A stretch of 64,000 nucleotides of DNA from a bacterium. Its GTDB lineage: Bacteria; Sumerlaeota; Sumerlaeia; SLMS01; JAHLLQ01. The notes below the pieces were generated by a model. That model was not told the DNA's origin. It ran no database searches and saw only the letters and a list, made by a program, of their open reading frames with translations. A program made the position numbers and the translations under genes. The stretch covers positions 434,001 through 498,000 of the forward strand of contig JAHLLQ010000001.1 of the NCBI GenBank assembly GCA_020444065.1, written 5' to 3'. Shown here piece by piece: positions 1 to 64,000 of the stretch (positions are counted from its first letter, which is position 1; each line of letters starts with the position of its first letter).

Positions 1-1420
1 AGTTGTTCACGATGATGGCAGCAATTGCTCCTGCGCTCTGGGCCATTGCAACCTTCTCGTCGAAACGGCATCCGCCACGGTCGATGAGTGCGATATGACC
101 GGTCAGATCCGCGGGGTTTGTCGGCGACGAACACGAATCGTGAGGCTCGACGTAGACCACCCTCTCAGTAATGCCGGGCGAAGTCAGCGCAGGAGTGAAG
201 TTCGATCCACCCACTTCATAAAGGCCAGCGATCGCAGGCGGAGCATCGACGAGGAGTTGCGGTTTTGTGACGCCGGGATCTTGTGAGTTGGCTACAGCGA
301 TGACCTTGCGAGCCGCGGCAGGAGTGCTGACGATGTACTGCTCGTCGCCCACGTCGCCGGCTGCGGCAACGACGATTGCGCCGGCATCCACTGCAGCGTT
401 TGCTGCCATTGCAGTCGGTTCAAATTCCGGATCGCTTCCAGAAGATCCGAGAGCAAGACAGATCACATCCATCCGATCAGCGAAGTCGCCGTTACCGTCC
501 GGATCGATTGCCCACTCGATGCCCGCCGGCGCGAAGTTAGTGCTGCCGGCGGGGCCAAAGACTTTGATGGAATAAAGAAGCGATTCCGGCGCGGCGCCTG
601 GGCCGATTCGCATGTCTGCCAGATTGGTCGAGGCATCGTACGTGCCTGTGTAAGTGTCACCGGTTGACGTTACGCCGAAGCCGCCGATCGCTCCTGCGAC
701 GTGCGTCCCGTGATCCCACAGATCGACGGGATCCAGATCCGGACTGGGGGTCGTGACGTTGACATTATCGTAAACATCGCCAACAAGGTCGATCCCGCCC
801 GGGATTTTCGCTGAGGGAAATCCTCCATCCAGAATGGTCGGATCGTTTGGGTTCGGGTTCCCATCTCCGCCAAAATCCGCATGCCGATAATCGATGCCTG
901 TGTCGATTACGCCGATCTTGATGCCACTGCCGGTATAGCCGTAGCTCTCCCAAACGGATTGGGCGCCGATGAAGGGAACGCTCGAGGAGTTGTGAGGAAC
1001 GGCCGCCGCAATCCGCAGGACTGCCTTCACGCCATCGATTTTCTCCAGTGCAGGCATGTTGCCTTCGCTCGGAAAAATCGCGATGCCATTCAGCGTGCGT
1101 TGCAGGCGATAGAGTTCGGTGAGGTTCGGGTCAACAGCTCGTAGCTTATCGGCAACACGATCCTGGGCCGCCTTGATCTGCTTCAACGCATCCACACCCC
1201 GGGCTACAGCGAGAGATTCCGCATCGTCCCGGTCGGCCGCCTTTGCCTCAGCAAGCGCTTCCACGTAGACCTTCACGGTCGGCGGACTCTCCAACTGGAC
1301 AAACCAGGCAGCCTGACCCTCGGACTGAGCGGCGGATCCGACAGCGAAAGGCAGCGCCAACAGTGCCGCCAGAAGGAATCGGGTGAGGCGGAAAGCATGG
1401 AAGTTTGGGCCGATCTGCAT
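1..1420 (-). CDS. Secreted S8 subtilisin-like protease with PA domain (3' end outside window)
   Basis: Exported serine peptidase of the subtilase family, truncated by the window edge; about 473 residues are visible. Residues 1-32 are a signal peptide (basic start, hydrophobic core around FLLAALLALPFAVG). A propeptide-like region follows to about residue 155. The catalytic Asp is D173 in VIDTGIDYRH and the catalytic His is H237 in DHGTHVAG. The C-terminal visible part, ending in GHIALIDRGGCRFDEKV, is a protease-associated (PA) domain inserted before the catalytic Ser, as in many secreted subtilases. The Ser motif (GTSMA) must lie beyond base 1. The start ATG at 1418-1420 is chosen because it gives the complete signal peptide. 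It is transcribed away from the hydrolase gene that starts near 1693. Substrate unknown. Confidence 0.9.
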   Translation of the reverse strand, partial: MQIGPNFHAFRLTRFLLAALLALPFAVGSAAQSEGQAAWFVQLESPPTVKVYVEALAEAKAADRDDAESLAVARGVDALKQIKAAQDRVADKLRAVDPNLTELYRLQRTLNGIAIFPSEGNMPALEKIDGVKAVLRIAAAVPHNSSSVPFIGAQSVWESYGYTGSGIKIGVIDTGIDYRHADFGGDGNPNPNDPTILDGGFPSAKIPGGIDLVGDVYDNVNVTTPSPDLDPVDLWDHGTHVAGAIGGFGVTSTGDTYTGTYDASTNLADMRIGPGAAPESLLYSIKVFGPAGSTNFAPAGIEWAIDPDGNGDFADRMDVICLALGSSGSDPEFEPTAMAANAAVDAGAIVVAAAGDVGDEQYIVSTPAAARKVIAVANSQDPGVTKPQLLVDAPPAIAGLYEVGGSNFTPALTSPGITERVVYVEPHDSCSSPTNPADLTGHIALIDRGGCRFDEKVAMAQSAGAIAAIIVNN

Positions 1421-1692
1421 GAAGGGAGTACCCCGAACAGAGAATTGTCGCCGCCCGACGACCATTGAGGAAAAATGCCGAACCTCAACATTGCCAGTCT
1501 TCCGCTCACGTGACTCGGACTGACAAGCGGCTGATTTGAGACTACTGCACAAGATATGGGCAATCTTCACGCCAGCAAAATGGGGACGCAGATGAGCCTT
1601 GCGAGACGCCTCCACCGACTTCCCCCTTGCCGCTGTGCACCGGTGTGGAGAGGGTGGCGAGAAGCTGGTATTGCTCGCAACAGGGCGCTCTC

Positions 1693-2421
1693 ATGATCCT
1701 GCCACTCCCCGGCCGCCGGCGGCGTCGGGCCGTCGCAAAGAAATCCGATTCCAAGGCCCCAAAACGTCTCGTCGTTCTGGTGCCTCCCCTGCTCAATCCG
1801 AGCCTCATCATGCAGTTGCTGGCGTGGAGGCTGCGCCGCGCAGGCTATCGCACGCGCGTGTTCAGCTACGCGTCCTATCGGCGCGACATTCCGGATAATG
1901 CAGAGTTACTGGCGGCGTATCTGCGGCAGCTCGGCGAGGACGACATCGATGTGGTAACGTTCAGCCTGGGGGGGATTCTGCTGCGTTGGGCGGTCAATCA
2001 CCACGAAATGCCTCGCCTGGGTTCTGTCGTGCAGATTGGCGCGCCGAATCGCGGAGCTTTCATGGCCGATTGGCTGTGGAGCAAGACGGGGCCGTTCTTC
2101 CCGCTGATCTGGGGACGCGCCGCGATGCAGTTGCGCCGCGGGACTGCGGGACTGTGCGAACGCGCCGGCCAATTCCCCCGCGCGACCCGCCTGGGCATCA
2201 TCGCCGGCGGGATCAGCCATTCGAAGGGCTTCAATCCGCTCATCCCGGGCGACAACGACTTCACGGTCGGCGTGCAGGAGACAATTCTGCCGGGAATGCG
2301 CGACTTCGCCCTCGTGCGCGCCCGCCACACGCAACTGGTGCTTCTGAAACGAACGGCGGATCTCACCCGCCAGTTCCTCCAAACCGGCCGCTTTCGCACG
2401 GGCGGCCGCGCCACGCATTGA
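1693..2421 (+). CDS. Alpha/beta hydrolase, lipase/esterase-like
   Basis: A 242-residue protein of the alpha/beta hydrolase fold. After a basic N-terminus (residues 5-17 are rich in Arg/Lys), LVVLVPPLL is the first core strand. The nucleophile elbow is FSLGG with S91. GDNDF and ARHTQL near the C-terminus are good candidates for the acid and the His. The pattern resembles bacterial triacylglycerol lipase or PGAP1-like esterases, but no lid or substrate site can be named. The frame is also open upstream to an ATG at 1627; 1693 is preferred because the fold begins soon after it. No signal peptide is evident, so it is probably cytoplasmic or membrane-associated. The next gene starts within four bases of its stop. 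Confidence 0.75.
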   Translation: MILPLPGRRRRRAVAKKSDSKAPKRLVVLVPPLLNPSLIMQLLAWRLRRAGYRTRVFSYASYRRDIPDNAELLAAYLRQLGEDDIDVVTFSLGGILLRWAVNHHEMPRLGSVVQIGAPNRGAFMADWLWSKTGPFFPLIWGRAAMQLRRGTAGLCERAGQFPRATRLGIIAGGISHSKGFNPLIPGDNDFTVGVQETILPGMRDFALVRARHTQLVLLKRTADLTRQFLQTGRFRTGGRATH

Positions 2422-2424
2422 GTG

Positions 2425-2769
2425 ATGAACAATCAGCGAGCATCGATTGCAATCTGGATCGGAGGTCTGGTCTTGGCCGCCTGCCTGGGGACTCTTCATC
2501 CCCCGCAACCGCTGCTTTGGGGACTCATGATCGCCGGGTTCGCACTCGATCTGGCTTCGCTCGGTTATTACATCTTAAAGAAGTCCGGATTCGCCGCCGT
2601 CTCCTGGGTTTTCTATTGCTTGGGCTTCCTGAACGGCGGGTCCGCAATGAAACCAATTGTAACGGTTCCACTCGTGATCGGGTTGCAGGCAGTGATCCAC
2701 GTGTGGGCACAGGCGCGATTACACCACCATGATCTCGGGCAGGCATATGGGCGATCGGAGGAGGATTGA
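2425..2769 (+). CDS. Small integral membrane protein, unknown
   Basis: A 114-residue protein with three to four hydrophobic segments (about residues 7-24, 29-47, 55-67 and 75-92) and a charged, His-containing C-terminus. I do not recognise the family. The ATG at 2425 follows the stop of the hydrolase gene by three bases; an in-frame GTG lies at 2422. The spacing implies translation coupled to the hydrolase. The next small gene begins one base after this stop. The three may therefore form one transcript, with a membrane role for the two small proteins. Confidence 0.6.
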   Translation: MNNQRASIAIWIGGLVLAACLGTLHPPQPLLWGLMIAGFALDLASLGYYILKKSGFAAVSWVFYCLGFLNGGSAMKPIVTVPLVIGLQAVIHVWAQARLHHHDLGQAYGRSEED

Positions 2770-2770
2770 G

Positions 2771-3166
2771 ATGTCAATTAGCTCCCCCCACTTTCTGTTC
2801 TTCATCGCTGCGGTCCTTGTAGTTTGGTTTGGAGTCCCAAGGATTGTTCTTTGGAAGATCAGAGGGAGGAGGCCGATGAGCGATGAGGAGTTCCTCGATC
2901 GAATTACTGAGCCCTCCGCTCCCTCAAGCGACCAAATTCTGAAGAGAAGGCATCAACTAGCCGAAGTGTTGAAGTTGCCGGTCGAGGTGATTTGGCCGGG
3001 AAACAAAATAGAGTACCTGATGTGGATCACGGATCTGGTGAAGCAGGACGAACTGCTGGGTGCGTTGATGACGATCCTCATGAATGAAGGTATCCCAGAG
3101 AAGTCGGCGTGGCGCCTGATCCGACATCAGCAAGTCCGGGAGTGGTGCCTGGCCTCCCCCAACTGA
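2771..3166 (+). CDS. Hypothetical protein with one N-terminal membrane helix
   Basis: A 131-residue protein. Residues 8-27 (FLFFIAAVLVVWFGVPRIVL) form a single membrane helix. The rest is a soluble, charged, predicted helical region (residues 33-131). No catalytic motif is seen and I do not recognise the family. The ATG at 2771 is chosen over an upstream in-frame start at 2729 because the latter overlaps the previous gene by 41 bases, while 2771 directly follows its stop and has purines upstream (GGAGGAGGATTGAG). Probably co-transcribed with the two preceding genes. Confidence 0.55.
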   Translation: MSISSPHFLFFIAAVLVVWFGVPRIVLWKIRGRRPMSDEEFLDRITEPSAPSSDQILKRRHQLAEVLKLPVEVIWPGNKIEYLMWITDLVKQDELLGALMTILMNEGIPEKSAWRLIRHQQVREWCLASPN

Positions 3167-3243
3167 CTGGGCGGCATTCCCCCTCTTTGCCGTTGCGGCT
3201 CGGCGGCATTCGGGCTAGAAGGGCCTGAAAGCTGGGATTGCCA

Positions 3244-3771
3244 ATGAAACACATTGCACTGATTCTTATTGCCTTAGCCGCGATGAGCTCAACTGCCTGC
3301 AAGGGCGGCGAGGAGCCGGCATCGGAAGCGCCCGCCGCCAAAGAGCGCGCCACGACGACAGTTGTCGAGACACCAGCGCCAACGCCTGCCCCGACAGCGA
3401 CGCCGGAGCCGACTCCGGAACCGACGCCTCAGGATGTCACAACCCCTGGTGGCGTGAAGGTCGAGTTTATCGAACCGGGCAGCGATCGGATTCTGATGCC
3501 CGGCGATACGGTGAAGGTGCACTACTCCGGTTGGCTGGAGAACGGCGAGAAGTTCGATAGCTCTTACGATTGGGGGAGCCCGCTGGAATTCCGTCTTGGG
3601 AGAGGAGAGGTCATCAAGGGGTGGGATGAGGGAATTGCGAGACTTCACGTCGGTTCAAAAGCAAAACTGACAATCCCGGCCGACATGGCCTACGGAAAGC
3701 GCGGCATGCCACCGCGAATTCCTCCCGATGCCACGCTCACGTTCGAAGTCGAAGTGCTCGATGCCCAATAG
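3244..3771 (+). CDS. FKBP-type peptidyl-prolyl cis-trans isomerase, lipoprotein
   Basis: A 175-residue lipoprotein that should isomerise Xaa-Pro bonds in the periplasm or at the outer membrane. The N-terminus is a lipoprotein signal ending in SSTAC (acylated C19). Residues about 40-66 are a Thr/Pro/Ala/Glu linker (repeats such as PTPAPTATPEPTPEPTP). Residues about 70-175 are one FKBP domain: VKVHYSGWLENGEKFDSS, GEVIKGWDEGI and a C-terminal strand LTFEVEVLD, all characteristic of the fold. The ATG at 3244 is preferred to an upstream TTG because the signal begins there. The downstream rnd start lies 20 bases beyond, so the two are probably co-transcribed. Confidence 0.9.
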   Translation: MKHIALILIALAAMSSTACKGGEEPASEAPAAKERATTTVVETPAPTPAPTATPEPTPEPTPQDVTTPGGVKVEFIEPGSDRILMPGDTVKVHYSGWLENGEKFDSSYDWGSPLEFRLGRGEVIKGWDEGIARLHVGSKAKLTIPADMAYGKRGMPPRIPPDATLTFEVEVLDAQ

Positions 3772-3790
3772 CTCCCGTCAGGAAAAGCGA

Positions 3791-5011
3791 ATGACCCCGC
3801 GAAACGCACCGAAGTCGAAAAAGACCGAAGGAAATCCGAAGTACCTGATCATCGAAGACCACGCCGCGCTCGTCGAGTATTGCTCGAAGCTGGAAGCGAG
3901 CAAGATCCTTGCGCTCGATACGGAGTTCATCGGCGAGAAGTCATACTATCCATCGCTCGAGTTGATCCAGATCGCCGGCGAGAACGGTACGCCGCCGGGT
4001 CTGATCGATGCCCGCAAAATCGATGATCTCAAGCCGCTGGCAAAGCTGGTTCTGGATCCGAAGCGCGAGAAGATCTTCCACTCCGCATCACAGGATCTTT
4101 CAATCCTGCACCGACATCTGGGCGAAGTGCCTCGTCCTTTGTTTGATACGCAACTCGCCGCCGCGATGATCGGCATCGGCGCGCAGGTTTCGTACGTCAA
4201 CCTGGTGCGCGAACTGCTCGGCGTGCGATTGAAGAAGAGCCAGACGGTAAGCGACTGGTCGCGCCGTCCGCTTTCGGCTGCGCAATTGAGCTACGCCGCC
4301 GAAGATGTGCTGTATCTCCACGGTCTGCGCGAGGAGTTGTTGAAGCGCCTGAAAGAGATGGGGCGCGAAGCGTGGTATCGCGAAGAACAATCGCGCCGCG
4401 GCGACGAAGCGTCCGAGGACGAGCAGGTTCTGGACGAGGAGCGCTATCGCTCGGTGAAGGATTGGGTGAAGCTCTCGGAGCAGAAGTTGGCGATTCTGCG
4501 TGAGCTGACCGCGTGGCGCGAAGCCCAGGCACGCAAGCGCGATGTGCCGCGCCGCCAGGTAATCTCCGATGACGGCCTGGTTGCGTTGGCGCGCATCGCG
4601 CCGGATTCGCGGCAAGAGGTGAAGGACGCTCGGCACGCGCCGCTTGGACAGATCTTCCGCGTGCTCGACGAGGTTCTGCCAATCATCAAGAAGGCCAAGG
4701 AACTGCCTTCGGAGAAATGGCCGAAGAAGAACGTCACGTCTCGCCCGGACATCCCTGTTGGGCTTGTCGAAGTCTTCCAGGCCCTTCTGCGCGCAACGGC
4801 CGAGCAAGAGCAAATCGCGGCGCCGCTTCTGGCAACGACCAGCGAACTGACCACGCTGATCAATAACCGCCACAAGCTGAAGGGGCTCGAACTGCCTGTG
4901 TTGACTGGCTGGCGGCGCGAGTTGATCGGCGAACGATTGCTGGCGCTGCTGGACGGCCGCATGCACCTGCGCATCAAGGACCGCGACCGCCTCGTCATTG
5001 ACGAGAAGTGA
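3791..5011 (+). CDS. rnd: Ribonuclease D
   Basis: A 406-residue 3'-5' exoribonuclease of the DEDDy family, which trims tRNA precursors and other structured RNAs in the cytoplasm. Exo I is D43-T-E45 (LALDTEF), Exo II carries D102 in HSASQDL, and Exo III is Y168-A-A-E-D172. An HRDC domain follows (RELTAWREAQARKRDVPR, residues about 238-255), and the C-terminal part resembles a second, weaker HRDC-like region. Length is typical. The ATG at 3791 is chosen for the GGAAAAG ribosome site just upstream; an earlier in-frame ATG at 3761 would overlap the FKBP gene. It converges on the next minus-strand gene with only ten bases between the stops. Confidence 0.93.
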   Translation: MTPRNAPKSKKTEGNPKYLIIEDHAALVEYCSKLEASKILALDTEFIGEKSYYPSLELIQIAGENGTPPGLIDARKIDDLKPLAKLVLDPKREKIFHSASQDLSILHRHLGEVPRPLFDTQLAAAMIGIGAQVSYVNLVRELLGVRLKKSQTVSDWSRRPLSAAQLSYAAEDVLYLHGLREELLKRLKEMGREAWYREEQSRRGDEASEDEQVLDEERYRSVKDWVKLSEQKLAILRELTAWREAQARKRDVPRRQVISDDGLVALARIAPDSRQEVKDARHAPLGQIFRVLDEVLPIIKKAKELPSEKWPKKNVTSRPDIPVGLVEVFQALLRATAEQEQIAAPLLATTSELTTLINNRHKLKGLELPVLTGWRRELIGERLLALLDGRMHLRIKDRDRLVIDEK

Positions 5012-5021
5012 TGGTCCCTTC

Positions 5022-6746
5022 TCAGCGTATCTGCTCGAGGCGAAGGGCGACTCCCAACGCACGTCCGCTCGGCCCATCCTCGTGGAATATCGGTTGCACG
5101 TCGATATCCAGAAGAGCGCTGTGCTGGAAGGGGACTTGAGGGAGTTCGATGTCGTTCCAATTACCCGGCTGCAGCATATATACCCCACACTGTTTCCCAT
5201 TCACAGAAATGGTCATGGATTGATTCACGCCATCGGGAAGTGACGGCGAGAACACGTGGAGACGGGCGGGATTCTCCGTCGCGAGGAACATGAAATGGGC
5301 CTGCGGCGCGGTCCAACTGACCGACGTCTCGCCCCACTGCTCTCGACCGTAGAGGCCCTGGGAATCATAGGGGTTATCTCTCCATTGAATTGGCCTCGTG
5401 GTTATGTAGACCTTCCCGCGGCGAAGCTGATAGAGAATCTGACTGTCCCGAACCTGCCAGAGCCAGGCTTGGCTGGGACCGATGCCGAGGTCGTGTTTTG
5501 CGTGCCAATCTCCATCGTAAGTGAATGCGCCGAGTCCCTGGATCCCAATGCCGATCGTCAAGAGGGCAAGAGCGCTGGCGCGAAGGATTCGGTTCCCCCA
5601 CCACCGTGCCACGCCGATCCCAAACAGGATCGCTATCTCCGGCCCCGCATCCAGCAGATAGCGCCACCCCCAAGACCAGCCGGCAAACCAGCCATTGAGC
5701 TTCGAGTAGAGAAAGAGCGTTGGCAGAATGGAAAGAAGGCAGATTAGCCGAAGCGCATTATCTCGCCGATTGAGTGGGAGTGCGCCCTTCGGCCGGATGA
5801 ACGCGAAGAGAAGCAGAACAACCCACGGGCTGTGCGGCAGGATCCCCTTGCTGGGATTCACAAGGAGCGCGCTCAGAGTGTAGAAAAACGGCGATGAGAA
5901 CTGCAGCCACAACGTCGGCCCGATGCGCAGAGCACTGCCGAAGACCAAGGCATGATAGAGCATCGTCAACGGTACAAGAACGAGGAGACCGGCTGCGAAA
6001 GCGATGCGTTCCCTGGCGGTGCCAAGTCCCCACCAGCCGCAGGCAATTGCCACGAACGCCACTGCGGGCGCGGTCTGATAACGGCAGAGGACGGCGACTG
6101 CAAACAGCAGGCCCGCCGCCAGGCTTCGCCAGATCCCGGCCTTCGATTCCGATGTCATTCCGAAGATCGTCAGGAGTGCAGCTGCCCTGAAGAAGGCGGC
6201 GGGCTGGTGCTGGAGATAATCCACGCAAAGCGGCCAGAACGAACTGCCAAACCAGAGTGCAACGAGTGCCAAAGATGCCGGCAGAGGGCCAATGCGCCTC
6301 CACAGCAGCAGCCACACACAGACCCCGGCGAAGTAGAGGAACAACATACCGACGAAGCGCCCAATATGCCCCCAAATGACGATATCGTTGTGAACGGTCT
6401 CCCCAAACAGGCCAGCGAGCTTGAAGAAGGGCGCAAGCAGCAGGCCTGGCGTGAAGTTGAAGATGGAGAATAGATGGTCACCAGACTCGAAGACGAAGTA
6501 CGGAAGCGCCCCGCCGTTGCGATCGCGGAGCATCGAATCGTACTCGGAAAGTTCGAAGTCGGAAGACCAGGCCAGACTGGCTGCAGAGTACAGATGAGCT
6601 TGCGAATCGCCGTTGAATTGCACTCGCCATGTGATGCCATACAGCAATATGAAGCAGACTGTCAGGATGCCAAGCCAACGAACAGCAGCATGCTTGTCTT
6701 TGTCGGGACTCGATAAAGAGGAATCATTCGGAATCTCGGTGCCCAT
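5022..6746 (-). CDS. Polytopic membrane protein, GT-C glycosyltransferase-like
   Basis: A 574-residue protein with about ten hydrophobic helices between residues 25 and 415 and a soluble C-terminal region of about 150 residues. After the first helix comes a loop with FNGDSQAHLYSAASLA, whose Asp-bearing first periplasmic loop is reminiscent of GT-C enzymes that use polyprenyl-phosphate sugars. I cannot name donor or acceptor. It is the last gene of a minus-strand operon (DUF1844, RNA methyltransferase-like, lipid kinase, this gene): its ATG lies ten bases after the lipid kinase stop, and GAGG is seen at ribosome-site distance. A lipid-linked sugar or cell-envelope role fits the neighbour, but this is inference. 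Confidence 0.7.
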   Translation of the reverse strand: MGTEIPNDSSLSSPDKDKHAAVRWLGILTVCFILLYGITWRVQFNGDSQAHLYSAASLAWSSDFELSEYDSMLRDRNGGALPYFVFESGDHLFSIFNFTPGLLLAPFFKLAGLFGETVHNDIVIWGHIGRFVGMLFLYFAGVCVWLLLWRRIGPLPASLALVALWFGSSFWPLCVDYLQHQPAAFFRAAALLTIFGMTSESKAGIWRSLAAGLLFAVAVLCRYQTAPAVAFVAIACGWWGLGTARERIAFAAGLLVLVPLTMLYHALVFGSALRIGPTLWLQFSSPFFYTLSALLVNPSKGILPHSPWVVLLLFAFIRPKGALPLNRRDNALRLICLLSILPTLFLYSKLNGWFAGWSWGWRYLLDAGPEIAILFGIGVARWWGNRILRASALALLTIGIGIQGLGAFTYDGDWHAKHDLGIGPSQAWLWQVRDSQILYQLRRGKVYITTRPIQWRDNPYDSQGLYGREQWGETSVSWTAPQAHFMFLATENPARLHVFSPSLPDGVNQSMTISVNGKQCGVYMLQPGNWNDIELPQVPFQHSALLDIDVQPIFHEDGPSGRALGVALRLEQIR

Positions 6747-6756
6747 GATGCCTCGA

Positions 6757-7662
6757 TTAAGATCGCTTCGGCATGAGGAATCTCTGCTTCACCGGATCGA
6801 TTCGAATGTCGATCACGCGGCTGTCGTCGAGCGTGATCGCTTCTCCGTCGAGTTGCACCCAGGCGGGTTTTTCGCTGCGCCAGCGCGCGCGAGAGAAAGC
6901 CCCGATGCGACCGACTCCGGGAAGTACGTGATCCTTTTCCGGTAGTTTCAGGGCCAACGATCCGGCCATTGCGAGCAGTGAAGCCGGGTTGTCATGACGC
7001 GTCCAGACGGCCTGCAGATAGGGGTCGACAGCGGTGGTGGCGAAACAGCGACTGCCCGCGTAGACAGGAATCTTCGAAATGACGACGGATGCCGCGCGGA
7101 ACACGCGCCGATCGGTGTCGAATCGAATGCGCCCGGAGCGCGCAGCGAGCGGCGATATCGCGAGCTCTCCCAATCCTGTCAGGCCATAAGATGCGCCGCC
7201 AATCATTCGTTTCAGCTTTGGCGAGTTCCGATGGACGACCCGCGCGTCGTAACCGATGGACGCGAAGCACGCAATGCGGCGATCATTGACCTTTGCGGGA
7301 GAGCATTCGGCGACATCCCCCGCCAGAAGCTGGCGAAGGGCTTCCATGGGGTCGTCCACGGAGACGCGAGCCGCCCGCAGGAAGGCATTCACCGTTCCTA
7401 GCGGAAGCGGCGCCACGACAACACGCTCGATCCCGGGCAGATTCACCGTGTGGTAGAGCGTGCCGTCTCCCCCGCCGACGAGGATCAACTCGAAGCCACG
7501 CTCAACGCCACGGCCGATCAGTTGCAGCATGTGCTCCAGAGATCGCGAGATGGCAACTTCGCTCTTGGGGTGTTGTTCGTGCAAAGCGCGATCGATGGCC
7601 TCCGGCATGCCCCGATGGAACTTGTGCAACGTCGAGCCATTCAAAACCGCGAGGGCTTTCAT
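6757..7662 (-). CDS. Diacylglycerol/lipid kinase family protein
   Basis: A 301-residue protein of the DAGK catalytic (YegS/DgkB-like) family, which phosphorylates diacylglycerol or sphingoid lipids with ATP. Evidence is the nucleotide-binding motif GGGDGTLY (residues 63-70), the following PLPLGTVNAFLRA with the family's G-T-x-N-x-x-A-R pattern, and a C-terminal substrate domain with WVQLDGEAI, corresponding to the family's D-G-E motif. The N-terminal MKALAVLNGS is the usual first strand. The ATG at 7662 is chosen over an upstream extension, which would overlap the methyltransferase-like gene. It is third in a four-gene operon, eight bases after the preceding stop. It likely acts at the inner face of the cytoplasmic membrane. 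Confidence 0.85.
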   Translation of the reverse strand: MKALAVLNGSTLHKFHRGMPEAIDRALHEQHPKSEVAISRSLEHMLQLIGRGVERGFELILVGGGDGTLYHTVNLPGIERVVVAPLPLGTVNAFLRAARVSVDDPMEALRQLLAGDVAECSPAKVNDRRIACFASIGYDARVVHRNSPKLKRMIGGASYGLTGLGELAISPLAARSGRIRFDTDRRVFRAASVVISKIPVYAGSRCFATTAVDPYLQAVWTRHDNPASLLAMAGSLALKLPEKDHVLPGVGRIGAFSRARWRSEKPAWVQLDGEAITLDDSRVIDIRIDPVKQRFLMPKRS

Positions 7663-7670
7663 GACGAGTT

Positions 7671-8258
7671 CTATCCTTGAGACTGGCGCGGTCTGCCGAG
7701 TCCGAGCAGACGGTCGATGATGATTCCCGCCGCAGCGCGAACCGAAAGGTGATTCCACTCAGTCGGGCCGTAAATGGGCTCCAGAACGTAGTCCATTTCC
7801 TGGATGACGGAGGGGTGCAATCCCCAGCCCGTCCCGAAGATCAGCACGAACACGCGCTCATCGTCCGGATCGTCCAGCCAGTCACGCATTTCCTGGTAGG
7901 ACAGCGTATTCACAGCCTTACGGGCGCTTGTCGCGACCCAGACGATTTCTTTCCCGGGATAGAGCTCTTCCATGCGCTCTTCGAGTTCCGGCAAGTCCGT
8001 CGCCAGGTAAGTGTCCTCGAGTGCTTCCTTGCGCGTGACGTTATACGCCGCGCCCCACCCGTCCTTCCAATGGCCGAAGACTTTCTGCACGTAACGCTGC
8101 ATGTTCTCGTAAGGATGAACGATCCAGATGCCATCCGCGCCGTAGGTGCGACCGATGCGAGACAGGTCGTGAATGTCGAGGTTCGTGACGGAAGTCGCGG
8201 CGACGTTGCCGCGTTTGTCGACGGTGGGATGATGGACGAGTGCGATGTGAAGGGGCAT
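7671..8258 (-). CDS. SAM-dependent RNA methyltransferase-like protein (PF09936 type)
   Basis: A 195-residue protein recalling the SPOUT-like Methyltrn_RNA_4 family: MPLHIALVHHPTVDKRG at the start, HDLSRIGRTYG in the middle, and LIFGTGWGLHPSV, a glycine-rich loop in the position of the knotted SAM site. The family is thought to methylate RNA, but the target is not established as far as I know. The ATG at 8258 is chosen because the family start matches; the frame is open further upstream, over the DUF1844 gene. The gene begins 23 bases after the DUF1844 stop and ends eight bases before the lipid kinase, so it is inside an operon. Confidence 0.78.
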   Translation of the reverse strand: MPLHIALVHHPTVDKRGNVAATSVTNLDIHDLSRIGRTYGADGIWIVHPYENMQRYVQKVFGHWKDGWGAAYNVTRKEALEDTYLATDLPELEERMEELYPGKEIVWVATSARKAVNTLSYQEMRDWLDDPDDERVFVLIFGTGWGLHPSVIQEMDYVLEPIYGPTEWNHLSVRAAAGIIIDRLLGLGRPRQSQG

Positions 8259-8281
8259 GGCGTTGGGGATTCTCGGAGGTG

Positions 8282-8608
8282 TTATTCTTCTTCGCCTGGC
8301 AGAACGATCCGGCGCTTGCGGGTGGACTTGGCATCCGGGCCGGCGATTTCTGCGAGCGCAGTCTCGAGCGCCTCGATGGCCTGGTCCAACAGGCGTTCCT
8401 CTTCCTCGTCCAGATTTCCCTGGGTCTTCTGTCGCAGGATGCGCAGGAGGCCGATTTCGTACTTCGCAGCACCGAAGTCGACCGGCCGAGGCTTGCCCGT
8501 GGCGGGATCGGCGATGACCCCGAGGTGCAGCATTCCTTGAATCTGGTGGAGTTGCACAATGGTGATGAAAGCAGGTTTCATCTCGCCGGGGTTTGCAGGA
8601 GTTGCCAT
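8282..8608 (-). CDS. DUF1844 domain protein
   Basis: A 108-residue soluble protein. Residues about 10-90 match the DUF1844 pattern: a hydrophobic helix with VQLHQIQGMLHLGVIADP, then DFGAAKYEIGLLRIL and QKTQGNLDEEEERLLDQAI, the family's K-T-x-G-N-L-x-x-E-E signature. The last 20 residues are charged. No biochemical role is known to me. The ATG at 8608 is supported by the family start; an upstream extension to 8671 exists. First gene of the minus-strand operon that continues with the RNA methyltransferase-like and lipid kinase genes, and divergent from the YfhO-like gene at 8693. Confidence 0.82.
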   Translation of the reverse strand: MATPANPGEMKPAFITIVQLHQIQGMLHLGVIADPATGKPRPVDFGAAKYEIGLLRILRQKTQGNLDEEEERLLDQAIEALETALAEIAGPDAKSTRKRRIVLPGEEE

Positions 8609-8692
8609 CTTCTCGTTGCCGTCGCGTGGGTTGGGGCGCCAAAACAGGCGCCGAACTTCATCGGGCGCCATCCGCCCAGGGCGAGACTATTC

Positions 8693-11131
8693 ATGAATCA
8701 ACGGCCCCGCGTCAAACGCGGCCTTGCTGTCTTTGGAGTTTTGTTCTTCTGCCTGCTCCTGTTCCATGGGGGTACGGTGTGGGGAACTCAGGTCTTCTGT
8801 GGCGGAGACATTGTGAACAATGAATTCCCGCGCCGTGCCTATTGGCTGGCCCAGGGATTCTCGACCGGCTGGTTCTCCTCCACGATGTCCGGCTTTCCGT
8901 ATTTCGGCGACATTCAAGCGGGCGTACTGTATCCACCCAAGTGGCTGTTCTGGCTGGGGCTGCCGCTGGAGCGGGCCATGACGTGGGTGTTGCTTCTGCA
9001 CCTGCTGGGCGGAGGCCTGGGGTTCTATCGCCTGGCCAGACTTCGCGTCTCGCTGATTCCAGCCCTATTGGCGGGCATCCTCTGGATGTGCGGCGGGTAT
9101 CTGATGCTTCGCCTCGTATCCGGTATCGCAATCTTCATCTACTCGTTGGCGTGGTTTCCATGGATGTGGGCAGAGGCGGAATTGTGCGGCCAGGCGAACA
9201 AACGTGCGACCGCGCGACTGGCGCTGCTGGGAGCACTGCAGTTTCTGGCCGGTGCGCCGCAACTCGTCCAGATCACCTGGATGGGGCTGGGCATCTGGGT
9301 GCTTGGGCGGGCCATCGCCGAGCCGGGCACGGCGAAGACACGGCTGCTGACCGTCGTGCATTTCGGGATCGCGGGATTGGTCACCCTGATCATCAGCCTG
9401 CCGCAACTCGCGGCCAGTTGGGTGTATGCGCAATTGGGTGTCGGCCGCGGTGCCGAGCAGGCCTGGAACTATCTGACGTCTGATTCCCTGTCTCCCCGAA
9501 CATTGATCACGGATTTGGCGCCGGATTTCTTCATGACCGGCACGAACGAGATGTTCTATTGGGGCTCCAGCACCGGCTTTCACGAAACGAATGCCTACGT
9601 TGGGATCGCTGCGCTGATGTTGGCGGCACTGGGACTGGTTGTTGGCTGGAAACGACTGGGAGGAACCGATCTAAGCCTCGAGCAATCCGCGGATCGTCGA
9701 TGGCTTGCGACGGGCCTGGTGCTGGCGGTATTCGGGCTGCTTGTGGCGTTAGGCCGCAATACGTTCGTCTACAAGGTTCTTTATTCCATCCTCCCAGGAT
9801 TCGATCTGTTCCGCGTGCCCGCGCGCTGGCAACTCTGGACTGTCGGGCCGATCATTCTGTTCGCAGCGTTCGGTCTGGAACGGCTCCTCCAGATGTCCGA
9901 TGAGGACGCGCCCGATGAAGAGCGCAAGCGCCTGGCGATCGCGGGCGCCTCAATTGCAGTGGTGTTCGCGATTGGGTTCGCAGTGGCGCGAGGAATCGTG
10001 CCGTCCCTGGCGGAGGTGCTCGGGTTGAGCGATCGCCTGCCGGGACTTCCCCCGGGCCTTAAGGAGGACATCCTGACGACGGCGAGCAATTCGCTCGAAT
10101 GGGGACTCTCGATGGTCGTCGTCACGGCGATTGCCGGGGGACTTCTGATCGCTCGGAAGCTGAATCGGCGTGTGGCGATCGGGCTACTCTTTGCTGGTGT
10201 GCTGCTTGATTTGTTGCGATTCTGGGGACCGTTCAGCGATCCGATTCCTCAGGTGCTGGATCGAATGGAAATCGAATCGGAGGCCGTGTATCACAAAATC
10301 GCTGCGGCGGACTTCCAGGATTTCTTCTATCCCGAGACGCCGTTGGTTGATGAACTCCGAGCTTCGCCCGAGGGCCGTTTCGTTTACACGAACAGCATGC
10401 TGGATTACCGAGTCGACGAGTACACGCGCGAGATCGCCTGTGAACGACCTGCAGTTTACGGATTGGAGACGATGCGCGGGTATCAACCGCTGCTGCTGAA
10501 GAGCTACGTCGAGGACTTCCGCCATCTGTACGATGCGAGCCGATTGAACGTGCCGCCGGACAGCGAACTCAGTGCTTTCATGTTCCTGCCGCAAGTTGAC
10601 GATCGCACGTATCTGGATGCGTACAACGCTACAGTGCTGCTGACATACGGCATATTCCCGGACGGGGAACCGGCACGGGAGAAACTCGAGAGGATCGGCC
10701 TGCAGTTCAAGAAGCAGATGCCGTACGGTCTGCAGATTTGGGAGAATCCGCACGCGGTGGGCTGGGCGTGGTTATCCTCGGACGATCAGTGGCCGGGCAT
10801 AGAGAATCGTGCGGCTGTCGAGATCGCAGAACTGGAACGCACACCGGATCGAACTGCGTTCCGCGTTGTCGTTCCGGACGAGGGAATGACGGTGCACTTC
10901 GCCGAGATCGAGTACCCGAACTGGCGAATCGTGGCGACTGGCCCGGATGGACAGACCGTTGAGGGAGAGGGACGATCGATGGCCTTGCCGGCGGGCGAGT
11001 GGCAGGTGGAGCGCACGTATCACTTGCCCGCAATGTCGCGGACGATGCTGCCGGTTTCGGCACTGCTCTTCCTGGGATTGCTGGTTGGGGGATTCTGGCC
11101 AGTGAGGAAACGCAAGGAAGTTGCCGAGTAA
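8693..11131 (+). CDS. YfhO-like large polytopic membrane protein
   Basis: An 812-residue protein with about 12-14 membrane helices in residues 8-530 and a soluble C-terminal domain (about 550-770) before a last helix (residues 784-802) and a basic tail. The first loop has a Gly-Asp, then FPRRAYWLAQGF, SGFPYFGDIQAG and YPPKWLFW. This is the pattern of the bacterial YfhO family, GT-C-like proteins linked to glycosylation of envelope polymers. Substrate unknown. The ATG at 8693 is chosen because the first helix starts nearby; the frame is open far upstream across the DUF1844 gene. The stop abuts the stop of the next minus-strand gene with no spare base, leaving no room for a terminator. Confidence 0.8.
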   Translation: MNQRPRVKRGLAVFGVLFFCLLLFHGGTVWGTQVFCGGDIVNNEFPRRAYWLAQGFSTGWFSSTMSGFPYFGDIQAGVLYPPKWLFWLGLPLERAMTWVLLLHLLGGGLGFYRLARLRVSLIPALLAGILWMCGGYLMLRLVSGIAIFIYSLAWFPWMWAEAELCGQANKRATARLALLGALQFLAGAPQLVQITWMGLGIWVLGRAIAEPGTAKTRLLTVVHFGIAGLVTLIISLPQLAASWVYAQLGVGRGAEQAWNYLTSDSLSPRTLITDLAPDFFMTGTNEMFYWGSSTGFHETNAYVGIAALMLAALGLVVGWKRLGGTDLSLEQSADRRWLATGLVLAVFGLLVALGRNTFVYKVLYSILPGFDLFRVPARWQLWTVGPIILFAAFGLERLLQMSDEDAPDEERKRLAIAGASIAVVFAIGFAVARGIVPSLAEVLGLSDRLPGLPPGLKEDILTTASNSLEWGLSMVVVTAIAGGLLIARKLNRRVAIGLLFAGVLLDLLRFWGPFSDPIPQVLDRMEIESEAVYHKIAAADFQDFFYPETPLVDELRASPEGRFVYTNSMLDYRVDEYTREIACERPAVYGLETMRGYQPLLLKSYVEDFRHLYDASRLNVPPDSELSAFMFLPQVDDRTYLDAYNATVLLTYGIFPDGEPAREKLERIGLQFKKQMPYGLQIWENPHAVGWAWLSSDDQWPGIENRAAVEIAELERTPDRTAFRVVVPDEGMTVHFAEIEYPNWRIVATGPDGQTVEGEGRSMALPAGEWQVERTYHLPAMSRTMLPVSALLFLGLLVGGFWPVRKRKEVAE

Positions 11132-11617
11132 CTACTCCTTCGGCTCCACCTCTTCCAAGGCCTCTGCTTCGGGCTCCTCTGCTTCGTCCTCGTCCTTCTT
11201 GGGGAACTCCAGCGGAGGGATGCGCTGCCAATCGGGATCGTCTCGCATAGCGACTCGACGTTCGAGTTCCAGCAATGCCTGGAGCGTGACCTGATTCTGC
11301 TCTTCCATATAATGGATTGCCTCCGCGCGAACATCTCGCGTCGCGATGATCAACAGCCAAATCAGGATGATGAAGCACATCCCGTAGTAGAGAATCGCAC
11401 CGCGCGCCGTCAGGTAGGGATCCAGGTAGTTGCTGAGATCGTAGCATCCGGCGAGCAGCAGCAGAACGAAAAGCCCGGTAGTACGGCGCCGGAATCGGCG
11501 ATTCTCGAAGCGGGTCTCCTCTTTCTCGCGCTGGGCGGCTCCGAGCACTAGAATCTCGCGCCCCCAGAGAATCAGGAGAAGCAGCAGGAATGTTGACCAC
11601 AGTACAAGACGAACCAA
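11132..11617 (-). CDS. Small membrane protein with acidic tail, unknown
   Basis: A 161-residue protein. Hydrophobic helices lie at about residues 3-26, 47-66 and 74-92, with a basic loop (RFENRRFRRRTTG) between the first two. The C-terminal 65 residues are soluble and end in a Glu/Asp/Lys-rich stretch. No family recognised. The start is a TTG at 11615-11617, supported by AAGGGGG six bases upstream. It converges exactly on the YfhO-like gene, stop to stop. Confidence 0.55.
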   Translation of the reverse strand: MVRLVLWSTFLLLLLILWGREILVLGAAQREKEETRFENRRFRRRTTGLFVLLLLAGCYDLSNYLDPYLTARGAILYYGMCFIILIWLLIIATRDVRAEAIHYMEEQNQVTLQALLELERRVAMRDDPDWQRIPPLEFPKKDEDEAEEPEAEALEEVEPKE

Positions 11618-11693
11618 CGCGTGCCCCCTTCGCTTTCTGGGCCGATCCTGCTAGCCCCTGCTTGACGCTGCCAACAGAAGAATATGGACTCGT

Positions 11694-13085
11694 ATGCAGA
11701 GCGGCCGAACTGTGCCGCCGGATCCCTCAGGAGTCAGCGCGGTGACGGACCAATCGGGCCCCACGGCTGAGAAGAGACTGAATCAGTTCCTTTCGGTGCT
11801 GTCGCACCTGGGCTGGAGCCTGAGCGCGCCCGGCGCACCTCGGAAATTCCGGCACGGCGGCCGCGGAATAGCGGGCCAGGCCGTGTGGCTGGCGCTGTCG
11901 CTGCCGGACGAGCATTCGCTACTGCTGATGGCCCTGGAAGAGGACCTCCCGTCCCTGTCGCCATGCTTCAAGGCCTACGAGGACTTGACGGTCCGGCATC
12001 GCCAGATCTTCCGCGCTGTCGCGGAGGAGGGACTGACTGCCCGGTACCTGCTCCTTCTTGGGCATCAGGGCGCCCACCTGATCGACCGGGCGAGCGAGGA
12101 CATTCTGCTGGCCGCCGAAGATCACGAGGAGATTGACGAGCGGTTGCTGCCGCTGCTGGACCTTCAGTCGCTCTCCCGTGGATCGCTGACGGCGTTCCCG
12201 CGTAAGGCGCTTCGGCAACGCGCACGCGAACTGGCCGACTGGACACAGCTCTGGAGCGCCCGGATCGGGTCGAAGCTCGACCTGACGCAGGGCGTGATGT
12301 GGCGCTTCTTCGAGTGGCTGCACTTAGCGCGTCTTGCCGAAGAGAATCACGTCGGTCCTGCTCATGATACGTCGATAGGCGACTACGCTTTGAGCGCACA
12401 TTCTCCCGATCCAAAGCGATTTCTCGACGCTCGCCTGCGGCCTCTCCACCAGGAGTGGTTCCTGCTCCAGGAAGGCGACCCGGAAACAAAGCTGGGCATT
12501 GCAGCACGCGCGGCGGCCGAGGGGCTGATGGCCGATTGCCTGAAGAGCTACAGCCTGCTGAGTAGTGGCAAGTTCAGCGCCGAGGTGTTCGCGGAGGCCT
12601 TTGCAGACGAGGAATTGCGCGTCCTGTCCTGGAAGTCGTCTGTGATCGCCAGCGATCTTTCCGGCGCCGAGGACGAAGGAACGCGGTGGTTGTACGAGGC
12701 CTTCGAGTTCGATTTGGACAAGCAGGGCTGCGCGGTTCTTCTGAAGCGGATGGACGAATTGACGGAGCAAATCCGGCGCTTTGCACAAGCTCAGCGCCTC
12801 GCGGCGGAACGCGGCGAACGAGTCGGCTTTCAGATGGATCTGCTGGCGGAAGCCCCTCCCGAGATCGTTCCCGACGAGGCGCCACGGTTCGTCCTGAAGC
12901 ACGTTCTGCGTGTCCGCACCGGCGACCCTGCTCGCGCGGCACTGGCGAAGACTCTTCTGCTCGCACGAGCGTGCGAATGGTACCGGCGCTATCGGCGTTC
13001 GGAGCTGACCTTCCCGCCACTACAGGTGGACCTCTCCCGCCAGCCGGAGCCTCCCCCACCGTCAGATGGGCCGTCGCTGAACTGA
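11694..13085 (+). CDS. Hypothetical protein, 463 residues, no recognised domain
   Basis: A soluble, mostly helical protein with no signal peptide or membrane segment. Residues 25-150 look alpha/beta. Residues about 165-240 form a charged helical block (ALRQRARELADWTQLWSAR, then WRFFEWLHLARLAEEN), and the C-terminal 150 residues are again helical with many Leu/Arg. I see no catalytic triad, nucleotide-binding loop or zinc site. The block around residues 165-230 faintly recalls helical regions of type IIG restriction or methylase proteins, which I would not use as an assignment. Codon use matches neighbouring genes and the open frame is long, so it is very likely a real gene. It stands alone between a minus-strand gene and the HD gene. 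Confidence 0.6.
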   Translation: MQSGRTVPPDPSGVSAVTDQSGPTAEKRLNQFLSVLSHLGWSLSAPGAPRKFRHGGRGIAGQAVWLALSLPDEHSLLLMALEEDLPSLSPCFKAYEDLTVRHRQIFRAVAEEGLTARYLLLLGHQGAHLIDRASEDILLAAEDHEEIDERLLPLLDLQSLSRGSLTAFPRKALRQRARELADWTQLWSARIGSKLDLTQGVMWRFFEWLHLARLAEENHVGPAHDTSIGDYALSAHSPDPKRFLDARLRPLHQEWFLLQEGDPETKLGIAARAAAEGLMADCLKSYSLLSSGKFSAEVFAEAFADEELRVLSWKSSVIASDLSGAEDEGTRWLYEAFEFDLDKQGCAVLLKRMDELTEQIRRFAQAQRLAAERGERVGFQMDLLAEAPPEIVPDEAPRFVLKHVLRVRTGDPARAALAKTLLLARACEWYRRYRRSELTFPPLQVDLSRQPEPPPPSDGPSLN

Positions 13086-13188
13086 GCACCACCCCGCCCA
13101 ACCTGCGTCGCGGTTCTCTATTCCCTTGCGGACGGAAGCCCCCAGGGACAACATCCGATGAACTTCATAATCTCTACGGGATGGTGCG

Positions 13189-13659
13189 ATGAACTCTCGC
13201 CTGATAGAGGTCCTGTGTCAGCGCCACTTCAGAAATGGCGAAGGACTGCATGGGATCTCTCATTGGAAGCGTGTCGAGTCCAACGGGTTGATGCTGGCTG
13301 CTGAGACGGGAGGCGACGTGCACGTCATTCGAGCATTTGCCTACCTGCACGATGCGGCCCGCCAGAATGAGCATGTAGACCCCGAACATGGGGAACGAGC
13401 TGCTCGTCTGGCGATCGAGCTCAACGAGGAATACATGGGGCTGGATCGGAATCGGTTGGCTGTTCTTGTGGAAGCCTGTCGCCATCATAGCGACATGCAG
13501 TCACACAAGAGCCGAACGATCTGCACCTGTTGGGACGCAGACCGGCTGGATCTCGTGAGATTGGGGTATCGGATCGATCCGGGGAAGCTGGCCACGGAGG
13601 TGGCGGCTCTGCCGGATATGATCGAGGCTGCCAGGGCCCGCCTGGCGACAATGCGCTGA
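13189..13659 (+). CDS. HD-domain phosphohydrolase
   Basis: A 156-residue metal-dependent hydrolase of the HD superfamily. The ligands visible are H25 in GISHWKRV, the H54-D55 pair in YLHDAAR, a downstream His pair in EACRHHSD and an Asp in CWDADRLDL. This order (H...HD...H...D) and the HGxxHWxRV start resemble short stand-alone HD proteins predicted to act on nucleotides or nucleotide-like phosphoesters. Substrate cannot be told from sequence. It starts about 100 bases after the unknown 463-residue protein and converges on ferritin. Confidence 0.82.
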   Translation: MNSRLIEVLCQRHFRNGEGLHGISHWKRVESNGLMLAAETGGDVHVIRAFAYLHDAARQNEHVDPEHGERAARLAIELNEEYMGLDRNRLAVLVEACRHHSDMQSHKSRTICTCWDADRLDLVRLGYRIDPGKLATEVAALPDMIEAARARLATMR

Positions 13660-13684
13660 CGGGCCCCCGGACCTCGAAACGACA

Positions 13685-14197
13685 TTAAGTCTGGTTGCCG
13701 ATCGTCTGAATTTTCAATAAACGATCTTCGACCAGAAGGAGGTTGTCTCCCGCCATCTCAACGACCTGGAGAAGGTTGCTCATCGTGCTGATCTCCTCGA
13801 CCTGCTCATCGACGAACCACTGCAGGAAGCTCGCGGTGGCGTGATCGTCTTCGCTTCGAGCAAGGGTCATCATCTGGTTGATCTGGCGAGTCACTTCCTT
13901 CTCCTGCTGCAGGGAAGCAGCCACCGCCTCGCGGACGGACTTGAATTTGTTCGCAGGCTCTGGAATGGCGTTGATGACGAGATCGCCACCGACCTCGAGA
14001 AGGTAGTGGACGAATTTCATCGCGTGGGCGCGCTCTTCGTCGGATTGCTCGAAGAATCGCTGGGACATCACGCTCAAACCGAGTGAATCCAGATATCCAG
14101 CGATGGACAGATAGGCGTTCGAAGAGTATAGTTCATTAGCAACCTGCTGATTAATCGAGTCTTGCATGGCGTCGGAAATCAGTGCCTTTTGATCCAT
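13685..14197 (-). CDS. ftnA: Non-heme ferritin
   Basis: A 170-residue iron-storage protein that oxidises Fe(II) and stores the ferric mineral in a 24-subunit cage in the cytoplasm. Ferroxidase ligands are present: E22 in QQVANELYSSNAY, then E55 and H58 in SDEERAHAMKF, followed by a Glu in QQEKEVT and the WFVDEQVEEIS helix. Length and five-helix layout are those of bacterial FtnA rather than bacterioferritin; no haem Met is obvious. The start ATG at 14197 has a strong AGGAGG site upstream. Divergent from the SBBP/dockerin gene across about 200 bases, in which I see no clear Fur box. Confidence 0.93.
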   Translation of the reverse strand: MDQKALISDAMQDSINQQVANELYSSNAYLSIAGYLDSLGLSVMSQRFFEQSDEERAHAMKFVHYLLEVGGDLVINAIPEPANKFKSVREAVAASLQQEKEVTRQINQMMTLARSEDDHATASFLQWFVDEQVEEISTMSNLLQVVEMAGDNLLLVEDRLLKIQTIGNQT

Positions 14198-14395
14198 GTG
14201 AACCTCCTGAAGGATTTGGGACGAAGTGTACAGCCGAGAGGCTGGCCCGTAAGCGAGTAGGAATCAAGCAAACAGGCTGGATTTTTGCGTGCAGAAAGAC
14301 GAATTTCAAAACCGATCAAAATGACCCTTTTCCCGGTCAGTCCGGCCGGTAATATGGAACCTATGCGAAATCGCGACCAGATTGGAGAATGGTTG

Positions 14396-17300
14396 ATGAC
14401 CCCTCGAATGAATTCTCTCGGAGGAATCCTCAGGGCCGTGGCCGCACTAGCCCTGATTGTGGCCAGTGCGCCAGGGGCGCTGGTGCTTGCCGACGCCAAC
14501 GTCAAGGACTTCGAGCCGCCCCTCTGGTTCGAAGCGAACGAAGGCCAGATCTCCTCGTCGGCGGATTTCTACGCCCGTGGTCCAGGCTACATGATGTTCT
14601 TCGAGGACCAGGGGCCGATCCTCCGGCTCCGGGATGACGAAGGACAGTTCTCGGAAGTCGCGATTCGGTTCCAGAATGGCGCGCCGAATCCACGTCTCGA
14701 TGGCGTGGAATCGCACGGCGGTCACGTGAACTACTTCATGGGCAACGATTCAGCTAAATGGAAGACGCATGTTCCGACCTGGTCGCGGATTGCCTATCGC
14801 GAGGCTTATCCGGGCATCGACGTGATGTTCTACGGCAAGGGACAAGATCTGGAATACGACTTCGAAATCGCCCCGGGCGTCGATCCGAGCCAGATCGCCT
14901 TGGCTTTCGACGGTGCGAACGCACTGTCCATCGAATCTGACGGCCTGCTGTCCGTGCAACTCGGCGATGGCGAGATCCACTTCAACGCCCCGATCGCTTT
15001 CCAGGAAATCGGCGGTTACATCGTTCCGGTCCGGGTCGCTTATCGGACTCTTGACGATTCGACAGTCGGTTTCGAGCTGGGTGAGTACGATCCGGACTAC
15101 AAACTGACCATCGACCCGGTGCTCGTCTACTCGACATACTTGGGTGGCTCCAATGTGGACTGGGCCGAAGACATCGTGGTCGATTCGAACAATGTCGCCT
15201 ATGTTGTGGGGACAACGTTCTCCAGCGATATCCCGACGAGTCCTGGTGTGGTCACTCCCCCCTCTCCGCCGCAGGGCCGCGGCTCTGTGTCCGCATCGGA
15301 CATCTTCGTGGCCCAGATCGAGGGGCCAAACGGCAGCGATCCCGCCGCGGTGCGCTGGGTCAGTTATGTCGGCCAGGTCGGTGGCATCGACGAAGGGACG
15401 GGGATCGATCTTGATGATACCGGGGTCGTGTATGTCTCCGGCACAACCCAATCGACCAGCTTCCCACTTGCTCTTCAGATTCAGTCGGAGCTTCAGGGTG
15501 CCTCGGACGCCGTCGGTGTTGTCTTGTCCAACGATGGAGCGACGCTGTTCTTCTCCTCGTATATCGGTGGTTCCGGCGCAGAGCGCGGAACAGACGTCTC
15601 CACAGGAGACACTGGGCGATTTGTTATCACAGGTGAGACTGCTTCTTCCGACTTCCCCACTTTGTTCCCGATCCAGGATACATTCGGAACGGGCGGCACC
15701 GATGGCTTTGCCATCGTCCTCGGCCCTCCGGCTGGCGGGAAGAGGGCTGCCGCGCAGGTCTACTTCTCCTCCTACTTCGGTGGATCGGGTGCCGACCTGG
15801 CGAATGCAGTAGATTGGAATTCCGGCAGTAACGTGATGGCATTTGCGGGGACAACGTCCTCGCCTGATCTCCCACAGACTGCAGCGATTCAGGGAGGCTA
15901 CGGAGGGGGTGTGTCTGACGCCTTCATGCTCGTGGTCAGCGGGGATGTGACAGTGACTCCGACGGTTGTCCTGTCGACGTTTGTCGGCGGCTCGGGTCCC
16001 GAGGAAGGCAATGGTGTAGCCTCTGGTGGAATGTACGAAGCCTGCATGACTGGATCGACCGGCTCGTTCCTTGACTTCCCTGTTCAGAGTCCATTGCAAG
16101 CGGGCTATGGCGGCGGCGTCACTGATGCCTTCCTGACGGCCGTGGATTACTTTGGCGGAGAGAGCTTTGTGCAGACATCCGGCTTCTTTGGCGGCTCAGG
16201 CGCAGACCAGGGGAATGGCATCGCCTTCGATGGGTCATATGCCACTTTAGTCGGAACAACAGCATCATCAGACTTCCCAACATTGGACCCATTCCTTTTC
16301 AATCTGAACGGACCGACCGATGCGTTCGTCGCACAGGTCTACTACATCGAGGGCACAGACATCCTCTTCAGTTCCTACTACGGAGGAAGCCTCTCCGAAG
16401 AGGGCCTGGGGATCGCCCTCGGGCCATCGGGATCGGTCTTTATATGCGGCCGGACAACTTCCAGCGACTTGCCGCTAGTTAACGAAGCACAGGACACGTT
16501 GATGGGAACGGCTGATGCCTTTGTCGCGGAAATCGACCCGTACGGGGTCAGCCCCACGCCGACACCGATTCCTCCCTGCGAGGATCCGAAATACATCATC
16601 TACACCGACGATGTCGAAACATCGCCGGTGACGAACTGGTCGATGACGGGATTGTGGCATCGCCAGGAGAACTCGGTCTGTATCACTCCGCCGGCAACGA
16701 GTGGCAATTCGGCCTTCGCATTCAACATCGAAGGACAATGTACCTACGAGAGCGGCGGCATCTCCGCCGGTTCGCTCCAGATGATCGACGAAATCAAGCT
16801 TCCGAGCGCCGATTGTGTTCAGCTCGTCTACCAGAACTACGTGGAGACAGAGGATTATGCGGGCTACGACATGTACAGCGTGTGGCTGTCGGTCGATGGT
16901 GGAGCCTTCTTCCCCATCTCGGAGAATTTCCTCTCTAATCCCCAGTGGACCGAGGCACGAGTCGACCTGACTCCGTATGCGAATCGCAAGATCCGCCTGC
17001 GCTTCGACTTCGATACCGTCGATGATACGATTAACGACTACGTCGGATGGTACATCGACGATGTTCAGGTGGTGGCGACAAACTTCCTGGAGTTCGTGAG
17101 CGCCTTCATTATCAACACGCCGGGCCAGGCTTATGTCGTGTTCCGCGACGAGTTCGATCGCAATGTCGGTTCGTATGTCGTGACAGTAGCCGAGTCAGCA
17201 ACACCGGGCGCGCCCTTCTATTCGCAGACCTTCGACGTGGGAGCCGTGCCGAGGGCCCCGGCCGGTCCGCCCGAGAACCGCTATACGGATGTCTTCTCGC

Positions 17301-18109
17301 TGCCACTGAATGACGGCGGGAACCCGAGTTCGTTCGAAGGCGATTATGTCTACGTGATTACCGGATACGATAGTGTCGGTGGATCGGGATCCGTCGTCTT
17401 CACTGAGACTGGTACAGCGAAGGTTCCGTCGACCTCGGTTGACAATGTGAGCGCAACCCGGAATCCCGACGATTCCTGGACGATCCGCTTCACCGATTCG
17501 CGTCCGACGGGATCTGCCAACGACTACAACTACTATCTGTACGAGCAGTCGTTCTTCACGACACGTGATGATCGCGCGATTCAGACGGAACTGCTTGTTG
17601 CCGATAACGGCCGCGATCGTGAGCCGGTGGAAAGCGTCGGCACTCCGATCTCGTTCGAGCACACATACACGCCAACGCCCGGCAACAAGGGCTGGTACGT
17701 GCGTTCGCTGCGTCGCTACTACGCGAACAACGGCGAGGACACGGGCCTGTCCGATGTCGGATTCATTTCACCCTATGTGCACGGCACGATCCCGTATCCG
17801 ACCAGCAGGCGCGACACCGATGGCGATGGGTTCAGTGATGAGCTCGAGCTTGCGATCGGAACATCGCCGAAGGATCCGGCAGAGCGACCGCTCTTCGGTG
17901 ACTTCAATCGCGATGGACACGTCAATATGGCCGACGCAATCCAGTTGGCTCGTGCGACTACCGATGACGCGCTTGTCTTCTACGATCCGCTGTACGATAT
18001 CAATGCTGACGGCCAGGTGGATTCTGTCGATGCCGATGTGCTTGTGAAGTGGGCAATCGGTAAGGCGGGTTACGATCCATTGCCCTTGCGGGAGCCGCTG
18101 GAAGAGTAA
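14396..18109 (+). CDS. Giant secreted SBBP-repeat protein with C-terminal dockerin-type module
   Basis: A 1237-residue exported protein. Residues 1-34 are a signal peptide. Residues about 35-245 form an N-terminal domain of the kind that precedes SBBP repeats (WFEANEGQI, YFMGNDSAKWKT, YPGIDVMFYGKG). From about residue 246 to 720 come roughly seven SBBP-like beta-propeller repeats. Then a Thr-Pro linker (PTPTPIPP), a jelly-roll-like domain (about 735-895), one or more Ig-like domains, and a tail with DTDGDGFSDELEL followed by two dockerin-type EF motifs (GDFNRDGHVNMADAI and YDINADGQVDSVDADVL). The role is probably cell-surface display or attachment; no enzymatic site is seen. The ATG at 14396 is chosen for GGAG eight bases upstream and a complete signal; the frame is open to 14285. 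Confidence 0.85.
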   Translation: MTPRMNSLGGILRAVAALALIVASAPGALVLADANVKDFEPPLWFEANEGQISSSADFYARGPGYMMFFEDQGPILRLRDDEGQFSEVAIRFQNGAPNPRLDGVESHGGHVNYFMGNDSAKWKTHVPTWSRIAYREAYPGIDVMFYGKGQDLEYDFEIAPGVDPSQIALAFDGANALSIESDGLLSVQLGDGEIHFNAPIAFQEIGGYIVPVRVAYRTLDDSTVGFELGEYDPDYKLTIDPVLVYSTYLGGSNVDWAEDIVVDSNNVAYVVGTTFSSDIPTSPGVVTPPSPPQGRGSVSASDIFVAQIEGPNGSDPAAVRWVSYVGQVGGIDEGTGIDLDDTGVVYVSGTTQSTSFPLALQIQSELQGASDAVGVVLSNDGATLFFSSYIGGSGAERGTDVSTGDTGRFVITGETASSDFPTLFPIQDTFGTGGTDGFAIVLGPPAGGKRAAAQVYFSSYFGGSGADLANAVDWNSGSNVMAFAGTTSSPDLPQTAAIQGGYGGGVSDAFMLVVSGDVTVTPTVVLSTFVGGSGPEEGNGVASGGMYEACMTGSTGSFLDFPVQSPLQAGYGGGVTDAFLTAVDYFGGESFVQTSGFFGGSGADQGNGIAFDGSYATLVGTTASSDFPTLDPFLFNLNGPTDAFVAQVYYIEGTDILFSSYYGGSLSEEGLGIALGPSGSVFICGRTTSSDLPLVNEAQDTLMGTADAFVAEIDPYGVSPTPTPIPPCEDPKYIIYTDDVETSPVTNWSMTGLWHRQENSVCITPPATSGNSAFAFNIEGQCTYESGGISAGSLQMIDEIKLPSADCVQLVYQNYVETEDYAGYDMYSVWLSVDGGAFFPISENFLSNPQWTEARVDLTPYANRKIRLRFDFDTVDDTINDYVGWYIDDVQVVATNFLEFVSAFIINTPGQAYVVFRDEFDRNVGSYVVTVAESATPGAPFYSQTFDVGAVPRAPAGPPENRYTDVFSLPLNDGGNPSSFEGDYVYVITGYDSVGGSGSVVFTETGTAKVPSTSVDNVSATRNPDDSWTIRFTDSRPTGSANDYNYYLYEQSFFTTRDDRAIQTELLVADNGRDREPVESVGTPISFEHTYTPTPGNKGWYVRSLRRYYANNGEDTGLSDVGFISPYVHGTIPYPTSRRDTDGDGFSDELELAIGTSPKDPAERPLFGDFNRDGHVNMADAIQLARATTDDALVFYDPLYDINADGQVDSVDADVLVKWAIGKAGYDPLPLREPLEE
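15120..16560 (+). repeat. Seven SBBP-type repeats inside the giant secreted protein
   Basis: Protein-level tandem repeats of about 55-70 residues. Each carries a variant of FSSYxGGSGAExGxGI, then VxGxTxSSDFPT and GGxxDAFVAxV. Examples are STYLGGSNVDWAEDI, SSYIGGSGAERGTDV, SSYFGGSGADLANAV, STFVGGSGPEEGNGV, SGFFGGSGADQGNGI and SSYYGGSLSEEGLGI. They probably form the blades of a beta-propeller. DNA identity between units is only partial, so the array looks old rather than recently expanded. Confidence 0.8.
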
Positions 18110-18141
18110 CACTTCCCCCAAATCCTCCCAGAGCAAAACAG

Positions 18142-18180
18142 AACCGCGGCACGTTGGCTTCAAACCAACGTGCCGCGGTT
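18142..18180. terminator. Bidirectional terminator, 16-bp perfect stem
   Basis: AACCGCGGCACGTTGG and its exact complement are separated by a seven-base loop (CTTCAAA). The hairpin lies between the convergent SBBP/dockerin gene and the sugar dehydrogenase gene, 33 bases after one stop and 31 before the other. It is flanked by an A-rich stretch on the left and a short T run on the right, so it can serve both strands. Confidence 0.85.
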
Positions 18181-18211
18181 TCGCTTCGAGGGCAGTTGCA
18201 AAGCCGGGGTC

Positions 18212-20044
18212 TCAGTAAGCCATCCATCCCGTTACGGAAGCAGGGGCCGGAGTCGCCAGTTTGTAAACGACGCCCGTGCTGCCAAATGGAGTAAGTGTGG
18301 TGGAGCCCAGGACATAGACTTCGCCGGCGCTGTCTTGCGCCATGCCCTTGATCCAGATTCCAATATCACGACGCGTTGAGCTGAATTGCAGCTCTTTGAT
18401 CTCGTTTCCGGTGTCGAGATAGAAGAGCCGACCGGTGGGAGTGCTGAAGGTCCCGAAGTCGCCGAAGATGTACTTTCCATCGAGATCCGGCACATCTGTT
18501 CCGCGGTAGACGTAGCCGCCGATAATTGAAATTCCCTCGTCGTGGTCGTACTCGGCGATGGGGTCAATCAGGCCTGCAGGAAGCGGTTCGGCGGGCACAT
18601 CCGTCACGAAGCCGGCCGTGGATGCATCGGCGGGATCGAAATAGAAGGAGCCCTCTTTCAGTCTCCAGCCGTAGTTGCCGCCGGCGGTCACCAGATCGAT
18701 CTCCTCCACCTGATTCTGTCCGACGTCTGCGACGTACAAGTCTCCGTTCGCCGTATCGAAGCTGAAGCGGAAGGGATTCCGGAAGCCATAGGCGTAGATT
18801 CCATCCAGCATTCCGGCCTGCCCAACGAACGGATTGTCTCCGGGAATTCCATACTGCCCATTCGCCGAGTCGCTCCCGGCAACATCGATGCGAACAATCG
18901 TGCCCAGGATGGTGCTTGGGTCGCTGCCGTTGCCGCCTTCGCCGTGGCCGGTGGTGAGAATGCCGCCCGGCGAGCTGCCTCCATCCTGATCGTCCGCTCC
19001 CCCGCCGTCGCCGAATGCAATGTAGAGCATCCCATCCGGGCCAAAAGCGATCTCTCCGCCGTTGTGATTGAACTCTGATTGGTCGACACGAAGGATCTCG
19101 CGGCGTGTGCCTTCGTCGATCACGTTGGCATCGCCCGCGGAGACCTGCCACTCAGCGATAACGGATTGATGATTCGCAGAATCCCCACCGGGGATGGTGC
19201 TGAAATCCGCAGATCCGGCGACCGGTTCGGAGGTGTACGTATAGACCAATCCGTTCGATGAGAAGTTCGGATGAAAGGCCATCCCGAGAAGGCCCCGCTC
19301 GTCGTAGCCGATATTGACCCCATTCACGATCCCAAGGTCGATCAGTCGATTGCTGACATCCAGGAATGGCGTGGCGGCGGGGGTTCCGTTCTGAATCAAC
19401 GTTACCGTGCCTCCCTGATCGTACACAAAGACACGATTGGTTCCATCGCCTGGATCCAGCATTCCAAGTGGAGAGGCAAGTCCTGTCGCCACAGGTTCAA
19501 GGTCGATCGCGACGGAGCCCATTGGGATTGCCTCGGGAATCGGATCGGCTATCGGCGAGCCGTTACCGAAGATCTCGAAGTCCCCGCGCATGGCGGCCGC
19601 GTGAATTTCGCAACGGTAGCCCGGCGACTGACTGGCCGTGCCTTCCATTGCAGTGACAAGCGCAGACGTGACGGTGAATTCGGCCACGCCGGCTCCATTG
19701 TAGGTCCAGTTGATTGCTGCATCCGACTGCAGCGTTCCGCCGCCGGACATGGACAGAATCACAGTATCGCCTGCCGCCGTATCGCCCATTGCCAGGACCT
19801 CAAAAGGGTGCGGCATGTAGTTGACGACCGTGACCTCATAGCGCTTTCCGACGATCAGGTTGATCGTCGGGTCGTTGGCCGGCAGGGTACCGCTGAAGAC
19901 CTGCTCGGATGACACACTGGTCAACACGTAGTCCGTGAAGCCATTGTCATTGAAAGTCCATTGATAATCGGATGCAGCCGACGCGCTGGATGCGAGACCC
20001 AGGCATAATGCGAACATACCCAATCCAATTCGGTGGTGATGCAT
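18212..20044 (-). CDS. Cupredoxin-PQQ-dependent sugar dehydrogenase fusion, secreted
   Basis: A 610-residue exported protein. Residues 1-24 are a signal peptide. Residues about 26-160 form a cupredoxin-like domain with a type-1 copper pattern: H79 in NYMPHPFEV, then C145, H148 and M152 in YRCEIHAAAM. Residues about 175-595 form a soluble-glucose-dehydrogenase (GSDH) propeller, with LASPLGML, FNHNGGEIAFGPDG, LYIAFGDGG, YGFRNPFRFSFD and GGNYGWRLKEG, all typical of PQQ-dependent aldose dehydrogenases. Expected reaction: oxidation of a sugar or other alcohol using PQQ; the copper domain could take the electrons, which is inference. It ends with a short aromatic tail (VTGWMAY). Monocistronic by context, with a terminator downstream. 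Confidence 0.85.
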   Translation of the reverse strand: MHHHRIGLGMFALCLGLASSASAASDYQWTFNDNGFTDYVLTSVSSEQVFSGTLPANDPTINLIVGKRYEVTVVNYMPHPFEVLAMGDTAAGDTVILSMSGGGTLQSDAAINWTYNGAGVAEFTVTSALVTAMEGTASQSPGYRCEIHAAAMRGDFEIFGNGSPIADPIPEAIPMGSVAIDLEPVATGLASPLGMLDPGDGTNRVFVYDQGGTVTLIQNGTPAATPFLDVSNRLIDLGIVNGVNIGYDERGLLGMAFHPNFSSNGLVYTYTSEPVAGSADFSTIPGGDSANHQSVIAEWQVSAGDANVIDEGTRREILRVDQSEFNHNGGEIAFGPDGMLYIAFGDGGGADDQDGGSSPGGILTTGHGEGGNGSDPSTILGTIVRIDVAGSDSANGQYGIPGDNPFVGQAGMLDGIYAYGFRNPFRFSFDTANGDLYVADVGQNQVEEIDLVTAGGNYGWRLKEGSFYFDPADASTAGFVTDVPAEPLPAGLIDPIAEYDHDEGISIIGGYVYRGTDVPDLDGKYIFGDFGTFSTPTGRLFYLDTGNEIKELQFSSTRRDIGIWIKGMAQDSAGEVYVLGSTTLTPFGSTGVVYKLATPAPASVTGWMAY

Positions 20045-20169
20045 GGAGGTTCCTCCGGAATGCGTGATTTCGCAGGCATGGCGAAAACCGGTTCTTCGCT
20101 TTCAGCCTGACACACGCATTCTAAAGAAGAAGGTCCAGCGGCGATGTGTCGTTTGACACGGGGCAGCAC

Positions 20170-21921
20170 TCAGTCCAGAGCGCGTTGCCGGTAGAAGGTG
20201 AATGTATCTCCACGGATCGGCATGTCGACGGTGGGCTCGAACGGCGAGAGATCGAACTCATCGATGCGGCCAAGGTAATCCTGGCGAATGATCAGCAGGA
20301 TCGGTCGCTCCTGCGGCATCACTTTCTCCATGTAAGCGACGAACTCATCATCCTCGCGGCGGTCGAAGTAAGTGATCAGGAACTCCTCGTAGACATTGAA
20401 GTAGGGCTTATCATCGCCGAACACGATTACGCGCAGGTCGGGTTGTTCTTTGAGGAATTCGGCGACGCGGTGGTCGGCGTCCTTAATTTCGTCATCCTGC
20501 AGCGTCGGCGGAATGATCCATCCAAACAGCGCCAGGTAGCCCGCAAACACGATTCCAACGAGCGTCCCGTACGCCGCAACGATCCGGCGGCGCAGGAGCA
20601 GGCGAACCATGAATGCTCCCGCCCCCAGCGCGAGCAGCGTACCGACAACCTGAACGGCGATGTGCAAGTGCAGGGCTTCGCTGCCATACTCGGCCTGCGT
20701 CTCGGCGAGTTTCTCAGCCGCCTCGCTGCCGGCTGAGATGAAACGGGATGCGAGCGAGAAGATTTGTTCGTGCCAGATCACCGCCAAGCCAACAAGAATC
20801 GGCGGAATGATGGATAGAATGCCCGGCAGCAGGTAGTACTTGCTGTTCGGCATCGCGTCGCCGTGCTTCTCCTCGTAGCGTTTGCTGAGAAAGTCGACAA
20901 AGAACGCGGTGAAGATCGCCGCTCCTCCGAATCCTGGAAGGAGGTACTGCGGGCGCTTCGGCGGATAGAGCGAGAAGAAGAAGAACGTGAACAGCGCCCA
21001 TGCGATCAGGAATCGGCAGGCTGCATGGAAGTCGCCGAACGGACGCCCGCCGTCCGTCTTGCGGCGACGGAACCAGTACACTCCGCCGGCAATCAGAAAT
21101 AGGGTCGCCGGGAAGATGTTGTGCCAGGTCGATTCGAGGTAATACCAGATCGGTTCGACGTGGCGATCGGGACGAATCACTCGGCCGAGATTCTGCTCGA
21201 CGATCATGTCCTGGCTGGAGGCGGAGTCGCCCAAGAGCACAATCGGCAGAATCCAGACTGCATTTACCAGGATCATCGCCGCGAAGCCGCTCCAACTCCA
21301 CAGTTCGCGAGCGCGGGCTTTGAATTCGCGCTGCCACAGCAGGAACACTGCAACGCCACCGATTCCCGCAACGAGGGCGGCGGGCCCCTTTATGGCGAAT
21401 CCAAGCCCAAGGAATGTCCAGTACCAGAACTTCGCCCAGCCACCGGCTTTGTGGAAGTAGATTCGGACGAAGCACAACATGGCGGCATAGACAAACATGC
21501 ACATCATGATGTCCAGTCGACCCCATCGGCCGATCCAGACGAATCGCCCCATGACCATCAGCGTCAGCGCCGCGAGGATCGCAACATCGCGCCGCTTGAA
21601 CAGCGACCACGCGATTCCATAAGTAAGGAGCGCACACATGATTGCGGAAAGCGATCCCGGCACACGTAGCGCAAATGCCGAGACCCCACCGAAGATTTCG
21701 TAGGACAGGCCCACCGTCCAGAAGTAGAGCGGCGGCTTGTCACTGTAACGCTCGCCATTGAAGTGTAGCAGAAACAGGTCTCTCCCCGGCTCGAGTTCCT
21801 TGGCGATCTGGCCGTAGCGCAGTTCGTCGGTACCCTGGAAACCCGTCCAGGGCGATCCGATGAAGAAGAGGATCAAACCGGCGACGGCGAGGAGGAGGAG
21901 GGACTTGAAATGCTGGTTCAT
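20170..21921 (-). CDS. ArnT/PMT-like GT-C glycosyltransferase
   Basis: A 583-residue inner-membrane glycosyltransferase of the family 39/83 type, which transfers a sugar from a polyprenyl-phosphate donor to lipid A, protein or another acceptor. The first periplasmic loop has the Asp-Glu signature (GTDELRYGQIAKEL), followed by YSDKPPLYFW, which matches the ArnT loop that binds the donor. About 11-12 helices follow between residues 85 and 460, and a soluble C-terminal domain of about 110 residues ends the protein. Donor and acceptor cannot be told. It is divergent from the GT4 gene, suggesting a shared envelope-glycan function. Confidence 0.85.
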   Translation of the reverse strand: MNQHFKSLLLLAVAGLILFFIGSPWTGFQGTDELRYGQIAKELEPGRDLFLLHFNGERYSDKPPLYFWTVGLSYEIFGGVSAFALRVPGSLSAIMCALLTYGIAWSLFKRRDVAILAALTLMVMGRFVWIGRWGRLDIMMCMFVYAAMLCFVRIYFHKAGGWAKFWYWTFLGLGFAIKGPAALVAGIGGVAVFLLWQREFKARARELWSWSGFAAMILVNAVWILPIVLLGDSASSQDMIVEQNLGRVIRPDRHVEPIWYYLESTWHNIFPATLFLIAGGVYWFRRRKTDGGRPFGDFHAACRFLIAWALFTFFFFSLYPPKRPQYLLPGFGGAAIFTAFFVDFLSKRYEEKHGDAMPNSKYYLLPGILSIIPPILVGLAVIWHEQIFSLASRFISAGSEAAEKLAETQAEYGSEALHLHIAVQVVGTLLALGAGAFMVRLLLRRRIVAAYGTLVGIVFAGYLALFGWIIPPTLQDDEIKDADHRVAEFLKEQPDLRVIVFGDDKPYFNVYEEFLITYFDRREDDEFVAYMEKVMPQERPILLIIRQDYLGRIDEFDLSPFEPTVDMPIRGDTFTFYRQRALD

Positions 21922-22111
21922 GGGCTGAGCGTCCTACCTGGCAGATGGAGAGGTGCGGATCAGAGCAAGTCCGGTTCCGCTTTCCGGCCGAACCATGCGC
22001 AAGGCCCTGGAACGGCGTAAAGGCGATTCGGGCCATCTTCAGTTGCCGCCGATTCAGTGGTCGTGTTTGCCTCGAATCCAGTTTGGGCCCTCGGGCCCCA
22101 TGGGGATCGGT

Positions 22112-23248
22112 ATGCGGATTCTAATCGACGCGCGATATCTGGATGGAACGTTCTCCGGCATTGCGACCTATAGTCGCCTGCTGGTGGAGCATCTGGCGCG
22201 TGTGGACGAGGAAAACGAATACCAGGTGGTCGTGCGGCCCGGATTCCGGGAGAGTATGACGCTGGGCGAGAACTTCGAACTGCTCTCCTACCGAGCCCGG
22301 CCGGTCAGCACTGCCAGCTACTTCCGCTACCAGGACTTGCTAAGCGACATGCAGCCGGACGTGGTCCACGCGCTATACCCAATTGCGCCCGTCTTCTACA
22401 ACGGCGCGCTGATCGTTACGATCCACGATGTGCAGCCGCTGATCGACCCGCACTTCTCCAGCCGCCGGCCGCGCTACATCCAGTGGGCGTACAATATGTT
22501 CTACCGCTGGGCTTATCCGAATACGCTGTCGAAGGCGAAGTGGATCATCTGCGATAGCTACAGCACGCGGGACGATGTGGCGCGACTGTTCCCCGGGGCC
22601 GTGTCGAAGCTGATCGTCATCCATCCCGGGCTCGATAAGTCGAAGCAGGAGCCACCGTCGGAAGGCCAGATCGAGGCGATCCGCGGCAAGTTCCACCTGA
22701 AGGAACGCTACCTCCTCTATTACGGTTCGACGCGTCCGAACAAGAACATTCCGGCGATGCTAAAGGCGTTCGCGCGGCTGAAACGACAGGAGGATGGTCA
22801 GTTTGCAGACCTGCAGTTTGCACTGATTCTGAAACGCGATCGCTTCTTCCGCGATATCGAGCGCACGGTGCGCCAAAAGGGGATCAAGGACGACGTGATT
22901 GTCCTCGACCAAGTGGAGCAGTCAGAACAGCGCGCGCTCCTGGCCGGATCGCAGGCCCTGGCCTTCGCGACGAAGTTCGAGGGGTTCGGCTTCCCCATTC
23001 TGGAAGCGATGGCCGCCGGCGTTCCGGTGCTGGCGGGCCGGAGCGGCTCCTTGCCCGAAGTCGCAGGAGAGGCGGCGCTGCTGGTCGATCCGGACGATCT
23101 GGACGACATCGCCGACGGCATGGCGCGGCTGCTGACGGATCAGGGACTCCGGGCGGATCTGGTTTCCGCCGGGCACGAGCGAATTACGGGGTTCGACTGG
23201 ATGGACACGGCCGAGCGAATTCGTGATATTTACAACTTGTTAATCTGA
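22112..23248 (+). CDS. GT4-family glycosyltransferase
   Basis: A 378-residue cytoplasmic GT-B glycosyltransferase. The N-terminal domain begins MRILIDARYLDGTFSGIATYSRLL, the usual acceptor-side Rossmann start. The C-terminal domain has YYGSTRPNKNIPAMLKAF, ATKFEGFGFPILEAMAAG (the EX7E-type nucleotide-sugar motif) and the conserved GRSGSLPEVAGEAALLVDP. The protein resembles mannosyl/rhamnosyl transferases of O-antigen or exopolysaccharide loci. ATG 22112 is preferred, with GGGG just upstream; an ATG at 22100 gives four more residues, and the frame is open back to 21953. Divergent from the GT-C gene. Confidence 0.88.
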   Translation: MRILIDARYLDGTFSGIATYSRLLVEHLARVDEENEYQVVVRPGFRESMTLGENFELLSYRARPVSTASYFRYQDLLSDMQPDVVHALYPIAPVFYNGALIVTIHDVQPLIDPHFSSRRPRYIQWAYNMFYRWAYPNTLSKAKWIICDSYSTRDDVARLFPGAVSKLIVIHPGLDKSKQEPPSEGQIEAIRGKFHLKERYLLYYGSTRPNKNIPAMLKAFARLKRQEDGQFADLQFALILKRDRFFRDIERTVRQKGIKDDVIVLDQVEQSEQRALLAGSQALAFATKFEGFGFPILEAMAAGVPVLAGRSGSLPEVAGEAALLVDPDDLDDIADGMARLLTDQGLRADLVSAGHERITGFDWMDTAERIRDIYNLLI

Positions 23249-23331
23249 CGGGCCGCCGCCAGAAATCAGCCGAAATCAACTCTCAAGGTTTCCTCGCACG
23301 GCGCGTACAAGGTGTTGAGGACAATCGGTTC

Positions 23332-25986
23332 ATGCAGACGCCGGACAGCCAAGTTCCCGAGTCCAGCCCGCTGCGACGGGCGATCTTCCCGTTTGCGGGG
23401 CTGTGGAAGCTGTGTTGGCTACGGCTGATTCGGGCGTGGCGGTGGCGGGCAGCGCTGCTGGTGTCGCTGATTGGCGCCTACATAATGGATTCCGGGATGT
23501 CGTTTGGACCCGGCGCCGCAGTGGCATTTCCCGGTGGTGAGATTGGCATCCGAGCGTTCTCCATCTTCTTCACGACCGCGGCTCTGGTTCTGGGCGTCGA
23601 CCTGGTCGGCCAACTCGATCGGCACTTCGCACGGAGAGCTTTCGACGCGCGACCGCTGCCGGGCCTATCGGTTCAAGCGGCGCGGTGTCTGGCCGTCGCG
23701 GCTGCTCTGCTAATTCCCGCCGCCGTCGTCACCATCTTCCCGTTCGCCTCTCCCTTCAACGATCATGGGAAGCTGCTGGTGGAACCCTCTTTGGTCCTAT
23801 TTGCCTGCGTCTTGGCGCCCTTGATCCTTGCTGGTGCATCTGCAGGCGTGTTCATGCGGTCATTCCTGCCAAACGATGGGGCGGCGCTGATTACGGGCGG
23901 AATCCTGCTGGTTCCAGTCGTCTGGCACCGGCTTATGCTGTCACACCCGGAGGAAATCCTCACGACAGCGTCTCGAAGTCTCGGGCTGCTCGTCCCGTCT
24001 TCGCTGCTGATCCAAGATGCCGTAGTTTGCCTCCTCGCCGCAGGGTTGTTCCTGGGTCTGGCAGTTCTGACGGTCCGCCGGGTTCGCCCAGCAACGCCGT
24101 TGCGTCGCCTCGATCCACCAAAGGGCTCGTTCCTACCATCGGCGCGGCGTGCGTTAGGCTTCGTTGGACGCTGTTTCAGGGCGCCACTGCCGAGCCTCGC
24201 GGGTGCGTTCGTGCTCATTCTGGCGGGTCTGTTGGCCGTTGCGACTTATGCGACCATGCGGCCGGTTCCGGAGTTCGATCCGGATTGGACGCTCCTGACG
24301 CAGCCTTCTGCAGCCACCCGCGGGCAGCTCCTGCCGCCCCGAATCATGCGCCGGGATATTGATATTCCCGACAACCCGGCCGAGCCGTACAGCGTCAGCC
24401 TGACCTTGAACGCCCTGCACGATCAGCCCCAGGTCCTCGCGGCTGTCACGTTCGGGCCAACGGTGGATCTTGTCGGCATCGACCGCGATGGCGGCGAGGT
24501 ACAAGTCGTTCCGACGGCAACGTCGCCGAAGATGTACGCGTACGCGCTTCGTTTCGATCCCCCACTGTCTCCGGATTCGGGCACGGAAGTCACATTCCAG
24601 CTGAAGCCCAAGCCTTCTGCACTTCGCCTCTGGGAGCGCACGCGCCATCCGGTGTTCGCCTCGTTCCAGTCCCTCCCCTACTGGTATGGCGAAGGTGCCG
24701 CCATCGATTATGCGTTCGAGAATTTCAACATCACCGAGCAAGGAACGCCGTTCGAGATCGCGCTGCCGGATGTGGAACCGCGGCGATGGTTCGCTGGCGC
24801 AGCAGTCACCTTCCGGCAAAACGGCCGACAGACGGTCGAGTCGCGTGCGGCAGATGTGCCGCGTGGGTTGTTCGCCGCGGAACTGGTAACCGTCCGCGCG
24901 GCTGAGGGGTCGCTGGATGTTCAATTCGTGGTCTTCCCCGAACACAAGGAACTGGCCGAGGGCCTGGAAGTAGCCTATGCGAGACGATTCGATCGCCTGC
25001 GGCGGGCATTTGGACAACCCCCGGCACCGCTGGTCTATTACGAAGTCCCCCAGGCGAATCCGCGCGATCCGATGGCGATCAGCTCCGCCGAGTTGGATCG
25101 GCTGAATGAAGTGCTGGAGGACTACAGCGACTACGAGAATCCCACGGCGGGGCAGTTCGACGAGGCGTTCGCACGGCTGCATTTCGGCGCCGTGACTCGG
25201 ATGTTCGCTGGCAGCTTCGCCGGATTCGAGCACCCGGAGTTGCTCCGGGATGCGTGGATTGAGTACCTCGACGGCCTGGCGTTCAACCGCGGCCAGACAC
25301 GACTGATGACGCGGATGGGTCGCGATTTCATCTTCGTACCGTGGGACTGGCAGCACAGAGAAGGGCGATTCCCCTTCGATCTGACGCCGCAGCAGGAACC
25401 GGGTTTCCGCGGGCCGATGTTGAAGTCGGATCGCCCACCGAATCTGGTCCCTGTCCCGCAGGAGCGGCGACTGGCCTTCCATCACATGCTGCGTGGCGTC
25501 CTTGGCGACGATGAGTACGCGCAGTTCCTTCGGACGCTGATCGATCAGAATCGCGCGAAGATCCTGACGCTGGCGGCAGTAAAGCAGACCGCCGAGGCGA
25601 CGGCCGGGAAGGACTTAGGCTGGTTCTTCGACCAGTGGCTGCGAGACGGCGTCGTGCCGCAGTATGATCTGAGCAAAGCGCAGGTGATCCTGGCTGAGAA
25701 TCCGGAGACTCGGGAGCTGGAATACACGACGCGGGTGGTCTTGAAGAACGAAGGCGATGGCCGTATGCCGGTGCCGGTTGTCCTGAGTACCGAGTCGGAC
25801 GAGATTCGGCGCGAATTCGACGTTACGGCCGGCGAGGAGGTTTCCATCACCTTCGTGACGCGGGATCGGCCAATTTCCGTGTCGGCAGACCCGGACGGGT
25901 GGATTGTTCAGATGCCGGAATTCGACGAGTTGGCCAAACGTCCTGTCCATCCACAGGTCTTATTGAAGACGGTGAAGGAACTTTAA
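23332..25986 (+). CDS. Membrane protein with degenerate M1-peptidase-like domain
   Basis: An 884-residue protein. Residues about 35-305 hold roughly eight membrane helices, like an ABC-2-type permease. Residues about 330-884 form a periplasmic region whose middle looks like an M1 (gluzincin) aminopeptidase. The zinc motif HExxH-x18-E is replaced by H617-F-G-A-V621 followed exactly 18 residues later by D640 (LRDAWIEYLDG, matching the family's LNEGFAEY). So only the first His is kept, and the domain should be inactive. An Ig-like beta domain closes the protein. M1 domains fused to ABC-2 permeases are known in transport loci, but no ATPase partner lies here. The next gene follows after 92 bases. 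Confidence 0.7.
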   Translation: MQTPDSQVPESSPLRRAIFPFAGLWKLCWLRLIRAWRWRAALLVSLIGAYIMDSGMSFGPGAAVAFPGGEIGIRAFSIFFTTAALVLGVDLVGQLDRHFARRAFDARPLPGLSVQAARCLAVAAALLIPAAVVTIFPFASPFNDHGKLLVEPSLVLFACVLAPLILAGASAGVFMRSFLPNDGAALITGGILLVPVVWHRLMLSHPEEILTTASRSLGLLVPSSLLIQDAVVCLLAAGLFLGLAVLTVRRVRPATPLRRLDPPKGSFLPSARRALGFVGRCFRAPLPSLAGAFVLILAGLLAVATYATMRPVPEFDPDWTLLTQPSAATRGQLLPPRIMRRDIDIPDNPAEPYSVSLTLNALHDQPQVLAAVTFGPTVDLVGIDRDGGEVQVVPTATSPKMYAYALRFDPPLSPDSGTEVTFQLKPKPSALRLWERTRHPVFASFQSLPYWYGEGAAIDYAFENFNITEQGTPFEIALPDVEPRRWFAGAAVTFRQNGRQTVESRAADVPRGLFAAELVTVRAAEGSLDVQFVVFPEHKELAEGLEVAYARRFDRLRRAFGQPPAPLVYYEVPQANPRDPMAISSAELDRLNEVLEDYSDYENPTAGQFDEAFARLHFGAVTRMFAGSFAGFEHPELLRDAWIEYLDGLAFNRGQTRLMTRMGRDFIFVPWDWQHREGRFPFDLTPQQEPGFRGPMLKSDRPPNLVPVPQERRLAFHHMLRGVLGDDEYAQFLRTLIDQNRAKILTLAAVKQTAEATAGKDLGWFFDQWLRDGVVPQYDLSKAQVILAENPETRELEYTTRVVLKNEGDGRMPVPVVLSTESDEIRREFDVTAGEEVSITFVTRDRPISVSADPDGWIVQMPEFDELAKRPVHPQVLLKTVKEL

Positions 25987-26078
25987 GCGCGGCCGTCGTG
26001 TCGAAATGGTTGAGCACGGCACGGAGTTTGTGGACGCTGGGGCCGTAGCGCACGGGATAAGACTAAGGATAAACAGGT

Positions 26079-26783
26079 ATGCGCAGACTCTCTCTGGTTT
26101 TTTGTACAGCACTGACTTTACTCTTCTTAGTTCCGATTCTGGCGCAAGATGAGGCGACGCCGGAGCCGACCCCGGCCCCGAAGGGCAATGACGCCGTCGA
26201 GTTCCTGAAGCAGATCGAGGCCAAGAATAAGGATATCGAGACGCTGTGGGGGAAGTTCCATCAGCTTCGGGTCAACCCGATGTTCATGGAAGAGGTGGAG
26301 AGCAACGGCGAATTCTGGTACACCAAGCCGAATCACTTCCGGGCGGACTACTTCGAGCCATCCGAGATTCGCTTCTACATGTTCAAAGACGCGATTCTGA
26401 GCTACACGCCCAGCCTGCAGCAGGTCGAGAAGTACCCGGTCGAGAATGAAGATTCCGCCCCGATCAACCAGTTGCTGGTAGGATTCGGCGTAGAGACAGA
26501 GCGTATTCTGGATGTCTTCAATGTCCGGATGGCCGAAAAGCAGCCGGAGGACGAGAATCTCGTCAGCATCGCCTTTGTCTCGCGCGATGTGGAGCGGACA
26601 ATGGGTTACCAGCGCATCACAGTAACGTTCGATCGGAAGAAGCTGGAGCCGAAGGAGATCTTCCTCGAGGAAGAGCAGGACACGGTCACGGTGACCCTCC
26701 AAGAGGTGAAGTTCAACGCGAAGATCCCGCCGGAGACTTATGAGCCGGACTGGGGTGACGACGTGGAAGTGATCACGTATTGA
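26079..26783 (+). CDS. LolA-like outer-membrane lipoprotein carrier family protein
   Basis: A 234-residue periplasmic protein. Residues 1-22 are a signal peptide, followed by a Thr/Pro/Glu linker (EATPEPTPAP). Residues about 40-230 have the LolA pattern: a first helix with AVEFLKQIEAKNKDIETL, then strands WGKFHQLRVNPMF, SNGEFWYTKPNHFRADY and ILSYTPSLQQVEKYPV. LolA carries lipoproteins across the periplasm; relatives bind other acyl lipids, so cargo is uncertain. It heads a plus-strand series with an LptE-like lipoprotein, a histidine kinase, a response regulator and a polyphosphate glucokinase, with gaps of 87, 53, 2 and 49 bases. Confidence 0.8.
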   Translation: MRRLSLVFCTALTLLFLVPILAQDEATPEPTPAPKGNDAVEFLKQIEAKNKDIETLWGKFHQLRVNPMFMEEVESNGEFWYTKPNHFRADYFEPSEIRFYMFKDAILSYTPSLQQVEKYPVENEDSAPINQLLVGFGVETERILDVFNVRMAEKQPEDENLVSIAFVSRDVERTMGYQRITVTFDRKKLEPKEIFLEEEQDTVTVTLQEVKFNAKIPPETYEPDWGDDVEVITY

Positions 26784-26870
26784 GAGATTTCGCTGGCACC
26801 AGTCCGCTAAACCCGCGACAAAGGCCTCGGAGAACGTGATGACTCTCTCGAAAACCGAGGATTTTTCCCG

Positions 26871-27443
26871 ATGAAACGGCACTCGCTCCGTACCCTGCTG
26901 ACGATGGCAATCCTGACCGTACTGGCCGCAGCAATGATGACCGGGTGTACCCGGATTCCGCGCCAGCGCACACTGCCCCCGTCGATTCGCTCGGTGTCCG
27001 TGCCGATGTTCATCAATCGCTCTGCAGAGCCGCAGATCGAAGAGGACGCCACGGTCTACACCCAGGAAGAATTTCTCGCGGACGGGCGCCTGGACCTGGT
27101 TCGCCCGGAGAAGGCGGATGCAATCATCGACGTGACCATCGATGATTTCGTCGAGGAGAGCCCCTACCTGGATTCGGACGATTTGCCCGAGTCAACGCAG
27201 TACACAATTACGGCAACGGTCGAAGTGAAGCGCAATGTCCCGGGAATGCCTGTCATCGGCGGTGCGCGTCAGGTTATTGCATACGGGGGCTTCAATAGCG
27301 ACAAACGCCGCGTAAGCTACGAGCCGGAGCCGGTCGGGAAAGAACGCGTGCTGCGTGATTTTGCTCGCCTGATCGTTCGCGAAGTCATCACCGGCGAGTA
27401 TTCCGCCGAAGAGTACCTGGTTCCGTCGCCGTTGAGCCCGTGA
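26871..27443 (+). CDS. LptE-like outer membrane lipoprotein
   Basis: A 190-residue lipoprotein with a signal ending in MMTGC (C26). The mature part starts with LPPSIRSVSVPMFINRSAEP, the strand-and-turn pattern of the LptE/LPS-assembly family. This is followed by TQEEFLADGRLDLV and later beta strands and a final helix (RDFARLIVREVI). LptE plugs the LptD barrel that inserts lipopolysaccharide in the outer leaflet. No lptD is in the window, so the assignment rests on the domain pattern alone. Together with the LolA-like gene upstream it suggests an outer-membrane theme for this segment. Confidence 0.72.
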   Translation: MKRHSLRTLLTMAILTVLAAAMMTGCTRIPRQRTLPPSIRSVSVPMFINRSAEPQIEEDATVYTQEEFLADGRLDLVRPEKADAIIDVTIDDFVEESPYLDSDDLPESTQYTITATVEVKRNVPGMPVIGGARQVIAYGGFNSDKRRVSYEPEPVGKERVLRDFARLIVREVITGEYSAEEYLVPSPLSP

Positions 27444-27496
27444 GGTCGAGCGACTCGCGACTTTCCTTCGAATTCCCACGCAAGTGAGGTAGGCCC

Positions 27497-29608
27497 GTGC
27501 CGGAAATCGACCTATCGATCCTCCACAAGCGCGACCTGCCCAATCTGCCGCCCCGTTCGCTGGCCATTCGCCAGTTTCTTCGTCGCAATCTTCTGATCAT
27601 CCTGTCTGCCATCATCTTCGTGTCAGTCGCGGTGATGGTATTCAGCCAGATGGACCGCGTGTACTACGGACAGGCAAAGGAACAACTGGTCGCCGATGAG
27701 ATTCGTCTCAACCGCCTGCTGGGCGACGGTTCCCGGGATCAACTCTCAGAACTGACGAAGTCATTCCTTCTAACCTACACAGCGCAACCCCACCCCAATC
27801 CCCGCATCGAGGAGCAGCGCCTGGAGTTGCTCCATCGCATCGAAGATCAGATGGTGGTGCTCCTGGAAAACAACCCGATGGCCTATCGGGTCGTTGTGAA
27901 GGACCGAAATGGGGAAGTCGTTGCGGAGACTTCAGACTACGATCGGATCGAGAAGCAGAACAACTGGAGCAACTCACTCTTCACGCGCCAGTGGTTGAAG
28001 CGTTTGGTGAGCGATTCGCGCTCCGGAAACCAAAACGTCGGGACGACGGAGTTGTACTACACATCGCCGCTTGGCGTGCCGGAAATCGAATCCCTGACGC
28101 GTGAGTGGCGTTTCCGCATCGCAGCGGTCGGCGTCGGGCTGGCCTGCTTCTATGCGGCACTGCTGTGGGGACTTCTACTGCCGGTGCGGCGCGTGATCAA
28201 GGCGCTCGACAAGGGAGCGGAAGTCGGTGCTCCAGTGATTCCGCGGCCCCGGACGCTGCTGGAGAGATATTATAACAATCTGGCGCGGGATGCGACGTTG
28301 TCGCTCTTCTCGACGGGACTTCGCGAGTTTGTGTCGCGCGAGGGCTTGCTGGATCACCAGCCCTTGCTGCGGCTCGCTCCCCCGCTGATCGATCGACTGT
28401 TCCACCTGGATTGCGTGGAGATCTGGACCTACCGCCACTCACCGGATGAGGATCGTTGGGTGTCTGAGGGATATTACTCTGTCGCCGATGATGCGAAACC
28501 AGACTCCGGCTTTCAGATGATGCTGGCACACGCCCTTGCTTCGGAACCGCCGGACGAACATCCGGATGCGTGGTCCGCGTGCGTGCGGGAGTTCTTCGAC
28601 GATAACGACGCTGCTCAATCGTGGTTTGTTGAGCACTTGGAGACGAGTGACTCGACGGTGACGCTCTTCGTAGCGCATGCATCCGGCGGGCGGCGCATCA
28701 TCGCGGGCTGGTGGCAGGAACTCTATCAGAACATCGCCCAGGAAATCCGTTTCGCGATGCGGACGATTTCCGAGCAGCGCCGGATGATTCTGCAGGAGAA
28801 GAGCAAAGCGAACATTTCGCTCTCGCGCAACCTCGGGCACGATCTCACAAACATCATTGCGACAAGCAAGCTCGAGTTGATGACCGTGAAGCGATTCCTG
28901 GAAATGCCCCCGCAGGAGATTCGCGACGCCCCTGTGAAGCAGCAGATCTTTGGCGAATCGCTGCAAGCGCTGCTGAACAACACGCGCTTCCTTCAAGAGA
29001 TCGTGAATCTCTATCGTTCTTTCACGTATCTGTCCCGGCCAAAATTCGAAAAGGTCAGCCTGAGCGAGCTCGTACACGACGTCAGCGAGCTGTTTTCGCT
29101 GTCGATTTCGCCGAGCATCGATTTGCACCTGGAGTTGGACGAAAACTTGCAACCGCTGGAAGTGGAACCGCGGCTGCTGCGGCTTGCACTCTTCAATATC
29201 CTGAGTAATGCGGCCGATTCGATCAAGCGATCGACGGCAGCAGAGAAACCGCGCGGGGAAATCTGGCTGCGCACTCGACGGGGAGAGCGTCAACAGACGC
29301 AGGAAGTTCTGGTGGAAGATAACGGCGACGGCATTCGTGGCCATGATGGGCATCTGCTGAAGCCGGAAGAGATCGATGAGATCTTCCGATTGGGCTTCAC
29401 CACGAAGGAGAAGAACTCAGGCGAGGGCCTCGGGTTGAATTGGGTACAGCAGATCGTGCGCGATTTCCACCAGGGCCAGATCATGCCACGCAATCGCTCT
29501 GCGGGCGGAGCGTCCTTCAGCATTATCCTTCCGCTGGAACCTGCGGAAGGTGCCGAAAGTAACGGCAGCCGCGAATCGAACGAGACCAACGCGCAATCCG
29601 GAGGCTGA
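27497..29608 (+). CDS. Membrane sensor histidine kinase, HDxxN type
   Basis: A 703-residue kinase. Two membrane helices (about residues 32-50 and 205-228) bracket a periplasmic sensor domain of about 155 residues. A cytoplasmic region follows (about 230-425) that could hold a GAF-like fold. The H-box is LGHDLTNIIATSKLELM with H448, an HDxxN variant like that of PrsK-type kinases rather than the usual HExxxP. The HATPase domain has N571 in ILSNAADSIK, G1 in VEDNGDGI, and G2 in FTTKEKNSGEGLGLNW. The start is a GTG at 27497. The response regulator begins two bases after its stop, so the two form a cognate pair, transcribed with the LolA-like and LptE-like genes. Confidence 0.9.
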   Translation: MPEIDLSILHKRDLPNLPPRSLAIRQFLRRNLLIILSAIIFVSVAVMVFSQMDRVYYGQAKEQLVADEIRLNRLLGDGSRDQLSELTKSFLLTYTAQPHPNPRIEEQRLELLHRIEDQMVVLLENNPMAYRVVVKDRNGEVVAETSDYDRIEKQNNWSNSLFTRQWLKRLVSDSRSGNQNVGTTELYYTSPLGVPEIESLTREWRFRIAAVGVGLACFYAALLWGLLLPVRRVIKALDKGAEVGAPVIPRPRTLLERYYNNLARDATLSLFSTGLREFVSREGLLDHQPLLRLAPPLIDRLFHLDCVEIWTYRHSPDEDRWVSEGYYSVADDAKPDSGFQMMLAHALASEPPDEHPDAWSACVREFFDDNDAAQSWFVEHLETSDSTVTLFVAHASGGRRIIAGWWQELYQNIAQEIRFAMRTISEQRRMILQEKSKANISLSRNLGHDLTNIIATSKLELMTVKRFLEMPPQEIRDAPVKQQIFGESLQALLNNTRFLQEIVNLYRSFTYLSRPKFEKVSLSELVHDVSELFSLSISPSIDLHLELDENLQPLEVEPRLLRLALFNILSNAADSIKRSTAAEKPRGEIWLRTRRGERQQTQEVLVEDNGDGIRGHDGHLLKPEEIDEIFRLGFTTKEKNSGEGLGLNWVQQIVRDFHQGQIMPRNRSAGGASFSIILPLEPAEGAESNGSRESNETNAQSGG

Positions 29609-29610
29609 GC

Positions 29611-30879
29611 ATGCCGGTAAAAGTACTGATCGTGGATGACAACGCGATGTATCGCAACGCATTCAAACGCAACATGATGTTGCAGAACTACGACGTTGTC
29701 GAAGCGGAAAACGCAGAGCAGGCGATCGGCGTCTACCAGGAATCTCGGCCGGATGTGGTCGTTACGGATCTGAGTATGGGTTCGCCGACAGAGGGCCTTG
29801 ACTTGATTCGATCGATCAAACAGGTGGAGCCGCTGGTACCTATCGTGATGATCAGCGCAGTCGGTACGTTTGAAGAGGGTGCAGAAGCCTCGCGACTTGG
29901 CGCTCATTCCGTGATCAGCAAGGCCCGCATTGATGAGGAGATTGAAAGCCTCTATCGAACCATCGAAGAGGCCAGCCAAGTCGGTGAACTCAACCGAAAC
30001 GTTCGCGATGAAGTGCAGCAGCTCTCCGGCGGACCAGAGGGCGAGGTCTCGCAGGATCGAATCGATCGCTTGCGGCAGATCATTGGCAATCCGAAGCTCC
30101 ACGCCAGCGTCCGTGGCGAGGCGTACGACGCTTTGCTTCAAGCAACCGAGACGGAAGTTCGCCTGTCCATGGAGAAAGAAGTCGAGGAGGCCGATCGCGC
30201 AGAACTGGAAGAAGCAGAGCAGCGACTCGAGGAATTGATCCCCGGGTTCCAATCGTTTTCGGCGGATTCGCGAAAGGAGCTTTGCACGGCGGAGTACTTC
30301 TTCCATCGCCAGGGCGGAGACCACGTGCAGGGACAGGCGGACTTCTCTCGCAATATCGGTTTTTCGTTCTGCTTTGCGGTGGAAAACGAAGCAAAGAGCC
30401 GTCTGCGCAAGCGTTTACACAAGTTCCTGTCAAATAGCGACTCGGTTCGGCTGATCCGCAAGTTGATCGACAAGAAGACAGGCCAGCTCGACCTATTCTA
30501 CCATCAACATCTCGCGCGGCTGCAGCAGCAAGTGGCGTTTGATTTCACGATCGACAACGTCCGCCAGGTCTTCCAGCGGATCCTCGAGCACGAGTCGCGC
30601 TACAAGCCCGACGGCCTGAAGGCACTTGGGATCATGGTGTTGTGCTTTGGACGAGAGTACTCGATCAAGACGTTGCGCGAGACGATCAAGATCAACAATC
30701 CGATGAATCTGCGCGGGTTCGAGTCGGAGAACGAGATCATTCGGTTTGCGCACTTGCTGGTCTCGCTCCAGCACTATCGCAATCCGTACATCCATCCCGA
30801 GATCAGCGAGATGGAGAAGATTTCGAAGATTCGCGAAACTGCCATCCAATGCTTGCGCGAAATCTCCCGGTTAGGGTGA
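29611..30879 (+). CDS. Response regulator with C-terminal HEPN-like domain
   Basis: A 422-residue protein. Residues 1-125 are a receiver domain with acidic pair D9-D10, phosphoacceptor D53 (VVTDLSM), a Ser in VMISA and a Lys in VISKARI. A coiled, acidic linker follows (about 125-225). The C-terminal domain (about 230-422) has an all-helical pattern: LCTAEYFF, then FSRNIGFSFCFAVENEAK, and near the end HYRNPYIHPEI, in which R390-N391-x3-H395 is the R-X4-H signature of HEPN domains. HEPN proteins are often RNases of defence, toxin-antitoxin and RNA-processing systems; some are inactive. No DNA-binding output domain is present. It is probably controlled by phosphorylation from the adjacent kinase. 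The HEPN call is inference from the motif and layout. Confidence 0.75.
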   Translation: MPVKVLIVDDNAMYRNAFKRNMMLQNYDVVEAENAEQAIGVYQESRPDVVVTDLSMGSPTEGLDLIRSIKQVEPLVPIVMISAVGTFEEGAEASRLGAHSVISKARIDEEIESLYRTIEEASQVGELNRNVRDEVQQLSGGPEGEVSQDRIDRLRQIIGNPKLHASVRGEAYDALLQATETEVRLSMEKEVEEADRAELEEAEQRLEELIPGFQSFSADSRKELCTAEYFFHRQGGDHVQGQADFSRNIGFSFCFAVENEAKSRLRKRLHKFLSNSDSVRLIRKLIDKKTGQLDLFYHQHLARLQQQVAFDFTIDNVRQVFQRILEHESRYKPDGLKALGIMVLCFGREYSIKTLRETIKINNPMNLRGFESENEIIRFAHLLVSLQHYRNPYIHPEISEMEKISKIRETAIQCLREISRLG

Positions 30880-30928
30880 AGTACATCGGATTCGACGAAT
30901 CCCATTCCAGGAATAGGAACCGATACCA

Positions 30929-31672
30929 ATGGAAATCCTCGGCTTGGACATCGGAGGGAGCGGCATCAAGGGCGCCGTAATCGATACGAAGTCCGGCGAA
31001 ATGAAATCGGAACGCTTTCGCCTGAAGACCCCCCAGCCGGCAACGCCCGAAGCGGTCGTTGAGACAGCGGGCAAGGTCGCGGAGAACTTCAACTGGTCCG
31101 GCCCAATTGGGTGCGGCTTTCCGGCAGTCGTCAAAGATGGCGTGATCTCTACGGCAGCCAATATCGATAAATCGTGGATTGGGCTGAATGCGGAGAAACT
31201 GCTGGGAAAGCGCACAGGTTGCCCGGTTGCCGTTGCGAACGACGCCGATGTGGCGGGAATCGCAGAAGTTGCATTTGGAGCTCCCGACGGTGGGTCGGGA
31301 GTGGTTTTCTTTCTGACCCTCGGAACCGGGATCGGCACGGCGCTTCTCAATCAGGGTCAACTCGTCCCTAACACGGAGCTAGGCCATTTGATGCTCGGGA
31401 AGGTCGAAGCCGAAGCGATCGCATCGGAGGCTGCGAAGAAACGCAATGATATGGACTGGGAGTCCTGGGCGAAGAACTTGAGTCAGTACTTGAATGAACT
31501 GGATCGTCTGTTCTGGCCGGATCTCTTCATGTTCGGTGGTGGCGCGGTGAAGAAGTACGACAAGTGGTCGCCTCACCTGAAGACGCGCGTGCCCTGCATG
31601 CCCGCAAAGCTCAAGAATCTAGCGGGCATCATCGGAGCTGCGTTAATGGCTGAACGGCGGCTTGTGAAGTAG
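30929..31672 (+). CDS. ppgK: Polyphosphate glucokinase (ROK family)
   Basis: A 247-residue cytoplasmic kinase that phosphorylates glucose to glucose 6-phosphate, using polyphosphate and often ATP. The phosphate-binding loop is LDIGGSGIKGAVID near the start. The catalytic Asp is in VANDADVAGIAEV. TLGTGIGTALL, NTELGHL and FGGGAVKK are further ROK/PPGK signatures. Length is that of the PPGK subgroup rather than the longer zinc-containing ROK kinases. It starts 49 bases after the response regulator and converges on pilT with ten bases between the stops. Confidence 0.9.
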   Translation: MEILGLDIGGSGIKGAVIDTKSGEMKSERFRLKTPQPATPEAVVETAGKVAENFNWSGPIGCGFPAVVKDGVISTAANIDKSWIGLNAEKLLGKRTGCPVAVANDADVAGIAEVAFGAPDGGSGVVFFLTLGTGIGTALLNQGQLVPNTELGHLMLGKVEAEAIASEAAKKRNDMDWESWAKNLSQYLNELDRLFWPDLFMFGGGAVKKYDKWSPHLKTRVPCMPAKLKNLAGIIGAALMAERRLVK

Positions 31673-31682
31673 GCTCCCCGCC

Positions 31683-32786
31683 TCAGATCACCGGCTCTTC
31701 TTCCTCTTCTGCACTCGGCGGTGGAGCGGACATCATCTTCACGCGAAGTTCTTCTGCGAAGTGCGCGCGGGTGAGTGCCACTTCACCGGTAATCTTGTTT
31801 TCATGATACAGCCTGAGCAGGAACTCGTCCATCGTGACCATGCCTTGCTTCTTTGAAGTCTGGATGGTCGAGATGATGCGGTTCGTCTTGGCTTCGCGGA
31901 TCAGGTTCTGCACGGCCGGCGTATTGTGCAGAATCTCGTAAGCGGCGAGACGGCCCTTGCCCGAAGCGTGGGGAAGAAGCGTCTGCGCAATGATCGTGCG
32001 GAGAGCGATCGCGAGCACGGAACGGATCTGCTCCTGCTGGTTGGCCGGGAAGGCGTCGATGATACGATCGATGGTGGCGGAGGCGCTAATCGTGTGAAGC
32101 GTACCGAAAACCAAGTGGCCCGTTTCAGCAGCGGTCAAGGCGGCTTCCATCGTTTCCAAGTCTCGCATTTCGCCGACGAGAATCACATCCGGGTCCTGAC
32201 GGAGGGCGCCACGAAGAGCGTAAGCGAATGAGGGCGTATCCACGTGAACTTCACGTTGTGTCACGATCGATTTCTTGTGTGGGTGCGTGTATTCGATCGG
32301 GTCCTCAACCGTGATGATGTGCGCGTATCGGTTGACGTTGATGTAGTCGATCATCGTGGCGAGCGTCGTCGTCTTACCGGAACCCGTCGGGCCCGTCACA
32401 ATACAGAGACCGCGGTGTGCGTGGAGCAGCTCGATGATGGATGCTTTGGGAAGACCGAGAACATCGAATGGCAACAGGCGGGACGGGATGAGTCGCATGA
32501 CGATGCCAAGATTACCGCGGGCGCGCAGACAGGCGACGCGGAAACGAGCCTGTTCGGAGTAAGAGTACGCGAAGTCGGCGGAGCCGTGCTCCTGGAGCAT
32601 CTGCTGATAGCGGGGCGGCGTGATTTCACGCATGAGCCGCTCCGTGTCCTCAGGCGTCAAGACGTCCGGATCGACCACGTCGAGAATGCCACTCACGCGC
32701 ATGACGGGGCTCTTGCCGACCTGCAAGTGCAAGTCGGATCCGTCGCGCTCGACGATGATCTTCAGCATTTCATTCATATCCATCAT
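31683..32786 (-). CDS. pilT: Type IV pilus retraction ATPase PilT
   Basis: A 367-residue hexameric ATPase that drives pilus retraction at the inner membrane. The N-terminal domain (about 1-105) is the usual PAS-like fold, starting NEMLKIIVERDGSDLHLQVG. Walker A is GPTGSGKTTT (132-141). The Asp box and Walker B (EDPIEYTH; DPDVILVGEMRD) and the His box (AETGHLVFGTLHT) are present, and RTIIAQTLLPHASGKGRLAAYEIL carries the family's C-terminal signature. No other pilus genes are in the window, so PilT may serve a pilus encoded elsewhere, or a related function. Confidence 0.95.
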   Translation of the reverse strand: MMDMNEMLKIIVERDGSDLHLQVGKSPVMRVSGILDVVDPDVLTPEDTERLMREITPPRYQQMLQEHGSADFAYSYSEQARFRVACLRARGNLGIVMRLIPSRLLPFDVLGLPKASIIELLHAHRGLCIVTGPTGSGKTTTLATMIDYINVNRYAHIITVEDPIEYTHPHKKSIVTQREVHVDTPSFAYALRGALRQDPDVILVGEMRDLETMEAALTAAETGHLVFGTLHTISASATIDRIIDAFPANQQEQIRSVLAIALRTIIAQTLLPHASGKGRLAAYEILHNTPAVQNLIREAKTNRIISTIQTSKKQGMVTMDEFLLRLYHENKITGEVALTRAHFAEELRVKMMSAPPPSAEEEEEPVI

Positions 32787-32933
32787 GATGACAAATACTC
32801 CTTCGCGCGCACTGCCGTTTGTGCCACACGGTATGATCTTGGTCGAGATTGTCCAAATTCCGTGGGGAAAGCAAGCCGCCTTTCGGGCGGAGTCGGAAGA
32901 AATTCCGCCATTCGAAAGATCGATTCAAAGCAA

Positions 32934-32961
32934 GTACCCCCAGGCTTCTGCCTGGGGGTAC
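32934..32961. terminator. Perfect 12-bp hairpin, terminator candidate
   Basis: GTACCCCCAGGC and its exact complement with a four-base loop (TTCT). It lies 23 bases after the stop of the minus-strand CBM48 gene and upstream of pilT. There is no real T tract on the minus side (TTGCTTTG follows), so it may be an intrinsic terminator of modest quality or a repeated intergenic element. A shorter five-base hairpin (CCGCC-N-GGCGG) sits about 50 bases away. Confidence 0.55.
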
Positions 32962-32983
32962 GGACAGTCATCGGGCAAGTCAC

Positions 32984-34177
32984 CTACTTGACCTTCTCGA
33001 GCTCCTGGCGCAAAAAACTGGTGCTCGGATTGAACCCGCGCCATGTCGGCGTCATGTTGGAATCGAACACGGCCACATACGGAACGCGGAAAATTCGGTA
33101 CTTGCGCAGGATGTGCTGCACTTCGTTAGCCGGCGTCTCCAGGCAAATGAAGCGGTTCTTCAGTTCCGTCACGAGCGCCGGGTCGGTGTTGATCTGTTCC
33201 ATCAGTTCCTGGCTGTACTTCGAGCCCGGCAGAGTGATCACCCACAGCAGCGGAGTATTAGAGTCTGCTGCCATCTTGAAGGTATCTTCACGTTCGATGT
33301 GCCACTTCAGGGCGTTGCCCCAGCGGTTCTCCTCGGCCTGACGCTGAGCGCCGTCGGGGAAGCGCGGCGTGTAGCCTGCGTACCACTGGCCGTTGCGCTG
33401 GAAGATCTGGATGACGGAGTTACCGTCCTGGCTGACCTGAAGCACCGATGGGTCGGAAAGCCACTGGCGATTGTTGACGACAAGCTTGAACTCCAAGGTG
33501 CCTTCGGTCAGGGGGCCAAGATAGCCTTCCCACACGTGCGGAACATTCGTGACACTGAGCTTGTGATAGTCGTCAAAGACCGCGCGATCGCTGATGCCGG
33601 TCCAGCCATCCCAGGAGCCGACAGCATGGACGGACTTGGCCTGGCGACTGAAGAACCGAACGCGGAGATAGGGCTGGCCGTCGGTATTCTTGACCAGCAC
33701 GACGGGACGCATCAACTGGTTGGGGATCTTGGGCGGCCAGGGGGGCTCCGTCAGGGAGAACTCAAACGAGGAACCCATCAGGCCCGCCTGTCCGGGCGTG
33801 TTGTCGAAGTCATCCTTGGCACGCGGAAGATCGGATGGTCCGGGCATCCAGCCGTCGGGAGCTCCGTTGACGCAATACTTGAAGATGTGCGTCCCGGGGG
33901 TCAGGGGGTAGAAGATTTCGTACACGCCGTTGTCATCAGGTCCGTACATACGGGCCGACGGGTCGGTGACGGTGTAGCCGTCGGATCCGGCCCAGCCGTT
34001 GAATGTTCCGGCTAGGTAGACAGACTGGGCATCAGGCGCTTTGACGCGGAACAAGACGCCGATTGGCGTGTGGACAAGCGGCAGTGCCTCGGCCTGCGGC
34101 GCTGCCATCATTGCCGTTGGAATCAGTGCCAACAGGCAGAGGAGGATGAAGATCGGATTTCGTTGTCGACGCCGCAT
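32984..34177 (-). CDS. Secreted protein with two CBM48-like modules and a thioredoxin-like domain
   Basis: A 397-residue exported protein. Residues 1-25 are a signal peptide (IFILLCLLALIPTAMMA). Residues about 35-125 form a CBM48/AMPK-type glycogen-binding Ig-like module (VYLAGTFNGWAGS, GTHIFKYCVNG). Residues about 165-265 form a second one (VHAVGSWDGWTG, TLEFKLVVNNRQWLSDP). Residues about 290-390 look like a thioredoxin fold with the conserved cis-Pro context (RVPYVAVFD), but the CxxC is replaced by Gly-Ser-Lys-Tyr, so no redox chemistry is expected. The role is unclear, perhaps binding alpha-glucan or an unknown polysaccharide in the periplasm. ATG 34177 is chosen for AAGGAG nine bases upstream; the frame is open to 34306. 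Confidence 0.72.
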   Translation of the reverse strand: MRRRQRNPIFILLCLLALIPTAMMAAPQAEALPLVHTPIGVLFRVKAPDAQSVYLAGTFNGWAGSDGYTVTDPSARMYGPDDNGVYEIFYPLTPGTHIFKYCVNGAPDGWMPGPSDLPRAKDDFDNTPGQAGLMGSSFEFSLTEPPWPPKIPNQLMRPVVLVKNTDGQPYLRVRFFSRQAKSVHAVGSWDGWTGISDRAVFDDYHKLSVTNVPHVWEGYLGPLTEGTLEFKLVVNNRQWLSDPSVLQVSQDGNSVIQIFQRNGQWYAGYTPRFPDGAQRQAEENRWGNALKWHIEREDTFKMAADSNTPLLWVITLPGSKYSQELMEQINTDPALVTELKNRFICLETPANEVQHILRKYRIFRVPYVAVFDSNMTPTWRGFNPSTSFLRQELEKVK

Positions 34178-34537
34178 GCTCCCAAACTCCTTCATTAAGC
34201 TGATTGTTGCGCCTCTTTGTTCTGTTCCCTGAGGTCGGCGCATCGCTCTAAACACTAGGTTTGCATTTGGAAGGTGTCCAGCCAATTCCGACGCTGGAGT
34301 ACACATCCCGGTCCGTTCATTCTAACAGACCCGCCCGAGGACTGGTGAAGTTTGGACCGTTTCCACTATCCTGCCAAGTGATTTTCTCGGCTAGGACAGT
34401 CTCACGGTACGTTTCACAGGTAGAAGGGGCAACAAGAAGTCGTGTAAAACCCGATGATAGATTCGGTCATCCGGATATGAGAACGGGCCGGCATTGAGCC
34501 GGCCCGAGTTGCGTTCTTGAAATTGCAGGACTGGGAA
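34178..34537. other. Non-coding gap upstream of the CBM48 gene
   Basis: Gap of 360 bases between the clpP stop and the CBM48 gene start, both on the minus strand. It holds the clpP terminator hairpin (34484-34506) and presumably the promoter of the CBM48 gene. A TAGAAT hexamer occurs on the minus strand near 34330-34336, but no good -35 partner is visible. No other gene is seen. Confidence 0.5.
34484..34506 (-). terminator. Terminator after the tig-clpP-clpP operon
   Basis: A perfect nine-base stem (CGGGCCGGC and its complement) with a five-base loop, 32 bases after the stop of the second clpP gene. T-rich bases follow on the minus strand (TTCTCATATCC). It ends the operon before any clpX, so that usual partner is not encoded here. 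Confidence 0.75.
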
Positions 34538-35161
34538 TTACTTCTTCTTGTCCTTGCCCTTGGCCGTCTTCTCGGCAACCGGCCCCTTGGACTCGATAAC
34601 CTGGTCGATGAGCTTGTATTGGACCGCTTCGGCCGCGGAGAGGAATTTGTCGCGATCGGTATCCTCGCGGATCTGGTCCATGCTCCGACCGGTATGGCTC
34701 GAGAGGATCTCATTCAGGCGATCCCTTATCCGCAACATTTCCTTGGCCTGGATCTCAATGTCGCTGGCCTGGCCCTGCATGCCGCCAAGGGGTTGATGGA
34801 TCATGACGCGGGCATTCGGAAGGGCGAAACGCTTTCCGTCGGTGCCTGCAGCGAGCAGAACGGCGCCCATGCTGGCGGCCTGGCCAACGCATGTCGTTGC
34901 GATGTCCGGCTTCACAAACTGCATGGTGTCGTAGATCGCCAGGCCGGCCGTGACGCTGCCGCCGGGCGAGTTGATGTACATGTTGATGTCTTTGTCCGGA
35001 TCCTGGCTTTCCAGGAAGAGGAGCTGGGCCGTCACAAGGCTGGCCACCGTGTCGTTGATCGGGGTGCCAATGAAGATGATGCGGTCCATCAGGAGCCGGG
35101 AGAAAATATCCATCGAGCGTTCGCCGCGCTCGGTCTGCTCCAATACGAAGGGGACGTCCAT
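34538..35161 (-). CDS. clpP: ATP-dependent Clp protease proteolytic subunit (copy 1)
   Basis: A 207-residue serine peptidase that forms the ClpP barrel used with ClpX or ClpA-type unfoldases. The catalytic triad is complete: S97 in [12 protein letters not shown]122 in VMIHQPLGG and D171 in DTDRDKF. Other family blocks are [12 protein letters not shown] and AIYDTMQ. The short N-terminus has no propeptide and the C-terminus ends in a Lys-rich tail. The start lies 18 bases after the stop of a second clpP, with AGGAAGG as ribosome site. Last gene of the tig-clpP-clpP operon. Confidence 0.96.
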
Positions 35162-35179
35162 TATCGCTTCCTTCCTGTC

Positions 35180-35893
35180 CTATTTCTTCTGCTCGAGTTG
35201 CTTTTTGCTGACTACGATCTGGTCGATGATGCCGTACTCCAGCGCTTCTTCCGGTCCCATGAAGTTGTCGCGCCGGCAGTCGCGCTCGATCTGCTCGACG
35301 GACTTGCCGGTGTGATCCGCCATGATCTGGTAGAGCCGCTCGCGCAGGCGAATCAGCTCCTGGGTCTGGATTTCGATATCGAGGGAAACGCCGCGGGCAC
35401 CGCCGCTGGGCTGGTGAATCATGATCCGGGAATTCGGGAGGGCGAAACGCTGTCCGTCTGCCCCGGCCAGTAGAATCACGGCGCCCATGCTGGCTGCCTC
35501 GCCGATCACCGTTGTGGAGACCTGCGGCTTGACCAGTTGCATCGTGTCGTAGATCGCTAGGCCTGACGTGATCGATCCGCCGGGCGAGTTGATGTAGATG
35601 CTGATGGGCTTGTCGGGGTCCTGGCTTTGCAGGAAGAGCAATTGCGCGCAAACCAGGTTGGAGAGCCGATCGTCGAACTCGCGGTTGATCAGGATGATTC
35701 GATCGACCAGCAGTCGGGAGTACAGATCGAAAACGCGCTCGCCGCGCTCGGTCTGTTCGAAGACGCGCGGAACGGGGATGTAGTAGACTTCATCCTCGTC
35801 GTGGGCGACAGGCCGGCGGACGCCCTTGTGGGGCGTCGCCGTTGCCTCGATCGCCTGGCGGACTGCCGGTGGCAAGTCCTGAGGCGTGAACAT
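35180..35893 (-). CDS. clpP: ATP-dependent Clp protease proteolytic subunit (copy 2)
   Basis: A 237-residue ClpP paralogue. The triad is present: S135 in [12 protein letters not shown]160 in IMIHQPSGG and D209 in DCRRDNF. It is longer than its neighbour by an N-terminal extension of about 40 residues ([20 protein letters not shown]), which could be a propeptide or modulate barrel assembly. Two complete subunits suggest homo- or heterooligomeric barrels, as in some actinobacteria and cyanobacteria. The start ATG overlaps the last base of the trigger factor stop codon (TAATG), so translation is coupled. Confidence 0.95.
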
Positions 35894-37329
35894 TACTCGC
35901 TGCCTTCCTCGCCGGCCGCTTCACCGGCGGCTTCTTCCTTTTTCTCGACGACCTTGACGGCCGCCTTTTCAATCAGCATGTCGTTGATCTTACGCATGCG
36001 AACGTTGGCGCGCAACTCCTCAAGGGCCTTCTTGGCCTCGAGCTGAGCACGAACGGACAGGGGCTTGCGGCCCTGGGCTTCGGCGATGCGTTCGATTTCC
36101 TTGTCCAGATCCTCGTCGCTGACTTCAACGTTCAGGTGACGGCCGATCTGGTCGACAATCAGCATCGTCTTCACGTCGCTGCGGGCTTCCGTACGAGCCT
36201 TGTTGACGAAGTTCGTCAGCATATCGCGGCCGAACTGACGCAGGCTGATTCCCATCTGGTTCAGGCGGTCTTCGGTCTGTTCCAGCGACTGGTGGGCCTT
36301 GTGCTCGACGAGGCTCGGCGGAATGTCGAAGTCCACGCGATCGCGCAGCACGTGGTGGATCTCGGTCAGGGTTTCCTGGCGCTTGCGATCGTCCTCGACC
36401 CGCTCCAGTTCCTTGCGGATCTCAGCCTTCAGGTCGGCGAACGTCTCGAACTTGTCGGAAACGTCCTTGGCAAACTCGTCATCGAGTTCGGGCTGGATGC
36501 GCTTCTTCACTTCGTGAATCGTGATCGCGTAGTGGTACTTGTGCGAATGATCGCCGTGCGCCTGCTCGATGTCGGCCTCGGCGGTATCGCCCTTCTTCTT
36601 GCCGGCCAGGGCCGCCAGGACGCCTTCGGGCATGTCCTGCTTCAGGTTCTGGGAGTAATCATTGTCTCGGCACATATCGGAAATCCGATCGCCGCTGTCC
36701 GGATCGGTGACGACGAGATCGTAGCTCAGGGCGTCGTTCTCTTCGAAGGCGGCATCGTCGGCCGCTTCGTAGGTCGCGTTCTGGGCACGGAGGGCTTCGA
36801 TTTCCTTCTCGACGCGCTCGTTATCGACGGGCTGCTCGGTGACTTCGACTTCGATGCCGGCGAGCGTCTCGTCCTCGACTTTGATCTCAGGACGAATCTC
36901 GAGGACGATCTTGGCGACGGCGCTCTTGTCCTCGCCCTCTTCCCAACCTTCGAACCCGGGCTGGGCCAGAACTTCGTAGCCCTTCTCTTCGCCAATCAAC
37001 TCGGCCAGACGCGGAACCATCTTGCGAACGGCTTCGTCACGGGCCGGACGGCCGTAGTGACTGCGAATCAGAGCGACGGGAGCCTTGCCGCGGCGGAAGC
37101 CGGGGATGTTGGCGTAGCGCTTGTACTCGGCGAGGACCTCGTCGACCTGGCCCTTGAAGGTGTCTGCCGGAATCTTGACCTGAACCCGCACCTGGGAGCC
37201 CTCGATGGCTTCGGCGCTGAGCACCTCGTGGGGGATCTGCTCATTCTTCTTTTCGATAACAGAGGTCAAGGCCTCGCCTTCGGTCGCTTGGGCCTCGGCG
37301 TTTGTCGAAGTTTCTTTGTTTTCCGCCAC
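35893..37329 (-). CDS. tig: Trigger factor
   Basis: A 478-residue ribosome-associated chaperone. The N-terminal ribosome-binding domain has the signature [12 protein letters not shown]. The middle part is the PPIase-like domain, and the C-terminal helical arms run from about residue 290 to 450 ([18 protein letters not shown] is the usual beginning). The tail is rich in Glu/Ala/Lys ([14 protein letters not shown]). The start is a GTG at 37329, supported by GAGGAG six bases upstream; the frame is open to 37506 but without a good ribosome site. It heads the operon with two clpP genes, the usual coupling of folding and proteolysis. Confidence 0.93.
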
Positions 37330-37756
37330 GTCGGTCTCCTCGTTGTGGTGTTCATCTGCGTGTTTTGGGCCTGGAGCCGGCACCATTGGGGGCAATTCGT
37401 AAGCGTATTTCGCGCCATCTTCGGACTGGGAAACGGAGCGAAACCACTGCGCGATTGCAGGCGAATACAGTCGCCGCCAATCGGAGCCCCAACTGCCGCG
37501 CATCAAGCAGGGGCGGGAGGATTAGCGATCCCCCCCCTTGCCCATCAAGCAAAAAGCGCCCGAAAAGGCGCGATGAAATGCGGAAAACGGCGAGAAGCGC
37601 TCTCTGGAGTGGGCGGATCATTCCGACACGCTCCACGGGATTGTCTGAAGCTGTTGACCCGATGCCCTGGAACAGTCGATCCTGGGGGCAGTGGATTGTC
37701 ACTCTGGCGATCCCACACATCCTCATTTGATGGGAATACTGGGGGCTGAACAGATA
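37330..37756. other. Divergent intergenic region between tig and the large subtilase
   Basis: 427 bases with no convincing gene. It should hold promoters for both strands, though no clean sigma-70 pair is visible. It contains a run of eight Cs at 37530-37537 and two copies of CATCAAGCA about 41 bases apart, one on either side of that run. A short open frame begins before the subtilase ATG but lacks a signal sequence and is not called. Confidence 0.5.
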
Positions 37757-40700
37757 ATGATTCGACACCTCTTGATTGCGCTGGCTGTTTCCAGCGCCAC
37801 GCTACTGCCGGCTGCTCCTGGCAAGGCCGGAACGGTCAGCAAACTGAGTCCCGATCTCCGTGCGGCGATTCAAACGAAGGACTCCGAGGCTGTGCTCGCC
37901 ACGATCGTCATCGATCGAGATGCCGATCCGGCACCGATCGCCGCTCTGGTAGAAAATGCGGTGATCTCCCGCCAAGTGGGGCCGATCCGGTGGATCGTCT
38001 GCAAGTCCTCGCCGGCGTCGCTGGCCCGAGCGGCAGAGCGTCCGGAAGTTCGGAATATCGTGTCCTCAGAGACCTATCAGCCAGCCACGGCGCCTCCGGA
38101 TCCGGAGCGCGACAGTGCCGCCGAGGCTCGGACGATTGTGCCGCCAAAGAGGCTTCTCTCCCCCGCCGCTCGAACACGAAAGGTCGCGGACATCCACAAG
38201 GCTCCTGCCGCCTGGGCCAAGGGCTACACGGGCGAAGGCGTCGTGGTCGCGATCGTCGATACCGGGGTGGATTTCGGACATCCGGACCTCAATGGTACTC
38301 AGGCGCGGATCCAAAGCGGACCGTATGCAGGATGGCCGTTCGCGTACGATACTCTCTCAGGATACTATTATGCACTGAATACGACCTACGTGGTCACGCC
38401 GAGTAACTTCTGGAACATGACCGGGTACTCAGCTTATGCTGAGACTGTGGCCGTAACCAACCCGGTCTGCGACGGCGGCACCTGCACGGCAGACTTGACC
38501 ACTCGCGACTCGAATGGGACTGAGGTGACGAAGAGCATCACCTGGCCGGCCACTTCGATGAGTGGTGAGTACCGCTACGGGGTGCATCCGGATCCCTCAC
38601 TGATCAACATACAGAGTTATCTCGGAACAGGTTATATCGCCGGCTCCGGCATCCCCTCCTTCTTCGTTCTGATCGATGAAGGAGAGTCGGGAGTCTACGA
38701 TACCGTTTACGTGGACCTGGACGGAGACGGGTCGATGCTCGACGAGAAGCCGATGCGAAAGGGCGATGAGTTGGCCGGAGCCGACTTGGTGGACGCGTCC
38801 GGCACGGCGGGAACGGATGGGACGTGGGATATTTCTGCGGGCATGTTGACTTGGATTTCAGATGGAGTGAACACACCCCCTGGCATGGGAACTCTCTATC
38901 CGGATTTTGCATCCGTTCCCGACGCGGGCACGCTGGTGGCTTTTGTCAGCGACAGCGACACACACGGCACCGGTGTCGCAAGCGACGTGGCTGCGCAGGG
39001 CGTCATTACGGATCCTAATCTCAAGGGGTTGACGAACCCGTTGCTGGCCGGCGGTGCCGATGCTAGTGGCGTTGGGGATCCTGTCATGACGGGAATGGCG
39101 CCGGACGCGAAACTGGCGGCCTTCGAGCACGGGCTTCACCTGACGTACGATGCGTGGACGTTGGCTTCCCTCGGTTTTGACGGCCAGCCGCAGACGGGCG
39201 ATGAGGCAAACATCGTCAACAACTCGTTCGGCTCAAGTTCTGTCATCGAAGATGGCTGGGATTACGAGTCGCGATTCGTGCATGCCATCAATGCCGGCGT
39301 TGCGCCGAACACGGCGTTTCTGGCTTCGACAGGAAATGGCGGACATGGATACGGCACGGTCGCAACGCCAAGTGGCGGTTCGATCATCGGTGTCGGCGCG
39401 AGCACGAACTATGGCTCGATGACGAACTACGGATTCGTGACCCCAGAGCAGATTACATGGGGGGCCGTGCAACCATGGTCCAATCGTGGCCCGGGCATGG
39501 GCGGCGAGATGGGCGTCTCGATTACTGCCGTTGGCGCCTGGGGAACCGGCGCGTATCCGCTCAACGTCATCGGCAATGGCGAAGCGGCCTATCGCGCGTT
39601 CGGTGGAACGTCGATGGCGAGCCCGATCGCTTGTGGTGTGCTGGCCCTTGTGCACGAGGCATTTGCAGAGAAGCACGGCCGCTTCCCAACGTGGGAAGAG
39701 GCAAAGGAACTGCTGCAGAACGGCGCGCGAGACCTGGGCTACGATCCGCTGACAATGGGCGCCGGTGATGTGGATGCGGATCTTTCAACTGACATTGCTG
39801 CCGGAGATTCGTCGGCAGTGACGCCTTCGGAATGGCGAGCAGGCGATTTCGACGGCATGACCTATCCGAGTTTCCCCAACGTCGTCTTTGCTGGCGATTC
39901 GACGCAGGAGACGTTCGATGTCACCAATCCGAGCGGATCGAAAACAGACTTCCCGGTGTCGGCGGAACACTTGAAGCGCGTCTATCAGGAGAACTTCACG
40001 GTAAATCTCCCTTCGGGCGATCCGCCGGACTTCATCATCCCCACCTACCTTCGCGAATTGACCGACGATATTGCGTTGTACGATCCGGATCTTGTACGCG
40101 TCCAGGCCGTCTTCCCGTTCTCGGAGTTCGACGCAGGCAATGATTACAATATCGATAGCCGTTGGCGTGTCTGGCTGTACGATTGGTCGGATCGAAACGG
40201 AGATACGAATCTCTGGACCGACACAAACGTCGACGGTATGGTGCAGTCTTCAGAAATCGATATCGATGGCGATGGAATCCAGGAATACACACCGATCAGT
40301 GTCGGCTACGTCTCCGGGACATACCTGGAGGCCTCTGCCGGACGCGATGTCTTGAGTCGTGCGAAGGATGGAGTCTTCTTGGGCCTGCAGCGTCGCACGG
40401 GGACGAATGCGATGTCGGTTCAAATTCGCATCACGTACTTCAAACGCACTGCGTGGGATTGGATCACTCTGTCGGAGAGTTCCGTCTCCGTTCCCGCAGA
40501 TGGCGCCTCGAGTTTCACCGCCACATTGTCTGTTCCCGCCAACACTCGCCCCGGCGTCTATCAGGGCATTCTGAAAGTGGGGACGCAGACAGTTCCGATT
40601 GTTTCGCAGGTTGCGGCCAACGACGTGGCATTCGATTTCGGTGCTGCCTCGCTGGTCGAACCTGCCGGAGAATATCCCTACGACAATGGTCATGTGATGG

Positions 40701-41767
40701 GAGGTTTCGATTGGTCCTGGCGCTACGAAAGTGGCGACTGGCGTCTCTTCCCATTCGTCGTTCCGGGCGATACAAAAGCCGGGACACAGATACTCGTGGA
40801 GACGAACTGGGATGCACTGCCGACGGATGTGGACTCGTGGCTTTATGGGCCACATTTGGATGAGTTTTCCGACGCGAATCAGGCCTTCTTCGGTCCTTAC
40901 GGACAGGAGCAGATTGCGGGCAGTGCAAACCTGAACTTGGGCGGTGGACTCTTTGCCGTTGAAACGGCAACCGGCGGACCGACGGAGGCAATCGGCGCGA
41001 TCGCAGAGCCAGGTTATCATTTCCTGAGCCTGCACAACGTATCGAGTAGCGGCGCGAAGATCGCCGAACCGCTCGTCGGCAGCACGTATGCCATTTCATT
41101 CGATCCTTATCCTGCGACCGGCACTGGCAGCACGGGCAGTTGGACGCAGAGCATCACGAGTACACGAGACATCCCGCAGGGTTTGTCCGTATCGGCCTTT
41201 GGCCTAAGTCAGCCGGTCCATCTGACCGATCAGACAATCGACCAAGACGATCCCAACAACGTCTGCACCGCGAGCTGGACGTACTCACTGGACATGGCCA
41301 ACGGCGCCTATTTGAAGGTCGTCACGAGCACCAGTGCGAGCATGGATATCGACTTGTTTGTCTATCGTGATAATGGCGACGGGACGTTCAATTGCGGATC
41401 GGATTCACTGCTCGGATCGTCGACGACGTCGACTTCGAATGAAACGGTCGAGCTAAAGCAGGCGCAGTTGCCGGATGGGAAGTACTTCGTTGTTGTGCAC
41501 GGTTGGTCTGTCCCGGGCGGGTCGCAATTGTTCGATATCGATATCGAAGGAATCTACGGTTCCGGACTGACAATTCCTACGCCTCCTTCTGGTCCAGTGA
41601 CGGCCGGCACGCCGGTCGAGTTCACGGTCAATTGGTCCAAGCCATTGGAAGGTGAATACGAAGGCATGATCCTCGTCGGACCAAGCAACATCTCCGAAAT
41701 CCTCCGCATTCCGGTAGTGATCGGCGATAGGATGGCAACCGACGCAGATGCGTGGATGCTTTGGTGA
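37757..41767 (+). CDS. Giant secreted subtilase with large Asp-His insertion
   Basis: A 1336-residue exported serine peptidase. Residues 1-25 are a signal peptide, then an inhibitor-like propeptide to about 130. The triad is D168 in AIVDTGVDFGHPDL, H403 in SDTHGTGVAS and S619 in GGTSMASPIACG. The 234 residues between Asp and His are far more than the about 35 of ordinary subtilisins and recall tripeptidyl-peptidase II. After the catalytic domain come beta-rich modules, an EF-hand-like stretch (DIDGDGIQEYTP), and a PPC-like domain (DIDLFVYRDNGDG, KYFVVVHGWS). The C-terminus ends ADAWMLW. Function: extracellular protein breakdown or processing of surface proteins, inferred. ATG 37757 gives the complete signal. 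Confidence 0.85.
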   Translation: MIRHLLIALAVSSATLLPAAPGKAGTVSKLSPDLRAAIQTKDSEAVLATIVIDRDADPAPIAALVENAVISRQVGPIRWIVCKSSPASLARAAERPEVRNIVSSETYQPATAPPDPERDSAAEARTIVPPKRLLSPAARTRKVADIHKAPAAWAKGYTGEGVVVAIVDTGVDFGHPDLNGTQARIQSGPYAGWPFAYDTLSGYYYALNTTYVVTPSNFWNMTGYSAYAETVAVTNPVCDGGTCTADLTTRDSNGTEVTKSITWPATSMSGEYRYGVHPDPSLINIQSYLGTGYIAGSGIPSFFVLIDEGESGVYDTVYVDLDGDGSMLDEKPMRKGDELAGADLVDASGTAGTDGTWDISAGMLTWISDGVNTPPGMGTLYPDFASVPDAGTLVAFVSDSDTHGTGVASDVAAQGVITDPNLKGLTNPLLAGGADASGVGDPVMTGMAPDAKLAAFEHGLHLTYDAWTLASLGFDGQPQTGDEANIVNNSFGSSSVIEDGWDYESRFVHAINAGVAPNTAFLASTGNGGHGYGTVATPSGGSIIGVGASTNYGSMTNYGFVTPEQITWGAVQPWSNRGPGMGGEMGVSITAVGAWGTGAYPLNVIGNGEAAYRAFGGTSMASPIACGVLALVHEAFAEKHGRFPTWEEAKELLQNGARDLGYDPLTMGAGDVDADLSTDIAAGDSSAVTPSEWRAGDFDGMTYPSFPNVVFAGDSTQETFDVTNPSGSKTDFPVSAEHLKRVYQENFTVNLPSGDPPDFIIPTYLRELTDDIALYDPDLVRVQAVFPFSEFDAGNDYNIDSRWRVWLYDWSDRNGDTNLWTDTNVDGMVQSSEIDIDGDGIQEYTPISVGYVSGTYLEASAGRDVLSRAKDGVFLGLQRRTGTNAMSVQIRITYFKRTAWDWITLSESSVSVPADGASSFTATLSVPANTRPGVYQGILKVGTQTVPIVSQVAANDVAFDFGAASLVEPAGEYPYDNGHVMGGFDWSWRYESGDWRLFPFVVPGDTKAGTQILVETNWDALPTDVDSWLYGPHLDEFSDANQAFFGPYGQEQIAGSANLNLGGGLFAVETATGGPTEAIGAIAEPGYHFLSLHNVSSSGAKIAEPLVGSTYAISFDPYPATGTGSTGSWTQSITSTRDIPQGLSVSAFGLSQPVHLTDQTIDQDDPNNVCTASWTYSLDMANGAYLKVVTSTSASMDIDLFVYRDNGDGTFNCGSDSLLGSSTTSTSNETVELKQAQLPDGKYFVVVHGWSVPGGSQLFDIDIEGIYGSGLTIPTPPSGPVTAGTPVEFTVNWSKPLEGEYEGMILVGPSNISEILRIPVVIGDRMATDADAWMLW

Positions 41768-42060
41768 GTTGAATCGATGTTCTGGCTGGGACTCTAAGAT
41801 CGCGGTCGTAAGACCGACAGGTGCGACAATTCGTCGGTGCCGCCGTGCAACATGATACGGTTGGGCTCGACGATGCCAGGAAGACTCCCCTGAAATATGG
41901 GGACGCAGACGACTGAGATCACTCATGATCGGGGCCGCCTCGTAGAGAATGGGGCGGCCCCCTGGCATCTCCGTTGCTCCTCTCAACGCATGTATCAACC
42001 ACGAGGTACTCAGGCAAGAATGAGGAAAGCCTGACGAATCCCCTGCAAAGGAGACTGAAT
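41768..42060. other. Intergenic region with a GC-rich hairpin
   Basis: About 290 bases without a gene. A nine-base perfect stem (GGGGCCGCC and its complement) with a 13-base loop lies at 41931-41961 and may end the subtilase transcript. It lacks a T tract, so the terminator call is weak. The segment also carries one of four copies of GGGGACGCAG (41899-41908). Confidence 0.45.
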
Positions 42061-42297
42061 ATGCGTGTGCAAGCCACTCTTCAAAGATACTCTGGAATCT
42101 TGTTTATCGCACTCCTGACGAGTGCGACTCCGATTGTGCTGACGGGCTGCGCCGGAAACGAAAAGGATTTCGATGATGCATCCGACAAGGTAGAAGATGC
42201 CGCGGACGAAGCAGGCGATCGCGCGGAAGACGCCTGGGAAGATGCCGGAGACGCAATCGAGGATGCCGGCGATGAAATCGAAGATGCGACGGACTGA
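42061..42297 (+). CDS. Small acidic lipoprotein with imperfect heptad-like repeats
   Basis: A 78-residue lipoprotein. The signal ends VLTGC (C30). The mature 48 residues are almost entirely acidic repeats of the type EDAxDEAGDxxEDAxxDAGD, with Asp, Glu and Ala dominating. This gives a strongly negative helix that could lie along the envelope or bind cations or a basic partner. Ribosome site AAAGGAG lies eight bases upstream. No family recognised; short repeat-rich lipoproteins of this kind are seen in many Gram-negative bacteria. Confidence 0.75.
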   Translation: MRVQATLQRYSGILFIALLTSATPIVLTGCAGNEKDFDDASDKVEDAADEAGDRAEDAWEDAGDAIEDAGDEIEDATD

Positions 42298-42319
42298 CCT
42301 TCTGAAACGGTCGGCGAGG

Positions 42320-42337
42320 CGCACCGCACTCGGTGCG
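42320..42337. terminator. Seven-base hairpin between two small genes
   Basis: CGCACCG and its complement with loop CACT, 22 bases after the acidic lipoprotein stop and 45 before the next start. Only TTC follows, so it may be a weak terminator or an attenuator. Confidence 0.4.
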
Positions 42338-42382
42338 TTCCCCGCTGGTCTCGTTCGTCTGGATGTGGAAAGGAGATGATCG

Positions 42383-42565
42383 ATGGATTATGGATATTCC
42401 CTAGTTGGACTGCTGATCCTTGTGCTCGATGTGGTCGCGATCGTCGACTGCTTGAGTAATCCCAGAAGATCCGTCCTGTCCAAGGTTCTATGGATGCTGG
42501 CCATCCTGATCTTCCCATGCATCGGGATGGGCGCCTACTATCTTGTGGGGCGGCAGCCTGGCTGA
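42383..42565 (+). CDS. PLDc_N-type small membrane protein
   Basis: A 60-residue protein with two hydrophobic helices (residues 5-22 and 34-54) around a charged turn (CLSNPRRSVLSKVLW). It fits the phospholipase-D-nuclease N-terminal (PLDc_N) family: VVAIVDCL, then KVLWMLAILIFPCIGMGAYYLVGR. In some proteins this domain precedes a cardiolipin synthase; stand-alone forms have no known function. AAAGGAG is upstream. It follows the acidic lipoprotein gene. Confidence 0.8.
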   Translation: MDYGYSLVGLLILVLDVVAIVDCLSNPRRSVLSKVLWMLAILIFPCIGMGAYYLVGRQPG

Positions 42566-42697
42566 GCCTCTCCGCGCTCACGAATTCCTAATCGCAGAAG
42601 AAGAAAATCCCTTTGCCAATGAGCCAAGGTCTGTGGACGCTTGGAGTCATCGGGGTTGAGGTCCTCCCCGAAGAGACCCTAAGCTGAACAATATCAA

Positions 42698-43405
42698 ATG
42701 CAGACAGGCTCAACTCCGGACCCCGGCAAACAACCAAAGAAGCAATGGAGACTGGCCGTTGGGGCGCTGGTGGCGGTGCTTTTGTGCGCCGCGACCTTCC
42801 TTTTCCCGATTGAAGAGTGGATCGGCGAGATCCAGGAATTCGTCGGCCAGTTCGGGCACTGGGGCCCGCTGCTATTCGTTGGCATCTACGCAACATGGAC
42901 GCTGACGACGATGCCTTCCATCCCGATGGCCATCTTATCGGGTGTGCTGTTTGGGCCGTGGTTTGGCGCGCTGTATTCGCTCGCCGGGGCGAGTTGTGGG
43001 TCGTCGATGACGTTCTTTCTCGGCCGCCAGTTCGGACAGGACTTCTTCCTCCGTCTTGCAGAGAAGTACCCTGTCATCGAACGTTTGGAACGACTCGCCG
43101 CTCAGCGCGATTTCATCGTCGTGGCGATCCTTCGAATCGCTCCCGTCTTCCCGGTGACACTGCTCAATTACGGATTGGGGCTGACGAGAATGCGGTTCCG
43201 TTCGTACTTCATCTTCTCGCTTCTTCTGACGATTCCCGGGGCGGCTTTCTATGCCGGTGTTGGTACAGCCATTTCTGAGGCATTCGAGACTGGGCATCTT
43301 TCGAGCGCGATGATCTGGTCGCTGGGCGCATTCGGGCTGCTGATCCTGTCCGCAGGCTTCTTCCTGAAGCGCCGCCTCGCTGCCGCCCGCGACGAGTTAG
43401 TCTGA
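42698..43405 (+). CDS. VTT/DedA (TVP38-like) membrane protein, copy 1
   Basis: A 235-residue inner-membrane protein of the VTT (SNARE-associated Golgi) superfamily, whose members act in lipid scrambling or transport. Six hydrophobic segments are seen. The family core is PMAILSGVLFGPWFGALYSLAG, then SCGSSMTFFLGRQFGQDF and RIAPVFPVTLLNYGLG. A second member of the family lies at 45875-46624. It is probably independent of the PLDc_N gene because about 130 bases separate them. Confidence 0.88.
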   Translation: MQTGSTPDPGKQPKKQWRLAVGALVAVLLCAATFLFPIEEWIGEIQEFVGQFGHWGPLLFVGIYATWTLTTMPSIPMAILSGVLFGPWFGALYSLAGASCGSSMTFFLGRQFGQDFFLRLAEKYPVIERLERLAAQRDFIVVAILRIAPVFPVTLLNYGLGLTRMRFRSYFIFSLLLTIPGAAFYAGVGTAISEAFETGHLSSAMIWSLGAFGLLILSAGFFLKRRLAAARDELV

Positions 43406-43506
43406 GCCTTCCCGATTCTCCCCTGCCGACCACGGAAAAGGATTGAGGGCAAACGCCCTCAGGGAATTCTATGGAGGTACGTTATTCCAAATTCGGAGAC
43501 CCTGAC

Positions 43507-44361
43507 ATGAAACACCGCTTTGCGGCCATGGCCGCTATCGCAAGCTTGTTGCTGATCACGCTGGCTGGCTGCGAAGCCGTCCAGAAAGCCTGGAACGACG
43601 TCTCGTTCAAACCGACCGCCCACGTCAAGAGTGCCAACATTCAGGATATGGGCCTCGATTCCTCGACGCTGAATTTCGATGTCGATGTGAACAACCCCTA
43701 CTCCTTCGAACTCCCGATTTCCGGACTCACCTATGCCCTGGAATCCAACGGTTCGACTTTCGCCAATGGCGAGACGACCTACGATAAGTCAATCCCGTCG
43801 CAGGCTTCTGAGACGCTGGGGATTCCCTTGGAACTGAAGTACGACGATGTGCTGAAGACGTTGAAGACGATCAAGCCCGGCGAGGCCTTCCCCTACAACG
43901 CGAACATGGCCCTGAAGTTCAAGGTCGCAGGCGAAGAGATGACCATTCCGCTGGCACACTCGGGCTCGATTCCGATCCCGGCGATCCCGAAAGTCGAAGT
44001 GAGCGGTATCAATTGGGAAACGCTTTCGCTGACCGATGCGAAGGCGGTTGCGAAACTGAAGGTCGAGAACATGAACCAGTTCGCCGCGACGCTGAATGCG
44101 CTGAGCTACGACCTGAACCTTGGCGATGTATCGCTGGCTACGGGCGAACTGAAGAAGGCAATCGCGATGGAGCCGGGCAAGGCTGCTGAACTGGAGATTC
44201 CGATCAGCATCAAACCGATCCAGTTGGGCACGGCGGCATTCAACATGATCAAGGGCGACTCGGCATCGTACTCGATCGATGGCAAGATGGATCTGCTGAC
44301 CGACTATGGTCCGCTGTCGACGGATTATCAGAAGTCCGGAAAGGTTCCTCTGACCCGGTAA
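43507..44361 (+). CDS. LEA14-like (WHy domain) lipoprotein
   Basis: A 284-residue lipoprotein with a signal ending LITLAGC (C22). The mature part carries two WHy-type LEA14 repeats, each a beta-sandwich of about 120 residues. The first has STLNFDVDVNNPYSFELPISGL; the second has DAKAVAKLKVENMNQFAATLNAL. Such proteins are linked to desiccation or envelope stress tolerance in bacteria, but their action is not settled. The ATG at 43507 is supported by GGAG seven bases upstream. A strong terminator follows. Confidence 0.85.
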   Translation: MKHRFAAMAAIASLLLITLAGCEAVQKAWNDVSFKPTAHVKSANIQDMGLDSSTLNFDVDVNNPYSFELPISGLTYALESNGSTFANGETTYDKSIPSQASETLGIPLELKYDDVLKTLKTIKPGEAFPYNANMALKFKVAGEEMTIPLAHSGSIPIPAIPKVEVSGINWETLSLTDAKAVAKLKVENMNQFAATLNALSYDLNLGDVSLATGELKKAIAMEPGKAAELEIPISIKPIQLGTAAFNMIKGDSASYSIDGKMDLLTDYGPLSTDYQKSGKVPLTR

Positions 44362-44385
44362 GATTCAACAAGAGATGAGACAAAA

Positions 44386-44414
44386 CGGCCGGCCCTCGCG
44401 ATGAGGGCCGGCCG
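44386..44414. terminator. Bidirectional terminator, 12-bp stem
   Basis: CGGCCGGCCCTC and its exact complement around a five-base loop (GCGAT), followed by TTCTTGTTTT on the plus strand and preceded by AAAA, which supports the other strand. It separates the convergent LEA14-like and PEGA-like genes. Confidence 0.88.
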
Positions 44415-44445
44415 TTCTTGTTTTAATCAGGGATGTCTGGGCAGG

Positions 44446-44862
44446 TCACTCTTCATTCGGCATGAGCGAGACGCCGATGTGTGCCGGCTCTTGCTCCCAG
44501 GCGCCGGAGCTGATCAGGCCGAGGAACGGAAGCAGGAAGATGCAGCCGCCGATGACATCCAGGATGCCCGTGGTGCTGAGCTTGCGGGATGTCGGGCGAT
44601 TGATGGAACGATAGCCATCTTTGGAAACGCTGATCATCGATTCGTTCTTGCGGTCGATCGAATACATCAAGGGAGTCGTGCCGGCGAAGTTGCCGTTGAT
44701 GATGACCTTCGCATTGTCCGGATCGGATGTGACGCTGATGTTCTGTTGTCCGGAGACGAAGAACGAGCAGCCAGCCATGTACGTCGTAAACGTGACCAGC
44801 ACGATACTGGAAACGATTCGATAGAATGGAGACCGGCCCCTGGGTGTCGCTACTGAGTTCAT
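44446..44862 (-). CDS. PEGA-domain lipoprotein
   Basis: A 138-residue lipoprotein with a signal ending TYMAGC (C29). Residues about 38-85 form a PEGA-type beta module (NISVTSDPDNAKVIINGNF, TTPLMYSID, VSKDGYRSI), usually involved in surface or periplasmic binding. A hydrophobic helix follows (about 101-119), which suggests a second membrane contact. The ATG at 44862 is preferred for the GGAGGGG site upstream; the frame is open to 44925. Convergent with the LEA14 gene. Confidence 0.75.
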   Translation of the reverse strand: MNSVATPRGRSPFYRIVSSIVLVTFTTYMAGCSFFVSGQQNISVTSDPDNAKVIINGNFAGTTPLMYSIDRKNESMISVSKDGYRSINRPTSRKLSTTGILDVIGGCIFLLPFLGLISSGAWEQEPAHIGVSLMPNEE

Positions 44863-44951
44863 TGTATCCCCTCCACGTGGGAAAGATTGGCGCTCGTACA
44901 AGAGTCCGCTCCAATCAGCCAACATTTTCCCACCGTGTCAAGTGGAGGCAC

Positions 44952-45878
44952 TCATTTGTAGAGGATGGGGATATCTTCGAGTGCGGACAATAGCATGTCA
45001 TGACTAACGGAATTCGTGGCGAGCAATCCGCCGTGGATGTGGACATCCTCGTTGTTGTACGTCAGTTCTTTTCCGTCCAAATCGGTCACACGCCCGCCCG
45101 CTTCGATAACGATGATGTGTGGGGCGCAGGTGTCCCACTCTTTGCATCGCCCGCGCTCGGTCAGGATGTAAAAGTCGGCTTCGGCACGAGCGACTTCTGC
45201 CAACTTCACGCCAAGCGATCCGCGGCGGTAGTAGCCCTTCAGAGGAAGCGCTTCGACGGTCGCCTTCAGCCGGCGAGTCATGTGGGAGCGCGAGATCACG
45301 GCCGTCAGTTCCGATAATTCCGTCCGGGCCGAGACGTGCATGCGCTGGGGTTCGGCAAAGCGAGCCGACGCCGGATCGGGCTCGTCCGGAGTCCACCAGA
45401 AGGCGCCTTCGGATGGTCGGATTTCTTCCTGAACCCAGGCCCCCTGACCGACGATGGCGCTGTACATGCGTCCGGCACGGGGATGGTACACGATGCCGAC
45501 GATCGGTTCGAAGATGCCGTCTTCGTTTCGCTCAACAAGGCCGATGTGAATGGCGAAGTCATCTCGCCCCTGGATGAAGTCCTGGGTTCCGTCGATCGGA
45601 TCGATGATCCAGACGCGGGACTTGGCGAACCGGTCGGGATCGCGCTCGAATTCCTCGGAGAGGTAGCCGTAGTCCGTGCGCGGGTAGAGCTTCTCAAGCG
45701 CCTGGACGATGATCTGGTCGGCCAGGCGATCGGCATCGGTTACCGGTCCGTCGGGCTTCTCGTACACGTCCAGGTCATCGGCCCGATGGTAGTGAGAAAT
45801 CCGTCCCCATGCTTCCAGGGCAACGTGAAATGCGGAATTGAGACAATCTTCGTAGCTTGCCAATGGGCGATCAGTCAC
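44952..45878 (-). CDS. cysQ: CysQ-like 3'(2'),5'-bisphosphate nucleotidase / inositol phosphatase family
   Basis: A 308-residue Mg-dependent phosphatase of the inositol monophosphatase superfamily. The metal site is present: E75 in LSEEFERD, D93-P-I-D96-G-T in WIIDPIDGTQDFIQG, and a later Asp in CKEWDTCAPHII. The family's KPDGPVTDADRLAD stretch precedes it. Expected reaction: dephosphorylation of 3'-phosphoadenosine 5'-phosphate to AMP, which protects sulfur assimilation, but inositol phosphate or other substrates are possible. Its start overlaps the last bases of the VTT gene stop (ATGA, four bases), so the two are translationally coupled. Confidence 0.87.
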   Translation of the reverse strand: MTDRPLASYEDCLNSAFHVALEAWGRISHYHRADDLDVYEKPDGPVTDADRLADQIIVQALEKLYPRTDYGYLSEEFERDPDRFAKSRVWIIDPIDGTQDFIQGRDDFAIHIGLVERNEDGIFEPIVGIVYHPRAGRMYSAIVGQGAWVQEEIRPSEGAFWWTPDEPDPASARFAEPQRMHVSARTELSELTAVISRSHMTRRLKATVEALPLKGYYRRGSLGVKLAEVARAEADFYILTERGRCKEWDTCAPHIIVIEAGGRVTDLDGKELTYNNEDVHIHGGLLATNSVSHDMLLSALEDIPILYK

Positions 45879-46624
45879 GGCTTATCCTTCGACGAATTCC
45901 TGGCCAGTTCGGCCTGGTGTCTTTCACTAGCCAGTTTCATTCTCGGCGAGAGCATGCGCTGCAGGAGAATGCTGCCGAGGAAGAGAACAATTCCAAGCCC
46001 TATCTGGAGCGAGTTCGCCTTCGCCGCGCCGCTGCCGAAGACTGCAAAGATGATCGTCATCGGTGTAAAGCCGATGGCGCTGGCGAGTACATAGGAGCGC
46101 ATATTCACTTTGCATGTTCCGCAAAGCAATCCCGTCAACGTCGCGTTTGAGAATGGAAACAGGCGAAAGTAGAGCGTCCAGAAGAAGGCGTTCTCGCGGA
46201 ATCGTTCGCGCATCATCTTGACGCGTTTCCCGAATCGCCTGCGAATCATGCTGGCGAGCATCGAGCGGCCCACCAGATAGGTTCCCAGACAGCCGATTAC
46301 CGAGGCGATCAATGCAACAGGAATCCCGACCAGGGCGCCAAAGACCGATCCCGCGACGACGCTGATCCAAATACGGGGCATACCAACGACAACGAGCGGA
46401 GCCGAAACCAGAATAAACAGAAAATAGGACTTCAGACGCCCGCCGACACTGTCGGTGGAGTTCAATGTGTCTCGAATGTGCTCGATGTTGAACAGGTTTG
46501 CTCGAACGGATTCGTGGCGTAGCAGGATAGCCGCGAGAGCGAATATCGCAGCGATCAGCAGGACGCGGATGATGTCCTTGCCGAGTTTCTTCTTCGCCTT
46601 CTTCTGATCGGACGATTTGCTCAT
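45875..46624 (-). CDS. VTT/DedA (TVP38-like) membrane protein, copy 2
   Basis: A 249-residue polytopic protein with a basic N-terminus (KKAKKKLGK) and about six membrane segments. The VTT core is present: PRIWISVVAGSVFGALVGIP, then CLGTYLVGRSMLASMIRR and LYFRLFPFSNATLTGLLCG. It begins directly after the GT2 stop and ends overlapping the CysQ-like gene, so the order is GT2, VTT, phosphatase in one operon. Lipid flipping of a glycan carrier is possible but not shown. Confidence 0.87.
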   Translation of the reverse strand: MSKSSDQKKAKKKLGKDIIRVLLIAAIFALAAILLRHESVRANLFNIEHIRDTLNSTDSVGGRLKSYFLFILVSAPLVVVGMPRIWISVVAGSVFGALVGIPVALIASVIGCLGTYLVGRSMLASMIRRRFGKRVKMMRERFRENAFFWTLYFRLFPFSNATLTGLLCGTCKVNMRSYVLASAIGFTPMTIIFAVFGSGAAKANSLQIGLGIVLFLGSILLQRMLSPRMKLASERHQAELARNSSKDKP

Positions 46625-47365
46625 TCAGTGATCGTTCGGGCGACGCACCCGGTAGTGGAGGACGCGACTCTGCATCCAGCGAACCGCGAAGATATCGCGG
46701 ATTCCCCGCCACAGGCGGTTGTTGATGCCGTACTTCGACGTGCCGGATGTGCGTGGGCGGTGATTGACGGGAATCTCGCCGATGCGGAATCCCTCCATGC
46801 GAACCAGGGTCGGAAAGAAGCGGTGCATTCCGTTGAAGAGTTTGATCCGGCGCAGGCACCGGCGATCGAAGACGCGAATGGAGCAACCCACATCGCGAAT
46901 CTCCTCCCGGGTGGCCCAATTGCGTACGCCATTCGCCAGACGAGAGGAAATCTTGCGCACGATGCTGTCCTGGCGCTTGGCGCGATAGCCACACATCATG
47001 TGGACCTTCTGCTCGCGCATGGCCTCGATCAGGCGGGGGAAGTCGCGTGGATCGTTCTGTCCGTCGCCGTCCATCATGCCGACGATGCCGCCTCGGGCGG
47101 CCAGGAACCCGGCTTCGAAGGCAGCCGTCTGACCTGCGTTGCGCACGAAATGGAGGACTCGCAGCCGTGGCTCTTCCGCCGACATTTCGTCCAGGATTTC
47201 CGGCGAACGATCACGTGAACCGTCGTTCACCAGCAGGACTTCCCAGTCGTAGGTCGTATCCTTCAGAACGCCGACAAGTTCATCCACGACCTCCTGGATG
47301 CACTCCTCTTCGTTGTAGACGGGGATGACGATGCTGAGTTCGGGCCTGGATTCCGATCCTGGCAT
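46625..47365 (-). CDS. GT2-family glycosyltransferase, DPM1-like
   Basis: A 246-residue family 2 glycosyltransferase. Signature pieces: SIVIPVYNEEECI, the first Asp in LLVNDGSRDRSPEIL, D99-G-D101 in MMDGDGQNDP, and RRIKLFNGMHRFFPTLV plus a RTSGTSKYGINN block near the end. This matches polyprenyl-phosphate sugar synthases such as DPM1 and ArnC-like enzymes, which make the lipid-linked donors used by GT-C transferases. There is no C-terminal membrane helix pair. It starts the operon with the VTT and CysQ-like genes. Confidence 0.88.
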   Translation of the reverse strand: MPGSESRPELSIVIPVYNEEECIQEVVDELVGVLKDTTYDWEVLLVNDGSRDRSPEILDEMSAEEPRLRVLHFVRNAGQTAAFEAGFLAARGGIVGMMDGDGQNDPRDFPRLIEAMREQKVHMMCGYRAKRQDSIVRKISSRLANGVRNWATREEIRDVGCSIRVFDRRCLRRIKLFNGMHRFFPTLVRMEGFRIGEIPVNHRPRTSGTSKYGINNRLWRGIRDIFAVRWMQSRVLHYRVRRPNDH

Positions 47366-47466
47366 ATTGGCGAATTCCTGAGGGGGCGTTTGCTTACTCT
47401 CGCAGCCACGTTGTCCTAGTGGCCCCTCAGACCGTCAATTCGGAAGTTTCCAAACGCCCGACTCCC

Positions 47467-50400
47467 CTACCGCAGGCTCCAGCCCACGTACGGCCCAGGA
47501 GTGGGCGTAGGAGTCGGTGTGGGAGCCAGGAAGTTCGTGATATTCAGAGCCTCGAACTCTTCGTAATGCACGGGGCGGTAGCCATTGGCCTGGACCATAC
47601 CGGATTCGGGACCGCTGGGATTGTTCGTCCCGCCAAGACCGAGCCCGTCGAAGTTGAAGGTGTCGGCGAGGGGTTCGGGGCCGCCGTGGAGGAAGACTTC
47701 GGTGCTCGACGAGCCGCCTTCGACAGTCACCGTGTCGTCGCCGTCCAGACCATTGACGAATAGCCCGTCCGTATCGCCACTGAAAGTCACCGTCAGACCG
47801 TCGATCGTCAGCGTATTCCCCGCCAGGTGCCACACGTCGGTTCCAACCTGACCGTTCATCTCCAGCGTATTCGTGCCGGTTCCGCCCGTATCAGTGAAGT
47901 CAACGTCGAATGGAACGTGCGGCATGCGAATCTCGAGGTGATCTGAACCGTCATCGCCATCGACCTGCAAGGAAGTGGCGTCGATGTACTTGATGCTCAC
48001 GTCGGCGATCTTGAGGAAGCCATCCTCGAGGGAAATCAGATCGTCGATGCTTGTCCCTTCGAAGAAAATCGTCGGGCCGGGATCGATCGGCAGGACAACT
48101 TCCGTCTGCTCGTAAGAGCCGTTGGGCTTGCCAGGGATAGAGACCGTGGTTTGGCGGAACGTGGGGAGCGTTCCTTCGATGTCCACCTGCAGAACATCGC
48201 CCGAAGCCTGTGTTCCACCATTGGCGATGAATGGGGTATTGGAAAATGCACAGGCCAGATCCTCGCCGCCGTCTCCACGGATTTCGGCGATCCCGACTGC
48301 ATTGGGAGTGTCGAACAAATCGTCTGCGATGTAGTTCGCATTGCGATCGCGAAGGAACTCGCCCGTTTCCGGAGCGAAGACCCCCACATCGTCTGTCCCG
48401 TCGTCGTTCCAATCGCCGACGACCGGCTGCTCCAATGTCGTCCCGGCCGTGTAATATACGACTGTGTCCGTGCCGACCTGATAGGTGCCGCTGTCATCAG
48501 CATCCAGGCGCCAAAGCCCTGTATATGGTTCGTAGATGCCGATCTCATCCCCACCGACACCGTCCCAATCGCCGATCAGAGGAACGCCTCCGTCGCCCGA
48601 ATTCGTCGCGAACGTCGTGATGAACTCGTCGCCGATCAGGTTTCCGTTGAAATCGACTGCCCAATTTGCGGTCTGTGGATCGAAGGCAGCGATGTCGTCA
48701 AATCCATCGCCATTGAAGTCGCCCACCAGCGGGAAATCGCGTCCGCCGGAGCCAGTGCCAAAGGGGATCGGCGGTTCGGTCCCCAGAAGATCGATGACTC
48801 CGTCCCCATTTAAATCGAGATAGAAGTTCTCTCCCAGACGATCATGGGCACCGAGGTCGTCATGATCGTCGCCGTTCCAGTCTCCAACGATGGGAGTCAC
48901 GCCAGTTCCGAAGACACCTGCCACAAGCGGTGTGTCGTCGATCTGGAGGTTTCCGTTCAGGTCCAGCAACCAAACACCGGAATCGGGATCGAACACGCCA
49001 ATATCATCGATGCTATCGCCGTTCCAGTCTCCGACGACGGGCGTCTGAGGACCCAGGAAAAAGGCGTAGGCCTGCCCGTCCTCGCGTGTGTTTGGATCGA
49101 TACTCCCGTTCTGTCCCCAGTCGATCCACCATCTGCCGTTCTGGGCGATTCCAATGTCGTCCGGGGCATCGAACGCCCACTGGCCGACGACAGGTTGTTG
49201 GTCGGCAAGTTGCTGGATGATGTCATCGCCTTCGCCGCCCCGAATCGACGCGATGACTGTGGGAATGCTGTAGATGTCGAACTGGTCGCCTTTCGTTCCC
49301 AGGTCGACGCTGATGTATTCAAAGCCTTCGTGAACGATGCCGGAGTATGTTCCAAGCCCTGTCACGCGACGGGCCTCAAGGGTTCCGGTCTTCGAAGTCA
49401 CTGCGATGCTATCGGAAACTGCCAACAGGTCTACCCCACCGTCACCAATCACGCGCAGGTCACCCGCGATCTGAGTCAGGTCACCAGATGTGCCCACTCC
49501 AATCCGGTCGTCATCCGGACCGAGGTTCACCAGCACGTCCGTTGTCACTTGGTCGATGCTGACCAGATCATTTCCGGCACCGGTCTCAATAGTAAAAGGC
49601 GCACCATTGCCCACCACGGAAACACCGTCTTCGCCAGAGCCGAGCGTGATTGCTCCACTCTCGAATCCCGAGTACATGATCCCTAGAGGTGCCAGGTTCA
49701 TCCCTTTGATGAAGTTCGTGGAGAGATTCACGGTTCTGCCGAATGTGGAACCGGAGTCGTTGACGACGAGCGAATCCTCGCCATACCCGCCCGTAAGGAT
49801 CATGCTTCCAGCAATCAGAGTTGTCAGCGGCAGCAGCGTCGTTCCAAACTCGAAGGAATCATTGTCGTCGCCGCCGCTAACTCGGATAAGTTCATTGGAT
49901 GCGAGACGTTCGACTGAAACAGTGTCGTCTCCTTCAAGAAGGTCGAGCGTCAGCTCTTCAACACCATAGTAGTAGAATCGTTTGAATCCAAAATAGGAGG
50001 CGTGTTCTTTGATTAGGATGGACTCCACTCCAGATGTGCCTTCGACAGTCATTCTATCTACGTCGGTCGCACCCGTACCAGTATCTTCCACCTGCTCCTG
50101 ATAAACGACGGACGGCGGATCGGGATCGAAGTAGAAGAGGTATGTGTCGCTCCCATCCTCGCCATCCTGGTAATAGCCGCCACCGCTTGTTGCGCTGTAT
50201 GTCTGAACGTAATCATCTCCTGAACCGCACTTCAGGACACCAGTATTCATGCGATCGAGCAGCAGAATGTCGTCGTCTCCGCCCCGGGTGTTGATCTCGA
50301 TACCAACGAAAGCGCCGGTCGTGAAATCGATCTGATCTGTCGCCGTGGTCATCTGGTAATTCAATACATTGAGAACATCTCGACCCTCGGTTCCGTTTAC

Positions 50401-51288
50401 GAAGAGTTCGTTGAAGGAAGAACCGTCCTGAAAGTCATTAACGATGACGCGACCGCCCAGGTCACCCAGGTCCACCGTAATGATGTCGGTTCCGGATTCG
50501 CCGTTGATGTCGAACACATCGTCGGACCCCATCACGTGGATCTGATCGTCATCCGCTCCTCCACGAACGTATCCCTTGCCGGCTCGCAGCGTAATGGAGT
50601 CATTGCCATCCTGGGCATTGACATTCGGGATGTCGATCGTGGCCGAGAAACCGATCGTCCGCTGAATGCCCCCGGCGGTGGAAGCGAACACGGCATCGCC
50701 CTGCATGTCGAAGATGTCGTTATTCGCAGACCCAAGACAGTAGAGAGCATCGTTGGTATCGGATCCGGAGTCGGTGACTTCCACATTTCCGCAGTCCAAG
50801 TCGCAAGGTGCCACGCAGAAATCTTCGCAGGCGACTACGGTGACCGTGTCATCTCCGTCCTCTCCATCTGCCGAGGCGCCGGTCTCGTCCACCTTGTGGA
50901 AGACAATCAGATCTCCACCTGGGCCGCCGAAGGCACTGATGTAATCGTCTGTGCCTTTGACCTCCAGCCCGTCCGCCATGTCACCCAGGAGGAAGAGGAA
51001 CATCCCAACATTCTGATTCGGTACAGTCACGGTGTTGGTGCCTGATCCGGAAGTTCCAGCCAGCCTATTTCCGGTCAGCACAATGATGTTGTTCGCGTCG
51101 TGCAATTCATAGGCGTCGGAGAGGATGTAGAAGTCGAGCGTAAGAGCATTGGACTCGCCATCATCGGCGACGAAAATGCCCGTGCCGTCGGAGATGTCCA
51201 GCGTCGCAGCGGGAACTCTGCTGGTCAGACCAAGGATGGTGAACCCGATAATGAGAAGAAGCGGGGAGCGGAGGAACGAACGGTGCAT
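47467..51288 (-). CDS. Giant secreted repeat protein with FG-GAP-like and Ca-binding-like repeats
   Basis: A 1273-residue exported protein. Residues 1-28 are a signal peptide (SPLLLIIGFTILGL). Residues about 40-680 are beta-rich, with many Asp/Gly pieces such as GGADDDQIHVMGSDDVFDI and GGDDDILLLD that recall degenerate RTX or calcium-binding repeats. A local Cys cluster (CEDFCVAPCDLDC) lies near residue 155. Residues about 697-995 hold five or more FG-GAP-like repeats (VVGDWNGDSIDDIGVFDP and variants). The end has a Thr-Pro linker and a short aromatic tail (GPYVGWSLR). No catalytic site seen; adhesion or surface structure is likely. Starts divergently from the CNNM gene. Confidence 0.8.
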   Translation of the reverse strand: MHRSFLRSPLLLIIGFTILGLTSRVPAATLDISDGTGIFVADDGESNALTLDFYILSDAYELHDANNIIVLTGNRLAGTSGSGTNTVTVPNQNVGMFLFLLGDMADGLEVKGTDDYISAFGGPGGDLIVFHKVDETGASADGEDGDDTVTVVACEDFCVAPCDLDCGNVEVTDSGSDTNDALYCLGSANNDIFDMQGDAVFASTAGGIQRTIGFSATIDIPNVNAQDGNDSITLRAGKGYVRGGADDDQIHVMGSDDVFDINGESGTDIITVDLGDLGGRVIVNDFQDGSSFNELFVNGTEGRDVLNVLNYQMTTATDQIDFTTGAFVGIEINTRGGDDDILLLDRMNTGVLKCGSGDDYVQTYSATSGGGYYQDGEDGSDTYLFYFDPDPPSVVYQEQVEDTGTGATDVDRMTVEGTSGVESILIKEHASYFGFKRFYYYGVEELTLDLLEGDDTVSVERLASNELIRVSGGDDNDSFEFGTTLLPLTTLIAGSMILTGGYGEDSLVVNDSGSTFGRTVNLSTNFIKGMNLAPLGIMYSGFESGAITLGSGEDGVSVVGNGAPFTIETGAGNDLVSIDQVTTDVLVNLGPDDDRIGVGTSGDLTQIAGDLRVIGDGGVDLLAVSDSIAVTSKTGTLEARRVTGLGTYSGIVHEGFEYISVDLGTKGDQFDIYSIPTVIASIRGGEGDDIIQQLADQQPVVGQWAFDAPDDIGIAQNGRWWIDWGQNGSIDPNTREDGQAYAFFLGPQTPVVGDWNGDSIDDIGVFDPDSGVWLLDLNGNLQIDDTPLVAGVFGTGVTPIVGDWNGDDHDDLGAHDRLGENFYLDLNGDGVIDLLGTEPPIPFGTGSGGRDFPLVGDFNGDGFDDIAAFDPQTANWAVDFNGNLIGDEFITTFATNSGDGGVPLIGDWDGVGGDEIGIYEPYTGLWRLDADDSGTYQVGTDTVVYYTAGTTLEQPVVGDWNDDGTDDVGVFAPETGEFLRDRNANYIADDLFDTPNAVGIAEIRGDGGEDLACAFSNTPFIANGGTQASGDVLQVDIEGTLPTFRQTTVSIPGKPNGSYEQTEVVLPIDPGPTIFFEGTSIDDLISLEDGFLKIADVSIKYIDATSLQVDGDDGSDHLEIRMPHVPFDVDFTDTGGTGTNTLEMNGQVGTDVWHLAGNTLTIDGLTVTFSGDTDGLFVNGLDGDDTVTVEGGSSSTEVFLHGGPEPLADTFNFDGLGLGGTNNPSGPESGMVQANGYRPVHYEEFEALNITNFLAPTPTPTPTPGPYVGWSLR
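48305..49200 (-). repeat. FG-GAP-like repeats in the 1273-residue protein
   Basis: Protein-level repeats of about 50-60 residues carrying GDWNGDxxDDIGVFxPxTGxWxLDxNGN. Copies include VVGDWNGDSIDDIGVFDP, IVGDWNGDDHDDLGAHD, LVGDFNGDGFDDIAAFDP, LIGDWDGVGGDEIGIYEP and VVGDWNDDGTDDVGVFAP. Asp-Gly-rich loops probably bind calcium, as in integrin-type propellers. Confidence 0.8.
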
Positions 51289-51507
51289 GACTATTCACCT
51301 GCCGGCCCATGGGCGGGCAACAAAGATTGACAATGACCGCATGTGGGCGCGGTCAGGGGACGCAGCAAGACAAGCAAGATCTTAATATAGAAAGAATGTA
51401 GGACGCTCCCGGCGGTCGGGCAACTCAAAATGGGGTGAACGCTGGTCCAGTTTGTCCCGTCCCGGTGCAGCCTGGTGCTACGGTTCGCCTGCCCATGATG
51501 CTTTTGC

Positions 51508-52695
51508 TTGAAGCCCTGGGGTGGGGCGAGGAATGGAAGGACAAGACTTTGCGCTCACTTCTCTTCACGAAAGGATCGGCGGCAGCGCTTGTTTCTCATC
51601 TTTGTTGTCACAGTCATCGCGGCGGGCACCAGCTTCCTATGCAGTCTGATGGAGGCCGCCCTGTATGCCATCCCGCCGGGCAAGATTGAGGAACTGCGCC
51701 GTCAGGGTCATGTCGGTGGAGTGCGGCTGGCCCGCCTGCGCGAGAAGGTCGATGAACCAATCTCTGCGATCCTGACGCTGAATACGATCGCCAATACGGT
51801 CGGCGCGACGGTCGCCGGTGCGCTGGTGGGGCATCACTATGGCGATGTGGCCGTTGCTGTTTACTCTGGTATCTTCACACTCATCATCCTCATTATCAGC
51901 GAAATCATCCCGAAGACCCTTGGCGTGACGTATGCGGACCGCCTGGCTCCTTCGCTCTCACTGCCGATGGTCACGATCATCAAGGGGCTGTTTCCGTTTG
52001 TCTTGCTGAGCCAGCGGATCACGCATTCGATTCGCAAGAATGTTTCGGAGGAATCCAGCGCACCGAGCGAAGAGGAAATCCTGGCTCTGGCGGAAATGGG
52101 TGCCCGGGCGGGGACGCTTCTGCCGGAGGAGGCGCGCTGGGCAATCAATGCGCTCCGCCTGAACGACGTGACCGCCGGGGATCTGATGACGCCACGAACC
52201 GTGGTCTACATGCTGTCGGCCGACCTGCCCCTGAACGAGGTCAAGGAGCACTCGGAACATTGGACATACAGCCGCCTGCCGGTCGTGAAGGACAACGACC
52301 CCGACCAGGTCGAGGGCGTCGTCCATCGCCGCGACGTGTTTGATATGCTGGTGCATTCGCCGCGCGAGGAGTTGGAAAGAACCACACTGCGCGACCTGAT
52401 GCACCCGGTCGTTCTGGTCCCCAAGACGGTGAAGTGCCACGAGCTCCTGAAGCGATTCCTGGAAGACCGCCAGCACTTGATCTGCGTCACGAATGAGTAC
52501 GGCGGGATCGAAGGGGTGATTTCGCTGGAGGATGTTCTGGAGTACCTGCTGGGCGAGGAGATCGTTGATCTGCACGATCAACACATCGACATGCAGGACG
52601 TGGCCCGTCAGAAAGCAGAGCGTCGTTTACAGAAGTTCCGCATGAACCGAGGCGCGAGAAATGCGGGGGACGACACGGATCAGGATCTGGGCTAG
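51508..52695 (+). CDS. CNNM/CorC-like transporter protein (DUF21 plus CBS pair)
   Basis: Up to 395 residues. The membrane DUF21 part has four helices (LFLIFVVTVIAAGTSFLCSL onward), with LTLNTIANTVGATVAGALVG and LIISEIIPKTLGVTYADRLA, the family's signature. Two CBS domains follow (VTAGDLMTPRTVVYMLSADL; DLMHPVVLVPKTVKC, ICVTNEYGGIEGVISLEDVLEYLLGEEI). Such proteins are linked to Mg or Co efflux in the inner membrane; the usual C-terminal CorC_HlyC domain is missing. The start is uncertain: a TTG at 51508 or one at 51589, neither with a clear ribosome site. The first hydrophobic helix starts soon after 51589. Confidence 0.82.
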   Translation: MKPWGGARNGRTRLCAHFSSRKDRRQRLFLIFVVTVIAAGTSFLCSLMEAALYAIPPGKIEELRRQGHVGGVRLARLREKVDEPISAILTLNTIANTVGATVAGALVGHHYGDVAVAVYSGIFTLIILIISEIIPKTLGVTYADRLAPSLSLPMVTIIKGLFPFVLLSQRITHSIRKNVSEESSAPSEEEILALAEMGARAGTLLPEEARWAINALRLNDVTAGDLMTPRTVVYMLSADLPLNEVKEHSEHWTYSRLPVVKDNDPDQVEGVVHRRDVFDMLVHSPREELERTTLRDLMHPVVLVPKTVKCHELLKRFLEDRQHLICVTNEYGGIEGVISLEDVLEYLLGEEIVDLHDQHIDMQDVARQKAERRLQKFRMNRGARNAGDDTDQDLG

Positions 52696-52842
52696 GGTGT
52701 GAATCGGCGTGAGGGACTCGCATTTTCCCCTTTACCGCCAGGGGTGGGCGGTGGTTCACCCTTGAAGCCCGAACGGGAGCATACGTATTATGGGTTTCTC
52801 GCCGGAGAGGCTGGAGGCCATTCACACAGAAAGGAAGACTCC

Positions 52843-53121
52843 ATGACGAAAGCTGAACTGATCGATATCGTGGCAGAAAACGTGGAAGGGGTTTCGAAGG
52901 CTGACGTGACCCGGATTCACGACAAGGTTTTTGAGACGATCGCGCGGGCTCTGGAAGTCGACGGCAAGTTTGCCGTGGCCGGCTTCGGTAGCTTCGAGGT
53001 GAAGTCGCGCGCCGAGCGCAAGGGACGCAACCCGCAGACCGGACAGGAAATTACAATCCCGGCCAGCAAGAGCGTTTCCTTCCGCCAGGCAGGTGCACTG
53101 AAGGAAAAACTGAACAAGTAA
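52843..53121 (+). CDS. hup: HU/IHF-family DNA-binding protein
   Basis: A 92-residue nucleoid protein. MTKAELIDIVAENVEG is the usual dimerisation helix start. VAGFGSFEVKSRAERKGRNP with QTGQEITIPASK is the DNA-contacting beta-arm, with the conserved RNPQTG. It bends DNA as a dimer. The ATG at 52843 has AAAGGA upstream. A terminator follows, then mnmG on the other strand. Confidence 0.96.
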   Translation: MTKAELIDIVAENVEGVSKADVTRIHDKVFETIARALEVDGKFAVAGFGSFEVKSRAERKGRNPQTGQEITIPASKSVSFRQAGALKEKLNK

Positions 53122-53143
53122 TCGGATCGACATTCCGATTTTG

Positions 53144-53172
53144 CGTCCCTGGGCATTCGCTGTCCGGGGACG
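53144..53172. terminator. Terminator between HU and mnmG
   Basis: CGTCCCTGG pairs with CCGGGGACG across an 11-base loop with one G-T wobble, followed by TTTGCTTT on the plus strand. It ends hup transcription 23 bases after the stop. Confidence 0.75.
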
Positions 53173-53178
53173 TTTGCT

Positions 53179-55065
53179 TTAATCTCTCCCGTGCCGTTTC
53201 TGGAGTGCGACCCACAGAATATCCACGTCGGAGGGATTCACGCCTGGGAGGCGCGATGCCTGGCCCAGCGTCGCGGGACGGAAGTGCTCGAGCGCGAGCT
53301 GAGCCTCTCGCCTCAACGAGCGAATCGAGGCGTAGTCCCAGTCCTGCGGCAAGTGCACCTCCTCGCGTTCTCGCATGGCTTCGACGCGTCGCAACTGCTT
53401 GCCCAGGTAGCCGGAGTACTGCGTCTCGGTTTCGACAAGCTGGCGGTAGCGCTCGCGTAAATCTGCGGGAACGCGATCTTCCAATGGACCCACGAGTCGT
53501 TCAAACTCATCGACCGTGAGATCGGGACGAGACAGGACGCGCGAGAGCATCAATGCCTTGTCGGGGCGCTCGAAACCGATCTCGTCCGCAACCTCCCAAT
53601 CGACATCGGAATGCCTCAGTGGCATTTCGTCGAGCCTCTCGCGCTCTGCTTCGACAGCATCGCGGAGCAACATTGTGCGTTCGTACTCTTCCTCTGTGAT
53701 CAAGCCAACGCGATAGGCGTACGGAGCCATTCGCAAGTCCGCGTTGTCGCAGCGAAGGATCAGGCGAAACTCCGCGCGACTGGTGAAAAGGCGATAGGGC
53801 TCACGATGGTCTTTGGTCAAAAGATCATCAACCATCACGCCCAGGTAGGCTTCATCGCGTCGAATCTCGAGGGGCTCCTGCTGCTTGATCGAAAGTGCGG
53901 CGCTGATTCCGGCGAGAAGTCCCTGGCCTCCGGCCTCCTCGTAGCCACTGGTGCCATTGATCTGACCGGCCAGGTAAAGACCCGGGACGCTTTTGGTCTC
54001 GAGTGTCGGATGCAACTGGCGCGGAGGCACGTAGTCGTATTCGACAGCATAGCCGTACAGAAGGAATTCGACGCGCTCGAGACCGGGAATGCTCCGCACG
54101 AAGTCTTCCTGTACCTCCCGCGGCAGACTTGTGGAGATGCCGTTCGGGTAGATCGATTCGCCATCGCGCGTTTCCGGCTCGAGGAAGATGTGATGGCTTG
54201 TGCGCTCCTCGAAACGAACGACTTTGTCTTCTATGGAAGGGCAATACCGTGGACCGACGCCTTCGATCACGCCCATGAAAAGCGGCGATTGATCGAGGCC
54301 ACCGCGAATGATTTCGTGGGTCTTCTCGTTAGTGCGCGTGATGTAACATGGGACCTGCGGCCGGTCGATGCGGGGAGTACGAATGCTCATCGGCGGGGCT
54401 GGCTCGTCGCCAGGCTGCAACTCGCAGACGGAGAAATCGATCGTAGAACGTCGCAGGCGCGCGGGCGTCCCTGTCTTGAGTCGTGCCGTCTCGAGCCCAA
54501 GGTCGAGAAAGGAACTTGCAAGGCGCTTCGAAGCCCGTTCGCCGATGCGTCCCCCCTCCGTCCTCACCATTCCACAGTGCATGACTGCATTCAGGAATGT
54601 TCCCGTCGTGAGAACCAGCGCTCGGCACTTGAGTCGAATGTCATCTGCCGTGACAAGGCCACAGATACGTCCGCCGCTGGTCAGTATCTCTGCGCCTTCT
54701 CCCTCGATGATGGTGAGATTCTCGACAGTCTCCAGGTACTCCTGAACCCACGCCGGATAAAGATCCTTATCGATCTGCGCGCGAGGTGCCTGAACGGCAG
54801 GTCCTTTTGAACGATTGAGAAGGCGATACTGAATGCCTGTCTCATCCGTTGCACGAGCCATCACCCCGTTGAAAGCGTCGATCTCTCGAACGAGGTGACC
54901 TTTGCCAAGTCCGCCGATTGCCGGGTTGCAGGAAGGCCGTCCGATGGCGGCTTTCTCCATCGTCAGTAGCGCCGTCGAACAGCCCATCCGCGCTGCCGCA
55001 TGGGCTGCTTCGATTCCGGCGTGTCCGCCGCCCACAACCAGCACATCGAATGATCGTTCCGTCAT
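53179..55065 (-). CDS. mnmG: tRNA uridine 5-carboxymethylaminomethyl modification enzyme MnmG
   Basis: A 628-residue FAD protein that, with MnmE, installs the cmnm5 group on wobble uridine of tRNAs. Evidence: the dinucleotide fold [21 protein letters not shown] at the start, [33 protein letters not shown], and [19 protein letters not shown], all hallmark blocks. The C-terminal helical domain binding MnmE and tRNA is present. The ATG at 55065 is chosen from family alignment; an extension to 55116 is possible. It lies downstream of the parvulin chaperone gene on the same strand. mnmE is not in the window. Confidence 0.96.
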
Positions 55066-55143
55066 GTCCAATTCACTTCGAAGAAAAGGGGCGGCAGCTC
55101 TGAAGCCGCCGCCCAAGGATGAATCCGTTCTTCGACTTCGAGA

Positions 55144-57186
55144 TTACTCTTCGCTCTTGGAATTCTGATCAAGTTCTTTCAGATCGTCGACCAGGATAAC
55201 CACATCGGCATCTTCAAGAAGATCCTGGGAAACGCTGTCGCGCGCTTCCTGCTCTGCGACACGGGACAGGCGAATTCCGATCTCCTGCTTGGCGTCTTCA
55301 AAGGGCTTCACACTCTCGGCTGTCTTCTCGCCGATCCAAAATGCATAGACGCGATCGCCGATTACAACCGGGCCGTAGATTGAATTCTCCTCGGCATCTT
55401 CAATCAACGTTTCGCCGAAACCATCGAGGAAGTGAACTCCGACAGCTCCCATCTCCCCGCCCTTCTGAGCATCTGGCCCCTCGCCAATGGTGCGCGCCTT
55501 GTTCGAGAAGGCCTCTGGACTGGTTACATCGGCGAGTTTCTTGGTAACGCGATCCTTCTCTGCATCCAGAATCTCTGCGCGCTTCGCCTCGTCAGCACCG
55601 TCCGGAATCGGAGGGGCGACATAGAACTGCCAGACTTCAACTGTGGCAGGCTGACGATACTTCTCGATGTTCTTGTCGTATTCGGCACGCAGAACTTCCT
55701 CAGAGGGTGCTTCTACCTGCTCTTGGATTTCGGACCGATAATAGGCATTCGAGTAGAAGATATCGGCGAGAGAATCGATCTTCACCTTGAGCTCGTCGCT
55801 ATCCATAATGCCTTCGTGGTCCATGCTCCATTTGAAGAGTTGCTGGCGCATGCGAGGAAGAGTGCTCAGCATCTCGACGCGCTCCTCGATCGGCGTGTTT
55901 TCGTCAATGTGGGTACCGTAGTCGGCAAGGAAGTCACTGACTGGATACTCGAAGTCCTCGGTCTTTACGAGGATATCGCCCGCGTACTTGTCATCGAAGA
56001 TATTGGCGAGCGCTTCCTCGTTGATATCGATTCGGTCGCGGAACTGCAGGAAGAGACGCGAGAAAATCTCTCCAAACTTGGCGATTTGCATCTCCCGCCG
56101 GACAGCACGTTTGGCGGCTTGGTCGACTTCGTTGTACGGTTGATAGCCTTTCTCAAGGTGCTGCTCGCGATAGACGATTTGCCAGCCGTGCTTGGTGCGA
56201 ATGGGTTCGGAGAATTCACCATCACCAAGAGCCTCAAACGTCTCGGAAATTAGCGGCAGAATTTCCTGTTCGCTGTTCGGATCGACGACAATCAGACGCC
56301 CTGGCTCCTTGCTGTCCGAATACTCTTTCGCGACGTCCAGGAAGTCCTCGCCGTCCTTGAGTTTCTGATAGGCTTCGTCGATCCTTTGCTTTGCCTCTTC
56401 GGCTTTTTTTCCAGCCACGGGAACGAGCAGTAGTTCGCCAGTCTGCAGTGCCTGCGCAGGCATTTCCTCGCCATTCACGTCGATGACCTTGTCTGCCCGA
56501 GGCTTCTTTGTAGCGTCGTCGAGAATCTTGTCCGCCAGCGAAGCGTCGCCGGCGATCTTCTCTGCAATGCTCTCAAGCGTGTCGCCATCCTCGACCGTGT
56601 AGAAACGGTAGGTCGGAATGAAGATATGGCGCATCTGGAGTTGCTCGGGACGGCTGTAGTCCGACTTGTGCTCGTCGTAGTAGGTGCGCATCTGCTCTTC
56701 GGTTGGCTCTGGAAGATCCGACAAACCCATCTTCTCCACCCACATGTTACGGGCAAAGCGCTGCTTCTCGCGATCGAGGTGTTGCTGCTCGCCAGGGCTA
56801 GGCTTCAATCCGAGTTCACGTCCCTTTCGGGCCGCGGCCTGCTCAGTCGCCCAGGACTTGATGGCCATTAAGACGCGAGGCTTGGTGGCATTATTAATAT
56901 CAAAAGACATCATTCCCTGCGATCGCAGGATGGCGGGCGGATAGTCATGAACCATCGCGTTCCATTCGCCTGCAGTATAGGTCTTGCCGAACGCCTCGAA
57001 GATGGGATCCTCGTCCGCAAGATTGAGAGTAGCAGTGTCGATTGCCTCGACCTTCGCGGAAGAGACCGCCGCCGGTCTCGAGTCCTGAGCAAATGCCGAG
57101 GGGGCAATTGCGGCTGCGAATGCCAGGACGGCCGCCGCGGTTGCCGCTGCACGTGAAAGTCTGCGAATCGTCTGTTTCCGAGTCAT
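55144..57186 (-). CDS. SurA/PpiC-like periplasmic chaperone with LysM inside the parvulin domain
   Basis: A 680-residue exported protein. Residues 1-34 are a signal peptide. The N-terminal helical part (about 60-180) is SurA-like. The first parvulin domain starts QLQMRHIFIP (about 184-191), is interrupted by a LysM-type module (about 194-256: FYTVEDGDTLESIAEKIAGD to LLLVP), then resumes (EEAKQRIDEAYQKLKDGEDFLDVAKEYS to TKHGWQIVYREQHLEKGY). A second parvulin-like domain lies around 525-645 (QFYVAPPIPDG, KGGEMGAVGVHFLDGF). LysM binds peptidoglycan, so the protein may hold a folding chaperone near the cell wall; this is inference. It ends with an acidic tail. mnmG follows 78 bases downstream. 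Confidence 0.8.
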   Translation of the reverse strand: MTRKQTIRRLSRAAATAAAVLAFAAAIAPSAFAQDSRPAAVSSAKVEAIDTATLNLADEDPIFEAFGKTYTAGEWNAMVHDYPPAILRSQGMMSFDINNATKPRVLMAIKSWATEQAAARKGRELGLKPSPGEQQHLDREKQRFARNMWVEKMGLSDLPEPTEEQMRTYYDEHKSDYSRPEQLQMRHIFIPTYRFYTVEDGDTLESIAEKIAGDASLADKILDDATKKPRADKVIDVNGEEMPAQALQTGELLLVPVAGKKAEEAKQRIDEAYQKLKDGEDFLDVAKEYSDSKEPGRLIVVDPNSEQEILPLISETFEALGDGEFSEPIRTKHGWQIVYREQHLEKGYQPYNEVDQAAKRAVRREMQIAKFGEIFSRLFLQFRDRIDINEEALANIFDDKYAGDILVKTEDFEYPVSDFLADYGTHIDENTPIEERVEMLSTLPRMRQQLFKWSMDHEGIMDSDELKVKIDSLADIFYSNAYYRSEIQEQVEAPSEEVLRAEYDKNIEKYRQPATVEVWQFYVAPPIPDGADEAKRAEILDAEKDRVTKKLADVTSPEAFSNKARTIGEGPDAQKGGEMGAVGVHFLDGFGETLIEDAEENSIYGPVVIGDRVYAFWIGEKTAESVKPFEDAKQEIGIRLSRVAEQEARDSVSQDLLEDADVVILVDDLKELDQNSKSEE

Positions 57187-57453
57187 GCTTGTGAACTCCT
57201 CGTCTTGGGTTCGATAAGGCCCGCCATGGGCCGGAATGGGCGCATTGTCCGCTGATTCGACTGCGGTCTCCCCCGCCGGGTTAGAAGCGGAAGGGTAAAT
57301 CCTTCAAATTCAGTGCTCTCGTCACTCATCATCCCCAGTTTTCGAAGCTGGGCTTTGCTCTCAACCGGGGGCGCCGATTTCGGGCGATGGCGGCCCGGGA
57401 GGCAAGGAAATTCCGGCTGGCAGGCTTCGCTCTGAATCATCATCGGCGGACGT

Positions 57454-59148
57454 CTACGGCTTCGATTGACGGATGATTGAAACGATCAGCCAGAGGGACA
57501 GGAATCCCGTCACGACGAATCCCACAATGCCAATCAGAGGAATATCGTGCCACGTCGGCGGCACTCCGGACAGCACAATCACCGAGGAGCCGATCACCAG
57601 GGAACCGACGAGAATCGCCAGTGATAATCGGCTGCTGACTTTGTCCAGCATCGTCAGGAGCGGCTCCAGCCCGGTCGGTTCGAACTTGATGTCCAACCGC
57701 CCGCGCCGAATGGCGGAGAAGAACGTCCGCATCTGACCGGGAAGCTCTCTGAGGAAGTGCAGCATCTCGCCGGTTGCGTCCATCGTGTCCTGCGCAACCC
57801 GCAACGGATGCTTTCGAGCGCGTTGGAGCCGGCGCAGCATCGGCTCGGCCTCTGCAATCGGATCGAATTCGGGATTCAGCATCCGCCCCAGTCCTTCCAC
57901 GGTGCTAAGGGCTTTGACGACAAGCAACAGGTCCTGCGGAAGGCGCATACGGAAGTCGCCGAGGATCTCAACCAACTCCCGCAGCAAGCGCCCCAGTTCC
58001 ATCTTCTTCAGCGACTTGTGGAAGTGCTGGTTCATGAAGTGCTCGAGCGCCTTCTCGAGCTTCTCCCGATCGGGTTCCGTATCCCAATTCGAGAGACGTA
58101 CAAAGGACTTTGCCGCGAGCACCTCGTCGCGCTTCGCAATGGCGGTGACGAGGTCTGCGAACTCCTCGCGTTCGCGTCGGCTGAGATGACCCATCATGCC
58201 GAAGTCGAGATAGCAGATCGTGCCGTCGCTCATGACCAGATGATTCGCTGGATGAGGGTCGGCGTGAAAGAAACCGAACACCAGAATCTGTTGAATCATG
58301 TACTTGTAGCCGCGATGCGCGATCTGGTTTGGATCGAAATCGGCCTTGCGCAGCTCTTCGATGTTCGAGGGTTTGATCCCCCGAACGAATTCCATCGTGA
58401 GCACACGCGGCGAGGTCAGATCGTGGTACACCGTCGGGACATACACGCCTTCTTCGTGACGGAATTCGCCGAGGAAGGCCTCCATATTGGCGGCTTCGGT
58501 GGTGAAATCGAGCTCGTTGTGGATCGTCTGAGAGAAGTCCTCGATCACCTTGGAGGGATTGTGGGCTTCCATCCCCTCCATGTGGCGCTCGGCGAGTTCC
58601 GCGAGGTGAAACAGAATATCCAGATCGGTCTCGACGATACGCTTGATCCCGGGACGCTGGACCTTGACGACGACTTCCTTGCCGTCTTTCAATTTCGCAC
58701 GGTGGACCTGACCGATCGATGCGGCCGCGATCGGAGTCTCCTGAAAGTCATCGTACACCGACTCGATCGACTCGCCCAGATCCTCCTCTACAATCTTGCG
58801 AACTTCATCGAACGAGAAGGCAGGAACGTGGTCCTGCAGTTTCTCGAATTCGACGACAATTTCTTCGGACAAGATGTCAGGATGCGTGGAGAGAATCTGG
58901 CCAAGCTTGATGAACGTCGGGCCGAGTTCCTCGATCGCCATGCGCGTCCGTTCGGCGGATGTTGCCTTCTGAATGGCTTCCGACTGGTCGCCCCGGGCGA
59001 TCAGCTTCAGCCCCTTCTCGACATAGCTCTCCAGGTTCAGGCGCTCGACAAGATCGTCGAATCCATACTTGAAGAGCACCGCAAGAATCTGGCGGTAGCG
59101 CTGGGCGTGCAAATAGGTTCGTTCGATAACTCGGATGCTGTTGAGCAA
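57454..59148 (-). CDS. ABC1/UbiB-family atypical kinase
   Basis: A 564-residue membrane-associated protein of the ABC1/ADCK/UbiB family, needed for quinone synthesis or lipid homeostasis. Family motifs: the KxGQ-type block LGPTFIKLGQILSTHPDI, the ATP-lysine strand VVVKVQRPGIKRIVETD, HADPHPANHLV and CYLDFGMMGHLS. Two C-terminal membrane helices (about 510-530 and 538-558) anchor it. Length is typical. It is separated from the parvulin gene downstream by about 270 bases. Confidence 0.9.
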   Translation of the reverse strand: MLNSIRVIERTYLHAQRYRQILAVLFKYGFDDLVERLNLESYVEKGLKLIARGDQSEAIQKATSAERTRMAIEELGPTFIKLGQILSTHPDILSEEIVVEFEKLQDHVPAFSFDEVRKIVEEDLGESIESVYDDFQETPIAAASIGQVHRAKLKDGKEVVVKVQRPGIKRIVETDLDILFHLAELAERHMEGMEAHNPSKVIEDFSQTIHNELDFTTEAANMEAFLGEFRHEEGVYVPTVYHDLTSPRVLTMEFVRGIKPSNIEELRKADFDPNQIAHRGYKYMIQQILVFGFFHADPHPANHLVMSDGTICYLDFGMMGHLSRREREEFADLVTAIAKRDEVLAAKSFVRLSNWDTEPDREKLEKALEHFMNQHFHKSLKKMELGRLLRELVEILGDFRMRLPQDLLLVVKALSTVEGLGRMLNPEFDPIAEAEPMLRRLQRARKHPLRVAQDTMDATGEMLHFLRELPGQMRTFFSAIRRGRLDIKFEPTGLEPLLTMLDKVSSRLSLAILVGSLVIGSSVIVLSGVPPTWHDIPLIGIVGFVVTGFLSLWLIVSIIRQSKP

Positions 59149-59352
59149 GAAGTTCCCTCCGAAGGCGCACGAGCATTAGGACGCCATTGAAAGATGGAGC
59201 AAATCCAGAACCAATTGCGACTGAGTGTACCCCAACCGGCCAAACAGCTCAACCCGTTTGTTTTCAACTATTTATGGCGAACAAAATGACGATCCAGGAG
59301 GTGAAAGCGTTCCCCCAGCGGACACCCTGCGGGACAGGTGCGCCGTCTTGCC

Positions 59353-60072
59353 TCAGTTGACCGGTTTTCGTCCGCGCACCGTCAGAAGCGTTGCCGAATG
59401 GAACCCGATATCGTGGAGACGCGCGCGAATTTCTTCCCCTCGACGGCAGAAGTGCTCTCGGTTCGCCGTTTGACCCGCGCGTTCGAGGTACTGGTCGATG
59501 ACCTTGTCCAGGTGTTCTAAAGTCTCCGGCGCCTTGGGATCAGGGGTGAGATCCTTGTGGTCAATGACCACTTCGACTTCGAGATTCGACCACTCGAGCA
59601 GTTCCAAGAGCTCCGCTCGCCGGAAGGTCTTGAAGTGACTGATGCCCAGCGAGCGGTCGATCTCTCCCCACCAATGGTGCATGATCGCGTGGGTCTGCTG
59701 AGTCTCCGTCAGGTCATCGCGATACATCTCCGTCAGCAGGAAGGTTCCGCCGGGGCGAAGAACACGGGACATCTCGCACATCGCGGAATATCGATCGGCG
59801 AGGTGGTGGATGGAATTGCAGATTCCGACAGTATCGAAGCTGGCGTCCGGCAGGCCAATCCTCGCGGCACTCATTTGCAGCAACTTGATGTCGCGCTCGC
59901 CGAACAGCTCTTGAGCCTGCTCGAAGCCCTTGTCGGATTCATCGATGCCGGTCACCGAGCGCACATCCTGCAGATTCTCCATCATCCAGTGTGCAAAGAA
60001 TCCACGGCCGGTGGCGACATCGAGAATATCTCCGCCGAATTGACCGGCTGTCAGTTGCTCGTGCTTATCCAT
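59353..60072 (-). CDS. Class I SAM-dependent methyltransferase
   Basis: A 239-residue methyltransferase. The SAM motif is ILDVATGRGFFAHWM (residues 16-30), then an acidic end of strand 2 (TGIDESDKG), SFDTVGICNSIHHL, and RVLRPGGTFLLTEMYR. The pattern is that of UbiE/Methyltransf_11 enzymes; substrate unknown. The short N-terminus suggests a small substrate. It begins about 70 bases from the 95-residue unknown gene upstream on the same strand. Confidence 0.85.
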   Translation of the reverse strand: MDKHEQLTAGQFGGDILDVATGRGFFAHWMMENLQDVRSVTGIDESDKGFEQAQELFGERDIKLLQMSAARIGLPDASFDTVGICNSIHHLADRYSAMCEMSRVLRPGGTFLLTEMYRDDLTETQQTHAIMHHWWGEIDRSLGISHFKTFRRAELLELLEWSNLEVEVVIDHKDLTPDPKAPETLEHLDKVIDQYLERAGQTANREHFCRRGEEIRARLHDIGFHSATLLTVRGRKPVN

Positions 60073-60146
60073 GAGAAATCCCCTCCGACGTGTGGTACGC
60101 AGCGGAGGGGATGATGCTTCAAGTTCTGGAAAGTGTCGATCGCGGA

Positions 60147-60434
60147 TCAGTCTTTCAAGACCCGGTCAATCTTCCCAATCTTCAACCGGTTCGCAATCTC
60201 GAAACCGGGGCCGCGCTTGGATTCCACGATGAAGAGGTCGATCCCCTTGTCGCTGGGCTTCTTCGACTCAACCAGCGTGGGCTCTTCCACGACGCCGACG
60301 GCGGAGCGCTCCAGGTACTTGGCGAGCGTTTCCTCGGGGCGCGTCGAAAAGACGGCCAGCAGCAGCGCCAGGTTGCATGTGCCGCTGTTCACGACCACGC
60401 GAAAAACTTGTCCATCCTCATCCTTATATTTCAT
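60147..60434 (-). CDS. Hypothetical 95-residue protein
   Basis: A small soluble protein starting MKYKDEDGQVFRVVVNSGTC, with a Glu/Lys-rich middle and a C-terminal KIGKIDRVLKD. No family recognised. The ATG at 60434 is chosen for AAAGGA eight bases upstream; another ATG at 60443 is in frame, but the same AAAGGA would lie too close to it. Divergent from xseA. It may be co-transcribed with the methyltransferase downstream. Confidence 0.5.
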   Translation of the reverse strand: MKYKDEDGQVFRVVVNSGTCNLALLLAVFSTRPEETLAKYLERSAVGVVEEPTLVESKKPSDKGIDLFIVESKRGPGFEIANRLKIGKIDRVLKD

Positions 60435-60579
60435 CGTTCGCATCCTTTTCGCACTTCGTTGCCTGTGAATAAAGGGAATCGGGCGGGCCGCGGGGTCAAG
60501 GGAAGACGCCCACCAGTCTCGATTGCACTGCATGTCCAGCCAGGATAACGTTCAGCCAGCTCCGTCGAGGAATCCGTGA

Positions 60580-61842
60580 ATGGAAGACCTACGCCCGCTC
60601 TCGCCCCCAGGCAGCACACAAGATCCAGATCGCAAGCCCCTGACCGTATCAGAACTGACGGCCCAAGTGCGATTCCTACTGGAGGATCGGTTCCCGCGGG
60701 TCTGGGTCGAAGGCGAGATCAGCAACTGGACGGTGGCGGCTTCCGGTCATGCCTACTTCGCCCTGAAGGACGGCGGTGCAGTCTTGAGTTGCGTGATGTG
60801 GCGGTCGTCGCTGTCGCGTACCTCCGCCCAATTCCGCGATGGCGACCAAGTGGAAGCACGCGGTCGGCTGAGCCTCTTCGAGCGCCGCGGCCAGTACCAG
60901 TTGGTCGCCGATTCTCTGCAGCAGAAAGGCGCTGGCGCGCTTTGGCAGAAGTTCCTGGAAATGAAGGCGCGACTTGAGGCGGAGGGCCTCTTCGACCCGG
61001 ATCGCAAACGTCGAATCCCCACCCTGCCCAATTCGATCGGCATCGTGACATCTCCAACAGGTGCTGCAGTGCGCGACATGCTGAACGTGCTTAAGCGCAG
61101 GGCGCCCGGCATTCCGGTGACGATCTGGCCGGCGAAGGTGCAAGGGCGGGGAGCAGCCACTGAGCTCATTGAGGGCGTGCGCAAGTTGGGCGGCTCGGGA
61201 CGGATCGATGTGCTCATCATCGGCCGGGGCGGCGGGTCGTTGGAGGACCTGTGGGAGTTCAACGATGAGGGCTTGGCGCGCGCGATCGCGGCGTGTCCCG
61301 TGCCGGTCATTTCGGCGGTCGGGCACGAGGTCGATTTCTCGATCAGCGATTTTGTCGCGGACCTTCGCGCACCAACGCCCTCGGCGGCGGCGGAACTTGT
61401 CAGCGCGGATCATGCACAGTTCCAGGCGCGAATTCGCGATCTGACAGAGCGGACGGAAAGAGCGATGATGTCTCGCCTGAGCGATTTGCGCCATCGCGTG
61501 CGGGCGGCGACGTCGAGCTATGCCTTGCGCGAGCCGGAGACTCGCCTTCGAGAAGCGCAACAACGTGTGGATGATGCACTGCGGCGACAGGATGATGCAG
61601 TGCATGATCGATTGCTCGAACACCGCCATCGTATGAAGCGCGCATTGGCGGCAATGCAGGGACACGATCCGGCGCTCATTCTGAAGAAGGGCTATGCCAT
61701 CGTTCGTCGCGTGAAGAACGGACGTGTCGTGACGACGGCGGAGAAACTGAAACCCGGGCAGCACGTGCGAACGGAGTTCATCGATGGGACTGTGCGATCT
61801 GTGATTACGGACGACGCGCCGGATCTGTTCGAAGGCGCCTGA
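60580..61842 (+). CDS. xseA: Exodeoxyribonuclease VII large subunit
   Basis: A 420-residue subunit of the single-strand-specific exonuclease VII. The N-terminal OB domain is seen (LTVSELTAQVRFLLEDRF, WVEGEISNW, GHAYFALKDGGAVLSCVMW). The catalytic domain has IGIVTSPTGAAVRDMLNVL, VLIIGRGGGSLEDLWEFND and SAVGHEVDFSISDFVADLR, the conserved blocks. The helical C-terminus is coiled and Arg-rich. xseB is not visible after the stop. A strong terminator follows. Confidence 0.96.
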   Translation: MEDLRPLSPPGSTQDPDRKPLTVSELTAQVRFLLEDRFPRVWVEGEISNWTVAASGHAYFALKDGGAVLSCVMWRSSLSRTSAQFRDGDQVEARGRLSLFERRGQYQLVADSLQQKGAGALWQKFLEMKARLEAEGLFDPDRKRRIPTLPNSIGIVTSPTGAAVRDMLNVLKRRAPGIPVTIWPAKVQGRGAATELIEGVRKLGGSGRIDVLIIGRGGGSLEDLWEFNDEGLARAIAACPVPVISAVGHEVDFSISDFVADLRAPTPSAAAELVSADHAQFQARIRDLTERTERAMMSRLSDLRHRVRAATSSYALREPETRLREAQQRVDDALRRQDDAVHDRLLEHRHRMKRALAAMQGHDPALILKKGYAIVRRVKNGRVVTTAEKLKPGQHVRTEFIDGTVRSVITDDAPDLFEGA

Positions 61843-61852
61843 GTACAAAGAA

Positions 61853-61877
61853 CGGCCCCCGCAAGACGCGGGGGCCG
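61853..61877. terminator. Bidirectional terminator, ten-base stem
   Basis: CGGCCCCCGC and its complement around a five-base loop (AAGAC), then AGTTGTTTCTT. It separates the convergent xseA and dockerin genes; an A-rich run precedes it (ACAAAGAA). Confidence 0.85.
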
Positions 61878-61906
61878 AGTTGTTTCTTGCGCTGGAGTGC
61901 GACGTC

Positions 61907-62851
61907 TTACCGGACCGGAAGCGTCGGCACTTCGGAGCTATTGATGGCCCACAGATAGAGCAGGCGAGCATCGAGCACGGTGATCTGCGAGTCCATGTTG
62001 ACATCGAAAGTGTCGTACTGGCCGCTGTTGATGATTGTGCCCATGACGATGCGATAGAGCAGGATGGCGTCGGTGGAGTTCACTGCGCCGCTACGGTTGA
62101 CGTCGCCGAACAGGGGCTTGTCGCCCGAGTTGGTCGGATCACTGTCCTGCTCGATCTCGAGGACGTCGTCGAAGCCATCGCCATCGAGGTCGCCCGTGGA
62201 GACCATGATGGAGAAGGTGTCGAGGAAGGATCCGCTCTCGGTCGTGGAGCGGAAGCCGTTGAACTGGGTCACGCCACTGTCGCGGAAGCCGAGGTTGCTG
62301 AGGTACGTGCTGCCGTCGACGAGGCAATCCCAGATCTCGTTCGTGTAGTCGACGCGGAGGACGATGCGTGTCCAGGAGTCATTCTGGTAGTTCACGCCGC
62401 CATCGACGTAGCTGGCGCCCGTGTTGCCGGTGCCGTCGCCGTCGAGGCAGGAAATCGTGTAAGTGTCAACGCCGGTGGACTTGAATGCGATGACAGCAGA
62501 AGCTGCGGGATCGTCCGGGGGAAGCTGGGGAGCAGCCGCACCAGGGCCCTGGTGGTAAGCTTCGATGAAGATCGAGTCGAGGCCCGAGCCGTCCATGGCG
62601 AAATCGATGGAAGAGGCGGGGTCCTGGACGACGTACTGTCCGCCCTGGTGTGCGCCCGCGTCGGCTGCGATGGAGGCAGTGCTTTCAAGGACGGCCCAAC
62701 CGCCCTGTCCGTCGAGATCGCCGACGGTGAAAGCTGTTCCGCTCGGGTCTCCGCTGGCCTCGAAGCCAGTTTCGTACACCGCGGCGGCGCCGCCGAGAAC
62801 GGGGAGCGCCAACCCGGCAGTCAGCAGTGCAGCAAGTTTGATCCGATTCAC
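61907..62851 (-). CDS. Secreted lectin-like protein with dockerin-type tail
   Basis: A 314-residue exported protein. Residues 1-24 are a signal peptide (LAALLTAGLALPVLGG). Residues about 25-215 form a beta-sandwich (jelly-roll) domain, possibly concanavalin-like (GGWAVLESTASI; SWTRIVLRVDYTN). The tail has LDGDGFDDVLEIEQDSDP, then PLFGDVNRSGAVNSTDAILLYR and YDTFDVNMDSQITVLDARLL, two EF-like dockerin motifs similar to those of the giant SBBP protein. The start is a GTG at 62851, supported by GGGAG eight bases upstream. The protein is likely anchored or assembled at the cell surface. Confidence 0.8.
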   Translation of the reverse strand: MNRIKLAALLTAGLALPVLGGAAAVYETGFEASGDPSGTAFTVGDLDGQGGWAVLESTASIAADAGAHQGGQYVVQDPASSIDFAMDGSGLDSIFIEAYHQGPGAAAPQLPPDDPAASAVIAFKSTGVDTYTISCLDGDGTGNTGASYVDGGVNYQNDSWTRIVLRVDYTNEIWDCLVDGSTYLSNLGFRDSGVTQFNGFRSTTESGSFLDTFSIMVSTGDLDGDGFDDVLEIEQDSDPTNSGDKPLFGDVNRSGAVNSTDAILLYRIVMGTIINSGQYDTFDVNMDSQITVLDARLLYLWAINSSEVPTLPVR

Positions 62852-63431
62852 GATAGTATCTCCCTTGGGAGCGAGGGTGGCCGTTTTCTCCGGCGTTGGA
62901 AGCGATTTCCGGGTCCGAGATTTACAAGGCCGATGTCCCATGCCCTCCGTCTATATGGTCAAAACAGCCATATATGAACACGGGCATGGCGGGCGTGTCA
63001 AAGCCTACGTGCCATTCTCGTCCTCTTAATTCTCCCCGTCTAGCGCTTCCATGCTTGGAACCAATGTAGAAACCCACTGAAAGGACGGCAATCAGAATTT
63101 TCCTCTCCGACCGGCCTTTCCCACACTGTTTGACGGCTCCACACCCGGTTTCCGGGCCTCTACCGCTGGATTCCGTTTCCGACTGTGTAAGCAAGAGTGA
63201 TTCCGGATGTGAAATGGGTCCGATGGAACTCCAGAAATGGCTCCTGACCGGCAATTGACTTGCGCAAGCGACACCCGTCCTTGATACTGCGATCTACCAG
63301 ATTCAATGGGGAGTGGGAATAATGGAATTCCGTCGATCCTGCACGTTATCGAACGTCCCGGCAGTCCGGCCGTTCGTTCTGGATGAATCGTGGTCTCTCT
63401 TCGCCGGACTTGGATGAGGTAGGGTGATCTC
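62852..63431. other. Divergent intergenic region with operator-like inverted repeat
   Basis: About 580 bases between the dockerin gene and the next plus-strand gene. No convincing gene is seen; a few short open frames lack ribosome sites. It contains the TATATGG/CCATATA inverted repeat (62952-62974) and a TTGACA on the minus strand at 62996-63001. Confidence 0.6.
62952..62974. promoter_or_regulatory. Inverted repeat overlapping a possible -10 region
   Basis: TATATGG and its perfect complement CCATATA, separated by nine bases. On the minus strand, TTGACA (62996-63001) lies where a -35 box would be, and the -10 position (about 62973-62978) falls across one arm of the repeat. This is the usual arrangement for a repressor site controlling the dockerin gene. 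The -10 match is poor. Confidence 0.4.
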
Positions 63432-64000
63432 ATGAACCGGACTCAGCGACTGCAACTGGCCTCGACGTTTGGGCTGATTGTAACGTGCTTGCTGATCGTC
63501 GTGGGGTTGATTGCTCTGTCGAGAGACTCCTCCCCCACGAATGATTCCGAGGCCCAGACTCATTCCGTGGAGGCGGAAAGAACTCATCAAGTTCCGGCGA
63601 ATCCCCAGCCGACTCCGTCTGTGACGCGTGCCAAAGAGCTCGATCCCGATCGCTTCTCTCCGCCGCCTGTTTCGGCTGACCAAGCTTTGGTGTTTGGCCG
63701 AGTATTCCTGCCCGATGGCGAGACGCCCGCCCCAGGGGCGAGTGTTCGAATGGTTCAGCCGGGTAGGCCCGGTGTGGATGCGGTGGCGGATGATTCCGGC
63801 TGGTTTGCCCTTCTCACGGATTCGGAAGATGATGCACTTCTGATTGCGACTCGGGATCTTCTCCGCGCGCCGGCATCGAGGCGCAATGAGTGGTTCCATC
63901 CGCGCCTTGGCAAGCAGCACGGCCCGGTGAATCTCGTTCTCGCCGAAGGCGCCTTGCTGACTGTGGCCGTGGTTGATGCGCAGACAATGGCGCCCGTATC
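63432..64000 (+). CDS. Membrane-anchored protein with beta-sandwich domain (3' end outside window)
   Basis: A partial gene; 189 residues visible. An N-terminal anchor or signal lies at residues 9-30 (LASTFGLIVTCLLIVVGLIAL). A Ser/Thr/Pro/Glu linker (about 31-80) follows, then a carboxypeptidase-regulatory-like fold (about 85-160) with VFGRVFLPDGETPAPGASV and DDSGWFALLTDSE. A second such repeat begins near the edge (GALLTVAVVDAQTM). The family is common in surface proteins; function not told. The ATG at 63432 follows GGGTGATCTC, a weak ribosome site. Confidence 0.75.
   Translation, partial: MNRTQRLQLASTFGLIVTCLLIVVGLIALSRDSSPTNDSEAQTHSVEAERTHQVPANPQPTPSVTRAKELDPDRFSPPPVSADQALVFGRVFLPDGETPAPGASVRMVQPGRPGVDAVADDSGWFALLTDSEDDALLIATRDLLRAPASRRNEWFHPRLGKQHGPVNLVLAEGALLTVAVVDAQTMAPV

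Follow-up and report, generated by a model that had tools for sequence, protein, structure and literature searches.

What use is a peptidase fold that has lost its zinc site and is tethered to the membrane by a transporter-like domain? This question is raised by a gene in a 64,000-nucleotide stretch of DNA (the window, taken at its full length) from a genome of Candidatus Sumerlaeota, the group to which the named relatives of its product also belong. An earlier note had described the encoded protein as an ABC-2-like membrane half joined to an M1-peptidase-like domain without its zinc ligands. The features of the gene are as follows:

23332..25986, + strand: focal gene, encoding an ABC-2::M1-like fusion protein of 884 aa (open reading frame, AlphaFold2, VIA-align, hhalign)
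23368..24066, + strand: predicted ABC-2 (type V) membrane domain, residues 13-245, NosY-like (AlphaFold2 helices, NosY match, hydrophobic segments)
24187..24255, + strand: predicted seventh transmembrane helix, residues 286-308 (AlphaFold2 model, hydrophobic segments)
24340..25962, + strand: predicted M1-aminopeptidase-like domains, residues 337-877, in the order beta, alpha, beta (AlphaFold2, Foldseek, VIA-align, hhalign)

Nothing in Pfam or NCBIfam scored above cut-off against the focal protein, a sequence search of PDB chains returned no relative (best E 0.75, unrelated), and promoter and terminator scans gave chance-level results only. An AlphaFold2 model, computed from the window protein together with seven orthologues, reached a mean pLDDT of 80.7 and a pTM of 0.72. 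Its residues 19-250 superpose on NosY (7o0y chain D; VIA-align Z 17.0, 216 residues, 3.2 Å), and ABCG2 also matches (Z 15.8); helical models can reach Z of about 13 to 14 through their common arrangement alone, a level that the NosY match exceeds while spanning the whole membrane domain. As modelled, the N-terminal half is a six-helix type V ABC fold, which upholds the proposed ABC-2-like membrane domain, although the best Pfam ABC-2 family, ABC2_membrane, gave just E 0.7 (9.8 bits against a cut-off of 26.9). The protein contains seven hydrophobic segments, so that the M1-like part should be periplasmic.

The predicted C-terminal part has an overall M1 fold. In hhalign comparisons, the orthologue family matched 12 intact M1 peptidases with a probability of 99.2% (E 5.6e-20), and the wider family matched M1 peptidases with 99.7% (E 3.1e-25). 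The 50 Foldseek matches listed for the model were M1-type peptidases (best E 7.7e-13), and the M1 peptidase 8sw0 aligned with residues 330-865 (VIA-align Z 19.1, 470 residues, 5.4 Å). The M1 assignment of the earlier note is thereby confirmed, with PF01433 itself staying below its curated cut-off on this protein (13.2 bits against 27.7, E 0.069).

We identified the focal family in 17 of 40 Candidatus Sumerlaeota genomes, a count that omits weaker hits to the C-terminal M1 region of ordinary M1 proteins. Outside this group, it was seen only in G182 and G319 among 386 genomes (E <= 1e-22), in a survey that scored two candidates per genome and whose absences therefore mean little; in the phylum of these two genomes, the second phylum below, nine of 14 genomes hold the gene. 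It is split over two contigs in G003 and G026 and broken into two frames in G386. Operon counts depend on contig ends, and loci L051-L057 lie on the same contigs as L032, L034, L033, L006, L035, L031 and L038 and are not independent of them.

Examination of the neighbourhoods revealed a link that is new relative to the earlier note: RND pump genes adjoin the focal gene in 16 of 26 genomes, spread over two phyla, usually in the order RND1 - ABC2::M1-like - RND2::ABC-ATPase. Within Sumerlaeota, an RND gene lies directly beside the focal family in seven of 17 genomes:

L039, L041, L043, L044, L045 with L097, L046, L095: RND-adjacent Sumerlaeota loci

Two of these, L039 and L041, encode a 1463-aa RND::ABC fusion, in which (for L039) the RND part covers residues 22-1062 and the ABC ATPase residues 1187-1330, while L097 reads TolC-like, HlyD, ABC ATPase, RND1 and the start of the focal homologue. 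All nine gene-holding genomes of the second phylum carry RND1 directly upstream of the focal gene, and eight carry an RND gene directly downstream (G390 reaches a contig end); the downstream gene is an unbroken RND::ABC open reading frame in six of the nine, and a separate ABC ATPase is found further upstream in eight of the nine. The fullest operon, L103, comprises HlyD, ABC, ABC-2, RND1, ABC2::M1-like, RND2::ABC and TolC-like genes. The nearby ABC ATPase that the earlier note proposed to look for in other genomes therefore exists, either as an RND::ABC fusion or as a separate ATPase.

The RND::ABC fusions retain intact Walker A, signature and Walker B motifs. With regard to a possible loss of proton coupling in the RND parts, all 19 RND::ABC and all nine RND1 sequences compared retain the first TM4 Asp, whose position we take from a mapping onto AcrB, and have Asn or Ser immediately after it, with no difference between the two sets. 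The window genome encodes such a fusion on contig C2 (G000:C2:147100-151644, equivalent to L048:9101-13645; 1515 aa, ACR_tran E 1.7e-197, ABC_tran E 2.6e-27). In the window's own order (families f1 and f2), the focal gene lies apart from the fusion, and in the window's own family the hybrid link is backed by co-occurrence, not by gene adjacency. Among the 40 Sumerlaeota genomes, 14 hold both genes, three the focal gene only, one the fusion only and 22 neither (Fisher p 3.9e-7, ignoring kinship); if G027 and G034, in which a contig end truncates the fusion, are included, the counts become 16, 1, 1 and 22 (p 4.4e-9, likewise ignoring kinship). The shared absence in G005 and G006, two members of one genus in the window's order, amounts to about one event, and G010, which has the fusion without the focal gene, is 80% complete. 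An open reading frame near the window-genome fusion (L048:15196-16053) matches Imm42.

In a survey that likewise scored two candidates per genome, a second kind of fusion was found in five non-Sumerlaeota genomes, with RND1 upstream:

L106:1506-6290, L107:6942-11711, L108:907-5643, L109:6921-11669, L110:7520-12322: RND::ABC fusions of the second kind

These proteins are 1579-1601 aa long, with about 250 extra residues, including membrane segments, between the RND and ABC parts. In four of the five genomes the gene after the fusion encodes a protein of 239-287 aa that has five or six hydrophobic segments; G093, whose RND and ABC parts occupy two distinct open reading frames, has a small protein of this type in the corresponding place. 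Two of the five small proteins match ABC2_membrane_2 weakly, below cut-off, and comparison of the focal membrane domain with them was collinear and not significant (P 0.041, probability 0.7%). A small ABC-2-like protein after these fusions would agree with a requirement of the fusion for an ABC-2 subunit, a part that the focal family would play in Sumerlaeota and the second phylum. Upstream open reading frames in L107, L109 and L110 are of TolC-like and HlyD-like size, judged by size alone.

We consider it reasonably probable that the focal protein serves as ABC-2 permease subunit in an envelope transporter of hybrid RND-ABC type, with its M1 domain catalytically dead. Its N-terminal six helices would form the type V ABC membrane domain. 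For ATP, the transporter would rely on an ABC ATPase domain, which most relatives encode as the C-terminal part of a fusion with a full-length RND pump of the AcrB type. The window genome encodes this RND::ABC fusion elsewhere, and there it would act in trans, possibly through a physical complex with the focal protein.

A rival reading is a conventional ABC-2 exporter or a mechanotransmission ABC system, without a physical tie to RND, in which the focal protein would pair with a DrrA-like ATPase encoded separately, next to it in f2 and at another place in f1. Four f2 genomes hold the focal gene, and in three of them (L034, L035 and L038) it is followed by genes for a DrrA-like ATPase and an ABC-2 permease, assigned by Pfam on L035 and by similarity at the two other loci; the fourth locus sits on a 4.2-kb contig. 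The window genome, with 57 ABC ATPase matches, would offer ample choice of partner. Two observations speak against this alternative: a Pfam scan of five open reading frames neighbouring the RND::ABC fusion of the window genome showed no ABC-2 partner, and RND genes flank the focal family in 16 of 26 genomes of two phyla. We regard the conventional arrangement as unlikely, while noting that in f2 the ATP partner may differ. A search of the window genome for a protein matching the f2 ABC-2 permease, run without a positive control, found none. In L035, the focal homologue is separated from the ABC ATPase by a signal-peptidase-like gene (PF10502; L035:12503-13132), and a similar open reading frame is present in L038.

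In the hybrid RND-ABC reading, the local operon may indicate the cargo. All five genomes of the window's family encode, in order, a glycosyltransferase, the focal gene, LolA, an LptE-like protein, a histidine kinase and a response regulator (in G003 the order was read over two contigs). In the window these neighbours are:

21953..23248, + strand: family-4 glycosyltransferase, first gene of the conserved operon (Pfam, orthologue comparison)
26079..26783, + strand: LolA-like periplasmic carrier (PF03548, E 9.9e-13; orthologue beside the focal gene in five of five genomes)
26871..27443, + strand: LptE-like lipoprotein (51-57% identity to orthologues)
27497..29608, + strand: sensor histidine kinase of the operon
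29611..30879, + strand: response-regulator protein of the operon

The start of the glycosyltransferase probably lies later than the listed GTG, because orthologues match from about residue 41-56. The window copy of the LptE-like protein has no Pfam match; orthologues in three genomes match PF04390 above cut-off. No ABC ATPase was found near the focal gene in the window genome, the nearest match lying about 116 kb away. Together, the LolA, LptE and glycosyltransferase neighbours suggest that a lipid-type cargo may be delivered towards the outer membrane.

The conserved gene order and the LolA and LptE assignments also favour a machine for lipoprotein or lipid release, analogous to LolCDE and working with the adjacent LolA and LptE proteins, in which the M1-like domain would pass cargo to LolA. 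Set against this, a LolC/E-like protein is already encoded in the window genome (G000:C5:81716-82960; 328 bits, just under the curated cut-off of 362), and no match for the window LolA was found beside the gene in the f2 loci. LolCDE is marked by a MacB/LolCE-type permease fold and the LolD ATPase; here, the structural matches listed are M1 and type V ABC chains, a list that leaves room for other folds, and no ATPase is adjacent. As a separate explanation we find this improbable, and as a local role it is compatible with the hybrid transporter and so hardly a true alternative to it.

Returning to the M1-like half of this putative hybrid subunit, two residues had been singled out as occupying the HExxH-x18-E positions of M1 peptidases:

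25180..25182, + strand: H617, remnant at the HExxH helix, register uncertain (sequence, orthologue alignment, profile alignment)
25249..25251, + strand: D640, at the zinc-binding Glu position (both profile comparisons)

The string H617-F-G-A-V621 and D640 are exactly where the earlier note placed them, and the window protein has no HExxH. The spacing alone is not evidence, because chance gives such pairs: of the 13 His in the focal protein, two have D/E at +23, and 78% of shuffled versions contain at least one such pair. D640 falls on the zinc Glu in both hhalign comparisons, so this half of the assignment stands. The claim that H617 is the first zinc His, and the only one remaining, does not fare as well: the orthologue comparison puts H617 on the second zinc His and F613 on the first, with four extra residues before D640, and the wider-family comparison places H617 elsewhere, which makes the proposed register one of several possible. 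In the ungapped register, HExxV is still present in two of nine orthologues (G002 and G007).

The loss of the catalytic residues is family-wide. HExxH is present in none of the 26 genomes holding the focal gene (19 genomes checked as 21 pieces, G003 without the part around D640, plus seven further genomes); the relatives with an intact motif that would have made this a decayed copy were thus sought and not found, and the claimed zinc-site loss extends to all of them. The GxMEN exopeptidase motif is absent, GGMEN aligning with DPMAI in hhalign, as is the catalytic Tyr, whose aligned residue is K698, or Q710 without a gap. The stretches HMLR and WFFxQW are conserved in the focal family. A genome-wide search of the window genome gave no PF01433 match at E 0.001, so that no ordinary M1 peptidase is recognised there.

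The idea that the domain is a working hydrolase, its metal site rebuilt from H617, D640 and the H717-H718 pair, could draw on conservation within the order: eight of nine members have His at position 617 (G001 has Gln), two of nine have Glu at position 618, position 640 is acidic in six of the eight covering the site (Ser in G007 and G009), and H717-H718 is kept in all members covering those positions. H617 and the H717-H718 pair are, however, not kept in class-level or second-phylum members, and the equivalents of the catalytic Glu, GxMEN and Tyr are gone, making such an enzyme very improbable. A decayed gene heading for loss, to which the missing catalytic motif might point, can be practically dismissed, and recent decay was rejected, because the loss is identical in 26 of 26 genomes, reading frames are full-length in most of them and non-catalytic motifs are conserved.

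In the hybrid transporter, then, the seventh helix would lead to a periplasmic, catalytically dead M1-fold domain. The role of this domain would most likely be that of a mechanical or docking module for an RND protein, an adaptor or a carrier, and not that of a peptidase. The binding or scaffold role suggested by the earlier note is likewise an inference.

Several known systems share parts of this arrangement. M1 aminopeptidases (PF01433; PepN, ERAP1, LTA4H) have the same predicted fold as the C-terminal 540 residues and share the conserved HMLR and WFFxQW stretches, whereas the focal protein lacks their catalytic motifs, scores below the Pfam cut-off and is fused to an ABC-2 domain. Fusions of an ABC transporter permease with an M1 aminopeptidase, with an intact zinc site, are a name in public annotation; they likewise join ABC-2 and M1 parts, but differ from the focal family in retaining HExxH. 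TAF2, a eukaryotic protein of M1 fold, is considered to be without peptidase function, its M1-like domain being a structural part; unlike the focal protein, it is nuclear and has no membrane domain. TAF150 proteins are described as having an aminopeptidase domain (PMC1199594). RND tripartite pumps of the AcrAB-TolC and MdtABC type have an RND pair, an HlyD adaptor and a TolC-like channel, all present in the fullest operons here, where one RND additionally has a C-terminal ABC ATPase and the operon includes an ABC-2 subunit. The type V ABC transporter NosDFY, an ABC machine with a large periplasmic part, shares the NosY membrane fold with the focal protein; in the latter, the periplasmic part would be the fused M1-like domain instead of NosD, and in relatives the ATPase is fused to RND. 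MacAB-TolC and YbbAP-TesA are presented as ABC machines with periplasmic partners (PMC5985334, PMC12646458); they differ in having a Type VII fold, no RND component and no M1-like domain.

None of the three components, M1 fold, ABC-2 domain and RND pump, is new in itself. Relative to the literature searched, mostly outside subscription journals, in which no description of an RND::ABC or M1/ABC-2 fusion was met, what is new is one conserved operon combining all three, together with the RND::ABC fusion. It is conceivable, at somewhat less than an even chance in our estimate, that these genes represent a new transporter class, consisting of an RND::ABC fusion and an ABC-2 subunit with a retired M1 periplasmic half, in which ATP hydrolysis and the RND cycle would act on one cargo and the dead peptidase would couple ABC motion to the RND periplasmic domain or a LolA-type carrier. 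RND and ABC pumps are regarded as two distinct families, each with its own energy source; the operons in two phyla offer a direct test of whether ATP can drive or gate an RND cycle, and in the focal family a peptidase fold would have been put to new use as part of a transporter.

Follow-up and report, generated by a model that had tools for sequence, protein, structure and literature searches.

A proposed two-component system whose output domain is of a new HEPN-like family, probably an RNase gated by phosphorylation

Bacterial two-component systems mostly end in DNA-binding response regulators. The ANTAR regulators (AmiR, EutV, and NasT type) also couple a two-component signal to an RNA-directed output, and to our knowledge the known RNA-directed outputs of such systems only bind RNA. 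ANTAR does so to bring about antitermination, whereas the tail of the regulator described here does not match ANTAR and has a nuclease-like motif instead.

The second point of reference is the HEPN superfamily. Its hallmark is the motif Rx4-6H, located where helix 3 ends, in which the arginine is usually followed by N, D, or H. Helix 2 of HEPN domains contributes an acidic Ex3[KR] signature, and a variable insert separates helix 2 from helix 3 (PMC3710099). The same study describes a membrane domain that is fused to HEPN in some proteins and to receivers in others, and proposes that RNA may be degraded in response to surface signals, a process called "stimulus-dependent RNA degradation" (PMC3710099). 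Those membrane-associated HEPN proteins and the system proposed here have a common idea, a surface signal that leads to RNA degradation by HEPN. However, a receiver occurs there only in place of HEPN, whereas the regulator in our window (the whole 64,000-nucleotide stretch of bacterial DNA that was analysed) would hold both in one protein and has a separate kinase. We found no receiver-HEPN fusion in the literature searched, which covered few subscription papers, in keeping with the remark in the initial annotation that a phosphorelay-controlled HEPN effector was not known to be described.

The open reading frame of the regulator is real and translates to 422 aa (Table 1). Its receiver was reported as complete, and the positions are as claimed: an acid pocket (D9/D10), the phospho-acceptor D53, plus S82 and K104. 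All five residues are invariant in 30/30 full-length orthologues and again in 34/34 members of another set, in which further phyla are represented. These alignments support a receiver that is intact and would be phosphorylatable, with phosphotransfer to D53 as a prediction. Conserved columns are few across residues 118-206 (alignment A1), and a coiled linker is suggested by eye only.

Table 1. Features of the regulator locus (coordinates in the window)
Feature	Coordinates	Strand	Basis
LolA-like gene	26079..26783	+	Pfam LolA 9.9e-13
Gene for a small lipoprotein (LptE-like by eye), immediately before the kinase gene	26871..27443	+	No Pfam match; conserved position
Probable cognate membrane sensor histidine kinase, 703 aa	27497..29608	+	Pfam HATPase_c 1.1e-14
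Response regulator with HEPN-like output	29611..30879	+	Whole ORF including stop, 422 aa; orthologues
Receiver domain, residues 1-111	29611..29943	+	Pfam Response_reg, residues 5-111, 9e-21
Linker, residues 112-214: variable, charged, probably helical	29944..30252	+	Alignment A1
HEPN-like output domain, residues 215-422	30253..30876	+	Alignments A2 and A5; homology to HEAT-type C-termini
E258-N-E-A-K262, acidic Ex3[KR] signature as expected for helix 2 of HEPN	30382..30396	+	PMC3710099
Y331-KPDGLK-337, conserved block specific to the family, located between both signatures	30601..30621	+	D334 and G335 invariant, 61/61
R390-N391-P-Y-I-H395, Rx4H catalytic signature of HEPN RNases	30778..30795	+	Invariant, 30/30 and 61/61

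The C-terminal domain (~205 residues) is of a different character. Beyond the receiver, searches of Pfam, NCBIfam, PADLOC, and PDB sequences matched nothing, and PHROGs returned noise only. Library searches recognised no DNA-binding motif in it, as anticipated. PDB profile searches with the tail gave nothing credible and matched no solved HEPN structure, and the window's own domain has no significant profile match to any curated HEPN family. The domain had also been called all-helical; helices do appear in our model, and the model itself, a single-sequence AlphaFold prediction made with no alignment, is poor (pLDDT 40). Its best part, still unreliable, comprises a helix at 373-390, a loop holding H395, and a helix at 400-420, which would set the RNx3H motif just after a predicted helix. 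A Foldseek search with this model found nothing and is meaningless, as expected for such input.

The tail carries all of the HEPN sequence features listed in PMC3710099. The stretch HYRNPYIHPE begins at residue 388, which confirms the numbering of R390 and H395, and the R-X4-H signature with an asparagine after the arginine is present and conserved as R390-N391-x3-H395. We checked orthologues for loss of these residues: none of 30 full-length orthologues, of 48 receiver-type domains, or, once the HEAT-type proteins described below are included, of 61 domains departs from R390, N391, or H395. About 130 residues upstream, the stretch FSFCFAVENEAK, which the initial annotation had singled out as HEPN-like, proved to contain the second HEPN signature (PMC3710099), E258-x3-K262. 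Both E258 and K262 are invariant in the same 30 full-length orthologues and 48 receiver-type domains, and position 258 is always acidic in the 61 sequences of both architectures (E in 57, D in 4).

A lone R[NDH]x3H is weak evidence because the motif is not rare in the window's genes, where its frequency is about 0.05 per 200 aa. What counts is that RNx3H survives as an invariant core at such divergence, not that the motif is present. Over the 61 sequences, only D334, G335, A338, Q387, R390, N391, and H395 are invariant, and three invariant columns placed randomly among 208 positions would take the R-N-x3-H spacing with a P of about 2e-5. Two alignment rows that seemed to have lost R390/N391 (L111 and L112) were discounted; they are overlapping pieces of one locus and most likely one broken gene counted twice. 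At that locus (G453, contig 66), the regulator frame changes just before RNx3H, either by assembly error or in a pseudogene.

Remote homologues of the tail form the C-terminus of HEAT-repeat proteins of 800-1000 aa in genomes around G254. Five of these proteins match HEAT_2 (best 3.7e-6), and the remaining ones do so below threshold. The family (L068:7812-10265 and L085-L097) has an unannotated tail and falls into at least two sequence subgroups. Receiver-type and HEAT-type tails are homologous over their full length (hhalign probability 99.2%, E 8.6e-20; 5.6e-22 in the reverse direction) and have the D-G-A-Q-R-N-H invariants in common; in the HEAT-type proteins, however, HEAT-like repeats replace the receiver, and the proteins occur in other phyla. 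Their motif reads RNRAAHEG, RNPAAHR, or RNLAAHRG, of which RNRAAHEG is more typical of HEPN. HEAT-type members, unlike the window's own domain, also give sub-threshold matches to DUF4145 (0.033), Abi_2 (0.21), and HEPN_RiboL-PSP (0.22) in Pfam and to CARF_HEPN (0.014) in PADLOC. Every one of these matches spans the motif and places it at the equivalent end of the profile. Unrelated families score in the same range, and no HEPN match is significant alone; that several HEPN families converge on the motif is nevertheless suggestive. Separately, the tails of L085, L086, L092, L094, and L097 weakly match (0.008-0.03) the PADLOC profile PDLC02907 "TPR" in its C-terminal part (about 705-862 of 864), which raises the possibility that this candidate defence protein ends in the same domain.

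In direct profile-profile comparison by hhalign, matches to HepT (30 sequences), DUF4145 (6), and RiboL-PSP (3) were not significant, the last two alignments being too shallow for a fair test. The best E value, 0.006 with the HEAT-type profile, compares with 0.036-0.86 for negative and reversed controls, and the combined profile matched an unrelated kinase segment better. The proposed HEPN output domain is supported by two signatures that are invariant across phyla but not by profile comparison with three HEPN families. Because that comparison was non-significant and the AlphaFold model poor, we call the domain HEPN-like rather than a proven member, while considering a HEPN-type fold very likely. 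With the HEPN RNases (DUF4145, Abi_2, HEPN_RiboL-PSP, and HepT-like), the tail shares RNx3H with its asparagine, the upstream Ex3K acid, a predicted all-helical domain, and a long insert between the signatures; it differs in its length (the usual domain has 100-120 aa), its own YKPDGLK block, and its fusion to a receiver. A HEPN-MNT (HepT) toxin-antitoxin system was considered and rejected, as the protein has no HepT match and a scan of neighbouring genes recognised no nucleotidyltransferase. The one HepT-like gene found in the window's genome, of the conventional HEPN kind, lies elsewhere (L140; G000 contig 9, 73879-74166).

Directly upstream of the regulator is a membrane sensor histidine kinase whose stop codon lies 2 bp ahead of the regulator ATG. 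Its H447, in GHDLTN, is invariant in 11 homologues. The likeness to AtoS/ZraS/NtrB-like sensor kinases lies in the HATPase_c domain and this H-box, whereas the conserved N-terminal sensor part is the kinase's own. The kinase adjoins the regulator in 23/30 class-level loci and in both third-phylum genomes. In profile searches of the same 386 genomes, we found the kinase family in 40, the regulator in 39, and both in 37; the two thus occur together in 37/42 genomes with either, and 344 have neither (a Fisher test on such counts ignores phylogeny). Three genomes have the kinase only (72-81% complete) and two the regulator only (66% and 81% complete). Among the genomes searched, the kinase family is confined to the same phyla as the regulator, and it is absent from G254, which carries a HEAT-type protein only. 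The pair is kept though unlinked in G012, G015, G018, G021, G029, G035, G036, and G037, as well as in five second-phylum genomes tested. Across 21 genomes, pairwise identities in the kinase correlate with those in the regulator (Spearman 0.78), with a contribution from shared ancestry. That the two proteins form a cognate phosphotransfer pair is, in our assessment, highly probable.

The order LolA / LptE-like / kinase / regulator is found in the window and seven further loci. Because the locus often adjoins these LolA- and LptE-like outer-membrane genes, we infer that the signal comes from the envelope. The surroundings vary elsewhere. In three genomes of one family within the window's class, a gene for RNase PH lies directly upstream of the regulator (L070:7920-8693, L072:7828-8631, and L074:7994-8740; Pfam-confirmed in L070 and L074) and the kinase is elsewhere in the genome. 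RNase PH is adjacent in that one family only, and neither an RNA substrate nor a neighbouring RNA-repair gene is evident. In G038, a 66%-complete genome in which the usual kinase family was not found, the regulator is followed by a different, PAS-containing histidine kinase (L071:8577-11306). The window also holds a pair of neighbouring clpP paralogues with a gene for trigger factor after them (34538-37506, minus strand) and, at 23332-25986 (plus strand), a membrane protein of 884 aa that matches nothing in Pfam at 0.01 and by eye combines an ABC-permease-like N-terminus with an M1-peptidase-like part.

To map the distribution of the regulator, we searched the 386 genomes for orthologues with a tail profile. 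Those of the receiver type occur in 39, 35 of them in the window's phylum and four in other phyla. Within the window's phylum, 35/40 genomes have the regulator, and the five without it are 58-81% complete. All 14 genomes of a second phylum (that of G182) and both genomes of a third (that of G167/G304) have it too. The regulator is single-copy in the window's genome and in nearly every other genome with a match, the exceptions looking like genes split across contigs or frames. In short, the gene is ancient and belongs, as a single copy, to the core of at least three phyla. We found no relative of it in the viral contigs of IMG/VR, and PLSDB plasmids gave one weak and unconvincing match.

We suggest that the locus encodes a two-component system whose output domain is of a new HEPN-like family and is probably an RNase gated by phosphorylation; we give this reading a probability of roughly 0.6. 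An envelope signal would lead the membrane kinase to phosphorylate D53, and the phosphorylated receivers would then pair, or the tail would be released. Two output domains could in this way build a composite, metal-independent active site from H395, R390, N391, and E258, and the active dimer would cut RNA and so adjust RNA processing or decay. The steps differ in strength. Catalytic RNase activity of the tail is somewhat favoured; given catalysis, its control by phosphorylation is likely. The most far-reaching version, a phylum-wide, vertically inherited system in which the regulator itself is the endoribonuclease and the kinase directly switches RNA cleavage with no transcription factor between, is offered tentatively.

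The main rival to an RNase is a non-catalytic HEPN-like tail, in which the fold would serve as a phosphorylation-controlled RNA-binding or protein-docking domain that does no cutting, comparable in its outcome to ANTAR. There are response regulators with RNA-binding activity (ANTAR; PMC3369931), some HEPN domains that have no motif are non-catalytic RNA binders (PMC3710099), and a housekeeping core gene is easier to square with a non-destructive activity. As such non-catalytic domains exist, a HEPN fold alone would not prove cutting. Nonetheless, HEPN domains that dispense with catalysis have typically lost Rx4-6H (PMC3710099), whereas R390, N391, H395, and the acidic residue at 258 are among the most constrained positions here. 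This constraint holds across two architectures, and an active site therefore fits better; we consider a purely binding or docking role unlikely, though the most serious of the rivals. Next in rank is an unrelated helical output, with RNPYIHPE a structural motif or a metal/ligand site that merely resembles the HEPN signature. The lack of any significant HEPN match at the family, profile-profile, or structure level speaks for this, as does the fact that many other residues (e.g., H327, YKPDGLK, Q387, and H388) are invariant among receiver-type orthologues. Against it, the HEAT-type homologues vary most of those others and retain R, N, and H, their motif being RN[RPL]AAH; moreover, Ex3K sits at the expected upstream place and the sub-threshold matches converge on HEPN families at the motif. 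We judge such a chance resemblance improbable.

A role in defence, as an abortive-infection effector, would mean that the kinase senses damage to the envelope when phages attack and that the HEPN tail then halts growth. HEPN RNases occur frequently in abortive-infection systems and CRISPR effectors (PMC3710099), and the HEAT-type relatives do give weak PADLOC matches, but the regulator itself has no informative one. Its standing as a single-copy core gene of whole phyla, the conserved LolA/LptE-like neighbourhood, and the IMG/VR and PLSDB results all run counter to this idea, which we regard as very improbable. More generally, core-gene status and the fact that no antitoxin partner was recognised led us to reject a toxin-antitoxin or defence module. 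Because the gene is single-copy, core, and non-mobile, we consider regulated RNA processing or turnover more likely than a defence toxin.

The prediction of a kinase-controlled RNase hangs on few residues, and one purified protein suffices to test it. If true, the system would be a testable case of the stimulus-dependent RNA degradation that was only proposed in PMC3710099, and the HEPN superfamily would gain a family outside toxins and defence. It would also constitute a direct switch from kinase to RNA cleavage, by which bacteria would answer an outside signal by cutting RNA and not by gene activation.
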